DNA from: Coffea arabica
Taxonomy: Eukaryota > Streptophyta > Magnoliopsida > Gentianales > Rubiaceae
Direction: 5' to 3'
Length of the DNA stretch: 64,000 nt
NCBI RefSeq assembly: GCF_036785885.1
Contig: NC_092323.1
Coordinates: forward strand, 10,734,501-10,798,500
The notes under the pieces are model-generated. The model was not told the DNA's origin. It did no database searches and saw only the letters and a list, made by a program, of their open reading frames with translations. The position numbers and the translations under genes are program-made. Positions 1 to 64,000 of this stretch are shown here, piece by piece; the first letter of the stretch is position 1, and every line of letters begins with the position of its first letter.

Positions 1-693
1 CATATATCATATTCATGTAGTATGCGGGTCTAAATAACGAAATTGCGTTCAATTTAGGGATTTGCTTTGTTGATTGCAGCATGTTGGATTCATAAAACTA
101 ACATTTTGACCTATGCTATACACGGATTTATATTCCAATTCAAAATAATAATATGTACTTATATATTGTTGTACATGATAGAGTATATGAAAAAGATTAA
201 AAATTTTAAAGAAGTTATACTTAACATGTTAGAAAAAAAATTTACTCTGTGAACACAAAATGGATTTCTTAATTTTAACATCTTAAATAAATTGAAACCA
301 ATATTTGTTTGCCAATTGTTTGTCAATATATAGTAAGAATTTGAATAACATAATTTAATTTATAATGATTTACATGATAGAATAATTACAAACCTACTTA
401 TCAATAGCCGACACAAATAAATCATGTTATGTCCTTATATCAAAAATTATAATATAAAAAACATAAATTATAACTAATTCATTTTTCTCAATTTTAGAAA
501 AAAATTCTCTCCAATCTTGTACCCTTAAAATTGTTGAGCGCTTATAGAATAGTATTTTTCATATACTTTAAAATGGATTGCAAAAAATTCTTTGTAAGAT
601 GCAAAATAAAGTTTCTAAAATTATTAAAAGCTATTATCTTTTTTGTCATTTCTTACCTACCAACTAGCCATTCGCTGCTTTTTATGACTTTTA

Positions 694-725
694 CTAGGAA
701 GGGAATACCCGCGTATCGCGCGGGT
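694..725 (-). mobile_element. Helitron-like 3' terminus
   Basis: Read on the minus strand, a 7-bp GC-rich stem (707-713 with 719-725, loop of 5) is followed 9 bases later by CTAG and then T (697-693). A short hairpin just inside a CTRR end, inserted before T, is the known 3' end of plant Helitrons. The element body would run to higher coordinates. I could not find the matching 5' TC end, so its length is unknown. No Rep/helicase coding was seen, so it would be non-autonomous. Confidence 0.45.
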
Positions 726-984
726 GTTTGGTGCCTGTGCTTAAAGAAGATTTTACAGTAGTTCAAGCGAATATAAAAAAACTCACGCACATTGAGTAAC
801 AATATGAAATAACAAAATATCTAATGTATACTGGGAGATGGAGAAGGAAATTATGCATGCTATCTTGCTTGGTTCATATATTTTGAAACAAACACTTGTA
901 TATGAGCTTTTCATTAACAAGACTAAATGAACTTTAAATAGATACCCTAACGATTCAGAGAATGGCAATAAACAAAATGATTAT

Positions 985-1710
985 CCACTTAAAGATGCAT
1001 CTACACAACATTTTTGTTGATGAAAGTAGCCAACTTTTTTAGCAACGACAAAGCCTAGCCTCGAAATGTTTGGTTCCATCAGAGGATTCAACAACGGATC
1101 ATCAACCCCCGTAGATTTTGGGTGAATATAATGCCAAATGCCCTTAACATAGGCGTTCGCCTGTAATTTCGTTAACTCAATACTGATTATATCTTTCCCC
1201 CAAAAATAAGGATAATTGAGAAAAATTACATCAAAATCGAAGTTGTCTAGTATCTCCAGCCAAACCCTTGATGCCATGTTATGTGTTAAATTGCCACCAG
1301 TACTATCCCCACCAAAAAACACCCTATCAAAGCCAGCATAATCCCTAAGCTATACCTCAGGACCCTCGCCATTTGAATGAGGGGCAACCCATTTGACTGC
1401 AATCTAAAAATCTTTATAAGCAATAGGCAAAGGATACTCAGGGGCGAGCAGATAGTTAATTGAAACTGTTACAATACCAACTTCTGCAACTACTACATGA
1501 AGGTGCGCATGATATGTAGGAGATAAGGCAGATTTGATCAAAAAGCTTCTACCATGTAAGTAGACCAAAATAGGAAGTTTTGTATCTTCAAACCTATTCC
1601 AACAAAATCACACCATTTAAATTGTATAGAACAACCAATTTTGTGGGGAAACAATAATATCAACATTAAATTGCGCTAACAGAGTATCCAATTTTGGAAT
1701 AAAAGCATTT
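985..1710 (-). pseudogene. Broken carboxylesterase (CXE / GID1-like alpha/beta hydrolase) gene
   Basis: The minus strand encodes recognisable pieces of a plant class-I carboxylesterase: a segment ending LPILVYLHGRSFLIK, then NYLLAPEYPLPIAYKDF, then GDSTGGNLTHNMA with the nucleophile-elbow Ser, and a DDPLLNPL segment. The family's oxyanion-hole motif HGGGF is changed to HGRSF. The frame holds several in-frame stops between the oxyanion motif and the nucleophile elbow, and the region with the catalytic Asp and His is not readable, so the gene is dead. The family hydrolyses short acyl esters in the cytosol; GID1 gibberellin receptors are a branch of it. It lies just inside a Helitron-like end, which may mean capture, but that is inference. 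Confidence 0.75.
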
Positions 1711-4649
1711 AGCTAACAATAGAAATTACGATTTTACAAAGCAAATCATACCATTAAAAAAAAGAATGAAACCTCACCTCAAGTTGAACCGCTAAGAATA
1801 GCTTCACCAGAGAACCATATTGAAATCCAGAATACCATGACAATACAAATAAGTATTTACCGGAAGACGAAATGAACATAACGGAAGAATATGAAGGGGC
1901 AGATATTTGAAGAATTGAAGTTGAAACTAATGCTCAATCATAAATTCCTTAATAAACCACATTGCCCCTTGCTTTAATTGAGATGAAAATGACGTTTGAA
2001 GTTTTTCAAGTTATAATAGCAAAGTAATAGTAATAATTGATACAAACCACAATGAATGTTTCTGCAAGGACATTCAAGTAATTACAACAGTAAAGAAACT
2101 ATTATGGGTTGTACCCATTGTAGAAAATATGACCAAATAATCTCACATTCCCAAGCTGTCCAAACCTTTGAACAAATCATCACTATATCTTTTAGAATAC
2201 AAGGACATTTCAGGAAACACAATAATACACATGTTATCTAAAGTAGTACCCAATATTATAACTACACTCAAAACAACCTCAAAAATCCCAAAATACCCCT
2301 ACTCTTACGGTTGAAATTCAAAACCATTCTTTGACCCAAATTCATTCTTATATAGTATAAGGAAACATCCTATCATGGTGCTATCCTTCCTATCGTTTTT
2401 TGCCATCTCCGTCATATTCTCATAATTCTCTTCTTTAGACCCTCATCTTTTCGTACAACTTTGTTGTTTATTTTCTTTTTCGACTTTTTCTCGCTACTCT
2501 TTAATTTCTCAGCGTTCTCTTCTTCTCTGTCTCTAACTTTCAATTCTCACCACTTAATTTCTTATCCTTTTTTGCTTATCATTCTCCCAAGCCCTTGGAT
2601 GGCCTCCAACCTCTATCCCGCATGGCTAACCTACTCCATTTCCCTTTCCTCTATTTCTCTCTTTTTTCTTCTACCCGTCCAATCAAAATAAAGTAATATC
2701 ATAATTTTTCATTCGAGATATATTATATTATAAAAATTTATAGTTTTCTCTTATACACTTATAAGAATTGCATACATATATATGTATATAGCATGCTCGA
2801 TATGTGTTGGAATTTTCTTTTTTGTAATAATTGTGATTGGCATTTCTCACATCTATTGGTTTGAGAGTCCTAACATTTTCATTTTTTATTCAAAATATAA
2901 GTTAACATATTGTCAATGTTACACTATTATAAAGTGAATTTGGTGAGTAAAATATGAAAATGAAAATTCAATACAAAAGTATAAAAACACCAAATTTAGT
3001 TATTTTCCATATACATTTTGAATTGAATAACTTCAAAGTTTCAAAAGAGAAGTTGAACACATATTCTATTGTTATTTTTTAAAATTTTTGGCAAAATTGG
3101 TGTTGTTGTTTATTATTATTTTTTGTCAAAAATAAAGATTTCAAACAAAAATTTTCATATCTAAAGGCTAATAGTACTTTGTTTTTTAGTTAGTGATTTC
3201 ATAATTTAGGTTTCATGAATGGTAATCATTCTTGATTTTTTTAAATCCATGAGCAACGAATATTATTTCCTTTTTATTTTCTATATAATTTGCCCTTTTA
3301 GTTAGAATTACTAAGTTGAAGAGTAAAACATTATTATTATTTACTTTTTTTACTTTTAGTAGGTTTGGTGATGTTTCCTTTTTATTTAGGTTCACATTAA
3401 TAGATTTCATATCAAATTTCTATGTAAGTGGAGCCACTTCCTACTATTTGAATTCAAAAGACATGAAAGGATATATAATAATTTAAAAAAGTCAAAATTC
3501 TATTAAAAAAAAAGAATGAATAATTGGAAGCATTCTAACTTGACCATACTAAAAACCCCTTCTCAAATTTATATACGTATAGATTAGATTGAGAATTATG
3601 ATTTTTTTTAGGGGTTACGTCCTATCATTGATCCAAAAGATAGGTACAAAAAGAGGGAACGGTGAATGGAAACAGTCAAAATTGGCTTTGATGGAGTCCA
3701 TATGTATACCCACGTTAGATTGAATTTAGCTTCATCCTAGATTTTATTTTCTGATAAATAGACAGATAGCACGTTCACATTTTAGCCTAAAATTCAATCC
3801 ATCACTACAATTTTCGGTCCGTCTGGATTGCTATTTTTAAAATTTTTTATATAAAAATATATTGTAATAATATGATATATATATAAGGTGAAAATAAGAT
3901 TTAAAAATGTGTTCATGAATAATATAATTTTTTTTATTAAAAAACTACAATCAAAATCTGTTTTCTATTTTTTTAATAGAAAAAGGCAACTAACACCACT
4001 AATTTAGAGCGTCTGAAGTCTTCCTAGTTGCTGCTTTCTGCTCTGTATATTGAACAGCAGTAAAATACAAGTACTAGCAAACACGTTGTAGTTGCCCAAA
4101 CGGAAAAAAAAAAAGAAAAGAGAATAATACCCAAATTCATTCAAAGATGCAAAAAGGAAAACAGATTCTACTAATAAGTTATCCCTCATCCTTTTATCTA
4201 TAGTCTACACGGTGTTCATCTTATTCAGTTTTCCAGCACGATTGAATATTCACAGCCACCCTTCAATCCTGGGTAATTATCCACAGTGTTTTTTTTTTTG
4301 ACCTCGATTCTCTCCTTTTATTTTTTTACTAGAAAACTGCCATCGTCCTTTTTCTGTCCTTCTCCTTAAATCCAAATAAGAATTTTTTTTCCCTTTTTCT
4401 TCTTATCTTAGGTCCAAAAAGGATGGGGCACGTTTGGGTGATTGACAAATCAGACCAGATTAAGCGCGTTTAAAGCAAGCCAATAAATGCTTAAACGAGA
4501 ATATACCCCAAAGCTGCCGCGAAAACGAGGCGAGGTAGCCCAACTCATTAAGCAAAACTGAGCTACAGACAGAGCCTCTGATTGCCTCCACGTCGATTCC
4601 TTCCTCCTTCTGCCTCTGCCCGCTTGTGCCTCATTGCCTTTGCGTGAAC
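1711..4649. other. Intergenic, AT-rich, no gene seen
   Basis: No supported gene. A pyrimidine-rich stretch on the + strand (about 2380-2680) gives an open frame of low-complexity Leu/Ser/Phe with no family match that I know. Several A/T runs occur. About 200 bp before 4650 lies the likely promoter and 5' UTR of the LRAT gene, without a clear TATA box. Confidence 0.5.
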
Positions 4650-6499
4650 ATGGAGAACCCAAAAGAGGAAATCGATTCGGAGAAAGAGATGCCAAAAGCG
4701 GAGGTGGTGGTCAAGGAGAAGGAGCAAGAGACTATTAGGAGGAGAATGGTTGGATTTCTATCCAATAAGATCAGCAGAGATGAATTAAAACCAGGAGATC
4801 ATATTTATACATGGCGCCATGGTTATCTTTACTCTCATCACGGTCCTCTTTCCTTTCTCTCTCTCTCCCCCTCTTTTTGGTTTGTTTTGTTTTGTTTTTC
4901 GTTATTCAATCGTTTTTTGTTCTGTTATTAGTAGCAGCACCAAATTTGGCGTTTCTTGTTTTTCTCTGCAATTGAATTGTGACATATGCATAATTTTAGA
5001 TGGTGAGTTTGTTGCTCATTTTGGTGTTTGTTTCAATTGTAAGTCTATCTATTTCATAATTTACCATATTAGGAAAAAATAGTGCCTCTAGCTAGATATT
5101 TTATGCTTGTCAATGTCTACATTCTCTTTTGATTGAGTATAGATCAATTTCTGTTACCAAGTCATCAGTCTTTGTAAACCATTTTGGAATATTTTTATGC
5201 AATTATCTCAACTGAATGAGGGAATTTTTGTTGGGGGGGGGGGGGGCGGTTAAGCACGAATTAGACCGTTATGTATGCAGAAAACAATGATCGTGTATCA
5301 CACGGAAATTTTGCCCTCTTCTCTTGTAGCCCTTTTCAAATGTTTCTTGATATGTATGTCAATAGTTTCGATGTTTTATGAGTAGTCTACAAGGTTCTCA
5401 AATGTATTATTGCTGTTTGGCATAGTACATCCAATGTTTGTAGTTTGTACTGTGTTCAGTGTTGTTCATTATGCTGGGGCTTTCCACAGGATTAAGAGGT
5501 TTATTGTTGGACGATCATGATGACGCTGACACTTATATAGAATTCCTTGGGACTTTCAGTTGTATGTTTAAGAATTTAAAGTTTCAACCTTTCCCTGTAG
5601 TTTCCTAGGGCCCTTGAAGGTTAAACTTGTTATCTTAATAGATTGCCCCATATGAACTGTTTTTAACTAGGATCCCTTAATTTGTTGGTAATTATCAGCT
5701 TGGATGCTCCTCTTTTTGTGTATCCAGGACATCCTATTTGTTGGTTTGACACTGGAAATCTAGTGTACACTGTAATTTCTCATGTCTTCTCTGTTTATCA
5801 CCAGGCATATATGTTGGTGATGAAAGGGTAATCCACTTCACGCGGAGTGCAGAACATGAAATTGGAACAGGGACTGTGTTTGACCGCGTCATTTTCAGCT
5901 CATCTCCTTCGAATTCGTCGGACACCCCATGTCCAAGATGCGGGGATCAGTCTAAAGCTAGTGGTGTCATATCTTCATGTCTTGAATGTTTCCTGTATGG
6001 TGATGAACTGTATCGATTCGAGTATGGTGTGTCACCAGTGGTTTTCCTCGCCAGAGTTCGAGGAGGAACATGTACTCTCGCTGCCTCTGATCCAGCTGAA
6101 CATGTTATCCATCGTGCTGAATTTCTGCTTCAAAATGGTTTTGGAGGTTATAACATTTTCAAGAATAACTGTGAGGATTTTGCAATATATTGCAAAACAG
6201 GATTACTGGTATTTACATCAGTCAGTTTGGGTCGTAGTGGGCAGGCAACATCCTTCATAGCTGCTGTTACTGCCATTGTTTCGTCTCCTCTACGTTTTAT
6301 GACAACTAGCTTTCCTGGTCTGGCTGCTGTCGGTTGTAGCCTTTATTGCCTTAGTCGATTTGTGTCTGATATTGGAATACGTCGCGATGTGACAAAAATT
6401 CCTGTTGAGAGACTTGTTTCTCGCTCTGGATTGGATGGGTCCGACCCTGAATCTGAGACATGCTCAACCAGTGCATCTGAGACGACCAAGGAGGACTAG
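4650..6499 (+). CDS. LRAT-domain (NlpC/P60-fold) protein, two exons
   Basis: Exons 4650-4842 and 5805-6499 give 295 residues. The splice joins ...YSHHG to [11 protein letters not shown] in phase 1 (donor gtcctc, acceptor ccag). The start is the ATG at 4650; an upstream in-frame GTG is not used. The LRAT domain runs from about residue 45 ([11 protein letters not shown]) to about 195. The putative catalytic residues are His64 in the HHGIYVG motif, His75 in VIHF, and Cys187 in NNCEDF. A Cys-containing insert ([14 protein letters not shown]) sits after the first strand, as in plant members. Hydrophobic stretches near residues 205-250 suggest membrane association. Plant members are mostly uncharacterised; animal relatives are acyltransferases or phospholipases. 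The substrate here is unknown. The first residues are charged and rich in Glu/Lys. Confidence 0.88.
5233..5246 (+). repeat. Run of 14 G in intron 1 of the LRAT gene
   Basis: A pure G run in the single intron of the LRAT gene, on the sense strand. Such runs are length-unstable and prone to sequencing error. Confidence 0.9.
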
Positions 6500-8785
6500 T
6501 TTCATATTCATAGGTTTGCAAGTAGGTTGGCTTTACCTTTAGTGTGCTCGAATGGTCATACTGCTTCTCATTGTACTTTTTTAACTGCATCCCTTATGGA
6601 TTAATGCTGTTTTTATCAGAAAGTATTTCTTTTTTTTTTTTTTTTTGGTTTTTGCGATTGCTTTAAAAGTTCAAGTGGTATTTTGCGCATATGATTTTGC
6701 TCTTTTGCTGCTGATCTAATATTCTTCTGGTTAGCTGCAATATCTTTTGCATCTGATATGCATTGGTATATTGTTTGTTGATGTACACAGATGAATATTT
6801 TGGGAGCTAGATAAATGCAGTTCAACTACAAGATTTTATGGTTATTAACATATTTTGACCTTCAAATAGCTGAAAGCTTAAAATGGAAGATTGTGAATTG
6901 AAATCTTCTAGAGAAATCTCAAGAGCATTTTGTGCTTTATGACACTGAAATTTACGAATTCCCTGTCCCAAGCCCATCACATCCACCCACCCCGCCTCCT
7001 AAGAGAAAAAGGGTAGAAGAAAAACTGAAATTTCATCTAGCTCTCTCTTGTATTTTGTAATCAAGAAAGCTGTTTCAAATGCAAATGGGATACGAGATAC
7101 ATGCTTCTATTTCTCAAAAAAAGATAAAGGAAAGAAAAAAAGATACACTTTGGTAAGAAGAACACCAAGAATGGGGTGTTTTTCTACTGATGTATTAGTA
7201 TTCTACTCCTTTGCCTCTTTTCACTTTAACTTTTAGCTCTTTATCAATTCTTTTTAATCAGTGACTCCACATTTCCTCTTCAAATGGGGTGTTTTTCTTG
7301 TAACCATAGCATGGAATTCCATGTGCCTATACTAGTAGTTTGCATATACCCTGAGATGCAACTGTGGTTCTATAACTTCTTCAGTTTTATTGCTTACTGC
7401 AGCTATCTCATGACTAATATTTGTCATCACAACTGTATGGTGCCCCATACGTGTGGTGGCTGTTTGCTTCTGTGATGAGTTGGCACTTATTTGATACAGT
7501 ACTGTGATATTCAGTCCCTTTCAGTCGAAAGATTCTCCGTGCTGGCTGATTGCAGTTTTAGGCACTATGCAATCCGCAGCATGTAAAGGAATATGATCTT
7601 TGTCTTGGACATTTTCCAGAAAAAAAAAATATGACTTTCAAAACTCAATTTCTATGTTCTTTATAGAGCGAGGACACCTTTAAAGGATGAAAGGCATTAC
7701 GCTTGGGGTATACCACATATTCTTAGTGGCTGACCGAAAGAGATGGATTGAAAGGGAATAGATTTTTGTCTGGGCCATACACCTCATTGCTTAGTTGACT
7801 GAGGTTCTGGTGTCGGATGGAATTGTTCAGATGTCTGGCATTGCCAGTTTCTGAGGTGATAGTGTGACCATCAGTTTTAGCACTCGTTATCGTGTGGCAA
7901 AGATGCATAATAAAGAAAAAGATCATCTTTTATCAGACTTTTGTTGTTAGAAGTGGGCTACTGCCGAATAGAGAAGGCACCAGAGTAAATCATAAAAACA
8001 GATTGCGCAAGAGAGATGGAAAAGAGCGGTAGGTCCCTAAAACCGGGTAGGTCCTTCAGCTAGAAATTGGAGGGAGGCATATGAAGCGAAAATGCTAGCT
8101 TTTCAGTTTTCAGCATAGCTGCTTATTTTTTCTTGTTATCCTCGACCTTGTGTTGCACATGTAGCTATCTATCTTCCCTGAGTTAATCGATCTTAATTTT
8201 CAGGGAGCTGGAAAATTGATGCGTATGCTGAATTGGCGGTGACCCATTGAACTTCATGTTCTGTATGAAGACAAGCTGCTTTATTCGGGACATAGGCGCC
8301 TTTACTCTTTATGGTTAAGTAAATGCAAAAGATTCCAAGTATTTCGGGGAGGTTGATGACTTCAAAGGCCATGAAAGGGAAATGCTCGTGTTCAATACCC
8401 AAAAGGCCCGGTCTCATAGCTTTTTGTGCTAAAATGTCAATGATTTATGTGTACTTGACCGCACTATTATCTTTGAATGGTTATAAAAAGTAATCAAAAT
8501 TAGTAGTAAAAACTATTCTTTGAACGATTATAAATTTTAATCTTTTACAATTAAAAAATTATAATTTAGATATAAAAGCAAACGAGAACGCTTCAAAAAC
8601 TAATTATTCGTAATTATTAGAATTTATAATCACTTAAAATAATAGGATGGAATTTTATCCTCGAGCTTGAGACAGCACATTTTGCTACATATATCCGACA
8701 AGTACATCTGGCCTGCCGAAAAAGATAAAACTGCATATTGGTCGGCAAAACTCAGCCCGAGATGACTCAATTCATCTTCACCCGT
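6500..8785. other. LRAT 3' region and intergenic DNA
   Basis: The first few hundred bases should hold the LRAT 3' UTR. The rest is unique-looking DNA with short A and T runs (for example 6629-6646). Short open frames occur but none shows a domain or codon pattern that I can support. The part near 8440-8650 is very AT-rich and probably ends the AAE 3' region. Confidence 0.5.
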
Positions 8786-10444
8786 CTACAATCTGCTCAC
8801 CTTTGAACCACCAAGAGCTTTAGCCATTTCTCTGAGCACAAACTTCTGAATTTTCCCAGTTGATGTCTTGGGTAGCTCTTGTCGAAACACCACCGTCTTA
8901 GGCACCATGTACTTTGGCAATTTACCCCTACAAAACTCGATCACATCCTTCTCAGCCGGCCTCTGCTTCACATCAGCTTTCAAGCTCACAAATGCACAAG
9001 GCGTCTCACCCCAGAATTCATCAGGCCTCGCCACCACAGCTGCCTCGTTCACTGCCGGGTGCATGTACAACGCAGATTCCACCTCAACGCTGCTCAGATT
9101 TTCACCCCCACTTATGATCACGTCCTTGGATCTGTCCTTAATCTCCAAGTATCCATCAGGGTGCATCACAGCAACATCTCCAGTATAAAACCAACCGTTT
9201 TCCCTCATGCTTTTTGATGTCCCTTCAGGGTCTTTGAGGTATCCAAGCATAATACACCCTCCTCTCAATACAAGTTCACCAAGAGTTGAACCGTCCCTTT
9301 TCACACTCACCCCTGTTTCAGGCTCAATCACATCTATTTCCGCCATCCCGAGTGTCCTCACGCCCTGTCTTGCCTTCAACCTCGCCCGCTCTGTCGCTGG
9401 CAATCTGTTCCATTTATTCTTCCAGGTGCAAGAAACCACGAGACCTCCTGTCTCGGTCAATCCATATCCATGACTGACCTTAAATCCCAGTGCTTCAGTC
9501 CTCAACAGGACTGCAGCTGGAGGTGGAGCTCCTGCTGTCAGTATTTCAACCGGGTTTTTGAGTGGCTCTCCCATGGGAAAATTCGATATCATGTTCAGCA
9601 CCACGGGCGCACCGCACAAATGCGTGACATTGTGCTGGCGAATTGCTGAGTAAACCGCCGGTGCATCGAATTTTCGTAGACAAATGTTGGTTCCACCTAC
9701 GGCGGCCATGCCCCAGGGGTAGCTCCAGCCGTTGGCGTGGAACATGGGTAGTGTCCACAAGTAGACGGGCTCTTTTGGGACCGACCATTCTATCAAAGAA
9801 TCCACGGTAATGATGAATATTCCGCGGTGGCAGTGAACCACTCCTTTAGGGGAAGAGGTGGTTCCTGAGGTGTAATTGAGTATAAGGGGGTCAAAATCAG
9901 ATTTAGGACGAACCCATTTGAACCCCGGATCTCCTTTCTGTACCAGAGACTCGTAAGTGCAATAAAAATCAGGAAAATTTGATGGAGGGATGGATGGGGA
10001 TGCATCATCCGTGATGACGACTAACAGGGGGCGTTGAGAATTTGGTGGAAATAAAGATAAGGCTTCCAAGACTAAAGAAGTTGACTGGTAATCGACAAGG
10101 ATAAGCTTGGATTCGCTATGGTGCAGGAGGATTGAAACCGTGCGGGCATCGAGACGAAGGTTGATCGTATTGAGAACAGCTCCGGCCATGGGGACAGCAA
10201 AGTGGGCTTCATACATGGCTGGAATATTTGGTGCCACAACGGACACCACTTGGCCTCTTTTGATGCCCAAAGAAACTATGGAAGAAGCCACCCGGAGGCA
10301 TCTGACATGGGTATCTGACCATGTGTACGTTGCGTTGTTGTAGACAACTGAAGGGCAATCGCCATAGACTGTGGCTGCTCTTTCAAGGAAACCAAGAGGT
10401 GTTAGAGGAGCTGAGTTTGCCGGTCCAGGCTTCAGCTGATCCAT
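8786..10444 (-). CDS. Peroxisomal acyl-activating enzyme (acyl-CoA ligase, AAE1/BZO1/CNL clade)
   Basis: One exon, 552 residues, starting MDQLKPGPANSAPLTPL. It activates a carboxylic acid to an acyl-adenylate and then to the CoA thioester. Motifs in order: P-loop YTSGTTSSPKG at 191-201, YGLTE at 327-331, YTGD at 420-423, hinge DRSKD at 437-441, and the PKTSTGK lysine at 531. The C-terminal SRL is a canonical PTS1 peroxisome signal. The length (about 550) and motif wording fit the plant clade that includes Arabidopsis AAE1, benzoate-CoA ligase BZO1 and petunia cinnamate-CoA ligase. Which acid it uses cannot be read from sequence. It has an inverted intact paralogue about 9 kb away and a broken one between. 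Intronless structure is shared with the paralogue. Confidence 0.93.
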   Translation of the reverse strand: MDQLKPGPANSAPLTPLGFLERAATVYGDCPSVVYNNATYTWSDTHVRCLRVASSIVSLGIKRGQVVSVVAPNIPAMYEAHFAVPMAGAVLNTINLRLDARTVSILLHHSESKLILVDYQSTSLVLEALSLFPPNSQRPLLVVITDDASPSIPPSNFPDFYCTYESLVQKGDPGFKWVRPKSDFDPLILNYTSGTTSSPKGVVHCHRGIFIITVDSLIEWSVPKEPVYLWTLPMFHANGWSYPWGMAAVGGTNICLRKFDAPAVYSAIRQHNVTHLCGAPVVLNMISNFPMGEPLKNPVEILTAGAPPPAAVLLRTEALGFKVSHGYGLTETGGLVVSCTWKNKWNRLPATERARLKARQGVRTLGMAEIDVIEPETGVSVKRDGSTLGELVLRGGCIMLGYLKDPEGTSKSMRENGWFYTGDVAVMHPDGYLEIKDRSKDVIISGGENLSSVEVESALYMHPAVNEAAVVARPDEFWGETPCAFVSLKADVKQRPAEKDVIEFCRGKLPKYMVPKTVVFRQELPKTSTGKIQKFVLREMAKALGGSKVSRL

Positions 10445-13320
10445 CAGTTGCTAGTTCTCAAGTTTCAGGGATAAGTATGGATAATGGGTGGTGCTGGATC
10501 CTATGTATACAGTCGAGTCGGGGGAGGACCTTGCTGAGAAACTGCTGAATTTTGCATTTTTATATTGGGATAGCTATAGAGTCGAGAAAATCTCGGGACA
10601 CTTGCTTGAACGACCATGTGAAGTCAATGGCTGTACTTCATCCTATCAATCATTTAATTGTGGAACTGCACGCGACCGTTTTGTTTTTCTTCTTGTTTTT
10701 GGAGGCAGCAAATGGAATTTTTTTTTTTTTTTTTTTAAAAAAACAACTGCCTTGTTGGGATTATCCTTTTAAAAAAAAAAATTGACATTTTTCTCGAACA
10801 TATTTTTCACTAACTTCTTTATTTGGTTCAACACAGTCTAATCTCATCCCATTAGTAAGGCTTAAGGGTTGTTGGCGCATACGTAAATCCGATTGTAAAT
10901 GTTCTTATTTTATTCTTTTTAAAGATTTTATTTCGGTAAATTACTCTGCCATATCTCCCAAAAAAAAGAAAAGAGAAAGGATGTCAAATTTATAATGAAA
11001 TTTCTGCATGGGATTGGATGTTCAAGTTTGTGGACGGTCAGAATGTCTTTAAACTTGAATAGTACAACCATCAAAGATTAATTACTCGAATTTAATAATT
11101 GGTCAACCGTAATCCTCAGAAATGCTCCCGTTGATCGCATCCACCCTTTATCTTTTCTCTGGTAAATCCATGAAAAAAAATTCATTTTGAATAATTAATT
11201 ATATATCTTTCCTTTTCGTACAAAGTTTCAAACAAGAAGTTATTAGTTGCGTAGAGAACTGTAAAAGACTTGATTAAGAACTGGATTTGGATCATTTGTG
11301 TGATGTCCTACAACTATTATTAATCATACCAAACCTAGATAAAGATGCCGAATTCTAACATTTTTATTTCTTGCAAACCTAGGACTACTTGTTTGGTAAC
11401 AAGAATGTAATCTTAATCTTGCCTAAGGATCCTTTCTCTTGAAAAATACCAACCAAAAGAAGCCCGAGAAAGTTCATTTACGCATGGATGGACATATACT
11501 TTCACGATGTGGTGTGAAAACGATTCGGGACCATGCAGCTAGTTTGTGGGAACTTGGGGATTTAACTACTCAATGTTTGGACTTATCTGAGCAGAGGGCC
11601 TAAAAGTTGGAATATGACAGACTCCACCAAGTGCATGTTTAAAGTTGTTTGTTAGCTTTTCTTTTTCTTTTTTTTTTTCCCCTTCGAGCAACGACAGCAT
11701 TCATATAATCTACTCGATTCTATTCTAGGAAAAGGGGAGAACTTAAGCGATGGAAAACACCATTGAAAAAAGTCATTAAAAATGACAAATCACAAATAGT
11801 GGCTAGTGAGAGGTCAAGGGTTAACTTAAAGTCTTTGTAATGATCAACGGATCAACTGTCTGTCGGCAAATCTTTGTTAGCTGATAGGTGTTATTTTTTG
11901 TTCCCTCGAGATGGAAACCAAAAAAGGAGGGAGATATTCTGTGGTGGTTCTTTCTCTAATATCAGACTCTCAAATTAAGTTTAGTATTAAATGGTTAAAA
12001 ACTTCACTTAGAGATACTCGTTAAAGGAACGGTGCTCAAAAGGGATCATAGTGTATATAAACTATAATTAGATGACAATAACACAAGGCTTGCATGAAAA
12101 CCATCATTAATGTTATTTTCTAGGAAACATGCTTAATTGCAAATACAGCCCATCCTTGAGCATTTTCTCCTTAATCGCGGGCTAAACTGCCAATTTGTTC
12201 TTCTTTCTTCAATTAATTAATTGACGGCCGCTTAACCACTGCCGATTCTTAACATGGAAGATGTGATGTGAAACTACGAGGAAAGAAAAGAAAGAGAAAT
12301 TGCTTTATGTTGTTTCAACTACCTCAAGTTTGGCCTTACGTGCGAAGCTTTATTATGTTATACCACGAAATACAAAGTGAAAGAGAGTGAAGAGGACAAT
12401 TACACGAGGCTCTGGAAAATAGAAGAACAATCTAAGTACTTGGCAGCATCACAAATGACCAGCAAAAGCCTCGGAAAAATCTGCACTAGAACGTTGACAA
12501 TTCGAGATTATACCATCCATCATAAATTGTCCACCTGTTATTGATTGAGATTATCCGAGAGTAAAATTTGAATTTTAAATTTAAATACAGATGAGTTGTC
12601 ATACATCAAATGCTGATAGTGTATATACTATCGATGTATAAAAAATTAATCTTTATTAATTATTCTTTTTTATAAGATAATTATCGTCTGAATAAATTTC
12701 CTTTTACTGTAGAAATAATTACTAGCTGATGTATTGGAGTAGAGGAAAACCCTTTACTTCAAAGTCGGAGAGACTGGAGAGAACTGAAATCTTTAACTCA
12801 AATCTCTTTTTTTTTCCTGCAACACTTTGGTCGTTGTCCAACATAACTTTATGTGCCATCTGTTGAAAATGGGCTAAAGCCAAACATTGAATTGGTATTA
12901 CTACTATTTTGATTTTGTCATCATTCTATTTTGAGGTTTATTTTTTGTGTCCGAGACTATTGTCATGAATGATTAAAACAACAAATCCCAAGCTAAGAAA
13001 AGAGATGATGCGGTATATAGGGATTTTTTTCTTTTCCCTCTTTCGGGGGATGGGCTTCAAAATCACATAATGCTCACAAACATCATACATGGTCTGATGA
13101 TTGGAATCTATCATCTAGGGTGTTTGGAATCTATCAAAAGATGATTGGAGTTGGATATGAACTGAGCCCAGATGGCGCTGCCCATAATAGCCGGGGCGTC
13201 GGGCATGGCACACTATGGGCTTTTCTATGTCCATGACTTTGACAAATTGAATTTCTACATGTACCGAAAAAATACTTTCTACAAAAATTGGAGAAAGGAA
13301 AAGTGTCTAGAATTTTGAAA
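10445..13320. other. AAE upstream region and intergenic DNA
   Basis: No gene supported. The first 300 bp should hold the promoter of the minus-strand AAE gene. Low-complexity runs lie at about 10717-10745 (T then A). A member of the small ATTAATCTT MITE family may lie at about 12550-12660. The rest is AT-rich DNA in which I see nothing. Confidence 0.5.
12550..12660. repeat. Possible copy of a small MITE family (weak)
   Basis: This stretch shares the order of short motifs with 17471-17601: a run of the form GAATTTTAAATTT, then ATGAGTTGT, then a GATAGTGTATA / TACTATCGATGTAT core, then ATTAATCTT. No clear target-site duplication was found. Confidence 0.35.
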
Positions 13321-13392
13321 AGGGCCCAACCGGGTTCGAACCGGTGACCTCTTGATCTGCAGTCAAATGCTCTACCACTGAGCTATGGACCC
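13321..13392 (-). tRNA. tRNA-Cys (anticodon GCA)
   Basis: On the minus strand a 72-nt sequence folds as a full cloverleaf. The acceptor stem GGGTCCA pairs with TGGGCCC with one G-T pair. The D arm is GCTC-AGTGGTA-GAGC, the anticodon loop is CTGCAGA giving GCA, and the T arm is ACCGG-TTCGAAC-CCGGT. Discriminator base is T(U). There is no intron. A-box and B-box promoter sequences are intact, so it should be transcribed by RNA polymerase III. Confidence 0.97.
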
Positions 13393-13548
13393 CATTGTAG
13401 CAACCAGCTTCCATGATCAATATTATCAATCGAAATTTGTCTCCATTTGTTTACACTATATAGCATATATGCCATGTAGGTGACAATCATATGATGAAAA
13501 TCACGAGAGGTATTTCTACCTTTCGTACCCCCAAAAAAAAAATAAAAA

Positions 13549-14260
13549 GGAGGTTTCTCTTAATATTACATGACACTCTTACAATTTTAAAAATAGCACT
13601 TGCCTCTTTTACTTTTATTATTTGTGTAACAAATTTTTTAAAAACTCTAAACTACCATTTCACTTGCTAAATAAAAATATTCCTAAATCACTTTGTTCAT
13701 TTCAAGAAAACAATGACCTCAAAAATAATCTCTTGTGGTACTACCACATCACAATGCTATACCCCATAAAACTATAAATTTTAAAAATAAAAAAGATATT
13801 TGGAAAAAATATACTTGCATCAATTTAATTCTATATGCTCAAAACCGTTTTCTTATGAATTTTTTTTTATTTTTTCCAACATCTTCTCAACCCTTGTTCA
13901 AACCATTAAACTATACCAATCATTATAAAAATCAATTCAAAATAAACAAATAAATCATACCCCACTTTATAATAATCACAAAAAAAGTAAAAAAAGTAAA
14001 TAAAATTTAATTTATTATAATTTACAAATAAAATATTGCACAGTCATCCAAAAAATACAAGTTAAATAAAATGATGGAGAGAAGGGAAAAAGAAGAAAGT
14101 AACTTTTGTTTCTTTTTTTTAATTTTATTTTTGAACTCTATTTATTTGATATGTTGTGAATTATATGTCAAGTGAGAATTAATATAATCTTTTTACAATT
14201 ACTACAGGTGATAAGTAATATTTCTAAAACTTAAGTGATATTAAGAGAAACATCAAATAA
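13549..14260. mobile_element. Non-autonomous DNA transposon / MITE, family A copy 1
   Basis: About 0.7 kb, AT-rich, non-coding. The left end reads AGGTTTCTCTTAATATTAC and the right end is its inverted form (GTGATATTAAGAGAAAC). Along its length it matches the element at 40744-41655, for example the shared segments CTTGCTAAATAAAAATA and CCTAAATCACTTTGTT. The outermost GGGATAATATC seen in the other copy is missing here, and no target-site duplication was found, so the ends are approximate. Confidence 0.6.
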
Positions 14261-14711
14261 TTTGAAGTGACTTTTACATTTTCACTTTATATCTCAAAGC
14301 CTTTTTTGGCGCAATGGCAACATGTGCCTTTCGACTCTGCACCTTTTTCATCCATATTTATTTGCTGTGGTCATTCTCCAAACGTTCGTCCCACTGATCC
14401 TTGGATGAGTGGCTGCAAACAATTTGAGTTTCAGTACTTTCAGTTTCTGTTCAATATAATTTGGACTGAGCTAACATGGACGGAAAACTTTCTTCTAGAT
14501 TGACAAAAATGTATTTGCATTCTTGCTCTATTAGGCTCCAAACATACAATTTGTTTGATCAGATTCAAACCTGATAACATCAAATTAAGTCAGAATCAAC
14601 TCGATTCACAGCCTTAACTTGAACCAAAATGGACGAGAAGTTTTCATCGGATCCATGGTTTGGAAGAACACTTTCTGCATAACAATACCATACAGGTTGT
14701 AGGTATTATAC

Positions 14712-14952
14712 AAGTCACTGTTCTCCAGTCTGCCTAAGCAAAAACTTGTGAATCTTGCCGGTGGATGTCTTAGGAAGCTCTTCAGTGTCCTAGGCACCAT
14801 GAAAAGCGGCATTCTTGACTTGCAAAACTACTCTCTCACATCCTTCTCCGATGGTTTCTGATCAATCTCCACTCGGCGTCTCCCCCCAAAACTTATCCGG
14901 TCTTGCCACCTCCTCATTCACAGCCGGATGAGTATACAAAACAGATTCAATT
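14712..14952 (-). pseudogene. C-terminal remnant of a third acyl-activating enzyme gene
   Basis: The minus strand carries pieces of the AAE C-terminal domain: ESVLYTHPAVNE, VARPDKFWGETP, a PLFMVPRT segment, and ELPKTSTGK with the catalytic-lysine motif followed by HKFLLRQ. They lie in different frames, with small deletions (two residues are missing after HPAVNE) and in-frame stops. Nothing upstream of the C-terminal domain is readable. The wording differs from both intact neighbours, so it is a third paralogue, not a fresh copy of either. It sits between the two and in the same orientation as the 8786-10444 gene. Confidence 0.85.
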
Positions 14953-16130
14953 TTTCTTTCTTTTGTAAATAGCCTTCATCTTATTCCTGACAACATCAAA
15001 AAAAATTTCTATTCTAATTCAGTTTTCTTTTTCTTTTAAATTATACTAAAGAAAGCAGTATTAATTTTTTTCCCTTTTTGACATGTCAATGTGAATACTG
15101 ACTGATTCATCTTCTTGACATGTTTAATGCTTTCAATTTAATGAATAATGTGTATTAAAACATTAGTGTTGTGTAGAAGAAGGTTACAAGATTTTGACTA
15201 GGCCAGGTGCTAAAACTAATGTAGGCTTTTTCTTGAACCAATCTTTTGGGCCAATGAATACACTGCCCATTTGTAAGTTGGCCTATTAATAAGACGGTGA
15301 TGGGTCCTTATTATTCATGTACTTGCATAAGCCCCATTTGTACAACCTTTTCAAAATTTTAGGCATGAAACAAGTGCAATTTCTGCTTTAGGTAATGCCT
15401 TTTCAGTTTTAAGTTTTTTTTTTTTTTTTTGAACACGATAGATTCTAATCCAATCTAGACGAAAGCCTATGCACCTATTGGCAAAACTTCTTGGATTTTT
15501 AGAATGCAAACCCAAAGGATTCGATTTTTTGACCTACACCCAAGTAGAGTTTTAAAACTCTTTTTTGATGGCCAACTACTCCTTTTTCATTAATTTTTAA
15601 TTCACCATTTGAGAATGTCACATAAAATGCACATAGGAGTATTATTTATCTATAACGCATCATCTTTCATGTTTCCCTATAGTGAGAGTTGATATTTCCC
15701 TTTGTTTTTTTTTTTCTTTCCTGATGGGTCAACTTCATTGTTGCTAAGCTAATGCTATGGTAGTACCGACCCTGGCATTGGGTATATTTGGCCATTGTTT
15801 CATTCTCCATAGTTGCTGAAATTCAATGCATCACGGGTCACCGCCCCCCACCTCAAAATCACTTTGTCTAGCCATGTATACGCTAAACAGAACTTTTCAC
15901 TAGAATCCACCTTTTCCACTCTCATCAACTTCTTCACAAAACCTATTTATGAACTTTCACATGAAAGTGTACGATGGTTATGAATCACTTTAGTTTCCAG
16001 TCTCTAATCACAAGGGTTGCTTATTCTGGATCACCGCAGATATGTGAACTGCACTCTTAAAAGTTCCAAATATGAATTTATCAAGCGAGTTCCATAAGAG
16101 TGAGTGAGTGACTATAAAAATAAGCAGTTG
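14953..16130. other. Intergenic, nothing recognised
   Basis: AT-rich DNA with T runs (for example 15414-15430 and 15705-15718). No coding region, RNA gene or paired terminal repeats that I can support. Confidence 0.4.
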
Positions 16131-16541
16131 GGATCCTCTGTGCCACTATTCGATGCCAAATCCAGTGTCAATTATATTTAATTGGACCCTTATGTTGCTC
16201 AATTTACGATATAGACTTCTTTTTTTTTTTTTCAGGATCCAACATTCATCAAAGTGATAGTTTATAGATAATGGAGATGTTTTATCATATATTGAACTAT
16301 TGTTACAAAGTTTCATTTTTTTAAATATACTTTCATGTGTCCGTGATTATAATATTTTACTTTTTTAAAATTCCTCCATAGATTGTAATTTTTTTCAAAA
16401 ATATAATGTACTGTGCGTAGCACGGGCATTTATACTAGTTTAAATAAACAACATATGACAAATTAAATAAATAGGACACTTGGCATAAATATAGAAGTGG
16501 CACTGAATTGTCACTGAAAAAGTGGCACTGAGGATCCCGTG
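16131..16541. mobile_element. Possible TIR element with an internal Helitron-like end
   Basis: An 18-bp inverted repeat brackets this stretch: GGGATCCTCTGTGCCACT on the left and its inverse with one change on the right (about 16524-16541). Inside, on the plus strand, a GTGC-gta-GCAC hairpin (16413-16423) is followed 11 bases later by CTAG then T (16435-16439), the usual Helitron 3' end. The two readings conflict or are nested. No target-site duplication for the inverted repeat was found. Confidence 0.4.
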
Positions 16542-16610
16542 TGAAAACTAAGAGGTAAACATTCTTAAATTCATAGAATTTGGCCTGAAGCTAAAGTACG
16601 TACTTATTTA

Positions 16611-17115
16611 GGGTTAATCACATTTTATCCCCTTAAAGAATACCCCATTTCTCAGTTTACCCCCTAACCTTTATTGATCATTATCAGCGTCACCAATTTC
16701 AATTGATGATTATTAATCAGGTCACAAATTCATCTTAAGATATTTTCTTGGGAATAAAATGAGAAACTAGAAAGGAAAGAGGAAAACCCAAAATTAAAAG
16801 AATTGAAAGGCTAAAAAAATTATATTTTAGGAAAGTGATTTGAATATTTTTTTAATCATTTAAGGAGACGATAGATCTCTACAATTCCTCTTTTTTAATT
16901 TCAATCATTAAGGTGAAGGTTTTTGTGGGAAAGAGGAAGAATTAAATAAAGAAGAAAAAGAAAAAGAAATAAAAAAAAGGAAAACAAGGTAAATGAAAAG
17001 TCAAAATAATGCAAGGGCAATTTTGTCCTAAAGGGGGTTAAGTGAGCAAAATTAAAGGTTAGGGGGTAAACTGAGAAATAAGGTATTCTTTAAGGGGATA
17101 AAATGTGATTAACCC
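16611..17115. mobile_element. Mutator-type MITE with long TIRs and 9-bp TSD
   Basis: A 505-bp non-coding element with nearly perfect terminal inverted repeats of about 60 bp, starting GGGTTAATCACATTTTATCC. It is flanked by a perfect 9-bp direct repeat ACTTATTTA (16602-16610 and 17116-17124). A 9-bp duplication with long TIRs is the Mutator (MULE) pattern. Few differences between the two TIRs suggest a fairly recent insertion. Confidence 0.88.
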
Positions 17116-17470
17116 ACTTATTTATTGCTTTCTACCACCTCCCTTTTCTACATCTGCATGGTTTCTTGGTTGACAATTTGGTCATCATGGAGAGAGGAAT
17201 CATGTGACCGAGCAAGTCGAATTTAACTCTTAAGGAATTGAAATCTGATGAACAATCAAAGAAACAAAAATGTGTACTTTAGTACATATTGGTATAGCCG
17301 TGTAAGATTAATGGCACTTCACCAATGGCCGCTTGAGCTATTAACTGCAGTATATTTGTCACTCCATTCGCTTCTCAAATTATAACCACACACACATGGA
17401 TACGTGTAATCCAATCCGATACACTTGTTTATACTGTGCAGGGTTATTGGTGAGAAAGGAAAAACAAAGA

Positions 17471-17601
17471 ATTAATCTTATAAAGATTGATAGTGTATAC
17501 ATTATTGCATAATTTTAATTTTAAATTTTAATTTCAAATGAGTTGTTATATATATCTTACATTGATAATATATGTACTGTCAGCGCGTATGTAAGATTAA
17601 T
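17471..17601. mobile_element. Small MITE (about 131 bp), family B
   Basis: The ends are a perfect 10-bp inverted repeat ATTAATCTTA / TAAGATTAAT, with further partial pairing inside. The interior carries GATAGTGTATACATTATT and the inverse-like TACTGTCAGCGCGTATG. No target-site duplication could be assigned. Related copies appear at 41050-41211 and 55717-55888, and perhaps 12550-12660. Confidence 0.5.
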
Positions 17602-19438
17602 TAAAAAAATTTAAAATTTGCCTTTCATAACCTATTGAAGTTTCAAAAGACGCACTTCCCAATCTAATGGTTTTAGGAGTATTATATATCTTTTGGAACG
17701 GGCAAAGAAAGAGTAGTATCTTTCATGCCATGAATTTCATGAAAAACTATGGAAATTAGTACTTGACAATACCACCTTTTTGTTTTTCTTGAATGAGAAG
17801 TGGAGGGGGAAAAGAAAAGGAACCAGTAAAAATAAGAAGATTTTGACCGTTTCACGGCTTGACCCTCCTATGAAGTGTCCTCCATAAATGCCTGCTCCAA
17901 GGCTGCTATTTGGAACATTCATCTAATGCAGCTCATTGAAAATTAAATGCACATGTATTGGTTGGTCAGCAAAAGCCTGCCTTTGAGATTTATGGATTGC
18001 GAATTACTCATAAAACATTTGCCAATCCAATGTACTGTCCCGAAACAATAAGCTTATAAAAATGTGTAGATTCTGAGGTAGAAACCTGGAAATTGAACCG
18101 AAGTCTTGACCAAGTCTGAGAGTTTCTGTTAGTACAAGTTTTTAGAAGGGCGCGTCCAAATTTGAATTCAAATGTCTAATGCTATAGTACAAAATATAGT
18201 GAAAAAAAAAAAAAGACTATACAAAATATAGTGAAAAACGATTCCTCAATTTGAAGCATTAATTGTTATTAATCTCATTCTGGTTTGCCGGTTCAATCAG
18301 GGTAACCGGTTAGCTAATCGGAATGGATTAGCATTTGAACCGGACGAAGAAGAAACGCGTTCACTGGTCCACGATTTGCAAATTTATTTAACTAGTAAAA
18401 TTCAGAAAACCCGCAAATTTAACCTCCACTTCAACAATCATAATATTTGTAATAACTCAAATAATATTTAACCTCCATCCGTTTTGACCCGTGATTTATT
18501 AGGTTGATCCAGTAACACATTGTCCTGATGACTTTATTAGGTTGATTTTCATGAGGCCTAATTAACTATGCTCTACGATTAATGAAATTCGTAGAACTTT
18601 TATCTAAACTAGTACAACTTTGGTATAATCATGATTATTTTTACACCAACTTAGTTGTCAGAGCTGATAATTTTATGTTTTCACCAAATATTGTAAGAAT
18701 TACATAACTAGATAGAATTAAACCAAAGTTCAACTTGAAAAGCCCTGAATGCGAAAGCCCTAACATAGATTTAACCAGTAGTATTTAGTTTAATCTTAAC
18801 ATTTTAGTGACGAATTTTTTCACTCCGCCATTCATTTTATCATTAATTGGTAGGTTTAGCTGGTTGGGAAGATGGATTTTGCTATGCTATAATATTGCCG
18901 CCATTATTGGAGAGACTTATGAAAGCTACAAGACCTGTATTAAGAAAACTGCGAGAGAGTGGATGCTATCCGCTACACAGCAAGGCCTGCACCAACAGTA
19001 AGAATCACATTTGGAATTTTTAATGTTCACAAGGTCCATATTTTCACTCCTGTAGCTTGTAATTGATCTCACATCATGGGTTAAATTTCTTGGCAACGTC
19101 ATGAACTTCCTTTGTAGTATGGATCGTGTTGGAGTCTCCAATATTTTCTAAAGAAAAAGAGCAAATTCTTCAGTTGAAGCTTTTGAAAGAGTAACTAGGT
19201 AGGAATATATAGAGAAAAAATATATTTCTAAAACAAAGTTAAAACATTTAAATGCCAACATAGTTAGAACATATAAAAGCAACCGCTACATGCAGCAAAA
19301 CACCGACTTCATGATTTGCTGGACGCGGAATGCAAATTCGGCCAATGTAGCTGGAGCTTTTAATGGCCACCTGTTCTAACTAAGTAACTTCAAAATCATT
19401 TCTTTTTTTTTTCTTTCTTTAATTGCTTTTTTCTTCTG
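17602..19438. other. Intergenic, no gene seen
   Basis: AT-rich DNA with no supported coding region. The segment 18290-18350 carries repeated CCGGTT/AACCGG words and is locally GC-richer but has no recognisable ends. Open frames near 18807-19001 show no family features. Confidence 0.4.
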
Positions 19439-19445
19439 TATATAA
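19439..19445 (+). promoter_or_regulatory. TATA box of the plus-strand AAE gene
   Basis: TATATAA lies about 100 bp before the ATG at 19544. Transcription would start near 19470, so the in-frame ATG at 19466 falls at or outside the mRNA 5' end. This supports 19544 as the start codon. Confidence 0.55.
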
Positions 19446-19543
19446 TTTCGCCTGACACATTCGTTATGAGAAGGAGAGAGGCATTGGCAGAAAGATTGGA
19501 GAGAAAATTTTCGATTATCTTCCTTTCATTCATTCATTTATTC

Positions 19544-21235
19544 ATGGATAAATTCAAACCCCGTCTTGCAAATTCATCTCCATTAACCCCATTAACATTT
19601 TTGGAAAGAGCTGCCATTGTTTATGGAGACTGTACTTCCATAGTTCACAACACCACCACCACCTACACCTGGTCAGAAACCTATACTCGCTGCCTCAAAA
19701 TCGCTTCCTCCATTTTATCCCTCGGCATCAAAAGGGGCGATGTAGTTTCCGTGATCGCCCCGAATATCCCAGCTATGTACGAGCTCCAATTCGCTGTCCC
19801 AATGGCGGGTGCTGTCCTCAACAACATCAACACCCGGTTGGACGCGAGAACCATTTCTGTTCTCCTCCAACACTGCGAATCAAAGCTCGTGTTCGTGGAC
19901 TACTATCTTAGATCAATAGTCTTGGATGCAGTTTCCATGTTCCCACAACATTTGACGGCCCCAGTGCTCGTCCTCATTGAGGATGATGATGCTGATATGG
20001 AAGTGGAACCCTCATTGTCAAGAATTCATGGTTTTCTTGATGCTAGTTATGAGGGTTTGGTGAAGAAATCAAATATTGACGAGTTTGAGTGGGTCAGACC
20101 TAATAATGAGTGGGATCCAATGACGCTGAATTACACCTCTGGCACGACCTCATCGCCCAAAGGTGTGGTGCATTCGCATAGATCCCTCTTCATCATCACT
20201 TTCGATTCTCTAGTAAATTGGTCAGTCCCAAAACAACCCATTTATTTATGGACTCTTCCTATGTTCCACTCCAACGGGTGGAGCTACACTTGGGGGATGG
20301 CCGCCGTGGGCGGCACAAATATTTGCCTTCGAAGAGTCGACGCTGGAATAATATACGCATGCGTAGGATTGCACGATGTCACACACATGTGTGGTGCACC
20401 CGTGGTGCTGAACATGATAGCAAATTCTTCCCATGCAAAGTCGCTCAAAAACCCCGTGCATTTCCTCACTGGCGGTGCACCTCCACCTGCCACCGTGGTT
20501 CTTCGGACGGAGTCTTTAGGATTTGTTGTTAGTCATGGATATGGATTGACTGAGGTGGCCGGAGTAGTTGTTTCTTGTGCATGGAAGCCGATGTGGAATG
20601 CATTGCCGGCTACCGAGAGGGCTAAGTTGAAAGCAAGGCAAGGAGTGAGGACTCTGGGGATGACTGAGGTGGACGTGGTGGAGCCGGAGACAGGCGTTAG
20701 TGTGAAGAAAGATGGGTCGAGCATGGGTGAAATTGTACTTAGAGGTGGATGTTTAATGCTGGGGTATCTCAAAAACCCTGAGGGGACCTCAAGATGCTTG
20801 AGGGAAAATGGTTGGCTTTATACAGGAGATGTTGGGGTGATGCATCCAGATGGGTACTTAGAAATTAAGGACAGATCAAAGGATATTATCATCAGCGGTG
20901 GGGAGAATGTGAGCAGTGTTGAAGTTGAGTCTGTGTTGTATACCAATCCTGTGGTGAATGAGGCTGCTGTCGTGGCTAAGCCTGATGATTATTGGGGTGA
21001 AACGCCATGTGCTTTTGTGAGTTTGAAGGAGAATGTAAGGAAAAAGCCCAGAGAAAAGGATATTATTGAGTTTTGTAGAGCAAGGTTACCTCATTATATG
21101 GTGCCTAAGAATGTGGTTTTCATGGATGAGCTTCCTAAGACTGCTACAGGAAAGATTCAGAAGTTCAGCCTCAGAGATGTTGCCAAGAAAATTGGGATGT
21201 TGCCACAAGCTGCAGCAGTAATAAGTCGGATGTAA
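19544..21235 (+). CDS. Peroxisomal acyl-activating enzyme, paralogue of 8786-10444
   Basis: One exon, 563 residues, starting MDKFKPRLANSSPLTPLTF, which aligns with the start of its paralogue. The frame stays open 26 codons upstream, but that stretch (MRRREALAERLERKF...) has no counterpart and lies at the predicted transcription start. All AMP-binding motifs are present: YTSGTTSSPKG, YGLTE, YTGD, DRSKD and PKTATGK. The protein ends SRM, a PTS1 tripeptide that fits the plant [SA][RK][LM] pattern, so a peroxisomal site is likely. An acidic insert (DDDADMEVEPSL) before the P-loop is longer than in the paralogue. It likely ligates CoA to a small aromatic, branched or short-chain acid; substrate unknown. 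The two genes and the remnant between them form a small tandem/inverted cluster. Confidence 0.92.
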   Translation: MDKFKPRLANSSPLTPLTFLERAAIVYGDCTSIVHNTTTTYTWSETYTRCLKIASSILSLGIKRGDVVSVIAPNIPAMYELQFAVPMAGAVLNNINTRLDARTISVLLQHCESKLVFVDYYLRSIVLDAVSMFPQHLTAPVLVLIEDDDADMEVEPSLSRIHGFLDASYEGLVKKSNIDEFEWVRPNNEWDPMTLNYTSGTTSSPKGVVHSHRSLFIITFDSLVNWSVPKQPIYLWTLPMFHSNGWSYTWGMAAVGGTNICLRRVDAGIIYACVGLHDVTHMCGAPVVLNMIANSSHAKSLKNPVHFLTGGAPPPATVVLRTESLGFVVSHGYGLTEVAGVVVSCAWKPMWNALPATERAKLKARQGVRTLGMTEVDVVEPETGVSVKKDGSSMGEIVLRGGCLMLGYLKNPEGTSRCLRENGWLYTGDVGVMHPDGYLEIKDRSKDIIISGGENVSSVEVESVLYTNPVVNEAAVVAKPDDYWGETPCAFVSLKENVRKKPREKDIIEFCRARLPHYMVPKNVVFMDELPKTATGKIQKFSLRDVAKKIGMLPQAAAVISRM

Positions 21236-23737
21236 CATTGAGGAAATTGTCAAATGATGAAATTCTTTGTGAGGTTTTACTTAGAAATTGCAATTGGTTT
21301 TTATACTTTGTGAAAAGATATCAAATTGATTGTGGTCGAGATGAACAACAATCTAGTGCAGTCAACAGATCATTGATTTCTGAAATTGTTTCGTGAGTTT
21401 AGACACATAAGGAGATTGTTTCAGGATACCAAATGCCGGTTATTGTCATTGATCATGTATATTTCTCTAGTTGTTCTTCTTTGGAAACGACCGTCTATGA
21501 TCTCCAACATTTACATGTGCTATACCTAAAAGTTGTATTGATGATTGGGTTCAGTTTTGATGGAACTCTATTTGCTACTTAGTATCGAAACTATAGATAT
21601 TTCAACATGAACTTCTGGAAAGCATATTAATTTACTGGTGGCAGTGAACTGAAGTCAGAATAGCATGAAAAAGTAGGCAAAAGAAATAAATATTCTCACC
21701 GCTATAGAATTTCAAGAAAGCTCATAATTAAATTTGTTGGTTCTCCTTTCCTAGTTCTCGCTTTACATTTTTCAGATTTGGGAGTAAAGTTGAAGGAGAA
21801 AAATCGATCACAAATTGCCATGCGATCAGGAGCTGTATAGCTGCTTGATTTTACATTGGGGTGTCCCAGTCCAAAAACAACCAGGCAAGTGGTACTTTTT
21901 ACCGAGACGGCAAGACTTTTGCTTATTAACCTTATCCCAGAAGACATCTCAAAAGCCGGCAACTCTTGAAGAGCTTCCAGAGACTAATAAACCCAAACCC
22001 ACCCCCCTCCCCCCGAAACCGATGTGTGATGGAAACCCACATAGGCAAGCCCACAGGCAAGTGGTACTTGATTATACATTTCTTGAAAAATGACAACCAA
22101 AAGAAACAAACTGGTTAAAATAGAACGAAGGACCAAGCTAAGTCAACTAAGTGCAGTCTGTCCCCATCCGTCCTTTCCTCTTCTAACAGTCTGGCTCTTT
22201 AGCGTTTGTTGACACAATATAAAAGGGGGAGAGTCTAATTAAAAGTGCCCATCCCATTTATTATTTGGAAAGGTAGCACTGCAATTAAATCATATTCCTA
22301 GCCTGTGGAATTTTGTTTCCATTATTGACACTTCCACATCAATTTAATGTGACAGGTCAATGAAAATGTGCAACCACAAAAAAATGCAAACAATAAATGT
22401 TGTTGGTTATTTATGCTAACGACGGCCTTAATGAGCTTGATTGCAAGGTAATGTGGGGCATGATAGATAAAAATACTGTGATTTTGAGGATTGAAAGTGC
22501 TATGAAAGGCAGGATTAATTACATTTGCCACCCAAAGTCGGTAACACGTATATAAGGGAGCTAGGTTCAATCCATTAGCGGTACTCTTTAAAGTGTTTGA
22601 GTGCTTCTTTCGTCCCATTTTGATAGTTCACACAATTCAAGAAAAATTAGTTAATTTAATTGGAAGAATAAATGTAGCATAGACAGTATTTTGCTGAAAT
22701 ACTCTTACATTGATTACAATAGCTGAAATACCATGAAAAGTTGCACCATTCAAGATATGAATTCACGCAATTAATGAATAAAATAGGTTATACTCATCGA
22801 TAACAAAGTACATTAAATAAGAATATTTTAATTAGAAAATAAAAACGGCGTCTCTCAAATGGGATTTAAGATCATTAAATGGTTCGTTGGTTAATTGGCC
22901 TTCTTTAATGTTATAGTTGGGCGATAACGTTGATAACTTGGTTGGGTTTCCTTTTCGTAATCAATGACTTAGCCGGTAATGGCCCCCGTAGTCGAAGAAA
23001 GCAACAATTGTGAGTAAGCCAACTATCCAATTGTTTTCCATGTTCGACTTACTCTGGCAATCAGGTCTCGGAGTTTCTGAGCCAACCACAGGCCAAAAAG
23101 TGATGCTGCAAGTGCAACTCTTGGTTTTTTATGGCCGAAAATGTAGTTTACACTTGCCATCAATCATCGATGTTGGAAGGGTGTTGATGTTCCGTGTTCC
23201 ATATCCTGATTGTTTGAGATAAGATTTTATGTAGGATTTGTCAAACACTAAGATCAAACAATTTCCAATTCATTGATGATTCAGAGAATATGAATACTTT
23301 GATTATTATTATTAAGTTGCATCCTTTTCTTGGTGAAATTGGCCCTATTAAACTGCCGACCGACCAGTGACCACATCGTATCTTAGGGGATGCTCCAATT
23401 CAGGTAAATGCGAGCAAGACAGAACTCAACTTGTCAGAGGTGGGCAACTGGTGCTCCTGTCTCTGCAGTCTCTGTACTGATCGGCGGCCGATTACCAGCA
23501 GGCTAATAATTTAGATTGGGCTGCAAAGGGTCTATCTGGTCTTCTAGGAGCATTGATCTTTAGGCCCATATTTGGCAGTGTAAAAAAACTTGCTTCGTGG
23601 ACCTGAAATTCATCTGATCTTTCCTGTGTAAGGCACAACATTTTTGCTCGAATTGAAACAAAGAAATGAAATCATTCGGGAAAAGTGCTTAATTTGAAAC
23701 TAAAAACCTGTACAAAAAAAATCTTGATTTAGGATCT
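21236..23737. other. Intergenic, no gene seen
   Basis: The first part is the AAE 3' region. An open frame on the plus strand (21815-22093) and one on the minus strand (21702-21962) overlap and neither shows a domain. The rest is AT-rich without paired repeats that I can support. Confidence 0.4.
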
Positions 23738-24599
23738 CTGTTTGATTGGGTGTAAGATATTTTCCCTGGAAAATATTTTCCAAAGAAAATTTTTTCAAAG
23801 AAAATAAATGCTTTCCTATTCGTTTCCGGTGTTTGGTTGACTAGTCCGGCCTCCTGGAAATTTAAGCCCATTAGATCTCGAATCCAACCCACAGCAGCAC
23901 CTTGCATCCTAACATACATTTTGCTTCGTCATGCCTACCATCCACGTTCTTTTCCCCCTTGTCACCACAACTGCAAAAAACTCCCCCCAGTACCACCACT
24001 TCCTCCTTGCCAGTCCCAACACCATCCCTAACGCATCCCCGCGGCAAAAGAAAATCATCATCAATGGGGAAGTCTTATGAAACAACAAGAAGTTTTTCAA
24101 AAATACCAATAGCTGGCAAATGGTATTGTAGAAATTAAGATTCATCAGGTTAGTTCATCAATAAAGAAGTATCTTTTCTCAAAGATCTATACTCCAATAT
24201 CAAAATCATGATCAGATAGGTAATCAAAATCAGAATTTGCTTGTAAGATGTAAAAGTCGCCCTTGATTGACAAAGCAAGAATTTGGGTGTTTAGAGAGAG
24301 GTTGCCATGCAAAAATACCAATGCGATCACCAAGGAATCATACAGGTAAAGACTGTGTGACAGATTTGAGTTCTTAACTATGGTCTTTGAAGGGTAGTGG
24401 ACACGCCATTATCCTTTCTTTAAATGAAATGACGGAACGTGAGGAAAATAACTTCAGTAGGACAAGAAGGGAAATTGTTTTTCACCCGTTGGTGTAAAAT
24501 ATTTTCCGGCAGAAAGGATTTTCCCATGCACTTGTGCAACCAAACATTGGAAATTCTAGAAAATATCTTCCGGAAAATATTTTCAGTCCAATCAAACAG
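23738..24599. mobile_element. Non-autonomous TIR element (about 0.86 kb)
   Basis: The left end reads CTGTTTGATTGGGTGTAAGA and the right end is the inverse (TCCAATCAAACAG). Both continue inward with GGAAAATATTTTCC-type palindromic words for about 50 bp, and the word TGTTTGGTTG recurs further in. The interior is more GC-rich and non-coding. A target-site duplication could not be seen, so family (hAT-like is possible) and exact ends are open. Confidence 0.55.
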
Positions 24600-27575
24600 A
24601 CTCTTAAAGCGAAAAAAAAGGGTAGGAAACATACCTGTGAAGTGAAGCTCTGTTGTTTCTACTTTCTCAGTGTATCTAGACTATCTCTAATATGAAAAGA
24701 ATATAAATTTTGATTTTAAAAAAAAATATTTATCTAACAAGAGAGGGATAAAATTTAAGAAACTAGGGATGGGCAGAGAAATTATAACCTATAAACTCTA
24801 ATTCGTGGGACCTCAACCTTAATCATTAAACTAAAGCTGCTTGGCAAAGAGATAAACTTTGATATTATACATGGTATTGTCTTGTACCAAGGCGAAATAT
24901 CCTTTCCCGCTAACAAGAAAGCCATAGAATATTCTATTCTTTTTTCCAATTTTCTTTCTTGATAGCAATATGAAATGGTTTTGCAAGGCAACAAAAAAGC
25001 AATTCCAAAAATTCCCTCCTAATATGGTTATGCATATTGCTCATCATTTCTTTGGGTACGTGGATTCTATTTTGTTTGGCAAAGTAAACATAAATAAAAA
25101 AAAATTGTTTTTGGAACTTTGTGTGCCATCCCATGAGAAAACTAATAAAGGCAACTTATTTCTATAAAAAAAAATTTGCACATAAGTTCCTATTCCAGCA
25201 ATAAATTTCTCCAATGCAAAAAACAAAAATGCAAGTAACTTAAAAGCTAGCATCAACATCCTTGATTTATGGCTATACTGTTATCTATCCCAGTGTGAAC
25301 GCCCATACAGATTTTCCCATACGCTTACGTCCAATGATCCAAAAGAAGATTACATATCGTTATACCAAAATGAACAAAATAGGGACCTTAATTCTGTGGA
25401 TTGAGTAAATGTAAGCCACCGTAGAACGACCGACATCATCGTTGACTTGGAAAATAGGAATTAAATTTTGGAGAAAAAATGAAGTGCATTTCACACTCGG
25501 TTCATTAAATTCAATGGAAAATCTGAAATCACATGTTGACTTAAAAAAGAAGAAAAAGAAAAAATCGATCTAAATACGACATGAGCTGTTGTATACTATT
25601 TGTAGGGTAATTTTTAATGTTATAGGATTAAACCAAAAAAAAAAAAAAAAAACATAGCTGCCACAGATGAAATTGAGCACAATTTTGTAAAGAAATAGCC
25701 CACATATGTAATTTTAATGTTATAGGATTAAACCCAAAAAAAAAAACACAGCTGTAATCTCGTTCACCTCCCAAAAAAAAAGATATATATATATATATAT
25801 ATATATTGCACTCATTGTATTCGATTTTCTTAGTGTAATAAATAGATGGTACTGAATTAAAAATAAGGGGTTATTTCATCGATTAATTTTTTCTACATCA
25901 TTATCATATACCTTACTAGATCTAGATGCATGGCCCATTGTGTGAATTTGAGTTTGAACACGGAGGAGATTTGCACTAATAGTAGCAATTGTGTGCAACA
26001 AATACACTTTCAAGTTCCAAATCTTCAATTTCATACATGGTTGCAACCCCAACCCCAACCATTTGTGCATGCCCATTATTTGGACATGCATACATAGTAG
26101 ATTTTGTATTGTACTATTACCATTAACATTTTCTTTATAAAAAAGCATAATTTTATTAAAATAAATCCAAACTAACGGTTAAAAAGTACATAATACATGA
26201 CATAGGTATAAAATTTAACTAACTAACATATATAACAGGTCAAAAAATTAACAAAGACATAACAGTGAAGCTCCAAAATTGTTACATTACCATTAAGCTT
26301 TTGAACAGGAATGCATAACAATTGCTGTAGGATAGAGTATTATTTGAAATATTATTTGGAATAATTACTGTACCACTTTTTGTGAAGTGATGTATGTGAG
26401 ATAAAAAGGTGATTGGAAATATAAAAAGGTGAATTAAGAAATGTGTTTACGATACAAACAAAATATTATTATTTGGGATAATTTGCTATCCAAACACTCC
26501 TATTGACTGAAGATTAGTACCGGGCAATCACTCAACTTAGTAGTTAACACTAGTGTTTTGATCTTTTCTTAGACGAACAAATTTGTGGTTTTTGGGGTTG
26601 CGACTTGGGAGAATTGAAGAGATGAGAGGCGAAGGGTAAACGGTCCGCTCCGAAATGATAGGAGCCACCCCCAAACGCAGAGTCAGCGTTCATCTACTGC
26701 ACGTAATCACTCTCTTCCAACTTTGGGAATCGCATCATGAGCGCCTCCACCATATTACGTCGTCAATTTAGAAACAAAGAGGTCTTTTCAACTTCTGCTC
26801 CCAAATTAGCTTTATTTAGTGGCGAGCCAATAATGACTGTTCACACTTGCAATCCAAGTTACAAGTGCTTGCCAAGGCTCGCGCTAGTGGTTCATTTTTT
26901 ATTTCAAAAAATTGTCGTTTTCTCATAATTTCGATTAGAATCCCACGAATTTGAGATTAAAATATGTTGAAAAACCTTTGATAAGTGATCGATAAATAGT
27001 CAAATACAGCCTACTGCCTACTTATATTTGTGTCATATAGCTAATTTCAGCTATAAAGTGTAGGATGTTAAATAAAAAAGTTTTTTTTAACGGATATTTA
27101 ATAGATAATGGTTTATACACTTAAATCAAATTTAATTTATCAAATAAATGCATGTATTAATAATTATTATCAACTCTTATATTTATATACTTTTTCAGAA
27201 CTTTAACACTTGAATCACGTCTTAGAAAGGCCCAAAAAAAAAAAAAATGCCTTTTCCGCAGCTTTTTTTATGCCTTCATTTTTGGTATTTTGCTCTTGAA
27301 GACGTGAATAGAATATAAATAAGAAACTCACACTTAGTTTAATTTCCACTTAAATTTGAGAACGTCATTATAGCACATAGTCTACTTACTAGAGCTTGAA
27401 AAGAAACGAAAGTTAAAAGAAACTTGTCAAAACTCATACCACAGCCTCTGTGCCAGCATGTCAAGATTTTGGCCGCAATCTTGGAGGAGAAAACAAAAGA
27501 AATTACCTTTACATGTGACAGCATCTTTTATTGACAAAAAGAATGTGACAGCACCTTTAAGTCACAAATGCGAAA
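24600..27575. other. Intergenic with simple repeats
   Basis: No gene supported. A short duplication with offset of 100 bp places the words TTTTAATGTTATAGGATTAA at 25612 and 25712, each followed by an A run and CA(T/C)AGCTG. A TA microsatellite lies at about 25783-25806. A degenerate copy of the element at 56149-56320 lies at about 26325-26505. Confidence 0.5.
26325..26505. mobile_element. Degenerate small MITE, related to 56149-56320
   Basis: It shares long words with 56149-56320, such as TTATTTGAAATATTATTTGG, GATGTATGTGAGATAAAAAG and CTATCCAAACAC. The left end is eroded (AGGATAGAG in place of GTGTTTGGATAG). Confidence 0.6.
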
Positions 27576-27584
27576 TGACTTTTT

Positions 27585-28391
27585 AGGGATAATTTCTAAA
27601 ACCTCCCTTAAGGTTTCAGACAGTCCCACTCCCTTCCCCTGAAGTTTTCAAAATATTAGGAACCCCTCCTAATAGAATATTGAGTCCCACTCTTTACATC
27701 ATCATAGACAACATGACTTAAATACTCACACAACTTATCATATATTTCAAATTATTTGGACAAATTTATTTAAATTAGTTATAAATATGGTTAATTGAAT
27801 TAACGATAATATAAAAGTGCAAATAATATCTAAAATGCCATGAGAAATAGGGCACTAAATTCAGGCACCCTACTATGACTGATGTATGGCATAGAAAACT
27901 GCAAGAGCAAGAAGTCCCTTCAATTAGAGCAAGAGAAGAAGAGATTTTTAACCCATACGTGAAGATTCTCGCCTTTATTGTACATCATTTAATAGCTCTT
28001 TAACCCATATTTTCAAGTTAGTCTTTAAAAATTTTGTACTGAAAAATTGTTATTCTTTGGCAGCTTATGCTGATATAGTTGTTGTTTGTGTATAACAGAT
28101 TATACTTAGCTGATTTTTTGTTTCCGAAACCTCCCCTAAAATTTCATTATTATTTAATTGCCTAGGTATTGTTCGAATGAAATTATCTCACTAATGCAAG
28201 GTTTGAGGGCATTTGTGATATCAGGTTATTTTCTCTCTCCAAATCCTGCTTTTTTATTGTTTATCTTTTTGAATTGGGTAGAATTTGATACTAACTACTT
28301 ACTTCTAAGAGAGGTCTTTAATATTTTAGAAACTTCAAAGGAGGGGAGTGAGACTGTAAAAAATTTCAAGGAAGGTTTCTGAAATTATCCC
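27585..28391. mobile_element. Mutator-type MITE with 9-bp TSD (about 0.8 kb)
   Basis: The terminal inverted repeats are about 70 bp and imperfect: left AGGGATAATTTCTAAAACCT, right ends GAAATTATCCC, with matching inner words (CAGTCCCACTCCC against GGGAGTGAGACTG). It is flanked by the 9-bp direct repeat TGACTTTTT (27576-27584 and 28392-28400). It is non-coding. The ends resemble those of family A (GGGATAATATC). Confidence 0.82.
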
Positions 28392-28400
28392 TGACTTTTT

Positions 28401-29159
28401 TAGATCATATGAATTCCCTCTCGCCTTAATCTCAACTGGTGTCCATATCTTGACTACAATATTGATACTACTAGTTCACATCATAGTATTAATGTGTATT
28501 AATCGGTGGAGCCAACTTTTTCTGCCAAGAATTTTCCTACTAATGCTAGATTTATTCAACTACGGAAATGAATTTATTTATTGAATAATCAGATATATTT
28601 TATGATTTGATTGTCGTTATTAATTTGATCATTCTGATCAAAAAAATGGTTGCGCCGAGAGTTTTGAAGCAACTTGTTGCCTGTCTGTCTTGCTTAGACT
28701 TTCAACACACAGAAGATTCATCCGATATTCATATAATAATAAGAGATTCAAGATTCAATAATATTTTGGTCTGAGAAGTTCCCGCTAGGACCAGCCAGCC
28801 ATAACCATTTTTCAGCATCCCTATTTCCCATATATGTTTATCCAATATAAACAATTCCATATCATTTTGATCTCCAAACCAACCAAACTCTTATTGGCTT
28901 GCAGAATACCGGATTCATTTCTATTCTCCCTCCCAAAGCTCATTTACAGTTTGTGTTTATCACTTCAAGGCCAACTTTCACACACTGATAAAGACAACCC
29001 ATCGAACAAATACTATTAAAAAAAGAAATAATACTCTATTACTTTATCCCACCCCTTTTGGTCAAAATCCCCCAAATACCTTATCCATATATAATATATA
29101 TGTATGCATTGTCTCAGCTAGCAATTGCATCCCATCCGCTGTTCTTTGCATAGTCCAAA
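28401..29159. other. Upstream region of the YSL gene
   Basis: No gene supported before 29160. A TATATAA at 29088-29094 lies about 70 bp before the ATG and is a fair TATA box, implying a short 5' UTR of about 40 bases. Confidence 0.5.
29088..29094 (+). promoter_or_regulatory. Candidate TATA box of the YSL gene
   Basis: TATATAA about 70 bp upstream of the YSL start codon, within a run of AT dinucleotides, so the exact position is uncertain. Confidence 0.4.
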
Positions 29160-32100
29160 ATGGATCGCTCCACTAGCGTTCCAAGGCGTGATCCAAATGG
29201 TATTGAAAATGGTGCGCCTTTGCAGTCTGAAGATGATGCCTACAACCATGCCACTGGTAACAAGAAATCAGATGATAGAGTGGAGGAGAATGGCATTGAA
29301 TCAACAGAGAAGATCTTTGAGTCCAAAGAGGTGCCATCATGGCAAAGCCAGCTGACGATAAGGGCCTTTGTTACAGCCTTTGTGCTGGGAATCTTGTTCA
29401 CTTTCATTGTCATGAAGCTGAATCTCACAACTGGGATTATCCCTTCTCTCAATGTCTCAGCTGGGCTACTGGGGTTCTTTTTCGTCAAGACCTGGACAAA
29501 GTTTCTTGAAAAATCTGGGCTTTTGAAGCAGCCTTTTACTAGGCAAGAAAATACTGTCATCCAAACCTGCGTTGTTGCAACCTCTGGCATCGCTTTTAGC
29601 GGTAAATATCTCAGACTTCCAAAATCAACATGCATGTTTTGCTATGGAGATATTACTACTTGTATTTCTTCCATTTTTATTTTTTTTTCCTGGGATCAAG
29701 TAGCATAAAGTTATTGTTTGAGGGTCTAAGACTAATTTTTACGTGTCTGAAATTAGATATCAACCAGAATTAAAGGTAACATTTAAGGGTCCAAGGTTAA
29801 TTTTCATGTATCATTAGTAGGACTAGGAGAATAAAATGATATTTTCATCTCTGGCGGCGAGTCGGTGGTGGCCCTGGTGCAGAGTTTCGCCTTTTAGGTG
29901 TTAGTCACATGTTCCGGCGTGGCCTGAAGAGTAATGATGGGTGGGGAAATCGAGATTGATTGATGGAAATTGGGATGTATGATGAAACCATGGATTATTT
30001 GCTTATGCTAATGGAGTCCAATGAAAATCGGCACTTTGAGGGTCCCGAACGTGTGAATGTAGAGAGTTTGGGGGACCCTGTTGGAGCTTTCACTAATAAT
30101 TCATTTCATTTAGCGGCATAGAGATATATTTCAATCTGTTCTTTTCTTTTAGTTTAGTGTCAAAATCACCGCTTCCTAATAGCATAATAATGGGAAAATG
30201 CTATGCATACGGTTGGAAACTTTTATGCAATCATGTCTTTAATGCTGAACTTTCCGGTTGGAATCTTGGTTGAGAGTTCTTGCTTGCTGCCTTTTCCTTC
30301 ATCCAACTTGGGGTAAAAAAAGAACAAAAACTTTGCCTTTCTTCACGAGTATCAGTTCTGGCAAATTCCCAAAGTCTTACGGCGGTCAAGATTCTATCTG
30401 GTATCCGGTTCTACAAAAATTTGATGGATCCATGTAACTTTTACACGGAATATCATTAAGTAGCAGTAGTAATATAAACATCTTTTGGGCTGTCAGTTTT
30501 GAAAATGAATCAATTTCTATCCTTTAACGTGAATCTTTCTTTGCAAAGAAGCTCCTTGATTTTATGTAATTTGAGCTACACCAGCTGTGTGTGTGTCGTG
30601 TTGCTTGTGTGTTTAGTATCAGCTCTCATCACAGGTGATGCCGTCAAAAGTTTGGATTAGATTTGAAGTGTTTGGTCAATAGCGTAATCTTTCTATAACC
30701 TACGAAATGGTTTGCTTTCACTGGAAAGTTTGGATTAGATTGTTTTATTTAATTCCCTTGTCATATCCCGTGGTTATTGATTACTCTAAGATAGAGCTTA
30801 ATTTGCTTTGCATGGTGGTGTCAAAGAAGCCATGATTAGGAAAACATTTTCTGTGACTTGTGGTGCGATTGTATATGATGCAGATGATGGAACAATTGAA
30901 TAGTAAGTCAGTACTTAGTGTGTCAAGATGTTGATGGGTGCATAAAAATAAAATTATTAAAGAGATGAATCTTCTAAACAGTAATAATAATTGCAATCTG
31001 ACACCCCATCTGTGATCAAGTCAACGCCTTGATTCCCTAATCTATCTATCCCTGGCATCTCAAAACGGCTAGTTCATGTTGCAGACTGGAAAATCAATAA
31101 AAGTTTTTGGACTTTGGCTTATTTTTATTTTAGTTGTGTTGTTTTAGTAACTAAACCTTGGTCAGCAGGTGATAGATATATCAAAATTTTGAACTGATGC
31201 AGTCAAATCACTTCTCTTTCTATTTGGAACTCTAAAATTTAACTGAAGCAAGAGATTGTGGAAAAGTAGCTGTGCATCACAAGCAACCAGAAATAGTTAT
31301 TGGTAACCTATTTTGACTGGAAATTCCTGACTAGGACGCAGTGGGATATCGTCGCACGTCAACCTTAAATGAAAACCAGTATCCACTTAATTTATTTTGT
31401 ATGAAACATCTTTTAACCCAGCATGACGCGCCAGGACCTGTTTCTCTATACCATTTAGCAATCTGAAGGCTACTAGTTGAAAAAAAAAAAAAAAACTTTT
31501 GGATTTTGTGGGTGACGCTCACCATTGGAGGATGTATATTATTTCAAACATTTTTATTAGGATTGCTGGTTTTTTTTACTTCTTTTCACTTTTAATTTAA
31601 TATCTTCAGTTGCTAATGTTATGAAGACTCGGACTTGGTGAATGAAGTGTACAAATTTGGCTATACAGGCCATGGCGTGTAAAAACATACTATGTTCACT
31701 TGCTAATATTATGAAGACTCAGACTTGATGAACAGAGTGTAAAAACAGGACATCAGTCTTTTAGTGTATGAACTGTTGCTTCTGTCTGCTTCAGTGGGTT
31801 TCTTTGATAGCAGTTTGTTCCGAATGAGGGCCATATACTGTTTGATTACCTAATGCAGAATTCCAAGGCAGAAATAACCATGATGACAAGTTAAGACACA
31901 CACCTGATGTAGAAGTAAAACAAAAAGGCCTGTTATTATTATATCTTTTTTTATGTTTTAAAAGGCCTCTTATTTAAGTAATTTTTTATACTAACAATTC
32001 TTTTTCCAAACTCTGACGAAATCCCAGTTTGAAATAGTGCCTAAACTAAGCTGTTAAATACGTTGATGCTAGCTGGTTCTGTTGGTTGTCATCTTGGCAA

Positions 32101-34927
32101 TAGTACAGCGCTGAATGGTAACTTTGTGTCTTTGGACCTTGTAGTAGCGTTACTCGTTAGCTAACCAGGATGCTTGTTACTATGTCTTCTATCAGCAAAA
32201 TTTCACACAGAAAAATAAGAAGAAGAAAAGGCTATGCAACTGGAAATTACTAATATGCACTAATTCACTGTTCTGTGAGTCCTTGAGTGAAGTTGTATAT
32301 TCCATTAACACTATAGCTATCAAATGCTCCATCCTTGAACTACCAATACTGATTCTCCATTCCCTGGACTCCAATATGCAGGAGGTTTTGGCAGCTACAT
32401 TTTTGGAATGAGTGAAGTTGTTGCTAAACAGTCTGGTGAAGATAACTTTGCACAGAACATCAAGATCCCATCTCTTGGGTGGATCATTGGATTTCTTTTT
32501 CTTGTTAGCTTTCTTGGGCTATTCTCTGTGGTGCCCCTGAGAAAGGTATCTCTGGACTTGCTCTTTACCTCTGTTTCTGGATGATCACCAAATTCACTTG
32601 TCATGTACCTGGCATCCTTGTATTTAAATCTTTTGTCCTGCTATTTCTTTTGCATCCTTGAATAGGGTTCCACTGTCCATGCGTTTTCTTTGTCGATCCT
32701 CATATTCCGTCCTGAATTAGCCTCTGCGTTGCCTCAGTATTTTGGGCATCAAAACGTGATCTGCTCATAACCATTTCTTTGTTTGTTAACTGCATCAGAT
32801 AATGATCATAGACTTCAAACTGACATATCCCAGCGGTACTGCAACTGCTTATCTTATCAACAGTTTCCACACTCCCCAAGGAGCCAAGCTAGCAAAGTAA
32901 GACGAGGACCATATAATCTTCTATTACATGTCTTATTGACATTCATGATCTAATTTGCTTCTCATACTCTCTTGCTCATAAAATTTTAATGCAGGAAGCA
33001 AGTGAGAACTCTTGGAAAATTCTTTTCCTTCAGCTTCTTGTGGGGTTTCTTCCAGTGGTTCTTCACCGCAGGAGACGGCTGTGGATTTGTGCAGTTCCCA
33101 ACTTTTGGCCTCAAAGCTTATGAAAATAGGCAAGTCCTTGATCTAGTTCTGGCTGAAGGGATCAGAATGAAATTTCTTTGGTGTTTGTTTGCTCAATTAA
33201 CAGTTTGTCTTGTCGTCAACCATTATTTTCTAAACGAATTTTAATCATCATAAATGTATAAGAGCATATTGTGCAACTTTAATCATCAATTAACAAGGGC
33301 ATAATTGGGATATCAAAATGTAAGACCACAATAATGCTTACGCTCAAAGGTACCAAGACTCATGGTACTTTAGAAATGATGATATAGAAAACATCTTGCA
33401 TAGATTAAGCTGTTAGCGCATAAAAATGCATAACACCCTTGGGACCAAAACCTGTTTTTTGTTGTGCAGGTTTAATTTTCTTGTGTCAGACATTCTTGGA
33501 TACCAATATGTAGCTTATTAACTCGTTTAACCATTTGTTTTCTACGGAATCAGGTTTTACTTCGATTTCTCTGCAACCTATGTTGGTGTTGGGATGATAT
33601 GTCCTTATTTAATCAACGTCTCTGTGCTAGTTGGAGCAATCCTTTCTTGGGGCATCATGTGGCCTCTCATAGAGAATAGGAAGGGTGACTGGTATAGTGC
33701 AACTGAAAATTCTAGCAGCCTCCATGGAATACAAGGTTATCGGGTAATTTTCTTACCTATGCCAGAAGTAAGCAACCAAAGTACAGATGGTGACCTTCTG
33801 TTCATTCTTCTTCTTTATAGGTTTTCATTGCCATAGCTATGATACTTGGTGATGGGCTTTACAACTTTGTGAAAGTTCTTGGACGCACTTTAATTGCCAT
33901 GTATCACCAAATCTACAAGAAAGATGCTGGTGCTGTTCTCCCAGTTGGTGTTAATAACTCACCTGTCAACTCAGCATTGTCTTATGATGATGAACGCCGA
34001 AGGCAACTATTCCTCAAGGATCAAATTCCATTGTGGGTTGCTATCACTGGTTACATCACCATTTCCATAATTTCCATTATAGTTCTCCCGCACATCTTCC
34101 CCCAGCTCAAGTGGTATTACATTCTCGTCATTTATATTTTTGCTCCAATCCTAGCCTTTTGTAATGCCTATGGCTGCGGGCTTACCGACTGGTCACTAGC
34201 ATCCACATATGGAAAGCTGGCAATCTTCATAGTTGGGGCATGGGCTGGTGCCGCCCATGGTGGTGTTCTTGCTGGATTAGCTGCATGTGGGGTCATGATG
34301 AATATTGTTTCCACAGCTTCGGACCTCACACAGGACTTCAAGACAGGTTATTTGACCCTTGCCTCCCCAAGATCTATGTTTGTCAGCCAGATCATTGGAA
34401 CAGCTATGGGTTGTATTATTTCTCCTAGTGTATTCTGGCTCTTCTACAAGGCCTTCCATGATTTGGGAGAACAAGGTTCAGAATATCCAGCACCTTATGC
34501 TCTAGTTTACCGTAACATGGCGATCTTGGGAGTTGAAGGATTTGGCGCTTTGCCAAAGCACTGCCTCACACTTTGCTATGTATTCTTTGCTGGAGCAGTT
34601 GTCATCAATGGCATCCGAGACTTGTTGGGGAAGAAGTGGGCACGGTTTATTCCTCTTCCAATGGCAATGGCAATACCATTCTATCTTGGATCATACTTTG
34701 CCATTGATATGTGTGTTGGTAGCTTGATACTATTCGTTTGGGAGAAGTTGAACAAGGCCAAGGCTGATGCATTTGGACCTGCCGTAGCCTCTGGATTGAT
34801 TTGTGGAGATGGCATATGGACATTGCCTAGTGCAATACTAGCTTTGGCAGGTGTCAATCCTCCAATTTGCATGAAATTTCTGTCGAGGAAAGTCAATTCT
34901 AAGGTCGATACCTTCTTAGGTTCTTGA
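29160..34927 (+). CDS. Yellow Stripe-Like (YSL) oligopeptide transporter, YSL5/7/8 type
   Basis: Six exons: 29160-29601, 32382-32545, 32799-32896, 32995-33129, 33554-33743, 33821-34927; 711 residues with all phases consistent. YSL proteins (OPT family) are membrane proteins with many transmembrane helices that carry metal-nicotianamine or related chelates and peptides. Family signatures are clear: [55 protein letters not shown], the [17 protein letters not shown] block, [15 protein letters not shown], and ILGDGLYNF. The cytosolic N terminus (about 60 residues) is hydrophilic, ending [10 protein letters not shown]. Its wording is closest to the Arabidopsis YSL7 group as I know it. Intron 1 is large (2.8 kb). 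Intron 4 begins with GC (AG|GCAAGT) and ends AG. The gene converges on FTSH6, about 0.9 kb apart. Confidence 0.95.
31611..31750 (+). repeat. Diverged tandem duplication in YSL intron 1
   Basis: The words TGCTAATGTTATGAAGACTC and TGCTAATATTATGAAGACTC recur at 31611 and 31701 (offset 90), each followed by (A/C)GACTTG(G/A)TGAA and, further on, GTGTAAAAACA. It is intronic and without a known role. Confidence 0.7.
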
Positions 34928-35841
34928 AGCTTGTAACTTGAAAAGCTGGAGTCACTTGCACGCTTTATGATTTCTGTGTCCTTGTATTCTCACGTTTTCC
35001 TAGTCCGTGTTTTTCAGCATCTCAATTCGAAAGTGTAAAGTGATGTATATAGACATAGTATTTGGGATCAAAGATGCTAGTTTAAAGTGTCGTTTTATTC
35101 TGTACCTTGTTTGAAGACGACTGCTTGTAGCCTGACAGTTTCAATGCATGCATGCTAGATTGATAGACTGAAATTGCAGATTGGACATCTAGAAATGTAG
35201 GCTCTCTCTCTCTCTTTTTCTTTTCTATGGATTGCATGTTGAAACTTTTTAGCTTCGGGGTTCTTAGAAATCCTCAAAAGAATTCTTCTCGTCGGCTGAA
35301 GATTATATTTGGCATCCTTTCACTATTTTTTTTATTCTGCCAAAGAAATATTATCGTTTGGTTTATGATACACTTAATCAAACAGCCAACTTCCACCCGC
35401 ATGGAATGGCTAAGGCAAATGCACCTAGTTATCTTTCGTTAGCCCAGCCTAAATCTCCACCCTCCCCTCCTTGACGGCTTTACTTTGTTGTTGCTGTTTT
35501 TTTTTCATATATATATATATATATAATTTTGTTTAGTAAATAAAAAAAAAAAAGAAGTGAAAAGAAATTGGTGATGGGTTTATGATGACATTCTTTGGAC
35601 CGAATGGGTAATTTTGGAGCTGTCATAAAATGATAAAATTGGATTTAAACTCGTGGTCCGTATCATATGGAGCTTCAATTGTTTATTGCTACCTGCACAA
35701 AGTTATGTTCTTTTTTGGACATTGCTGATGCTTTATATGCTCTTTGTTCATACTTTCTAATTGCATTTCATTCAGTATGCATGTACAATGTGTTGAAGAT
35801 ACAATGTGTTATTCAAGTAAATTTACAAGGCTGGTTAGTAC
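34928..35841. other. Convergent 3' regions of YSL and FTSH6
   Basis: This holds the 3' UTRs of both genes. A CT run (about 35204-35216) and a TA microsatellite (about 35507-35525) are present. No further gene is seen. Confidence 0.5.
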
Positions 35842-38372
35842 TTAGGCCTCAATCAGCTCGCGTATTGGTTTTCTAGATAGATGATCAGGAGGAATGTCGG
35901 TAAACTCTGAGAGCAGAGCCCTGAACTCATCACCTGTCAGGGTTTCCTTTTCTTGCAACACTTCTACTATACTGTCCATTGCCTCCCTGCTATTTCTTAT
36001 GTGATTCTTTGCAATTTCATATGCTCTTTCAATAATCTGACGCACCGATTTATCAATATCTTCGGCAAGCTTTTCAGACAGGTTGTTTCTTGCCAGCATT
36101 CTCAGCACCACATCACTGCTCTGTCCTGCCGGATCAGTCAAAGACCACGGCCCAATCTCAGACATTCCATAAGTTGTCACCATCTGTTATTGGAAAAAAA
36201 GAATACCATCAGAGTAAGTTGAATTTGTAAAACTTGAATATAGTTATCCTGATTTCCAAAGAATTAAGTTCTTGAAACATACCTGTCTTGCTACTTGGGT
36301 AATCTGCTGCAAGTCTCCTGCAGCACCAGTTGTTATTTCTGGTTCGCCGAATATTATTTCTTCTGCGGCCCTACCTCCAAGCCCTCCAACAATTCTGGCG
36401 AAAAGCTGCTGCTTTGAGATCAGTGTTGGATCCTCACCGGGTATGAACCACGTCAGACCACGGGCTTGACCCCTAGGGATCATTGTCACCTTCTCTACTG
36501 GATCATGACCCGGTGTCAAGGTCCTGTATTCAGCCAAGGAAAACGATAAGCTCATAATGTATCGTTCATGTTAAACAGGCTAGACGCATGGAGGATCTTG
36601 CTTAACATGACTATTAAAGGAAGAAGCTTCGGTCCATTTTTTCATTTTTAGACTATTCCGCAAGAGTAAGATGAGTACATAACAACAGAAATGAGAATCA
36701 CTGAGTGATGAACTCACGCGCAGACTGCATGCCCAACTTCGTGATAAGCCACTAAAATCTTGCTCTTTCCATCCGTCATCTGGGTTCCCTCCATTCCAGC
36801 TACAATTCGATCAATTGAATCATCAATCTCTTTCAAGGTTATCTTATCTTTGCCTCTCCGACCAGCAAGAATAGCAGCTTCATTCATGAGGTTTGCAAGA
36901 TCTGCACCACTGAATCCTGGAGTCCTCATAGAAATGACACTGAGAGAGACATCCTTGTCGAGTTTCTTCTTGTTGCTGTGAACCTTCAATATTTCTTCTC
37001 TCCCTCTTACATCTGGGAGTCCAACACTAACCTGTTAAAACAAATTAAGATTTGGTAACTCCGTTATGATTACCATATTAGTAGTATGTTTCTGCTTCTC
37101 AAAGTCACATTAGCATGATTAGTACCTGTCTGTCAAACCTTCCTGGCCTAAGCAAAGCTTCATCTAGAACATCGGGTCTGTTAGTGGCAGCAAGGACAAT
37201 GACTCCAGTATTTCCCGTAAAACCATCCATTTCTGTGAGCAGCTGGTTAAGTGTTTGCTCCCTTTCGTCATTTCCTCCACCAATACCAGTTCCTCTCTGC
37301 CTCCCAACAGCATCAATCTCATCAATGAAGACCAAACATGGTGAATTCTGTTGAGCTTTGTTGAATAAGTCCCTCACTCTAGAAGCTCCCACTCCAACAA
37401 ACATCTCAATAAACTCTGAACCTGAAAGGGAAAAGAAAGGAACGCCCGCTTCTCCAGCTATGGCTTTAGCCAACAATGTCTTCCCTGTTCCTGGAGGTCC
37501 TATTAAGAGTACGCCCTTGGGAATTTTTGCTCCTACTGCAGCAAATTTATCTGGGGTTCTTAAGAACTCAACAACTTCCTGAAAATCTTGCTTTGCTTCA
37601 TCAACTCCAGCTACATCATCAAATGTCACTCCAGTATTTGGTTCCATTTGAAATTTGGCTTTGCTCCTGTAAGAATATTCCAATAGTTTTCAGTACTAAC
37701 TTCAACATTTTTATTGCTTACTAATGACCAATACTTGCATTGTAAATCAGAATGTTCAACTTACCTTCCTAATCCAAAAGGTAGGTTTGGACCTCCAGCT
37801 CCGGGTGTATTTGAAGAACTTCTCAAGAGGAGAGCGCCAAGCAGTATCAAGGGAAAAGCCAAATTTCCCAGCAAGTCAAGAACGGCAGAGGCCATATTCA
37901 CCTCCATTGGATGAGATGCAAAATCCACATCCTTCTCTTTGAGCTTTGTCAACAATTCTTGTGGCAATCCGGGCAGCTGAACTTTAACTCTCTGGATTTT
38001 CTCCAGTGCAGGATTGTATATCTCAACAATTGCCACAGTCCCATTCTCGAACAAATCCACCTTCTTAACATTACCTTGATCTAAGTACTCTAACAATCTT
38101 GAATATGACATTCTACTCGAACCAGCTTCTATTGGACTTTCTGGCTCTGGTCCAGCCCTTGCAGGCTGAGCCAGAGTCCCTCCAACTAGGCTTACACCAG
38201 TGCTTTGTAACAGGTTTCGCCGACTAAATTTGACATCAATATTCGCTACTGGAGTTCTGTGACATGTGTTCTCTCTGCTGGAGCTTTTGCTGATCATGGA
38301 ACTGTCTTTTGGATCATCTTGGCATTTGCAGATGGGAAGGTGAGAGATAGATAAAGATAGAGCAGGAGACAT
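35842..38372 (-). CDS. FTSH6: Chloroplast thylakoid AAA+ zinc metalloprotease FTSH6
   Basis: Five exons on the minus strand: 38372-37765, 37666-37126, 37031-36718, 36523-36283, 36183-35842; 681 residues, all phases consistent. The N terminus is a transit peptide followed by a twin-arginine lumen-type segment ([16 protein letters not shown]...QPARA), then one membrane helix near residue 180 ([13 protein letters not shown]). The AAA+ core has Walker A GPPGTGKT at 259-266 and Walker B IDEID at 317-321, with an SRH-type ATNRPDVLD. The zinc site is HEVGH at 480-484. The start MSP...SRLPIC-like wording and the DKDVSLSVI...[10 protein letters not shown] block fit FTSH6 better than FTSH2/8. FTSH6 is known for degrading LHCII and for HSP21 turnover after heat stress. 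It is nuclear-encoded and targeted to thylakoids. Confidence 0.93.
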
Positions 38373-38506
38373 TTTATTAACTGAAAATTTTTTCAGTAAC
38401 TTAAAGGTAGAGTGGATTCAAAACACTTAGTAGCTGTATGAGGATATCCTGTGTTTTCTGCAGTTGATGGCAGTTGGACAGTTTTGGAGGGAATGATTGT
38501 TTGCAG

Positions 38507-38514
38507 TTTAAATA
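38507..38514 (-). promoter_or_regulatory. TATA box of FTSH6
   Basis: On the minus strand TATTTAAA lies about 135 bp before the ATG, a plausible TATA box spacing. Confidence 0.5.
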
Positions 38515-38595
38515 GGAGAAGAGCAAGATGCTTCTAGCAGCTTTTGGCTTGGCAGTATATGTAGCGTGGATGTTTCTCATCCTAGTCGACTTTCG

Positions 38596-38603
38596 TTCGA
38601 GAA
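38596..38603. promoter_or_regulatory. Candidate heat-shock element upstream of FTSH6
   Basis: A palindromic TTCGAGAA (nTTCnnGAAn) about 80 bp upstream of the TATA box. Two perfect units are present; the next flanking units are imperfect. Arabidopsis FTSH6 is heat-induced, so a heat-shock factor site would make sense, but two units alone occur by chance quite often. Confidence 0.35.
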
Positions 38604-39499
38604 GGATCTGGAGTAGTTTATTTGTCTTGTAGATGACTCAGATGCATGAAATTAAGGATTCTTGATATTCAAGTTGGACCTCAAGAATGACAAACGTTAT
38701 AAACCCTCATTTTTTTTGGACCATACACTTGGAAAGGTGAAGGTCTTCCATTGCCCAATTTTTGTGTGGAGAAAAATGTGAAAGACCCTAAAGAGCTCAA
38801 GAAAATTTAAGAGCATGTTTGCTTTTACCAACTATATCCCGGATTAAAATCGAATACATATTCATCTCATTCAGCATTATTTGACACACAGTTGTCATAG
38901 TTTTGCATCAACCTACGCTTCCAAGTCTTGAGCCCCTAATCCAGAAGTTTGAATAGGAAAAATCTTAAGCCGTGAGTTTTCTGTTGGTGACTTCCCCACC
39001 CCCCCCCCTTTTTTTTTGGTCCACCTTTGAATTTTCCTGATAATTAGTTTTCTGATATTTTATTTATAATGTTTTAAAAATAATCAATCCCTAGTGTATT
39101 CCCTAATATATCTGCTCTCTAATCTGAAACTTGATCACCATCAATTAGAATAGTCAAAATTGAATCACTTGTTAAAATTCATTGGAAAAAGGAAGAAACC
39201 AATTTAAAAATAAAATTCACAATAACAAAGGGTATTTTCGGTCTCCCTCGGAGTTATGTGACACAAAATAAAAGTTAAGAGAATAAGGTAAATATCAATG
39301 CATGCCTTATCGAAGTAAATTATAGTTAATCCAACTTTTCAGTAAACTTTTTATTACTACAGAGTTTCCAAATTTTTACTCTTCTTTGAATGATTCTTGG
39401 ACTTCATGTCAATTTGTGGGAAATCAAATTGATTGACTGTTGAATGAGGATTTGAAATAACATATGAGTGATGTAAGGAGACGCTTTTGTTGAAACTTA
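38604..39499. other. FTSH6 distal upstream DNA
   Basis: AT-rich DNA with a C run (about 38999-39008) followed by a T run. No gene or paired repeats are supported. Confidence 0.4.
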
Positions 39500-40666
39500 G
39501 GGCCTGTTTGGAACCTGAGTTTTTTGGGAGTTTATCTAAAACTTTACTGTAGTGCACTGTAGAAGTTTTTGAAAAAATTTTGTATAAGTTTTTATAAGAT
39601 GAAAATTTTTTTTGTAAGGTGCAAAATTTTGTAGAAATTTTTGTAGAGTAAAAAAGTTTTTTTTCCTTTTCTTTTTTTTTTTCTTTCTTTTTCTCTTTCT
39701 CTTTCTTTTTCTTTTCTTTCTTTCCTTTTTCTTTTCTTTCCTCTCTTCTTCTTCTTCTTTCTTTTTCTTCTTCTTCTTTCTTTCTTTCCTCCCCGTTACC
39801 TCCCAGCAGCACTCACGCCCGCCACCCCTCTCCTCCATTTCCCCTTCTTCTCCCGCCACCTCCCCTCTGCCACCGCGACCCCCTCCCCCCGCCACCCCCT
39901 GCCCTTTTCCCTGGCCACCCCCTGCCCTTCCCCCTCCCCTATCCCTTTTCCCAAAACTCCCTCCCCCTCCCCCGCCACCCCCTGCAAAAGTTAAATCCGC
40001 CGCCCCCTGCAAAAGCTCCCCCACCCCGTCGCTCTCCTCTGCCCGCAACCCCCCTCCCCCACCCCTGCAAAAGCTCCCCCTCCCTCTCCCTCTGCCCGTA
40101 ATCGAACAGGAGGGTGGCCGGAAGATTCAGGTTGGTCTGGGGCGGCCGGAAGATTCAAGTCTAAAGACAGGAGGGCTCTTGGCTTCTTGACTGCAAATTC
40201 TCGAGAACCCTCCTCGTCGTTACTGCTGGTGCCAGTTAGCGTCGGCAGAACCTTTTTTATCTTTTATTGTTTTTGCAATTTTTCTTCTCCCCAAGCTGCG
40301 GGAGGGGAAAGGTAGAGGGAAAGAGGGGAGGGGAGAGGGAGAAAGAAAAAAAAAAAGAAAAAAGAGATTTTGGAAACTAACATATCGGTCAAAGGAGAAA
40401 GGGAGGGAGAGAAAAAAAAAAAAAAAGAAAGGCCGGCAAAAGTTGGGCGGAATAGTTACCGGCGCCGGAAGCGGTGGTGGAGGTGGTGGCCGGTTGGGTG
40501 GGGGAGGAAAAAGAAGAAGAAAAGTTGAAGGGAAAGTTTTTTGTGTATTATTTTAAAGTGTGTAGGTAAAAAACTTTGATAAGTTTTTTGGGGTCCCTGT
40601 AGCAAAAGTTATTAAAAAACTAGTAGCTAAAAAACTTGGCCAAAAACTTCACTTCCAAACAAGCCC
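39500..40666. mobile_element. Tourist/PIF-Harbinger-like non-autonomous element with strand-asymmetric core
   Basis: The ends are GGGCCTGTTTGGAA and its inverse TTCCAAACAAGCCC with one change, flanked by TTA on both sides (39497-39499 and 40667-40669). A TTA duplication with GGGCC-type ends fits PIF/Harbinger (Tourist); hAT is an alternative. The left third is almost pure pyrimidine on the plus strand (about 39655-40090) and the right part is purine-rich (about 40300-40540). Open frames here translate to Glu/Lys/Arg/Gly low complexity and are not genes. Confidence 0.7.
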
Positions 40667-40743
40667 TTAGTTACATAAAGTAATTTTAGGCCCCCATAAC
40701 TAGGGAATAAATGTTGCAGTGGTTGCTAAGTATAAAGAAAAGG

Positions 40744-41655
40744 GATAATATCAAGAAACTCTCATGAGGTTTTTCTTAATATCACCTAGTACCCCTAAAA
40801 TTTTAAAAATATCACTTATCTTCCTTACTCTTGTTATTTATGCAACAAAATTTTCAAAAATCCTAAACTACCTTTTTGCTTGCTAAATAAAAATACTCCT
40901 AAATCACTTTGTTTACTCCAAGAAAATCTTCACTAAAAAAACAATCTCTAGTAATACTACTACGTCACAATATGCTATAGTCCATAAAAATATAAATTTG
41001 AAAAATAAAAAATGTATTTGCGAAGAAATATACTAGCACCAATTTAACTTGGATAACTTTTCTATACACTGTCAATGCATAATTTTTTTTTTATATTAAA
41101 AGGTTTAAATCATGCAACATAATATAATTCAAATCATGCACATATCGCATACATCCAAAACTATTAGTGTAAAAAAAATCATTACACTGTTAGTATATGA
41201 AAAATTAATTCATTTAACTTTATATATTCAAAACTAATTTCTTATGATTTTTATTTTTTTTCCAACTTCTTTTTAACCAGTGCCCAAGATTTTAAATTGC
41301 ATTGATCATTATAAAAATCAATTCAAAAAAAAATCATATCCTACTCTATCATAACCACAAAAAATAAAAGAAATAATATTTAATTTACTATAATTTACAA
41401 ATAAAAAATGACATATTCATCCAAACAAAAAATAAGTAAGACAGAATGATGGAAAAAGAAGAAAGAGAAAAATGTACCTTTAAATTTATTTTTTAAACTT
41501 CATTTATTTGATATGTGAATTATATACCAAGTGAGGATTAATATAATCTTTTCACAATTCACAAGGGATGCAAGTAATATTTTTAAAACCTCAAGATGCT
41601 AAGTGATATTAGAAGAAACCTCAAGGAAGGTTTCTGATACTGATATTATCCCAAA
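40744..41655. mobile_element. Non-autonomous DNA transposon, family A copy 2, with nested MITE
   Basis: The left end reads GGGATAATATCAAGAAACTC and the right end closes with the inverse GATATTATCCC. Both continue inward as GAGGTTT(T/C)TTCTAATATCAC-type inverted repeats. The body matches copy 1 (13549-14260) over most of its length, apart from an extra 162 bp (41050-41211). No target-site duplication is evident, suggesting age. Confidence 0.68.
41050..41211. mobile_element. MITE of family B inserted in the family A element
   Basis: Absent from the matching place in copy 1 at 13549-14260. It is flanked by the 8-bp direct repeat ATTTAACT (41042-41049 and 41212-41219). The interior words CTATACACTGTCAATGCATA and CACTGTTAGTATATG resemble the 17471-17601 and 55717-55888 elements. 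Confidence 0.72.
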
Positions 41656-43057
41656 CACGTAGAAATCTTCAACTGCAAAAAATGCGAAGACAGCCAGCTC
41701 GGCTTCCCCCCTCTCCTTTCATTTTTCCCTTTTTTCCATTCATAAGTATACCCCGCGTACCATGGGTGCATATACCCTTTCACGGACACCTGGATAAACC
41801 CAGTAAAACAAACAACTTTCAGGACGAAGTTGAGTCCAGAAGAGTCGGGCTTTACTCTATATACGCAAAACTGTTAGGTACATGTCTAGTCATGGAAACC
41901 TTTACAGCTCTTAGGTGCACGGCAAGTTTCTCTATCTCTAGATACATGATAAGTCACAGGCTGAGCAGTGGCTTGACACAAGTCGTCGGACCAGGTCACC
42001 TGAACGACTCTGGATTTTGAGGCCGTAGCAGATTATCCGAAGAACAAAAGTCCGGAATCATATACATCTTTCAATGATTGATAAGCTTGGATGTCGCATG
42101 GATGTTGCAGCCAAATATAGATTTAGTGTTATGTAACTTCTGGTTTGATAACCTGAAAAATGTCAATTCCATGTCAAACTGCCATAGTATATAACAAACC
42201 AATTCAGCAGAAATTAACAATTCCTGTACAGACTAGCAGCATAGCTCAAAGCATGGACTTTAACTAATATACCTAACAAACCAGAGAAATCCAACAGGAT
42301 GTATTACCAACACACACAAACTCTGTGAAGTTACCAACAAAAAAAGCCAGGCTTTGCTACACACACTACCAAGTAAAATGAACAACACCCAACATAAAAA
42401 CTCCAGGAAGCGTATCCAAAATGGTAAAAATCAGCATGTTGTACCACACTGTGCACAACAACCTGCACATTCTAACATCACCAAAATTGCCAAACAAGGT
42501 AACAGAAGTAATTTAATCAGGGAGAAGACGCATTAGCATGTGGCATTGCTTGGACCTAACAGATAGGGTTATGCATAGAAAAAAAAAAAGCATCTTAATA
42601 TCCAGAACCATGTTTTTACGACTAAAAGAAATGGTCAAACAGCACATTGTACTCGAATGTGAAACATGTAGAGCGCCCGTAACATAGCAGCAAGTTAAAA
42701 CGATAGCAATTGCGAAAATAAAAATCAAGAGAAATTCCTTCAATCCCATGCTATTTTAATATTGATTTCCTTCAGCCAATGTAATGGTCACTATGAAGCC
42801 AAATTATGAACGATTCTATAGGCAACCAAGCACATTGCAACTGTATCAAATGCACTGCTTCATTACATGAAAACTAAAACAAGCAATTTCTGCATTAGAA
42901 TCAGGAAAAAATGCCATTGTCATGCAATAAAACAACCATGACCTGTGAGCAATTATTACAGTCAGATTTCTATCTCCATGATCCCAACCAAACCATGCAA
43001 GCATAAATCAAAGCTATTTATCTTCTACTATTTCATGTACAAAATATTCCAACATAA
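41656..43057. other. Downstream region of the JmjC gene
   Basis: It likely holds the JmjC 3' UTR on the minus strand. The plus-strand open frame 41682-42020 has no recognisable domain. No other feature is supported. Confidence 0.4.
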
Positions 43058-46000
43058 CTAATAAGATAATGGAACGAGAGGTAGTTCCTTAGAAAATGGT
43101 AAAGGAATAGCAACCTCTAAATATCTGCTCTTTGTCTGCTCAAAAAGGCTTATAGCATTGTCAAGTGCGTGGAGAGCCATCTTTTTAACCTATTGCAGGC
43201 AAAGAATGATTTAGTTCAAAGGTATTTCTGAATTAACCATATAGGATGTTACATAAAGCTGAAAAGGCAATCATCTCAACATCAACGATGATAAACTATG
43301 GCAATTACTTTCAAACTGCAACATGATGGTGGCAGGTATAGTTCATCAAATAGTTCATGCTGTAAAAGAACTAGAAAAAAGTCATAACAGAAAAGTAATG
43401 CTTCCTTCCGAAAATTTAAAAGTTCACTTCAGCACTAATATTTTCAGCTACTATACCTCTAACTTGTCCTCCTTGGCCTGATGTTTTTGTGGAAGAGTCC
43501 GAAATTCCTCAGACAAGCGAATACACTCAGAAATATTTTCAGGAGAAACAAAGTCGAGAGCAACCTTAATGCAAGACTGCAGAGTTGAATTGAGAAGATT
43601 AAAAGCTAGAAACAAAAAGAGAAAACGATAACATCCACCAGTAATGGAAAAAAAAAACTATTGGTATCCTGTATAGCATAACAGAAAGCAAATTTAGCAG
43701 ACCACGAAAACATATCTAGGGATAAGGAGGAAGAAATCTGTAATATGAGCATATTTTATAACAACTCAAGTACGGGAGACTAACAAGCAATCCTGAGTCC
43801 TACCGCAGCGTTTATACCCCTGTTATGAAAGAACCATCAAAAGTTCTGCAAATGACAAGGAACATCATACATCTGAATCATGCTAGTTACTACCACTCTG
43901 TCTTAGATGAAGGTGATATTTTTTAAGAAAAATACTGGTAAATCCCCTAAAAATGAAAGTTCTGTAAGAAATTTGTCTAGAAATGAAGAAGTAAAGTGTG
44001 ACAAATTTTGCAACACCCCTTCATGATGTTAAAGCAAGAACTAAAAACCAAGATCTCGATAAATTAAGATACAGGAATATGATCACCAGTTTCATTGTAG
44101 CAAATCAGCATAAAGAGTAACCAAACATGTCTCATAATTGCTAGTACATCCTGTAGGTGTCAAAAAGCTTTAGTATGAAACACGAGGGTTTTTGAGGAGC
44201 TGAGTATTGCACTCAGAACCAGGTGTTATCCCAAAGGATTTAAGAACCATTGGAATGTCGTTGAAGTTGTTTTCCCAGTATAAATTCCAGGTAAAAATGA
44301 AAAAGATGGCACAAAAAATTCCTTCTACAATCTGCCCAAGATTTAAATAAGCACACCTGAGCGCAACCATCTGCTTAAGATAGCCATGTACAGATGCTAA
44401 AAGAGATAGATTCCAGGTGCATTAAAACCATAGTTACACACTTAAAGGTTTGAAAGAGAGTTGAAAATATAAACATGCAAGGTGCTACATACCTTAAGAT
44501 TCCTAACTTGATGAGGACACCCTGCCGGCACAAAAACTGCATCACCGAGTTTTTGAACAAATGTCCAGGGTTCAACTCCTATATTGACCACATAAGAATA
44601 TTACATAAACCTTTTGGAAAAAAATTGAAAAGATACACAAGATTTGTTAAAGCTTTAAAAGATATTTAACCAACCAAACTCTTCCTTCAGCTTCTTCTTA
44701 TGATACTCAGTCAAGTAGAAAGCTTGGTCATGAATTGGGTGAACAATCTGGAGAATGAAACACATTGGATCATGATAATTAGTTGGTCCAGAGTTTGACA
44801 GTAACAAGAAGTCAATTGCTAACTCTCAGAGAGAGATGGGATCAAAATGTATCTATAGAGAGCTTAAATATAACAAACACATATGTAACCATATCAAGAT
44901 GCAGCACTTCCACTAAACATGGCCCCCCCAAAAACATTAAGCCCATGGTGACAGAACAGAACCAAGAAGATAATTAAACAAGCACAAGTTCAGGTTCAAT
45001 GAAAGGCAACACTAAGCAAACGTTAACACTGAAAATCATCTTCAAGTGATCCAAATAGGATTCAATAACATCTGTTAAAGGTGCTTAATTTACCCATCGA
45101 GACCAGATGCAACACTGACTTTCATGTCATCTAGTGAACATTTTCTAACATTTTCAGCACACGTTTATCAATCTCTAAATGCACAGGGAATGCCATTAAA
45201 AGACCACCTGTGTAACACTTCTTTTTGGCATGTCTTGGGACCTCATCGCAGAAACTTGTAAAAATAAAATTAATGATAAAATTACCTTTTCCACGGGACG
45301 GCAGTAAATATGCCTGAATTCCCTATGGTGCTTTCTAAGATATTCCTCTAGCTTGGGAACATCCTGCCGCCTGAATATATCCCAGATTGCCCCACCCTCG
45401 ACTTCAAAAAAACCATTCAGCTTGTTTTTGGTACCTATTTCAAACACATATACAGATTACATTTCCTGATGTACGTTCTTTTTTAGAAACACATACCCAG
45501 ATGGAACAATATCAAGCTCACCTACACTACTATTTTCCTTGTTCAAGTCTGTACTTCTAATATGTAATTCAGAGGCATTTTCAGTCAATGAACTTCTCAA
45601 TTTGCTATTCTGCCCATCACTAGACTGACTAGCTTCATCATTTCTTCTACCTGGCACACTCATTTGAGTTCCCAGCAACCCACCAATGTGAGAATTCTCA
45701 GAGGGCAATCCAAACTCTGTGACTGGTTTGGTCAAAATACCATCTTGCAATGTTTCAGCTGCAATGGAGGCACCACCTCCACTCCCTTTTCCAGCATTAG
45801 TTGGCAAATGATCAATACTCCCACTTTGAAGGTTCAAAGAATCAGAAATTTTAGGAGAAGCATGACTAACTTCAGCAGTTAATGCACTTCCAGATGGTTC
45901 CATCGTCGCAGGCACCTTCTCCACAGCCTCTTTATCACTTGGATCAGATGTCCCAAAGAGTTCTTTTTGGTCTTGGGCATCATGCTTTTGCTTGAGCTCT

Positions 46001-49000
46001 TTTATTTTAGCAAGCTGCTCTGGTTCAACAGCCACTTCAGCAGTATGCATCAAGATATTCACCTGGTTCATATAAACAGAGTTAACATAGTTTATAAAGA
46101 ATAGCATCTATAGGTCCATATTCAAAACAGATTACCATCATATCAAGACAAACAACAGGAGAAAACAGTATTTTCTGTCACCCAAAAAAAAAAAAGAAAC
46201 CAAAAGCAAACCAGTAATTTCTCGTAGATTAATTTTTTGAAAGCTGGGCATTGAAGTTTGACTCATTGACTACATCAAGATACTTCAGAACAAGAGTTGC
46301 ACAATTTCCCTTTTTCTAGTTTTTTGGGGAATGACCTAGACTGATACTCACAAGAAGCAAATACCTCGATTATCTCAGTGATAAGCCCCAAAATGAGCAA
46401 GTATGTTTCTTCTTAAACTTTATTATCAATGGTTGTTTCTAATAATGAACTCATTTCCTGGATGCTACCATGCCACTAGACGAACATGTAGAAATTATCA
46501 ATAATACAAAGAGAACAATTTCTTTCTCCTAAAGAGATATTTCTGTATCTCGCAGAAGTTAAGACACATTCACTTAACCTTTAGCTCAATCAAGGAATAT
46601 GAAATAAAATGGATTAAGATTACTATGGAAGCCTACAGGTAATACAATTTTTCATTCAACTACAAACTTGACGGGTCATCCAAACAATCAGAAATTGTTC
46701 AAAGAATCAGAAATTTTAGGAGAAGCATGACTAACTTCAGCAGTTAATGCACTTCCAGATGGTTCCATCGTCGCAGGCACCTTCTCCACAGCCTCTTTAT
46801 CACTTGGATCAGATGTCCCAAAGAGTTCTTTTTGGTCTTGGGCATCATGCTTTTGCTTGAGCTCTTTTATTTTAGCAAGCTGCTCTGGTTCAACAGCCAC
46901 TTCAGCAGTATGCATCAAGATATTCACCTGGTTCATATAAACAGAGTTAACATAGTTTATAAAGAATAGCATCTATAGGTCCATATTCAAAACAGATTAC
47001 CATCATATCAAGACAAACAACAGGAGAAAACAGTATTTTCTGTCACCCAAAAAAAAAAAAGAAACCAAAAGCAAACCAGTAATTTCTCGTAGATTAATTT
47101 TTTGAAAGCTGGGCATTGAAGTTTGACTCATTGACTACATCAAGATACTTCAGAACAAGAGTTGCACAATTTCCCTTTTTCTAGTTTTTTGGGGAATGAC
47201 CTAGACTGATACTCACAAGAAGCAAATACCTCGATTATCTCAGTGATAAGCCCCAAAATGAGCAAGTATGTTTCTTCTTAAACTTTATTATCAATGGTTG
47301 TTTCTAATAATGAACTCATTTCCTGGATGCTACCATGCCACTAGACGAACATGTAGAAATTATCAATAATACAAAGAGAACTTTTTTTCCATAAAGGGAT
47401 ACTACAAATTTAGATTACACGTCTTTAACTTCTTTGACCCATATGTAGAAACTATCAATAATACAAAGAGAACAATTTCTTTCTCCTAAAGAGATATTTC
47501 TGTATCTCGCAGAAGTTAAGACACATTCACTTAACCTTTAGCTCAATCAAGGAATATGAAATAAAATGGATTAAGATTACTATGGAAGCCTACAGGTAAT
47601 ACAATTTTTCATTCAACTACAAACTTGACGGGTCATCCAAACAATCATCTGGAAAATAGTGAAAGAAAGCTGGGTCCATTAATCTATGTTCCCCAAAAAA
47701 ATGTAGATAAACATCTCCATTCATGGTCAAATTAAATTGCACCAAACCAATACTGAAATCATGCAGGAACCTATCAATCTACATAAAAAGGGACAGTCTT
47801 TCCACGATGTCCCGCTGAGGAGCACTAAGTGAATTATCACTTTCAAACTGAATTATATTTATTCCTAATAGTTATATCAGATCATCGCAATTTCTCAAAA
47901 GGCTAGCGCTGAAAAGCTTTAATAGGGAATCACAAATCTTTCCATCCACACAAAATCCTGGTCTTGCTATCCTCAACTTTTGCAGCACATCAATGCATAA
48001 GGCTTCCATAAGAACCATGTCCCTTAAATTATCGAAAGCAGCCACAAAGAACATCAAGGAAAAACAAAATCATGGCCTTGCAACCATACTGCTCACTTAG
48101 TTTGAACCCTATGTCTCAAATATAGTGGGAAAAGGGGGAAAAAAGGTGTGCATTTATGCTGATAGAAAATCCTTAAAGCTTTGGTAGAAGCATATAATTT
48201 CGCATAAGGGAGCATCTTCCGTGATCAAGAGATCTTTGAAGATTAACTGTTAGACCCATTATTTTTAGAAACAGAACCACCAATGCATAAATAGTTATAC
48301 TATATATACCGCATCTGACATGTCACAGTGAAGCTTTGTCACTGAATCTCCCCGTCCAAGATCTTCTGCAAACCCATATGCTATATAAGTCTTAGGCCCC
48401 ATGTCTGGCTTCAGCACTGTAGTTGGCACTTTTGCCGCCAAATTAAGAATTCCTGAATTTGGATGTGTATATTCTTTAAAAGGCAAGGCACTAATAAATT
48501 CTACACAATGGCGAGGCAGTCTCTCCCCAAAGTAACTTGATGACGGCCAATCCTTGAGTTTTAACATTTCAGGCCAGTGTTTTCCATCTGCCCGACCATC
48601 AGTGTATCCCTTAAAAAACTGGTGTATATTTATATCAACCTGCACACATAGAGGACAGCTTAGAAAACTCAGAGAGCAAGAGATACACACCAAAAATTTG
48701 AAGTATGAAATAATTTTCCACAAGAAATGGGAAAACATGCTACATCTGCGAATGAAGCAAGATACACCATCATATATGTCAATTTTATATTCTAATGCTA
48801 GAAGTGAATAATTTCTTTTTCTAAGAAATTGAGAACATCTTTAATGATCATAAAACCATTCAAACACATGCATGGTCACTTGCAAACCCACTGCACCATC
48901 GTGGCCTGAACAACCTATTCAGAGTAGTACCTTTCAAACACAAAAAGATCAACATTTTATCAAACGCCAAGATTATATAAAAACATAATTTACTCTCAAA

Positions 49001-52000
49001 CTCACCAACAAACGAGCATTAAGAGTGGTATTGCAATTACAGTGTTTCTCAACATTCCACATGCCAAGACATTTAGTGCTGCAATTTTTAGATCGACTCC
49101 CTGTAAGACATTTTGGAAAGTGGGGCTGGCAATGGAACGCAATATTTCTACCATGCATAAGCAAATAGAAAAGGAAAGTGCTGTGCCACAAATCAGGACA
49201 AAAAGAAACCAAATGCTGTAAATACAGTTTTGTTTACAGCAGAAAATTGTTGGTAAAATCAGGTGATATCGTAACTATTTATCAACACCAAACAGAAACA
49301 TGAACCTGCTTTTTTCATCAATAGACCTAGGTAACAGTGATCAGATTTGCTGCATAAGTAAAAGCAGCCACCTAATTGAACAATTCCCCTAGTACTTTTG
49401 TGAGCCATCCAACTAGAAACTAATATACACCTCTTCAATATGTATGTTTAATATAATTTATACAGAAATCACTTTCAAGGATGTCTACTGCAACAAAAAG
49501 GAGAGCACTTATTATGATGAATTCTACATTAAGAAACGCTGAAGCTAATTTGCATCCAAAAAGTAAGACAAACATGTTGACAGTCATATGCTGAAAATAG
49601 AGTAATAAAACAAATTTAAAAAAAAAAAAAAGCTTTGCCCAAAGTTACTCTCACCCCAAGTTGCAAAAAGATTAAAAAACATTACTATAAGGACCACAGA
49701 ATAAAACCAAAAATCACAGAAAACTACAACAGTTATATCTGGCCAGATGCACGTCTGCCTGCTGCGTGTATTTACTTTGTGGCTGATTTGCATCTTTATT
49801 GATCCTGATGGTTCAAAGCCAAGGTAACAATAGAAAAGCATGCTGAAAACTACTTACTTCACATCCATGCAGCATGTCACGGTGAGCAAAGTAATCCAAA
49901 TCTCAAGATTAAGTAATCCAAATCTCAAAATACCAAAGTACCAAAATGAAAATTTTAACAGCTATATGTCATGAACCAAAGAAAAAGAACCATATATCAG
50001 CCAATTCATGTGGCACATCTCTTGATCCGTATTTAGGTTCAAGAATGTCTGCGACTCCTAAAACGCAGATAAGATTTAGACCTTTCTTTATGGAAGTGAT
50101 CTTGTAGTTGGGAAAAAGATCTTACATTTTCTAGAATTTAAGAGAGATGCTCCAGCAGCTTAAAGAATTGAAGAGAAGCTAAGAACGTAATTACCAACAG
50201 CTAAAGAGTAAACCAAGATAGTTAGCATCCTTCCAAAAATAGCCACACAATTTGCCAACATTTACCATCAACTACTACTACTCCATAAATGCTAACAGCA
50301 CGTGTTAGGATAACTGCCATTCAATGGAGAATCAGATAAATTGGAAAAGCACATTGATTGTCACATAAGAAGACTGCAAAAGAGAGAAGAAAATCAGACA
50401 GGAAAGAATGAAAAAAATGATAGACAGAAAGGACTTGCCTCGCACCAATCAAGGCAATCAATTGCTGTCACCAACAAATCCGACGATCCCTTTTTAACTA
50501 GGATCTCACGTACTGCACGCCACATGACCATTGGCTCCCAGCTTAACCCAGATGTTAGTTCAAGAACATTGCCAACGATGACTGGTTCTCCCCTAATCCA
50601 ATGTTTCTGGAAGTGCTCCAAGTCCCCTTGCTGGAGGTCAGTTGCAGAGGGACAATACAAGTAATTGTCACCAGAATTCTTTCTTGAAGCAGCTTTCTTC
50701 AGTTGTTTATCTCCAATATCAGAATCATCACTGTATTCGAAACAGGTACACTGCTTGGAAGTTTCACTACAGTTGCCAAGTCTATGGCTCTCAATTAAAT
50801 TCTCGACTTTCTTTCTGAAATCCAACACATCTTGTTCAGCATATATGCACCTGAGCTGCAGTTGCTCATACCCACAACCACCCCTTTCTTTAGGAGGGCA
50901 AGGAATTTCACCAGTTTCTTTTGCTTTCCAGTCAGGAAGGGTACTTTCCATCCCAGGAACTGATTCACTACATGAACCTGAAAAGCTTTCTTGTTTTGGA
51001 GGCACCTGCAGTTCTCCATGCAAGTATCCTTTCCCCGGGTCAGCGTACTCAATAACAACTTCCTTACTACCTCCTTGTAAGCAGCCTTCACGTATTTCTC
51101 GACAGCAAGTCAGACAGAGATCATAAGAACACTTTGGACAGCTTCTGTGGAAATCAACTATAGAGGTACCGCAACAATCACTGCATAAGCATGTGTAAGT
51201 TCTCAAACCTCCAAAATAGGATCAACTTAGTTACTAAGAAAATGACTAATCAATAAAGAAGTGGCCTACCAATAAAGACGCTCATCCGCGAAACATCTAA
51301 TCCTCTCTACTCCTATCTCTGACGATAATATTCCTGTATAACCAACATTTATCACATGTAGAAGTACCAAAATACTGACAGAAAGAAGTATACATGCAGT
51401 TTTATTAGAAATACATTAGGTAAACCATCTTGACATCTTCATATAATAAGCAGTCTGTTCAATCTTTTCTCACCCACCTCCCTCTCATGTTTGTCCACTT
51501 CGGTAGCAAAACACAAGCCCTTTCGCAATAACTTATAACCAAGAGAACCGAAATGGAGAAGAGTTCGAGAAGAAGAAAAAGCATTAGTGAGATGATGGCT
51601 AATAAGCATAGAGCAAACTCCCCACCCACCCCTAAAACCCCCCAACCCCCCAGAACACAAGCCAAAAAAAAAGGAAAAAGGAAACCAATAAAAATGCAAA
51701 AATACAAAAGCACCTGCAAGCTCAAATCCATCTAAAATATTTAAGTGATACCTCGAATTTTAGCTTCTGTCTCCTTTTCCACCATTTGGTCATGATCAAA
51801 TTGTTTGAGAATAGGGGCAACCATGCGAACAAGATACTTAAAGTGATGTATCACTTCAGCTTCATTTTGTGGAGTCCCAGAATATACAGTTTGCTGCAAT
51901 AATGAACACAACCAATAATAAATTACCACCGTCTACCCTGGAAGCAAGAAAGCAACCCAATGCAGCAAAAACTTACATTCTGTATCTCATCTCTTCGTAG

Positions 52001-55000
52001 ACAAGCTTTGCAGTTGCAGTTTCCTCGGCAATATGGGCATGCTTCTGCTATTGCTTCCTCTGAAAGCTGAGGGTACCTGTATTTCAGTCAAATATAGTGG
52101 TAAATATTGCAATTAGGACAAGCTAAGCACTCTATTAGCATCTACTCAAGCCAGCACACATAAGAGCTGAAAAGCACCATATAACTGATAAAGAAGGTTG
52201 TTGACAAGAAAATACAGTAATGGCACAAGCTTAACACAAACATGTACTACTGCCATGCCGCCACCAGCACACTAAGATCAGCCAGAGCCAGTAGACTAGA
52301 ACATCCAAAGTAGCTCAAATTAATAAGAGTGCACATCTCTATGATAAGCTATACTAATGAAAAAGACACACCACAGATACACAGAATTGGTGATTGCACT
52401 CAATTCCCTATAAAATGCTGATGCACTAGGTAAAAACCTAAAATATAACGCAATCAGATAAAATTTGAGAACCAAAAGACAATATCTACTTGAAAACCAT
52501 TCATTATTTTGCATGCTAAACAGTGGAACCCAACCTAGAACCTCATATGTTAGCACACCATCAATGACTCATACACTTCCTTATTCAGCCAAGAGACGCT
52601 GATCAACAGATAACATAATGCACTTGGCCTGTACTCCAGAAATACAAGGCGCACATACCACAGTATACATGATTCTCGCATAATCAATTAGAACAGCCAA
52701 AAGCTTATTTTCCATCTTGCAGTTAACATGGTGCAATAATTAATAAATATGGCAGAACAAGCATGTAATTTTTGGGATCTATTAATATCACTCAAATGTG
52801 AAATTGGAATATCTTCCAGATACACTTGCCATCTTTTGATACAGAGACAACAATAGCGCCTATTATAGCCATTCAATTGCCGTTCCTTGCGACACCTCAC
52901 AACCCTCTTATTGCTGTACATGCATTGGTGGCACATTTGGCAATCATCTTCAGGATCCTGTTCATTCAACTCTTAGTATGACTGTGATTCATCCCAATAG
53001 ATTACATACTATTCCAACTATATAATCTTAAGAAGCCAGCAGACAACTTACATCAGTACTGAAGTGCTTTCTTCTAAGATCAACCTTGGGCTTATGGCAG
53101 TTCTTCTTCTCCCGAGAACTCCTTTCTCTAATTAAGTGTGCTCCATCATCTGATTCTGTACGATCATCGTCTTCTTCCTCAATTCCTCCCACCTTTTCCA
53201 TTTTTGGACCCTTCCTCCTCCTCCTCTCTTCAGTTGAATCCGTTTTCAAAGTTTTCTTGACTTTCTTTATTGCCTTAAACACAGATTTAACATTTTCATC
53301 GCCAATTTTATCCTTATCGCTGGATCTTTCCTCTTTCTCATCTTTAAACATGTTACTCAACCCCCCTTTCTTCTCCCGTGACTTCTTCTGTCCTCTCTTC
53401 AATAAAGTTGCAGGCATGAAATCCTTTTTTGCAAATTTTATTAAACAAGCATCATCCATCTCCTCAGAACCATCAACATTATCACCTTCATTGTCACATC
53501 CAGCTACTTCCCCTTTCTCAACCTTGTTACTCTTACCCTGTAACCAATTCTCCTTAGAGCCATCGACATCAATACCATCATCACCATCTCCCTCTGCTTT
53601 TACTCTCCCAACCTCCTTAGCGTTCACCCACAGCTGAGATTTCTTCTTACCACGTTCATCCTTACCATCTTTCATGATATCTTCAAAACCACCATCATCA
53701 AAATTATCCTCTTCAGATTTCATATCTTTCATCGCCACTTTCAGTGTCTTGGTCCTGGAACCCTTTTTCAACATTTTCACCACACTATCTCCATTTTTCT
53801 TCTTCGAATTCTCACCATCTTCCTCCTTGTCCTCATGACTCATTGCCCTCCGATCATTTTTCATCTTTGTTCGCAGCTCAAGTTGACCACACCTTTGACC
53901 ACCTTTACGCCTGCTACCCTTCCCTTCTCCATCAACAATCTGGTCATTCCTCTCTACTTTCCTCTTTTTTTTCCCCCATTTATCCCCGCCACTACTTTCA
54001 GCAGTAATTAGCTCTCTACTCCTCTCCTCCTCTTCCTCCTCAGTATCTTCTTCGCTGCTCTGAACTTCCTTCTTCTTACCCAACTCGAGCTCCCTATGCC
54101 CCTTATCAATTTTTTCCACCTTATATTTCTGCCCCTCCTCCTCATCACTCATATCACTCGAATCACTGTCCTTTACACCATCCTGAAATTCTCCACTCCT
54201 TCTACCAATTTTAATCACATTACGCCTTCCTACCTCTTCATCATCACTCCGATAACTTCTCACAGCTTTCTTCTCATTTTCCAACTTAACTCCACCACTT
54301 TCTGTAGCACTACTTATTTCTTTGAACCAGTACTCTTCATCATCGCTACTCTCTTCATTTCTTTCAATCTCCTTGGCATGCTTCCTCCTCAACTCACTTT
54401 TACCACCCCTTTTAGAACTTTGAACCACATTATCCCTAGCACTCCCTTTAGCACCTTTTGCAACATCACCTCTTTCCTCATCACTCTCCTCCAACCAACC
54501 AACTTGCTTCTTTTTAATCAGAGAATCAATTTTATCACCCACCTTATCACCTCTTTCCTCATCACTCTCCTCCAACCAACCAACTTGCTTCTTTTTCATC
54601 AGAGAATCAATTTTATCACCCACCTTAGATCTCTTAACAGCATTTCCCCTGTGGCTCTCGAATTTTCCCCCCTTCTCATCACTCCTTCTACCAGTAATTT
54701 TCACAACATTCATCCTCTCATCCTCCTCTGTCTCTTCGCTATCTTCCTCCTCCTCCGCCTCCACTCTCATCCTCTTACTCCTCGGCTTTTTCTTTGGCAA
54801 CACCTCTTCTGTCGAATTAGACTCGCCGCCCCCACCTTTGCTCCTCTTATCTTTGCTACCACCGCTAGAAAGCCCTAACTTCTTCGACTTATTTGCAACA
54901 AAACCACCAGCCTTACCACTACCACTAGCCTTAGATTTCTCCGAACGCCTTTTCTCGGACCTAGAATTTCTCGACGGAGCAGAAGATTTCCTTTTCAAAT

Positions 55001-55187
55001 TTTTTCCGACGATTTGGAGGTAATGCTTTTCGCAGTAGGGTTTTCCATGGATCCTCCAGCTATGGCACCGCCACGTCTTACCGTCAGACCTTCTACAGCG
55101 CAGCTCATCCGGCGCCTCCCTAAAATCGGCGGCCTCTTCTTCCGAGGGCGAGTCCACCATTCTCCGCCGTTGTCCACCCGTTGACAC
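43058..55187 (-). CDS. WRC–RING-like–JmjC histone H3K9 demethylase (KDM3 / JMJ25-IBM1 type), with a frame break in exon 3
   Basis: Thirteen exons (minus): 55187-53052, 52957-52830, 52077-51977, 51893-51752, 51333-51270, 51180-50439, 48639-48310, 46062-45522, 45434-45286, 44747-44675, 44578-44493, 43576-43457, 43189-43058; about 1580 residues expected. An in-frame ATG at 55160 is an alternative start. Order: WRC domain (about residues 28-62, [13 protein letters not shown]...YCEKHY); a long Lys/Glu/Ser/Asp-rich nuclear region to about 700; a RING-like Cys cluster ([26 protein letters not shown]); a second Cys cluster ([16 protein letters not shown]); then the JmjC domain. Iron ligands are seen: KLHCDMSD in exon 7 and CPHQVRN in exon 11. 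Plant relatives (IBM1) remove H3K9 methylation from genes. Exon 3 has GGAAAAC where the frame needs one A fewer, so the frame shifts between CPYCRG and NCNCKACLR; every other junction fits. Introns 2 and 6 start with GC. Confidence 0.88.
45832..46690. repeat. Tandem duplication copy A (exon 8 5' part plus intron 7 DNA)
   Basis: 859 bp, near-identical to 46697-47647. It contains the first part of the real exon 8 (from its acceptor at 46062 down to 45832) and 0.6 kb of intron 7. Six bases (GAAATT) separate the two copies. Confidence 0.95.
46688..46927 (-). pseudogene. Duplicated 5' part of JmjC exon 8
   Basis: Translates as [16 protein letters not shown]... through ISDSLN, identical to the true exon 8 start, then NF and stop. 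The AG acceptor is intact but no donor follows. If used it would end the protein after the first iron-ligand motif and before the second, so a splice into it would give a catalytically dead short form. Confidence 0.85.
46697..47647. repeat. Tandem duplication copy B inside JmjC intron 7
   Basis: 951 bp. It repeats 45832-46690 with an offset of 865 up to the indel, plus 92 extra bases at about 47376-47467. It carries a second copy of the exon 8 acceptor (exon edge at 46927) and 77 codons of exon 8, after which the frame ends within two codons beyond the repeat edge. Confidence 0.95.
54467..54628 (-). repeat. Two tandem 81-bp coding repeats in JmjC exon 1
   Basis: Two nearly identical 27-residue units, KVGDKIDSL(M/I)[10 protein letters not shown] followed by SDEERGD, sit side by side in the charged region. 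The high DNA identity points to recent slippage or unequal exchange. The unit is acidic/basic and looks disordered. Confidence 0.92.
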
Positions 55188-55716
55188 GTGTTCAAGTCAG
55201 TATTTTTAGAGGGAAAAGGAAGCTTAAGAAGGGAGAGATATTTTTTGTGTCGTGTAAATTTGCATGTATATGAAATATTTTACTGGAGGAATGATTCGGA
55301 AATTTTCACTGCGGATGTTTAATATTTATAGCAGGGAGAGTGTGAGGGTAATTTTGTCAATTAATATTGGCCCATGGTTTTTGTTGCTCAAACTTTGTGG
55401 GCACCAGATGTCCAGTTGGCAACACTTGGCTGCAAATTGGACCCAAACAATTTCCAGCCCTGGTGTTTTTTACTACGAACCATTTAAGCACCGTTTGGGC
55501 TATGAGATTTGTATCCTAAATTGGAACCAATTTTGTGAATATGTTCACATATTCCTATTTGACGTTTCAACACTTTATTATCTTAAATCGGTTTAGAATG
55601 CATTGAATGTAGTAACAATGTTTAGAATAATTTGTATTGTTTTTCCTAATATGTTTTGCTTAAAGAATAATTTGACATACCTGTTTAGTTTAAGGATTTA
55701 TATTGTTTAAATGTTG
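55188..55716. other. JmjC upstream region
   Basis: Likely promoter and 5' UTR of the minus-strand JmjC gene. No clear TATA box. The plus-strand frame 55264-55596 has no recognisable domain. Confidence 0.4.
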
Positions 55717-55888
55717 GATTAATGTTTTATAATACACTATTAATGTAAAGATTTTTTACCTGACAAGCATGGATATATAATACATTGATAAAAAGTGAAT
55801 TCAAAATTTGAACAGTGTTGGTGTAGCATTCATTTAAGCCTACTTGTGTACAAAAAATTTTTACATTGATAATGTATAAAAATTAATC
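55717..55888. mobile_element. Small MITE, family B (172 bp)
   Basis: Imperfect terminal inverted repeats of about 40 bp: left GATTAATGTTTTATAATACA, right reads TGTATAAAAATTAATC, with inner ATTAATGTAAAGATTTTTT pairing AAAAAATTTTTACATTGAT. No target-site duplication is assigned. Confidence 0.55.
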
Positions 55889-56148
55889 TCTTAAACGTTT
55901 TGCCCAAATATTTGTTTTGCATGTGCTATTTAGAAAAATCCTGGCGTAAAATGTATCTATACGAATTGTTTGGTATTTATTTGTTTTCCTTATGTGCAAT
56001 AGGCACTCATTAAAATTAGTTTAGAGGTTAAGTATTTAAAGTCATTAAATGCATTTTGCACTTTAAGAGTTTTGACCAGTTTTATTTGTAAAATAATTTA
56101 GTCCTTTTTTTTCTTTTCGAATGCACTAGATTTCTGGTTCAAACGTTT

Positions 56149-56320
56149 GTGTTTGGATAGGAGATTATTTGAAATATTATTTAGAATAATTATTGTGGCA
56201 CTTTTTGTGATTTGATGTATGTGAGATAAAAAGGTAATTGAAAAAATAAAGAAGTGTGTTAGAAATTGTATTTATGATGTAAGCAAATAATTTTTTGCCA
56301 TTATTTGGCTATCCAAACAC
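56149..56320. mobile_element. Small MITE with 12-bp TIR GTGTTTGGATAG
   Basis: A 172-bp element with perfect 12-bp inverted ends (GTGTTTGGATAG / CTATCCAAACAC). It shares its body with the degenerate copy at 26325-26505. No target-site duplication was recognised, so superfamily is not assigned. Confidence 0.65.
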
Positions 56321-58000
56321 ACTGTTAACACACTATAGGGGAAGCCCATGCTAAGTGCAGGAGATTTAACCTATGTGATAAAATATTTATTCAAATAAAT
56401 TTATTAAAAAAAATAGTTGAATTATAATTGCATCGTAATTGGTTTAATTGAATCAGTTGAAGTGCATGGAATTATAAGTAAATTGGCCAAATCAACAAAC
56501 TATAAAGGAAAATGAATTTATAAGTTTAAAAAAAGAGAGAGATTGTAGTAGATAATCGCACCATACCATAACAATAATAGCAAAAACATCATTACCATTG
56601 TTAATATACCATTATAACAAAATCATAGCCATATCAAATCAACAATTAACATGTATCAACTATAATGTCAGATTTATATCCCACCTTAGACATGAAATTG
56701 CAATCAATAGATATTCTTTCATCGCAGTTTAACCTCCTGCTGCCACAAACATTAGATTTTGGAAATATAGTTAGAAAATGTGAGAAGGTTCCTATGGATA
56801 TTCATATGCATGTATCATATATTCCATAACGAAATTTTCATATTCAATCAGTGGCTATTGAGAAGGTATTGCAGTAGAAAATTCACAATTTTTACTGTAT
56901 CAGATAAACATTCAAAATTCCAGAAAGAAAGAAAGTAAATGATCATACCTATCCAAACATCGACAACAAAAGATTGAACACAAACACTTGAAGCAACATT
57001 TTTCAGTATTAAAAGTCTTCATTATTATCAAGTTGAAAAGCACTATAATCATGTTCATTATTAAAGTGCATCCTGAACCAATTATCTTTAGTATTAAGAC
57101 CCTCTATTATTTCAAGTGGTCTAAACACCACTTTAAAACTTGATAATCATATGGAATATAAGCCAATCGCAAGTGGGAGGACACGATAGTCAAACCCAAC
57201 TCAACTATACATTATAATGTTGCAGATTTGACACAATCACTTGCATTTGATTTTTTTTCCTACCTAAATTATCCCTAAAGATGGCATATAAATTTTTTTT
57301 CCAACAATCATCTACAAACTGCTTTATATATATATACATGATATCCTCATAAATGCTAATAATTACTTTTTAAAAAATGAGCTTCGTTAATATTAATTCT
57401 GGATATAAAATTGACAAGTCTTGAGCAGTTTTATTTGTAAATTAATTTAGTTCTTTTTCTTTTCTTCCAAAAGCATGAGACTTCTAGTTCAAATATAGTA
57501 TTATAATCCTATTTATAATTAACAGATATCCTCACAAATGTTAATAATTACTTTCTAAAATTTAGCTCCAATTACGACATAATTGTAATAAATGTAAATG
57601 ATTGTCTTATCTTTTGAAAGTTTTAGTACTTTACTTACCTTCTAAAATTGAGCTCCGACATAATTGTAATAAATGTAATTGATTGTCTTATCTTTTGAAA
57701 GATTTAGTACTTTACTTGCCTTCCAAAACGAAAAAATGAAAAGCTACTTTCGCCTACAATGGTTTATGATTCTTGTAGTTTTATTATATTTTTTTAACGG
57801 ATTTTTCCTAACGGACATTTATTATTACACATAGATTTCACCAAATCTATTATACATATGCACATATATAAGAAAAATAGGAGGTTTAGTGTTTTGTTTC
57901 TCATCTTGTCACGTGGCTTTCTGGTTATTTGACAAGTGGCATGACTTCAATATATTTTCTCTTGCAAATTGCTTTGGCTCCTTCCCATGTGTTTAGACCA
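56321..58000. other. Intergenic with local repeats
   Basis: No gene. A word block around CAGTTTTATTTGTAAA(A/T)TAA and TCTAGTTCAAA-like sequence at 57426-57495 repeats 56076-56145. Two tandem units of about 85 bp lie at 57553-57723. Confidence 0.5.
57553..57723 (+). repeat. Two tandem units of about 85 bp
   Basis: Both units carry GACATAATTGTAATAAATGT, then GATTGTCTTATCTTTTGAAA, then TTTAGTACTTTACTT and CCTTC. They differ by a few bases. Non-coding. Confidence 0.85.
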
Positions 58001-58010
58001 AACTAGGACC

Positions 58011-58569
58011 GAGGAAAATGCAGTTTTGGTATCCAAACTTTGACAGATGAACAGTTTTCGTCTCCAAACTTTGGACGAAAATGAATCCGGTACCCAAATA
58101 TTTAACTTTTGAGCACATTTAGTACCTTTAACAGCTTTGTCCCAAATTGTTACCAGAAACAGTCACGTGATAGTCACATGTCCGGTAACTATTGCGTTAA
58201 AAATGTCAAAAAATGTAAAAAACCTTTTAATAAAATTATTAGGCCTTAAACTTAGTACTTAGTGTCAAAAGAATATTTTACTTGATCAAATTATTAGTCC
58301 TTAAACTTAGTACTTAGTGCCAAAAAGATATTTTACATGACACTTAGTGTCAAAAGGATATTTTACATTTTTTTGACAATTTTATACAATAGTTGCTAGA
58401 CATGTAACTATTAAATGACTTTTTTCGATAGTAATTTGAGAAAAATCCATCAGATGTACTAAATATACTCAATAGTTGAAAATTTTGGTACTAGATTTGT
58501 CATTATCCAAAATTGGGGATTAAAACCATTCATATGTCAAAATTTGGATATCAAAAATGTATTTTTCTC
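58011..58569. mobile_element. Mutator-type foldback element with 10-bp TSD
   Basis: A 559-bp non-coding element with long imperfect terminal inverted repeats of roughly 130-200 bp (left GAGGAAAATGCAGTTTTGGT, right ends in the inverse GTATTTTTCTC). It is flanked by AACTAGGACC at 58001-58010 and 58570-58579. The centre holds diverged internal repeats of ACTTAGT(G/A)(T/C)(C/T)AAAA-type words (about 58245-58370). Confidence 0.85.
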
Positions 58570-58795
58570 AACTAGGACCCATTGGGATAATTTATGACTT
58601 TAAAAGGGACTAGGCCATATCTTTTTCTTTAGGTCTAATGAGTTTCATTAAGCTCAATTATGAGACTAAGTTGATGCGTTGTCTAATCCATCACCCTTAG
58701 ATTAGTTTTAATCTAACTATATATGATATAATAACCCGTTGGCTCTATTGTAGCTTCTTTAGGCATTGCCATGTGCCACGATGGGAGGTGAAGTT

Positions 58796-59600
58796 ATAGG
58801 TGGCAAACCAACCTACTGAACTAAATTTACCCATACCCGTCCATGAATAGATGAGTATGGGTATCTTAAATTTTTGTATATGGGTATAAATGGATTAACC
58901 AACCCACTTAAATGGGTATTACTGGGTAACCCATTAGATCCAATTAACCCATTTAGAGTTATCTTCCCCCAAGTCTCTTATCTTCCCCCACCCTTTTTTT
59001 TTTCAGATTTTTCATTTTGTCATGATGTTAACTACTTTTGTTTCATTATTATTATTATTTGTTGGTTTTATCTTAGTTTGTTAACTTGCTCATTTTTCAG
59101 CATTACCAATTTATGATAAGTTTTAGCCTATTTTCTTATCTTTCTAAAATGAAATTTTAAATTTATATATGAAAATAATGTTAGGGATTCAAAATTTTTG
59201 ATTTAAGTTTTTATATTAACTTTTATAGTACTTAGTTCAAATTGTTATATTCTTATTATTAAATTATTAAATAATATGTAATTTTGCTACATAGAGTATA
59301 AATGGGAAAAGAATTGGTATTTAGGCTTATTGAGTATTGTAAGTAAATATTTAAAACTAATGGTGGATACAAAGAGCGGTATAAATTGATAACTTAGTTT
59401 GCAAAAATGAATTTAAATAAGTTTACAAAAAGTTAAAATAAATGAGTTATAAATGGGTAATTGGGTTACCCAATTCATTTTTTGACTTACCCATTTATAC
59501 CCATCTAATTAAATGAGTATAAATGGGTTGACTCACTTATACCTATTATCCATTTTACTCAACTCAAACCCGTCCAAGTCACCCATTTTGACACCTCTAA
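58796..59600. mobile_element. hAT-type non-autonomous element with 8-bp TSD
   Basis: An 805-bp element flanked by GTGAAGTT at 58788-58795 and 59601-59608. The ends are imperfect inverted repeats: left TAGGTGGCAAACC, right TTTTGACACCTCTA. Both ends are full of (A/T)TACCCATTTATA-like words and their inverse. 8-bp duplications and these ends fit hAT. No transposase coding. Confidence 0.8.
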
Positions 59601-59608
59601 GTGAAGTT

Positions 59609-61902
59609 TGCATTTCTTTTGCTGCCTTGACCTTTGTTCTGCCATCATAAGAATGCAAACGGACTGCAAATTTTGGACCATGGAATGATGATATGATATG
59701 AAGTATGGTAAGAGAAGAGCAGTCTAACCACTTGCTATAAAGAAAAAAAAAGGAAAACGATCTAAACAATTTGTTTTATAGCATTAAAATCAGTGAAAAA
59801 GCCTACAAATTGTAAGTGTAAATGCAAGCTTATTTATTTAGAAAGTAAATATAACTATATCATGCATTTGAATTTGTATTTTAGATTTTTTCTATTTGTT
59901 TGGGATTTAGAGGAAAAAAAATCTACCAAAACATATACTATGGATTTGAAAAAAAAGAATAAGAGAAACAAAATTCTTTTATTTTTATTTTTTTTTATTA
60001 AATAAATTCTTTTTTATTGTCAATTTTGAGTTGTTGGATTTGAATTTATCAATTGTTCTCCCTTTAGTTTTTGTTGGATTGTTAACTTTGTGATGCACTT
60101 TGCTAGAGTTTAAAACCTTTGACCATTATTTTTTAGATATTGTCTCTGATTTTTAGATATATAGGCGACAAGCTTATTTGAGATGAAAATTAAATAGATT
60201 TCTATCATATAATGTCCACGGAGCGAGCCAAGAAAATCTCCAGACAATTAACTTTCAATTATCTATCATTTGTTTTCTTCACAATATAATTCAATAATGC
60301 AACCTCATGAAAAAACAAACAAAAAAATAAAAGGACTATGCTATTCCAAGCTAATAAAAATAAAACTAATTTTTCATATATAATTGAATGGTTTCTATAC
60401 TATAAAAAATAAAGAGTTTAAAATAAATACTTCTTTAGAGTTTAACAAAACTGGTAGTATATTTTTTAAACAACCATGCACATTTTCCTTTATACCACTA
60501 AAAAGTGACAAAAAAACAATGTGTTTTTGTGAAAAAATATGCACATTTTTCTTTTCATTATTAAACACCAACTACGCTGTCACTTCTAAATTATGAAAAT
60601 ACGTATACATTTTGTTATTTTTTTCAAAAAATGATTGCAGATACCACGAATATATTACTTGATCAATTAATACATTAAATACTTTTTAGTGGGCACTGGC
60701 TATGCGCAGCACAATGTAACTCAACTAGTAATTATTATATTTATTTATAATTATATACTTTTGCTAATTAATTTTACTTTTTCAAAAATCTAACACCCAC
60801 GTATATTTTAACGTTAGACGAACCCTTTTGAAATCTATAGAAGCACTTACAGAGTATGCACGATGCTACTACGCACTTGTGGAGTGTGCTTTATCTTCTA
60901 AATCTCAAAAGGAAACCTGGAATTGTAATTCCAATTTTTGGCGTTGGTTCAGTCTTTTTTTTCTGTTTTTTTTCCCTATGCATAGTAAGTTTCTACTTGC
61001 CATGCACTCACACGCAGTATCCAACTCACCTATTTGAGAAAATGAGAAAAAATTCCAGATGAAATGGTCTACAAGTTGGTCTGATCCATTTCAAAACATT
61101 CTACACATGCATTGTGCCTGCATTGTAGCCGTGTCTCCATATCGGACTTTTTGTCGACCCGAATGGCAATCAACCTTTTTTCTCCTGCAATATATGAAGT
61201 CTTTAATAAATAAATTTTTTTGGGTATGTATATTTTTTTTTTGCACTGTAAATTATTTGCATATTTTTATTTATTTACATTATCAATATATTTTTTAATT
61301 AATTTTTTATTTCATATACATTACATAAAAAAATATACAATATTTTTTTAAAAAAGTTATCTTCAATAATCTACCATCCAAACACACTCACCATGATAGT
61401 TGAAAAAAATTACAACGTTGTTATTGTATTGTTGTATTATCAACCAATTTCTCCATAAAAAATATCCTTGTTTGAGTTGTCATTTTTATAAAAAATTTTA
61501 TTTTTTAATTACATTTTTGTTTTACATCCATTAAATTACTATAATATATATTTGTTTTACAAAAAATTTCAGAACAGAGTGGTACTACTTGTGGGGGGAC
61601 AAAACGTTCAAAAAGGGACTTTGAAAGTCGAGAAACAGCAGAATGTCTTTTCATGTTGCTCCTTCTGAGCAACTTTTTCAAATGTATTTATTGCAAGAAA
61701 GCTTTCCAGGTTCCTTGAGTTGGTGTTGTTGCAATAAAGTGACAAACTGGTTAATTTCCGGGTCTTTGCATTTTTTTTCCCCTTCGGTCAAAACCCACAC
61801 TTGCAAGTTGCAAGTCATTCTCCATTCTTTAAATTTTCTAGCAAGTCAATCTCCATAGTTTCTTGTTTCTGTCCACTGAGACTGAGCACGAGGGCCGGCG
61901 GA
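59609..61902. other. Intergenic, AT-rich
   Basis: No gene supported. A possible eroded Helitron 3' end lies near 60695-60729 (GGCTATGCGCAGC followed by CTAGT). Long T/A runs occur near 59985-60010 and 61200-61350. The last 250 bp may hold the promoter of the gene at 61903. Confidence 0.45.
60695..60729 (+). mobile_element. Possible eroded Helitron 3' terminus
   Basis: GGCTATGCGCAGC(AC) can form a short imperfect hairpin, followed about 14 bases later by CTAG and T. The layout resembles the clearer end at 16413-16439, but the stem is weak. Confidence 0.3.
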
Positions 61903-62460
61903 ATGGAAGGTTCATCATCGTTATGGGGATACGGCTCAGCATCAGGGTCGAAGACGAAGGAAATGATAGAACAAGCGAAGGAGGAGTTGCAAATTTTGGA
62001 AGCTCAACAACCAGATAATTTTAACTGCTTAAAGGATGAACTTAAATCCTTCATCTCGCGCTTGGAGTCACAAAACTTGCCTCTTCCTTCTGGTCATGAC
62101 AACTACAAGAACTCAACTGGTTACTCAAATATTTCATCTGTCTCAACTCGGGGTCTGTTCTGCGTTTTTTCTTTCTTTACCCCTTTATGATCTATAGCAG
62201 ATTTCTTTCTTTTCTTCATGGGAATTTCTCTGTTGTATATTGTTGTGATTACAGAGTCATCAGCTTGCAAGAAGAGGAAGAAAGAAGATTCTCTGGATCG
62301 ACAAGTTATGGAGGATGAGAATATTGAAGGACCAAAACGGAAATTTCAAAGGGTTGCTGGGGATGGCTGCAGCGAAAGAAGGAACAGGATTGATCTGGCC
62401 ATTGAGAGGGCTCGAGAATGTCTTGAAAAGATTCAACGGTTCAAAACCAGCTTTTGTTGA
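61903..62460 (+). CDS. Small predicted nuclear protein, two exons, unrecognised
   Basis: Exons 61903-62152 and 62255-62460 give 151 residues; the phase-1 junction reads TRG/E-SSACKKRKKED with donor gtctgt and acceptor attacag. Residues 18-60 (TKEMIEQAKEELQILEAQQPDNFNCLKDELKSFISRLE) look like paired helices, perhaps a coiled coil. A basic cluster KKRKKE near residue 88 could be a nuclear signal. The C terminus (RRNRIDLAIERARECLEKIQ) is another amphipathic helix. I do not recognise the family. The conserved-looking helices, a good intron and the lack of stops support a real gene. The start ATG follows a short 5' region without an earlier in-frame ATG of clear merit, apart from one at 61801 that adds a non-helical leader. 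Confidence 0.65.
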
Positions 62461-63600
62461 TTTCGTTCACCATCTTATTTACATAATCACGACTTGCATT
62501 GATATTTGGTTTCACGAGGACTGGTGGAGTGGTGATTCTCAAGCTCGTGATAAAAATGTCGAAACTGAAATTCACTTCAAAATTAGCCTCGTTCATGCCA
62601 CTTAATGGCAAAACAAAAAAATTTTTTTTTTTTTTTGGTAAGAAGTTTTTAATGTAATGAATGAGGCTAATTAGAGTGAAATTATATGTTAAAAAAAGTA
62701 CATCAATGTTTTAAATAAAAACAAACATTGGGTCGATCCAGTGATCTGATCAGAAGAAAATTCGGAAATTCTTTAATTTTATCAAAGAAATTTAAGTGTT
62801 TCCTCATTCCTACCTAATCATGTGCTATATGAATCCTAAAATTACATTGGATGTTTTTCATTGGGTTAGTTGCCAATTGATTAGAGGAATATTAATAAAA
62901 AAGAAATCTATCTTCATACTTGTGTATGAGAAAAGAAAAGATAGAAGAAAGTCGAGACACCTAACCCTCCATAAATTTCGTGAATATTGAGATATACTCT
63001 CCTACTTCCTCTTGTTCTTAATATTTATATAAAAGGGAAAATAAGAAAAGGCTTCCTCATGTTCCGCATCACGATGCAAATTTTGTCTTTGTGTAGATCT
63101 TAGAAGGGAAAGTTAAGACGACTATCAATCTCAACTTTTGCATAGCTTCTTCTTCTTCATTCTTTTCTTTTTTGCGTCAATACACGGCAACCAGTAAGTT
63201 TCAAAGAAACGAGAAATTAGTTGATACATTGCAATGATCAAATAAACTATTTCGACAAAAACATTTATTTTTAAAAATTATTGCATGACAAGCAAAAAGA
63301 AGTACAGAGCTTTTACAAAATAAAAAAAAATAAATGATATAAAAAAGGGCAAAAATTAAGCATATGGATTAACGAGAAAGGGGGTTTTCAAAAAATAAAA
63401 AAGATCAATAGATAAAATGGAATTTTTTTGGGCAGTATCTTAGTCCCACACACATTAGTCCTATAATCAACATGGGTCTGCATGGGCATGGACCCAGTAT
63501 TTTTCAATCCCATTTTAAGTTCCTGTCCGCCCTGCCCATTTGCCTTGTCTAGTTTTAGCCAACAAGAAGATGCAACTATTCTACTAAATATGGTCCTCAA
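62461..63600. other. Intergenic, no gene seen
   Basis: AT-rich DNA. Short frames on both strands lack any family features. Confidence 0.4.
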
Positions 63601-63609
63601 CCAAGAACA

Positions 63610-64000
63610 GCATTAAACCAGTACAAGTTCCGGGGTCTGCAGAAGATTCAAGGGAAGGCTGGGAAAGCATTAACACAGGAAATCGTCTTCAACCATACTT
63701 TCCAAGTGATGAAAATAGGTACAACAACAAATCATATTAATGGGGCTTAATTTGCCCATAAGGATCACATGCTACATTAACCTTCATGTAAATGAGCTAA
63801 CATTCACTAACATTTTTAACAAGAGCTCAGAAAAATGATGCTGAAATCAGGGCACATCTTTATACATCTCTAGAACTAAAAATGCAATTACCTTTTCCAC
63901 TGGACAGCAGTGAATATGCTTGATGATTGTACCACCATCCACTTCCGCGACACCACTGAGATCGTTCATAGCACCTAACTTCAACACGTACAAAGATCAT
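63610..64000 (-). pseudogene. Partial second JmjC gene copy (exon 9 equivalent), cut by the window edge
   Basis: The minus-strand exon 63974-63892 reads GAMNDLSGVAEVDGGTI...KHIHCCPVEK, matching exon 9 of the main JmjC gene ([18 protein letters not shown]...[10 protein letters not shown]). It lacks 22 codons in the middle, in frame, and keeps both splice sites. The following intron DNA (about 63610-63890) also matches the main gene's intron 9, so this is a DNA-level copy, not a retrocopy. The lost block lies in the JmjC fold (between WDIF and HREFR), so function is doubtful. Whether more of the gene lies beyond 64000 is unknown. Confidence 0.8.

Follow-up and report, generated by a model that had tools for sequence, protein, structure and literature searches.

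A KDM3-like JmjC gene of Coffea arabica carries, on contig C14, a direct head-to-tail tandem duplication that crosses the boundary between intron 7 and exon 8 and places a second, identical splice acceptor upstream of the normal one. We judge the duplication to be genuine, young and homoeolog-specific, and of a mutational kind that is already known. Its most probable consequence, in our assessment, is that this recent event of about 0.95 kb in the C14 homoeolog leads to splicing at the extra acceptor, decay of the resulting messages and a partial loss of output that is masked by the homoeolog on C13. If the extra acceptor is used, Arabica, or at least the line that was sequenced, would have one homoeolog of a KDM3-like H3K9-demethylase gene weakened by a natural change, which is of interest for how a young polyploid handles dosage and redundancy among its chromatin regulators. 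The stretch of DNA analyzed, called the window here, comprises 64,000 nucleotides (C14:10734501-10798500), and positions are those of the window unless assigned to C13.

The gene and its homoeolog

The gene lies on the minus strand and was modelled with 13 predicted coding exons (Table 1). The predicted frame from 55160 to 43115 comprises 1553 codons and is free of stops on both C14 and C13. As an in-frame stop follows 43115, this position is probably not a donor, and donor ranks are given out of 12. GC donors are predicted at introns 2 and 6. Between C13 and C14, 55 of the 4659 coding bases differ (dN 0.0086, dS 0.025). Pfam matches were WRC at 17-56, zf-4CXXC_R1 at 707-779 (22.8 bits, cut-off 22.7) and JmjC at 1401-1497. 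Human KDM3B aligned in two blocks flanking an insert encoded by exon 8, and the HCD and PHQV of the coffee gene align to HLD and PHQV of the human protein. With its H-x-D...H ligands and an upstream zinc finger, 0.1 bit over the cut-off, the predicted protein has the features of a KDM3/JHDM2-type JmjC demethylase. Judged by title, none of the papers listed for JmjC histone demethylases in Coffea arabica is about this gene.

The genome analyzed is taken to be that of Coffea arabica ET-39, a HiFi assembly of a di-haploid line in 22 pseudochromosomes for which DNA was sheared to 20 kb (PMC11018527). An exon from contig C1 is identical at all 134 positions compared to chain A of PDB 2efj, a 3,7-dimethylxanthine methyltransferase of coffee. 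Because the genome matches a di-haploid line, the near-identical sequence on C13 is regarded as a homoeolog and not as a second haplotype. Matches to JmjC and KDM3 in the genome occur mostly as pairs on neighbouring contigs, and at least seven KDM3-like locus pairs are present; this pairing, together with the match to a di-haploid line and the match to the coffee methyltransferase (caffeine synthase), led us to drop the interpretation of C13 and C14 as alleles. The two contigs are taken to be the two chromosomes 7. When sizes were compared with those of Kona Typica, C13 (40.5 Mb) was close to Chr07C (40.0 Mb), while C14 measured 50.5 Mb against 43.5 Mb for Chr07E, and on size we tentatively assign C14 to eugenioides chromosome 7. 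A rule by which odd-numbered contigs are canephora throughout was ruled out, as chromosomes 5, 8 and 10 fit the opposite order in the Kona Typica table.

Table 1. Features of the KDM3-like gene and of its duplication, in window positions
Feature	Position	Strand	Description
KDM3-like JmjC gene	43058..55160	-	13 predicted coding exons, model read from sequence
Predicted exon 1	55160-53052	-	
Predicted exon 7	48639-48310	-	
Predicted exon 8	46062-45522	-	
Predicted exon 13	from 43189	-	
In-frame TAG	43060-43058	-	after 43115
Copy A	46697..47647	-	951 bp, from the 3' part of intron 7 across acceptor A to base 231 of exon 8
Copy B	45832..46690	-	859 bp: copy A segment minus 92 bp, running on into remaining exon 8
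Older imperfect repeat, 92-bp spacing	47344..47478	-	also on C13; one unit left in copy B (46479-46521)
Six-base filler AATTTC	46691..46696	-	at junction; with next five bases repeats the exon 8 11-mer beside the breakpoint
Acceptor A boundary	46927..46928	-	exon starts at 46927, after 1382 bases of intron, same as C13
Acceptor B boundary	46062..46063	-	exon starts at 46062, after 2247 bases of intron; normal frame
In-frame TGA if acceptor A is used	46690-46688	-	1284 residues, ending DSLNNF
Candidate donor GAA/GTTAGT in exon 8A	46735..46736	-	score 1.4; exceeds 1 of 12 predicted donors
Candidate donor GAG/GTATTT in copy B intron	46364..46365	-	score 3.49; exceeds 7 of 12 predicted donors

Structure of the duplication

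Copies A and B show no substitution in the 857 gap-free columns of a five-sequence alignment, in which each differs from the single C13 copy at 12 of 857 columns. All 300 bases of 45832-46131 are identical to those of 46697-46996, and 46479-46690 matches 47436-47647 at 98%. A poly-T tract has the same length in A and B and is two T shorter on C13. The homoeolog on the other subgenome carries a single copy of the long type, like copy A, at C13 8928756-8929706. A sequence-only reading had described the 859 bp of copy B as repeated almost without change in copy A; the near-identity was right, and the 92-bp shortfall of B went unmentioned there.

The 92-bp unit absent from B is present in both A and C13, and the lone 43-base repeat of B is a hybrid, its start matching the unit at 47344 and its end that at 47436. 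Together these indicate that A is the ancestral form and that B lost the unit, and the loss has the look expected of a deletion between imperfect repeats. A scan of the window for repeats of at least 80 bp within 5 kb turned up nothing beyond the duplication itself and one repeat of 81 bp in exon 1, and Tandem Repeats Finder reported an additional 1.9-copy array of 81 bp at 57575-57728. On C13, seven 10-kb pieces scanned singly gave two repeats (81 and 87 bp), neither of them at the site of the duplication.

Junction and age

On the gene strand the junction reads TTTGAAC/AATTTC/TGATTGTTTGG. The 11-mer AATTTCTGATT stands at 46696, 46715 and 45850, and its match in exon 8 lies just upstream of the breakpoint. 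Its final five bases (TGATT) are also native to intron 7, where they stand at the breakpoint. Single-base shuffling of the 120 bases round the exon 8 breakpoint produced the 11-mer in 11 of 200,000 trials. It had been noted from the sequence that GAAATT, on the plus strand, also occurs beside the breakpoint and that the junction resembles error-prone end joining; both observations hold, and the match to exon 8 is in fact longer, at 11 bases. Probably, broken ends in exon 8 and intron 7 were joined by way of a short templated filler, and 92 bp would have been lost from one copy between the imperfect repeats, either at the duplication or afterwards. Templated filler is reportedly named, in the title of a paper, as a mark of polymerase theta. 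Small tandem duplications arising from error-prone break repair share with this one the head-to-tail copy and the scarred junction, and the model for them draws on insertions found naturally in humans and in plants (PMC8355091). The coffee case, by comparison, is a single natural duplication, about 0.95 kb long, whose probable repair pathway is read from the junction.

Aligned over 6499 bases, the introns of the C13 and C14 genes show 75 differences (1.15%). At this rate 9.9 changes would be expected in 857 bases, and the probability of none is 5e-5. The 95% upper bound puts the duplication at 30% of the age of the homoeolog split, provided that no gene conversion took place; conversion could also explain the zero divergence between A and B and could lower the apparent age. 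Polyploidy has been dated at 350,000-610,000 years (PMC11018527); the duplication may predate or follow it.

Predicted consequences of two acceptors

Copy A, copy B and the C13 copy share the same 40 bases of intron and 20 of exon around the acceptor, which bears out the sequence-only reading that a second intact exon 8 acceptor exists at 46927. We propose that an allele with two identical acceptors yields two kinds of message. Those spliced at B would encode the normal protein, while those spliced at A would run into the junction stop with the second half of the JmjC fold still untranslated. When acceptor A is read, 77 codons of exon 8 are followed by two filler codons (NF) and then the TGA. 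The predicted product ends inside the exon 8 insert and, since the KDM3B blocks flank that insert, the short form would be without the entire second block including the PHQV histidine. Truncation ahead of the second iron-ligand histidine, as had been proposed, is thus what the frame predicts.

A stop codon upstream of exon junctions is the usual setting for nonsense-mediated decay. In a message spliced at A with no further splicing, five predicted exon junctions follow the stop, the first of them 1166 nt away, so loss of the message is expected more than a stable short protein. The dead short form of the earlier proposal is therefore sound as to the deadness of the product if A is used and less so as to its stability, a target of nonsense-mediated decay being likelier; that proposal had the truncation right and overlooked both the five downstream junctions and possible splicing of exon 8A to 8B. 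The duplication probably causes some transcripts to be misprocessed. Most likely, messages spliced at A would undergo nonsense-mediated decay, and the net effect would be a partial loss of output from the C14 homoeolog, masked by the intact C13 copy. An AATAAA stands at 46424, downstream of the stop, and a polyadenylated short form is possible.

How often A would be chosen is not assumed here. In a library of human reporters with acceptors 2-59 nt apart, the order of the acceptors gave no preference (PMC6783452), so that first-come use of A is not taken for granted and A is not claimed as the winner. Those reporters resemble the coffee gene in having identical acceptors in cis; they were spliced in human cells at that short spacing, whereas here 865 bases separate the two acceptors of a plant gene.

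Exon 8A is without its normal donor and would be disfavoured under exon definition, which counts against our preferred reading, and B alone might be the acceptor used. The duplication would then be a neutral lengthening in which B is always chosen and intron 7 gains 865 bases with no other change. We regard this as unlikely, though a serious alternative: there is no strong donor in exon 8A ahead of its stop, and exon 8 after B is complete with its frame open, but acceptor A retains the whole native intron, with the length and acceptor bases found on C13.

A possible new intron

Exon 8A could also be spliced onward to 8B. Exon 7 would be joined to 8A, and a cryptic donor at 46736 or 46781 to acceptor B, such that a new intron is made of the leftover exon piece and the intron of copy B, and 64 or 49 residues occur twice in the protein. 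Donors were scored with a matrix and ranked against the 12 predicted donors of the gene. Use of 46736 would give a 192-nt in-frame exon followed by the new intron to acceptor B, and 1617 codons with no stops; 46781, also in frame and before the stop, would give 1602 codons with no stops. Both products are therefore open, but both donors are weak: 46736 is matched or exceeded in score by 25 of the 272 exonic GTs of the gene, and 46781 outranks none of the 12 predicted donors. The top-scoring GT between the acceptors, at 46365, would instead create a 563-nt extra exon bearing a stop. A second VNILMHT after the HCD motif may, in addition, spoil the fold.

The geometry is that of the potato RdRp gene, in which a tandem duplication crossing an intron/exon boundary gave rise to a new intron, the upstream copy contributing its leftover exonic piece and the downstream copy its intronic part (PMC4974935). 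In both plants the downstream copy supplies a ready acceptor, and a leftover exonic piece with possible donors precedes it. The potato intron has a GTAAG donor, ten differences between its copies and an occurrence in two species, and its splicing was shown by 106 RNA reads (PMC4974935). The coffee duplication, in contrast, is known from the sequence of one genome and has weak donors, no differences between copies and a stop that ends the leftover piece. Incipient intron gain is for these reasons doubtful, and equally so the stronger form of the idea, that a spliceosomal intron of this allotetraploid is caught at birth, with one homoeolog already splicing 8A and the copy B intron, at least in part, as a new in-frame exon followed by its intron, while the other keeps the ancestral structure as control and buffer. 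If 8A is spliced to 8B, few intron gains known would be younger: the copies have not diverged at all, and the ancestral structure is there for comparison in the same nucleus. The potato geometry would be repeated as well, which would argue that duplications across intron/exon boundaries have given plants new introns more than once.

Assembly and comparison with IBM1

It is very improbable that the duplication is an artefact of assembly. The copies are almost perfect and the case is made on assembled sequence, but the line is di-haploid and the HiFi DNA was sheared to 20 kb (PMC11018527) against an array of 1.8 kb, and a mis-join would not be expected to leave filler bases and a 92-bp deletion. 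Earlier concern over a haplotype artefact is largely answered, such an artefact being unlikely in a di-haploid line.

Arabidopsis IBM1 has a methylated intron 7 and serves as a heterochromatin sensor (PMC11265718), and proximal polyadenylation in that intron shortens its transcript (PMC8116057). Like IBM1, the coffee gene is of the KDM3 type, has this intron within its JmjC domain and may give a non-functional short form. It is at most a candidate IBM1 ortholog. A WRC domain has been reported in five KDM3 proteins, three of them from tomato (PMC3567966), and the passages on KDM3 domain make-up in four reports (PMC3567966, PMC12465334, PMC9091307, PMC9029850) place this gene neither inside nor outside the IBM1 clade.

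An IBM1-like switch, in which intron 7 chromatin controls how much of a long active form is made relative to a short inactive one, had been suggested from the sequence and is hardly credible: the gene is KDM3-like with an intron within its JmjC region, introns were CHG-methylated in 27 of 65 IBM1 orthologs (PMC11265718) and an AATAAA lies 3' of the stop, but this hexamer is expected by chance in AT-rich DNA, the genome holds at least the seven KDM3-like locus pairs, IBM1 is shortened by intronic polyadenylation rather than by a duplicated acceptor (PMC8116057), and the searched parts of intron 7 yielded no repeated element of the kind that is methylated in IBM1 (PMC11265718). An IBM1-type sensor is not supported by these observations. 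The parts searched against the genome were copy B, 47648-48309 and 47300-47480, with very common words skipped by the tool; since they matched only the locus itself, its homoeolog and an old fragment of the same gene, no repeated element was found in them. A neighbouring 72% match had been considered as a tandem paralogue and was rejected as such, being a broken fragment.

Other Repeats and Homoeolog Differences

An old, broken copy of part of the KDM3-like JmjC gene, reaching from the tail of exon 7 to exon 9 and carrying stops and frame breaks, lies about 18 kb upstream both on C14, which holds the window, and on C13, the two chromosomes 7 taken as homoeologs. This region has thus undergone copying before. 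Within the gene, exon 1 contains an 81-bp tandem repeat that is in frame (27 residues) and common to C14 and C13, and introns 2 and 6 appear to begin with GC instead of GT.

Outside the gene, an intergenic tandem repeat of approximately two copies is found on both homoeologs (L013 denotes C13-side sequence with its own coordinates). A segment of C14 with many simple repeats, of TTTTTC and of kinds rich in C or in G, has no counterpart on C13, where the flanks run contiguous. Additionally, inverted matches of about 74% between the window and C13 link two places, which suggests an inverted pair of related genes.

Coordinates of the features in the window and on C13
Feature	Window	C13 side	Identity
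Old exon 7-9 copy	63886-64000, on to C14:10800635 (~66135)	near 8945025-8947099	~72%
Exon 1 81-bp tandem repeat	54465-54627		98-99%
Apparent GC donors, introns 2 and 6	52829 and 50438		
Intergenic 81- to 87-bp repeat	57575-57728	L013:7586-7759	
C14-only ~1.17-kb segment	39499-40666	missing at 8923601	
Inverted cross-matching places	8841-9880 and 20129-21177
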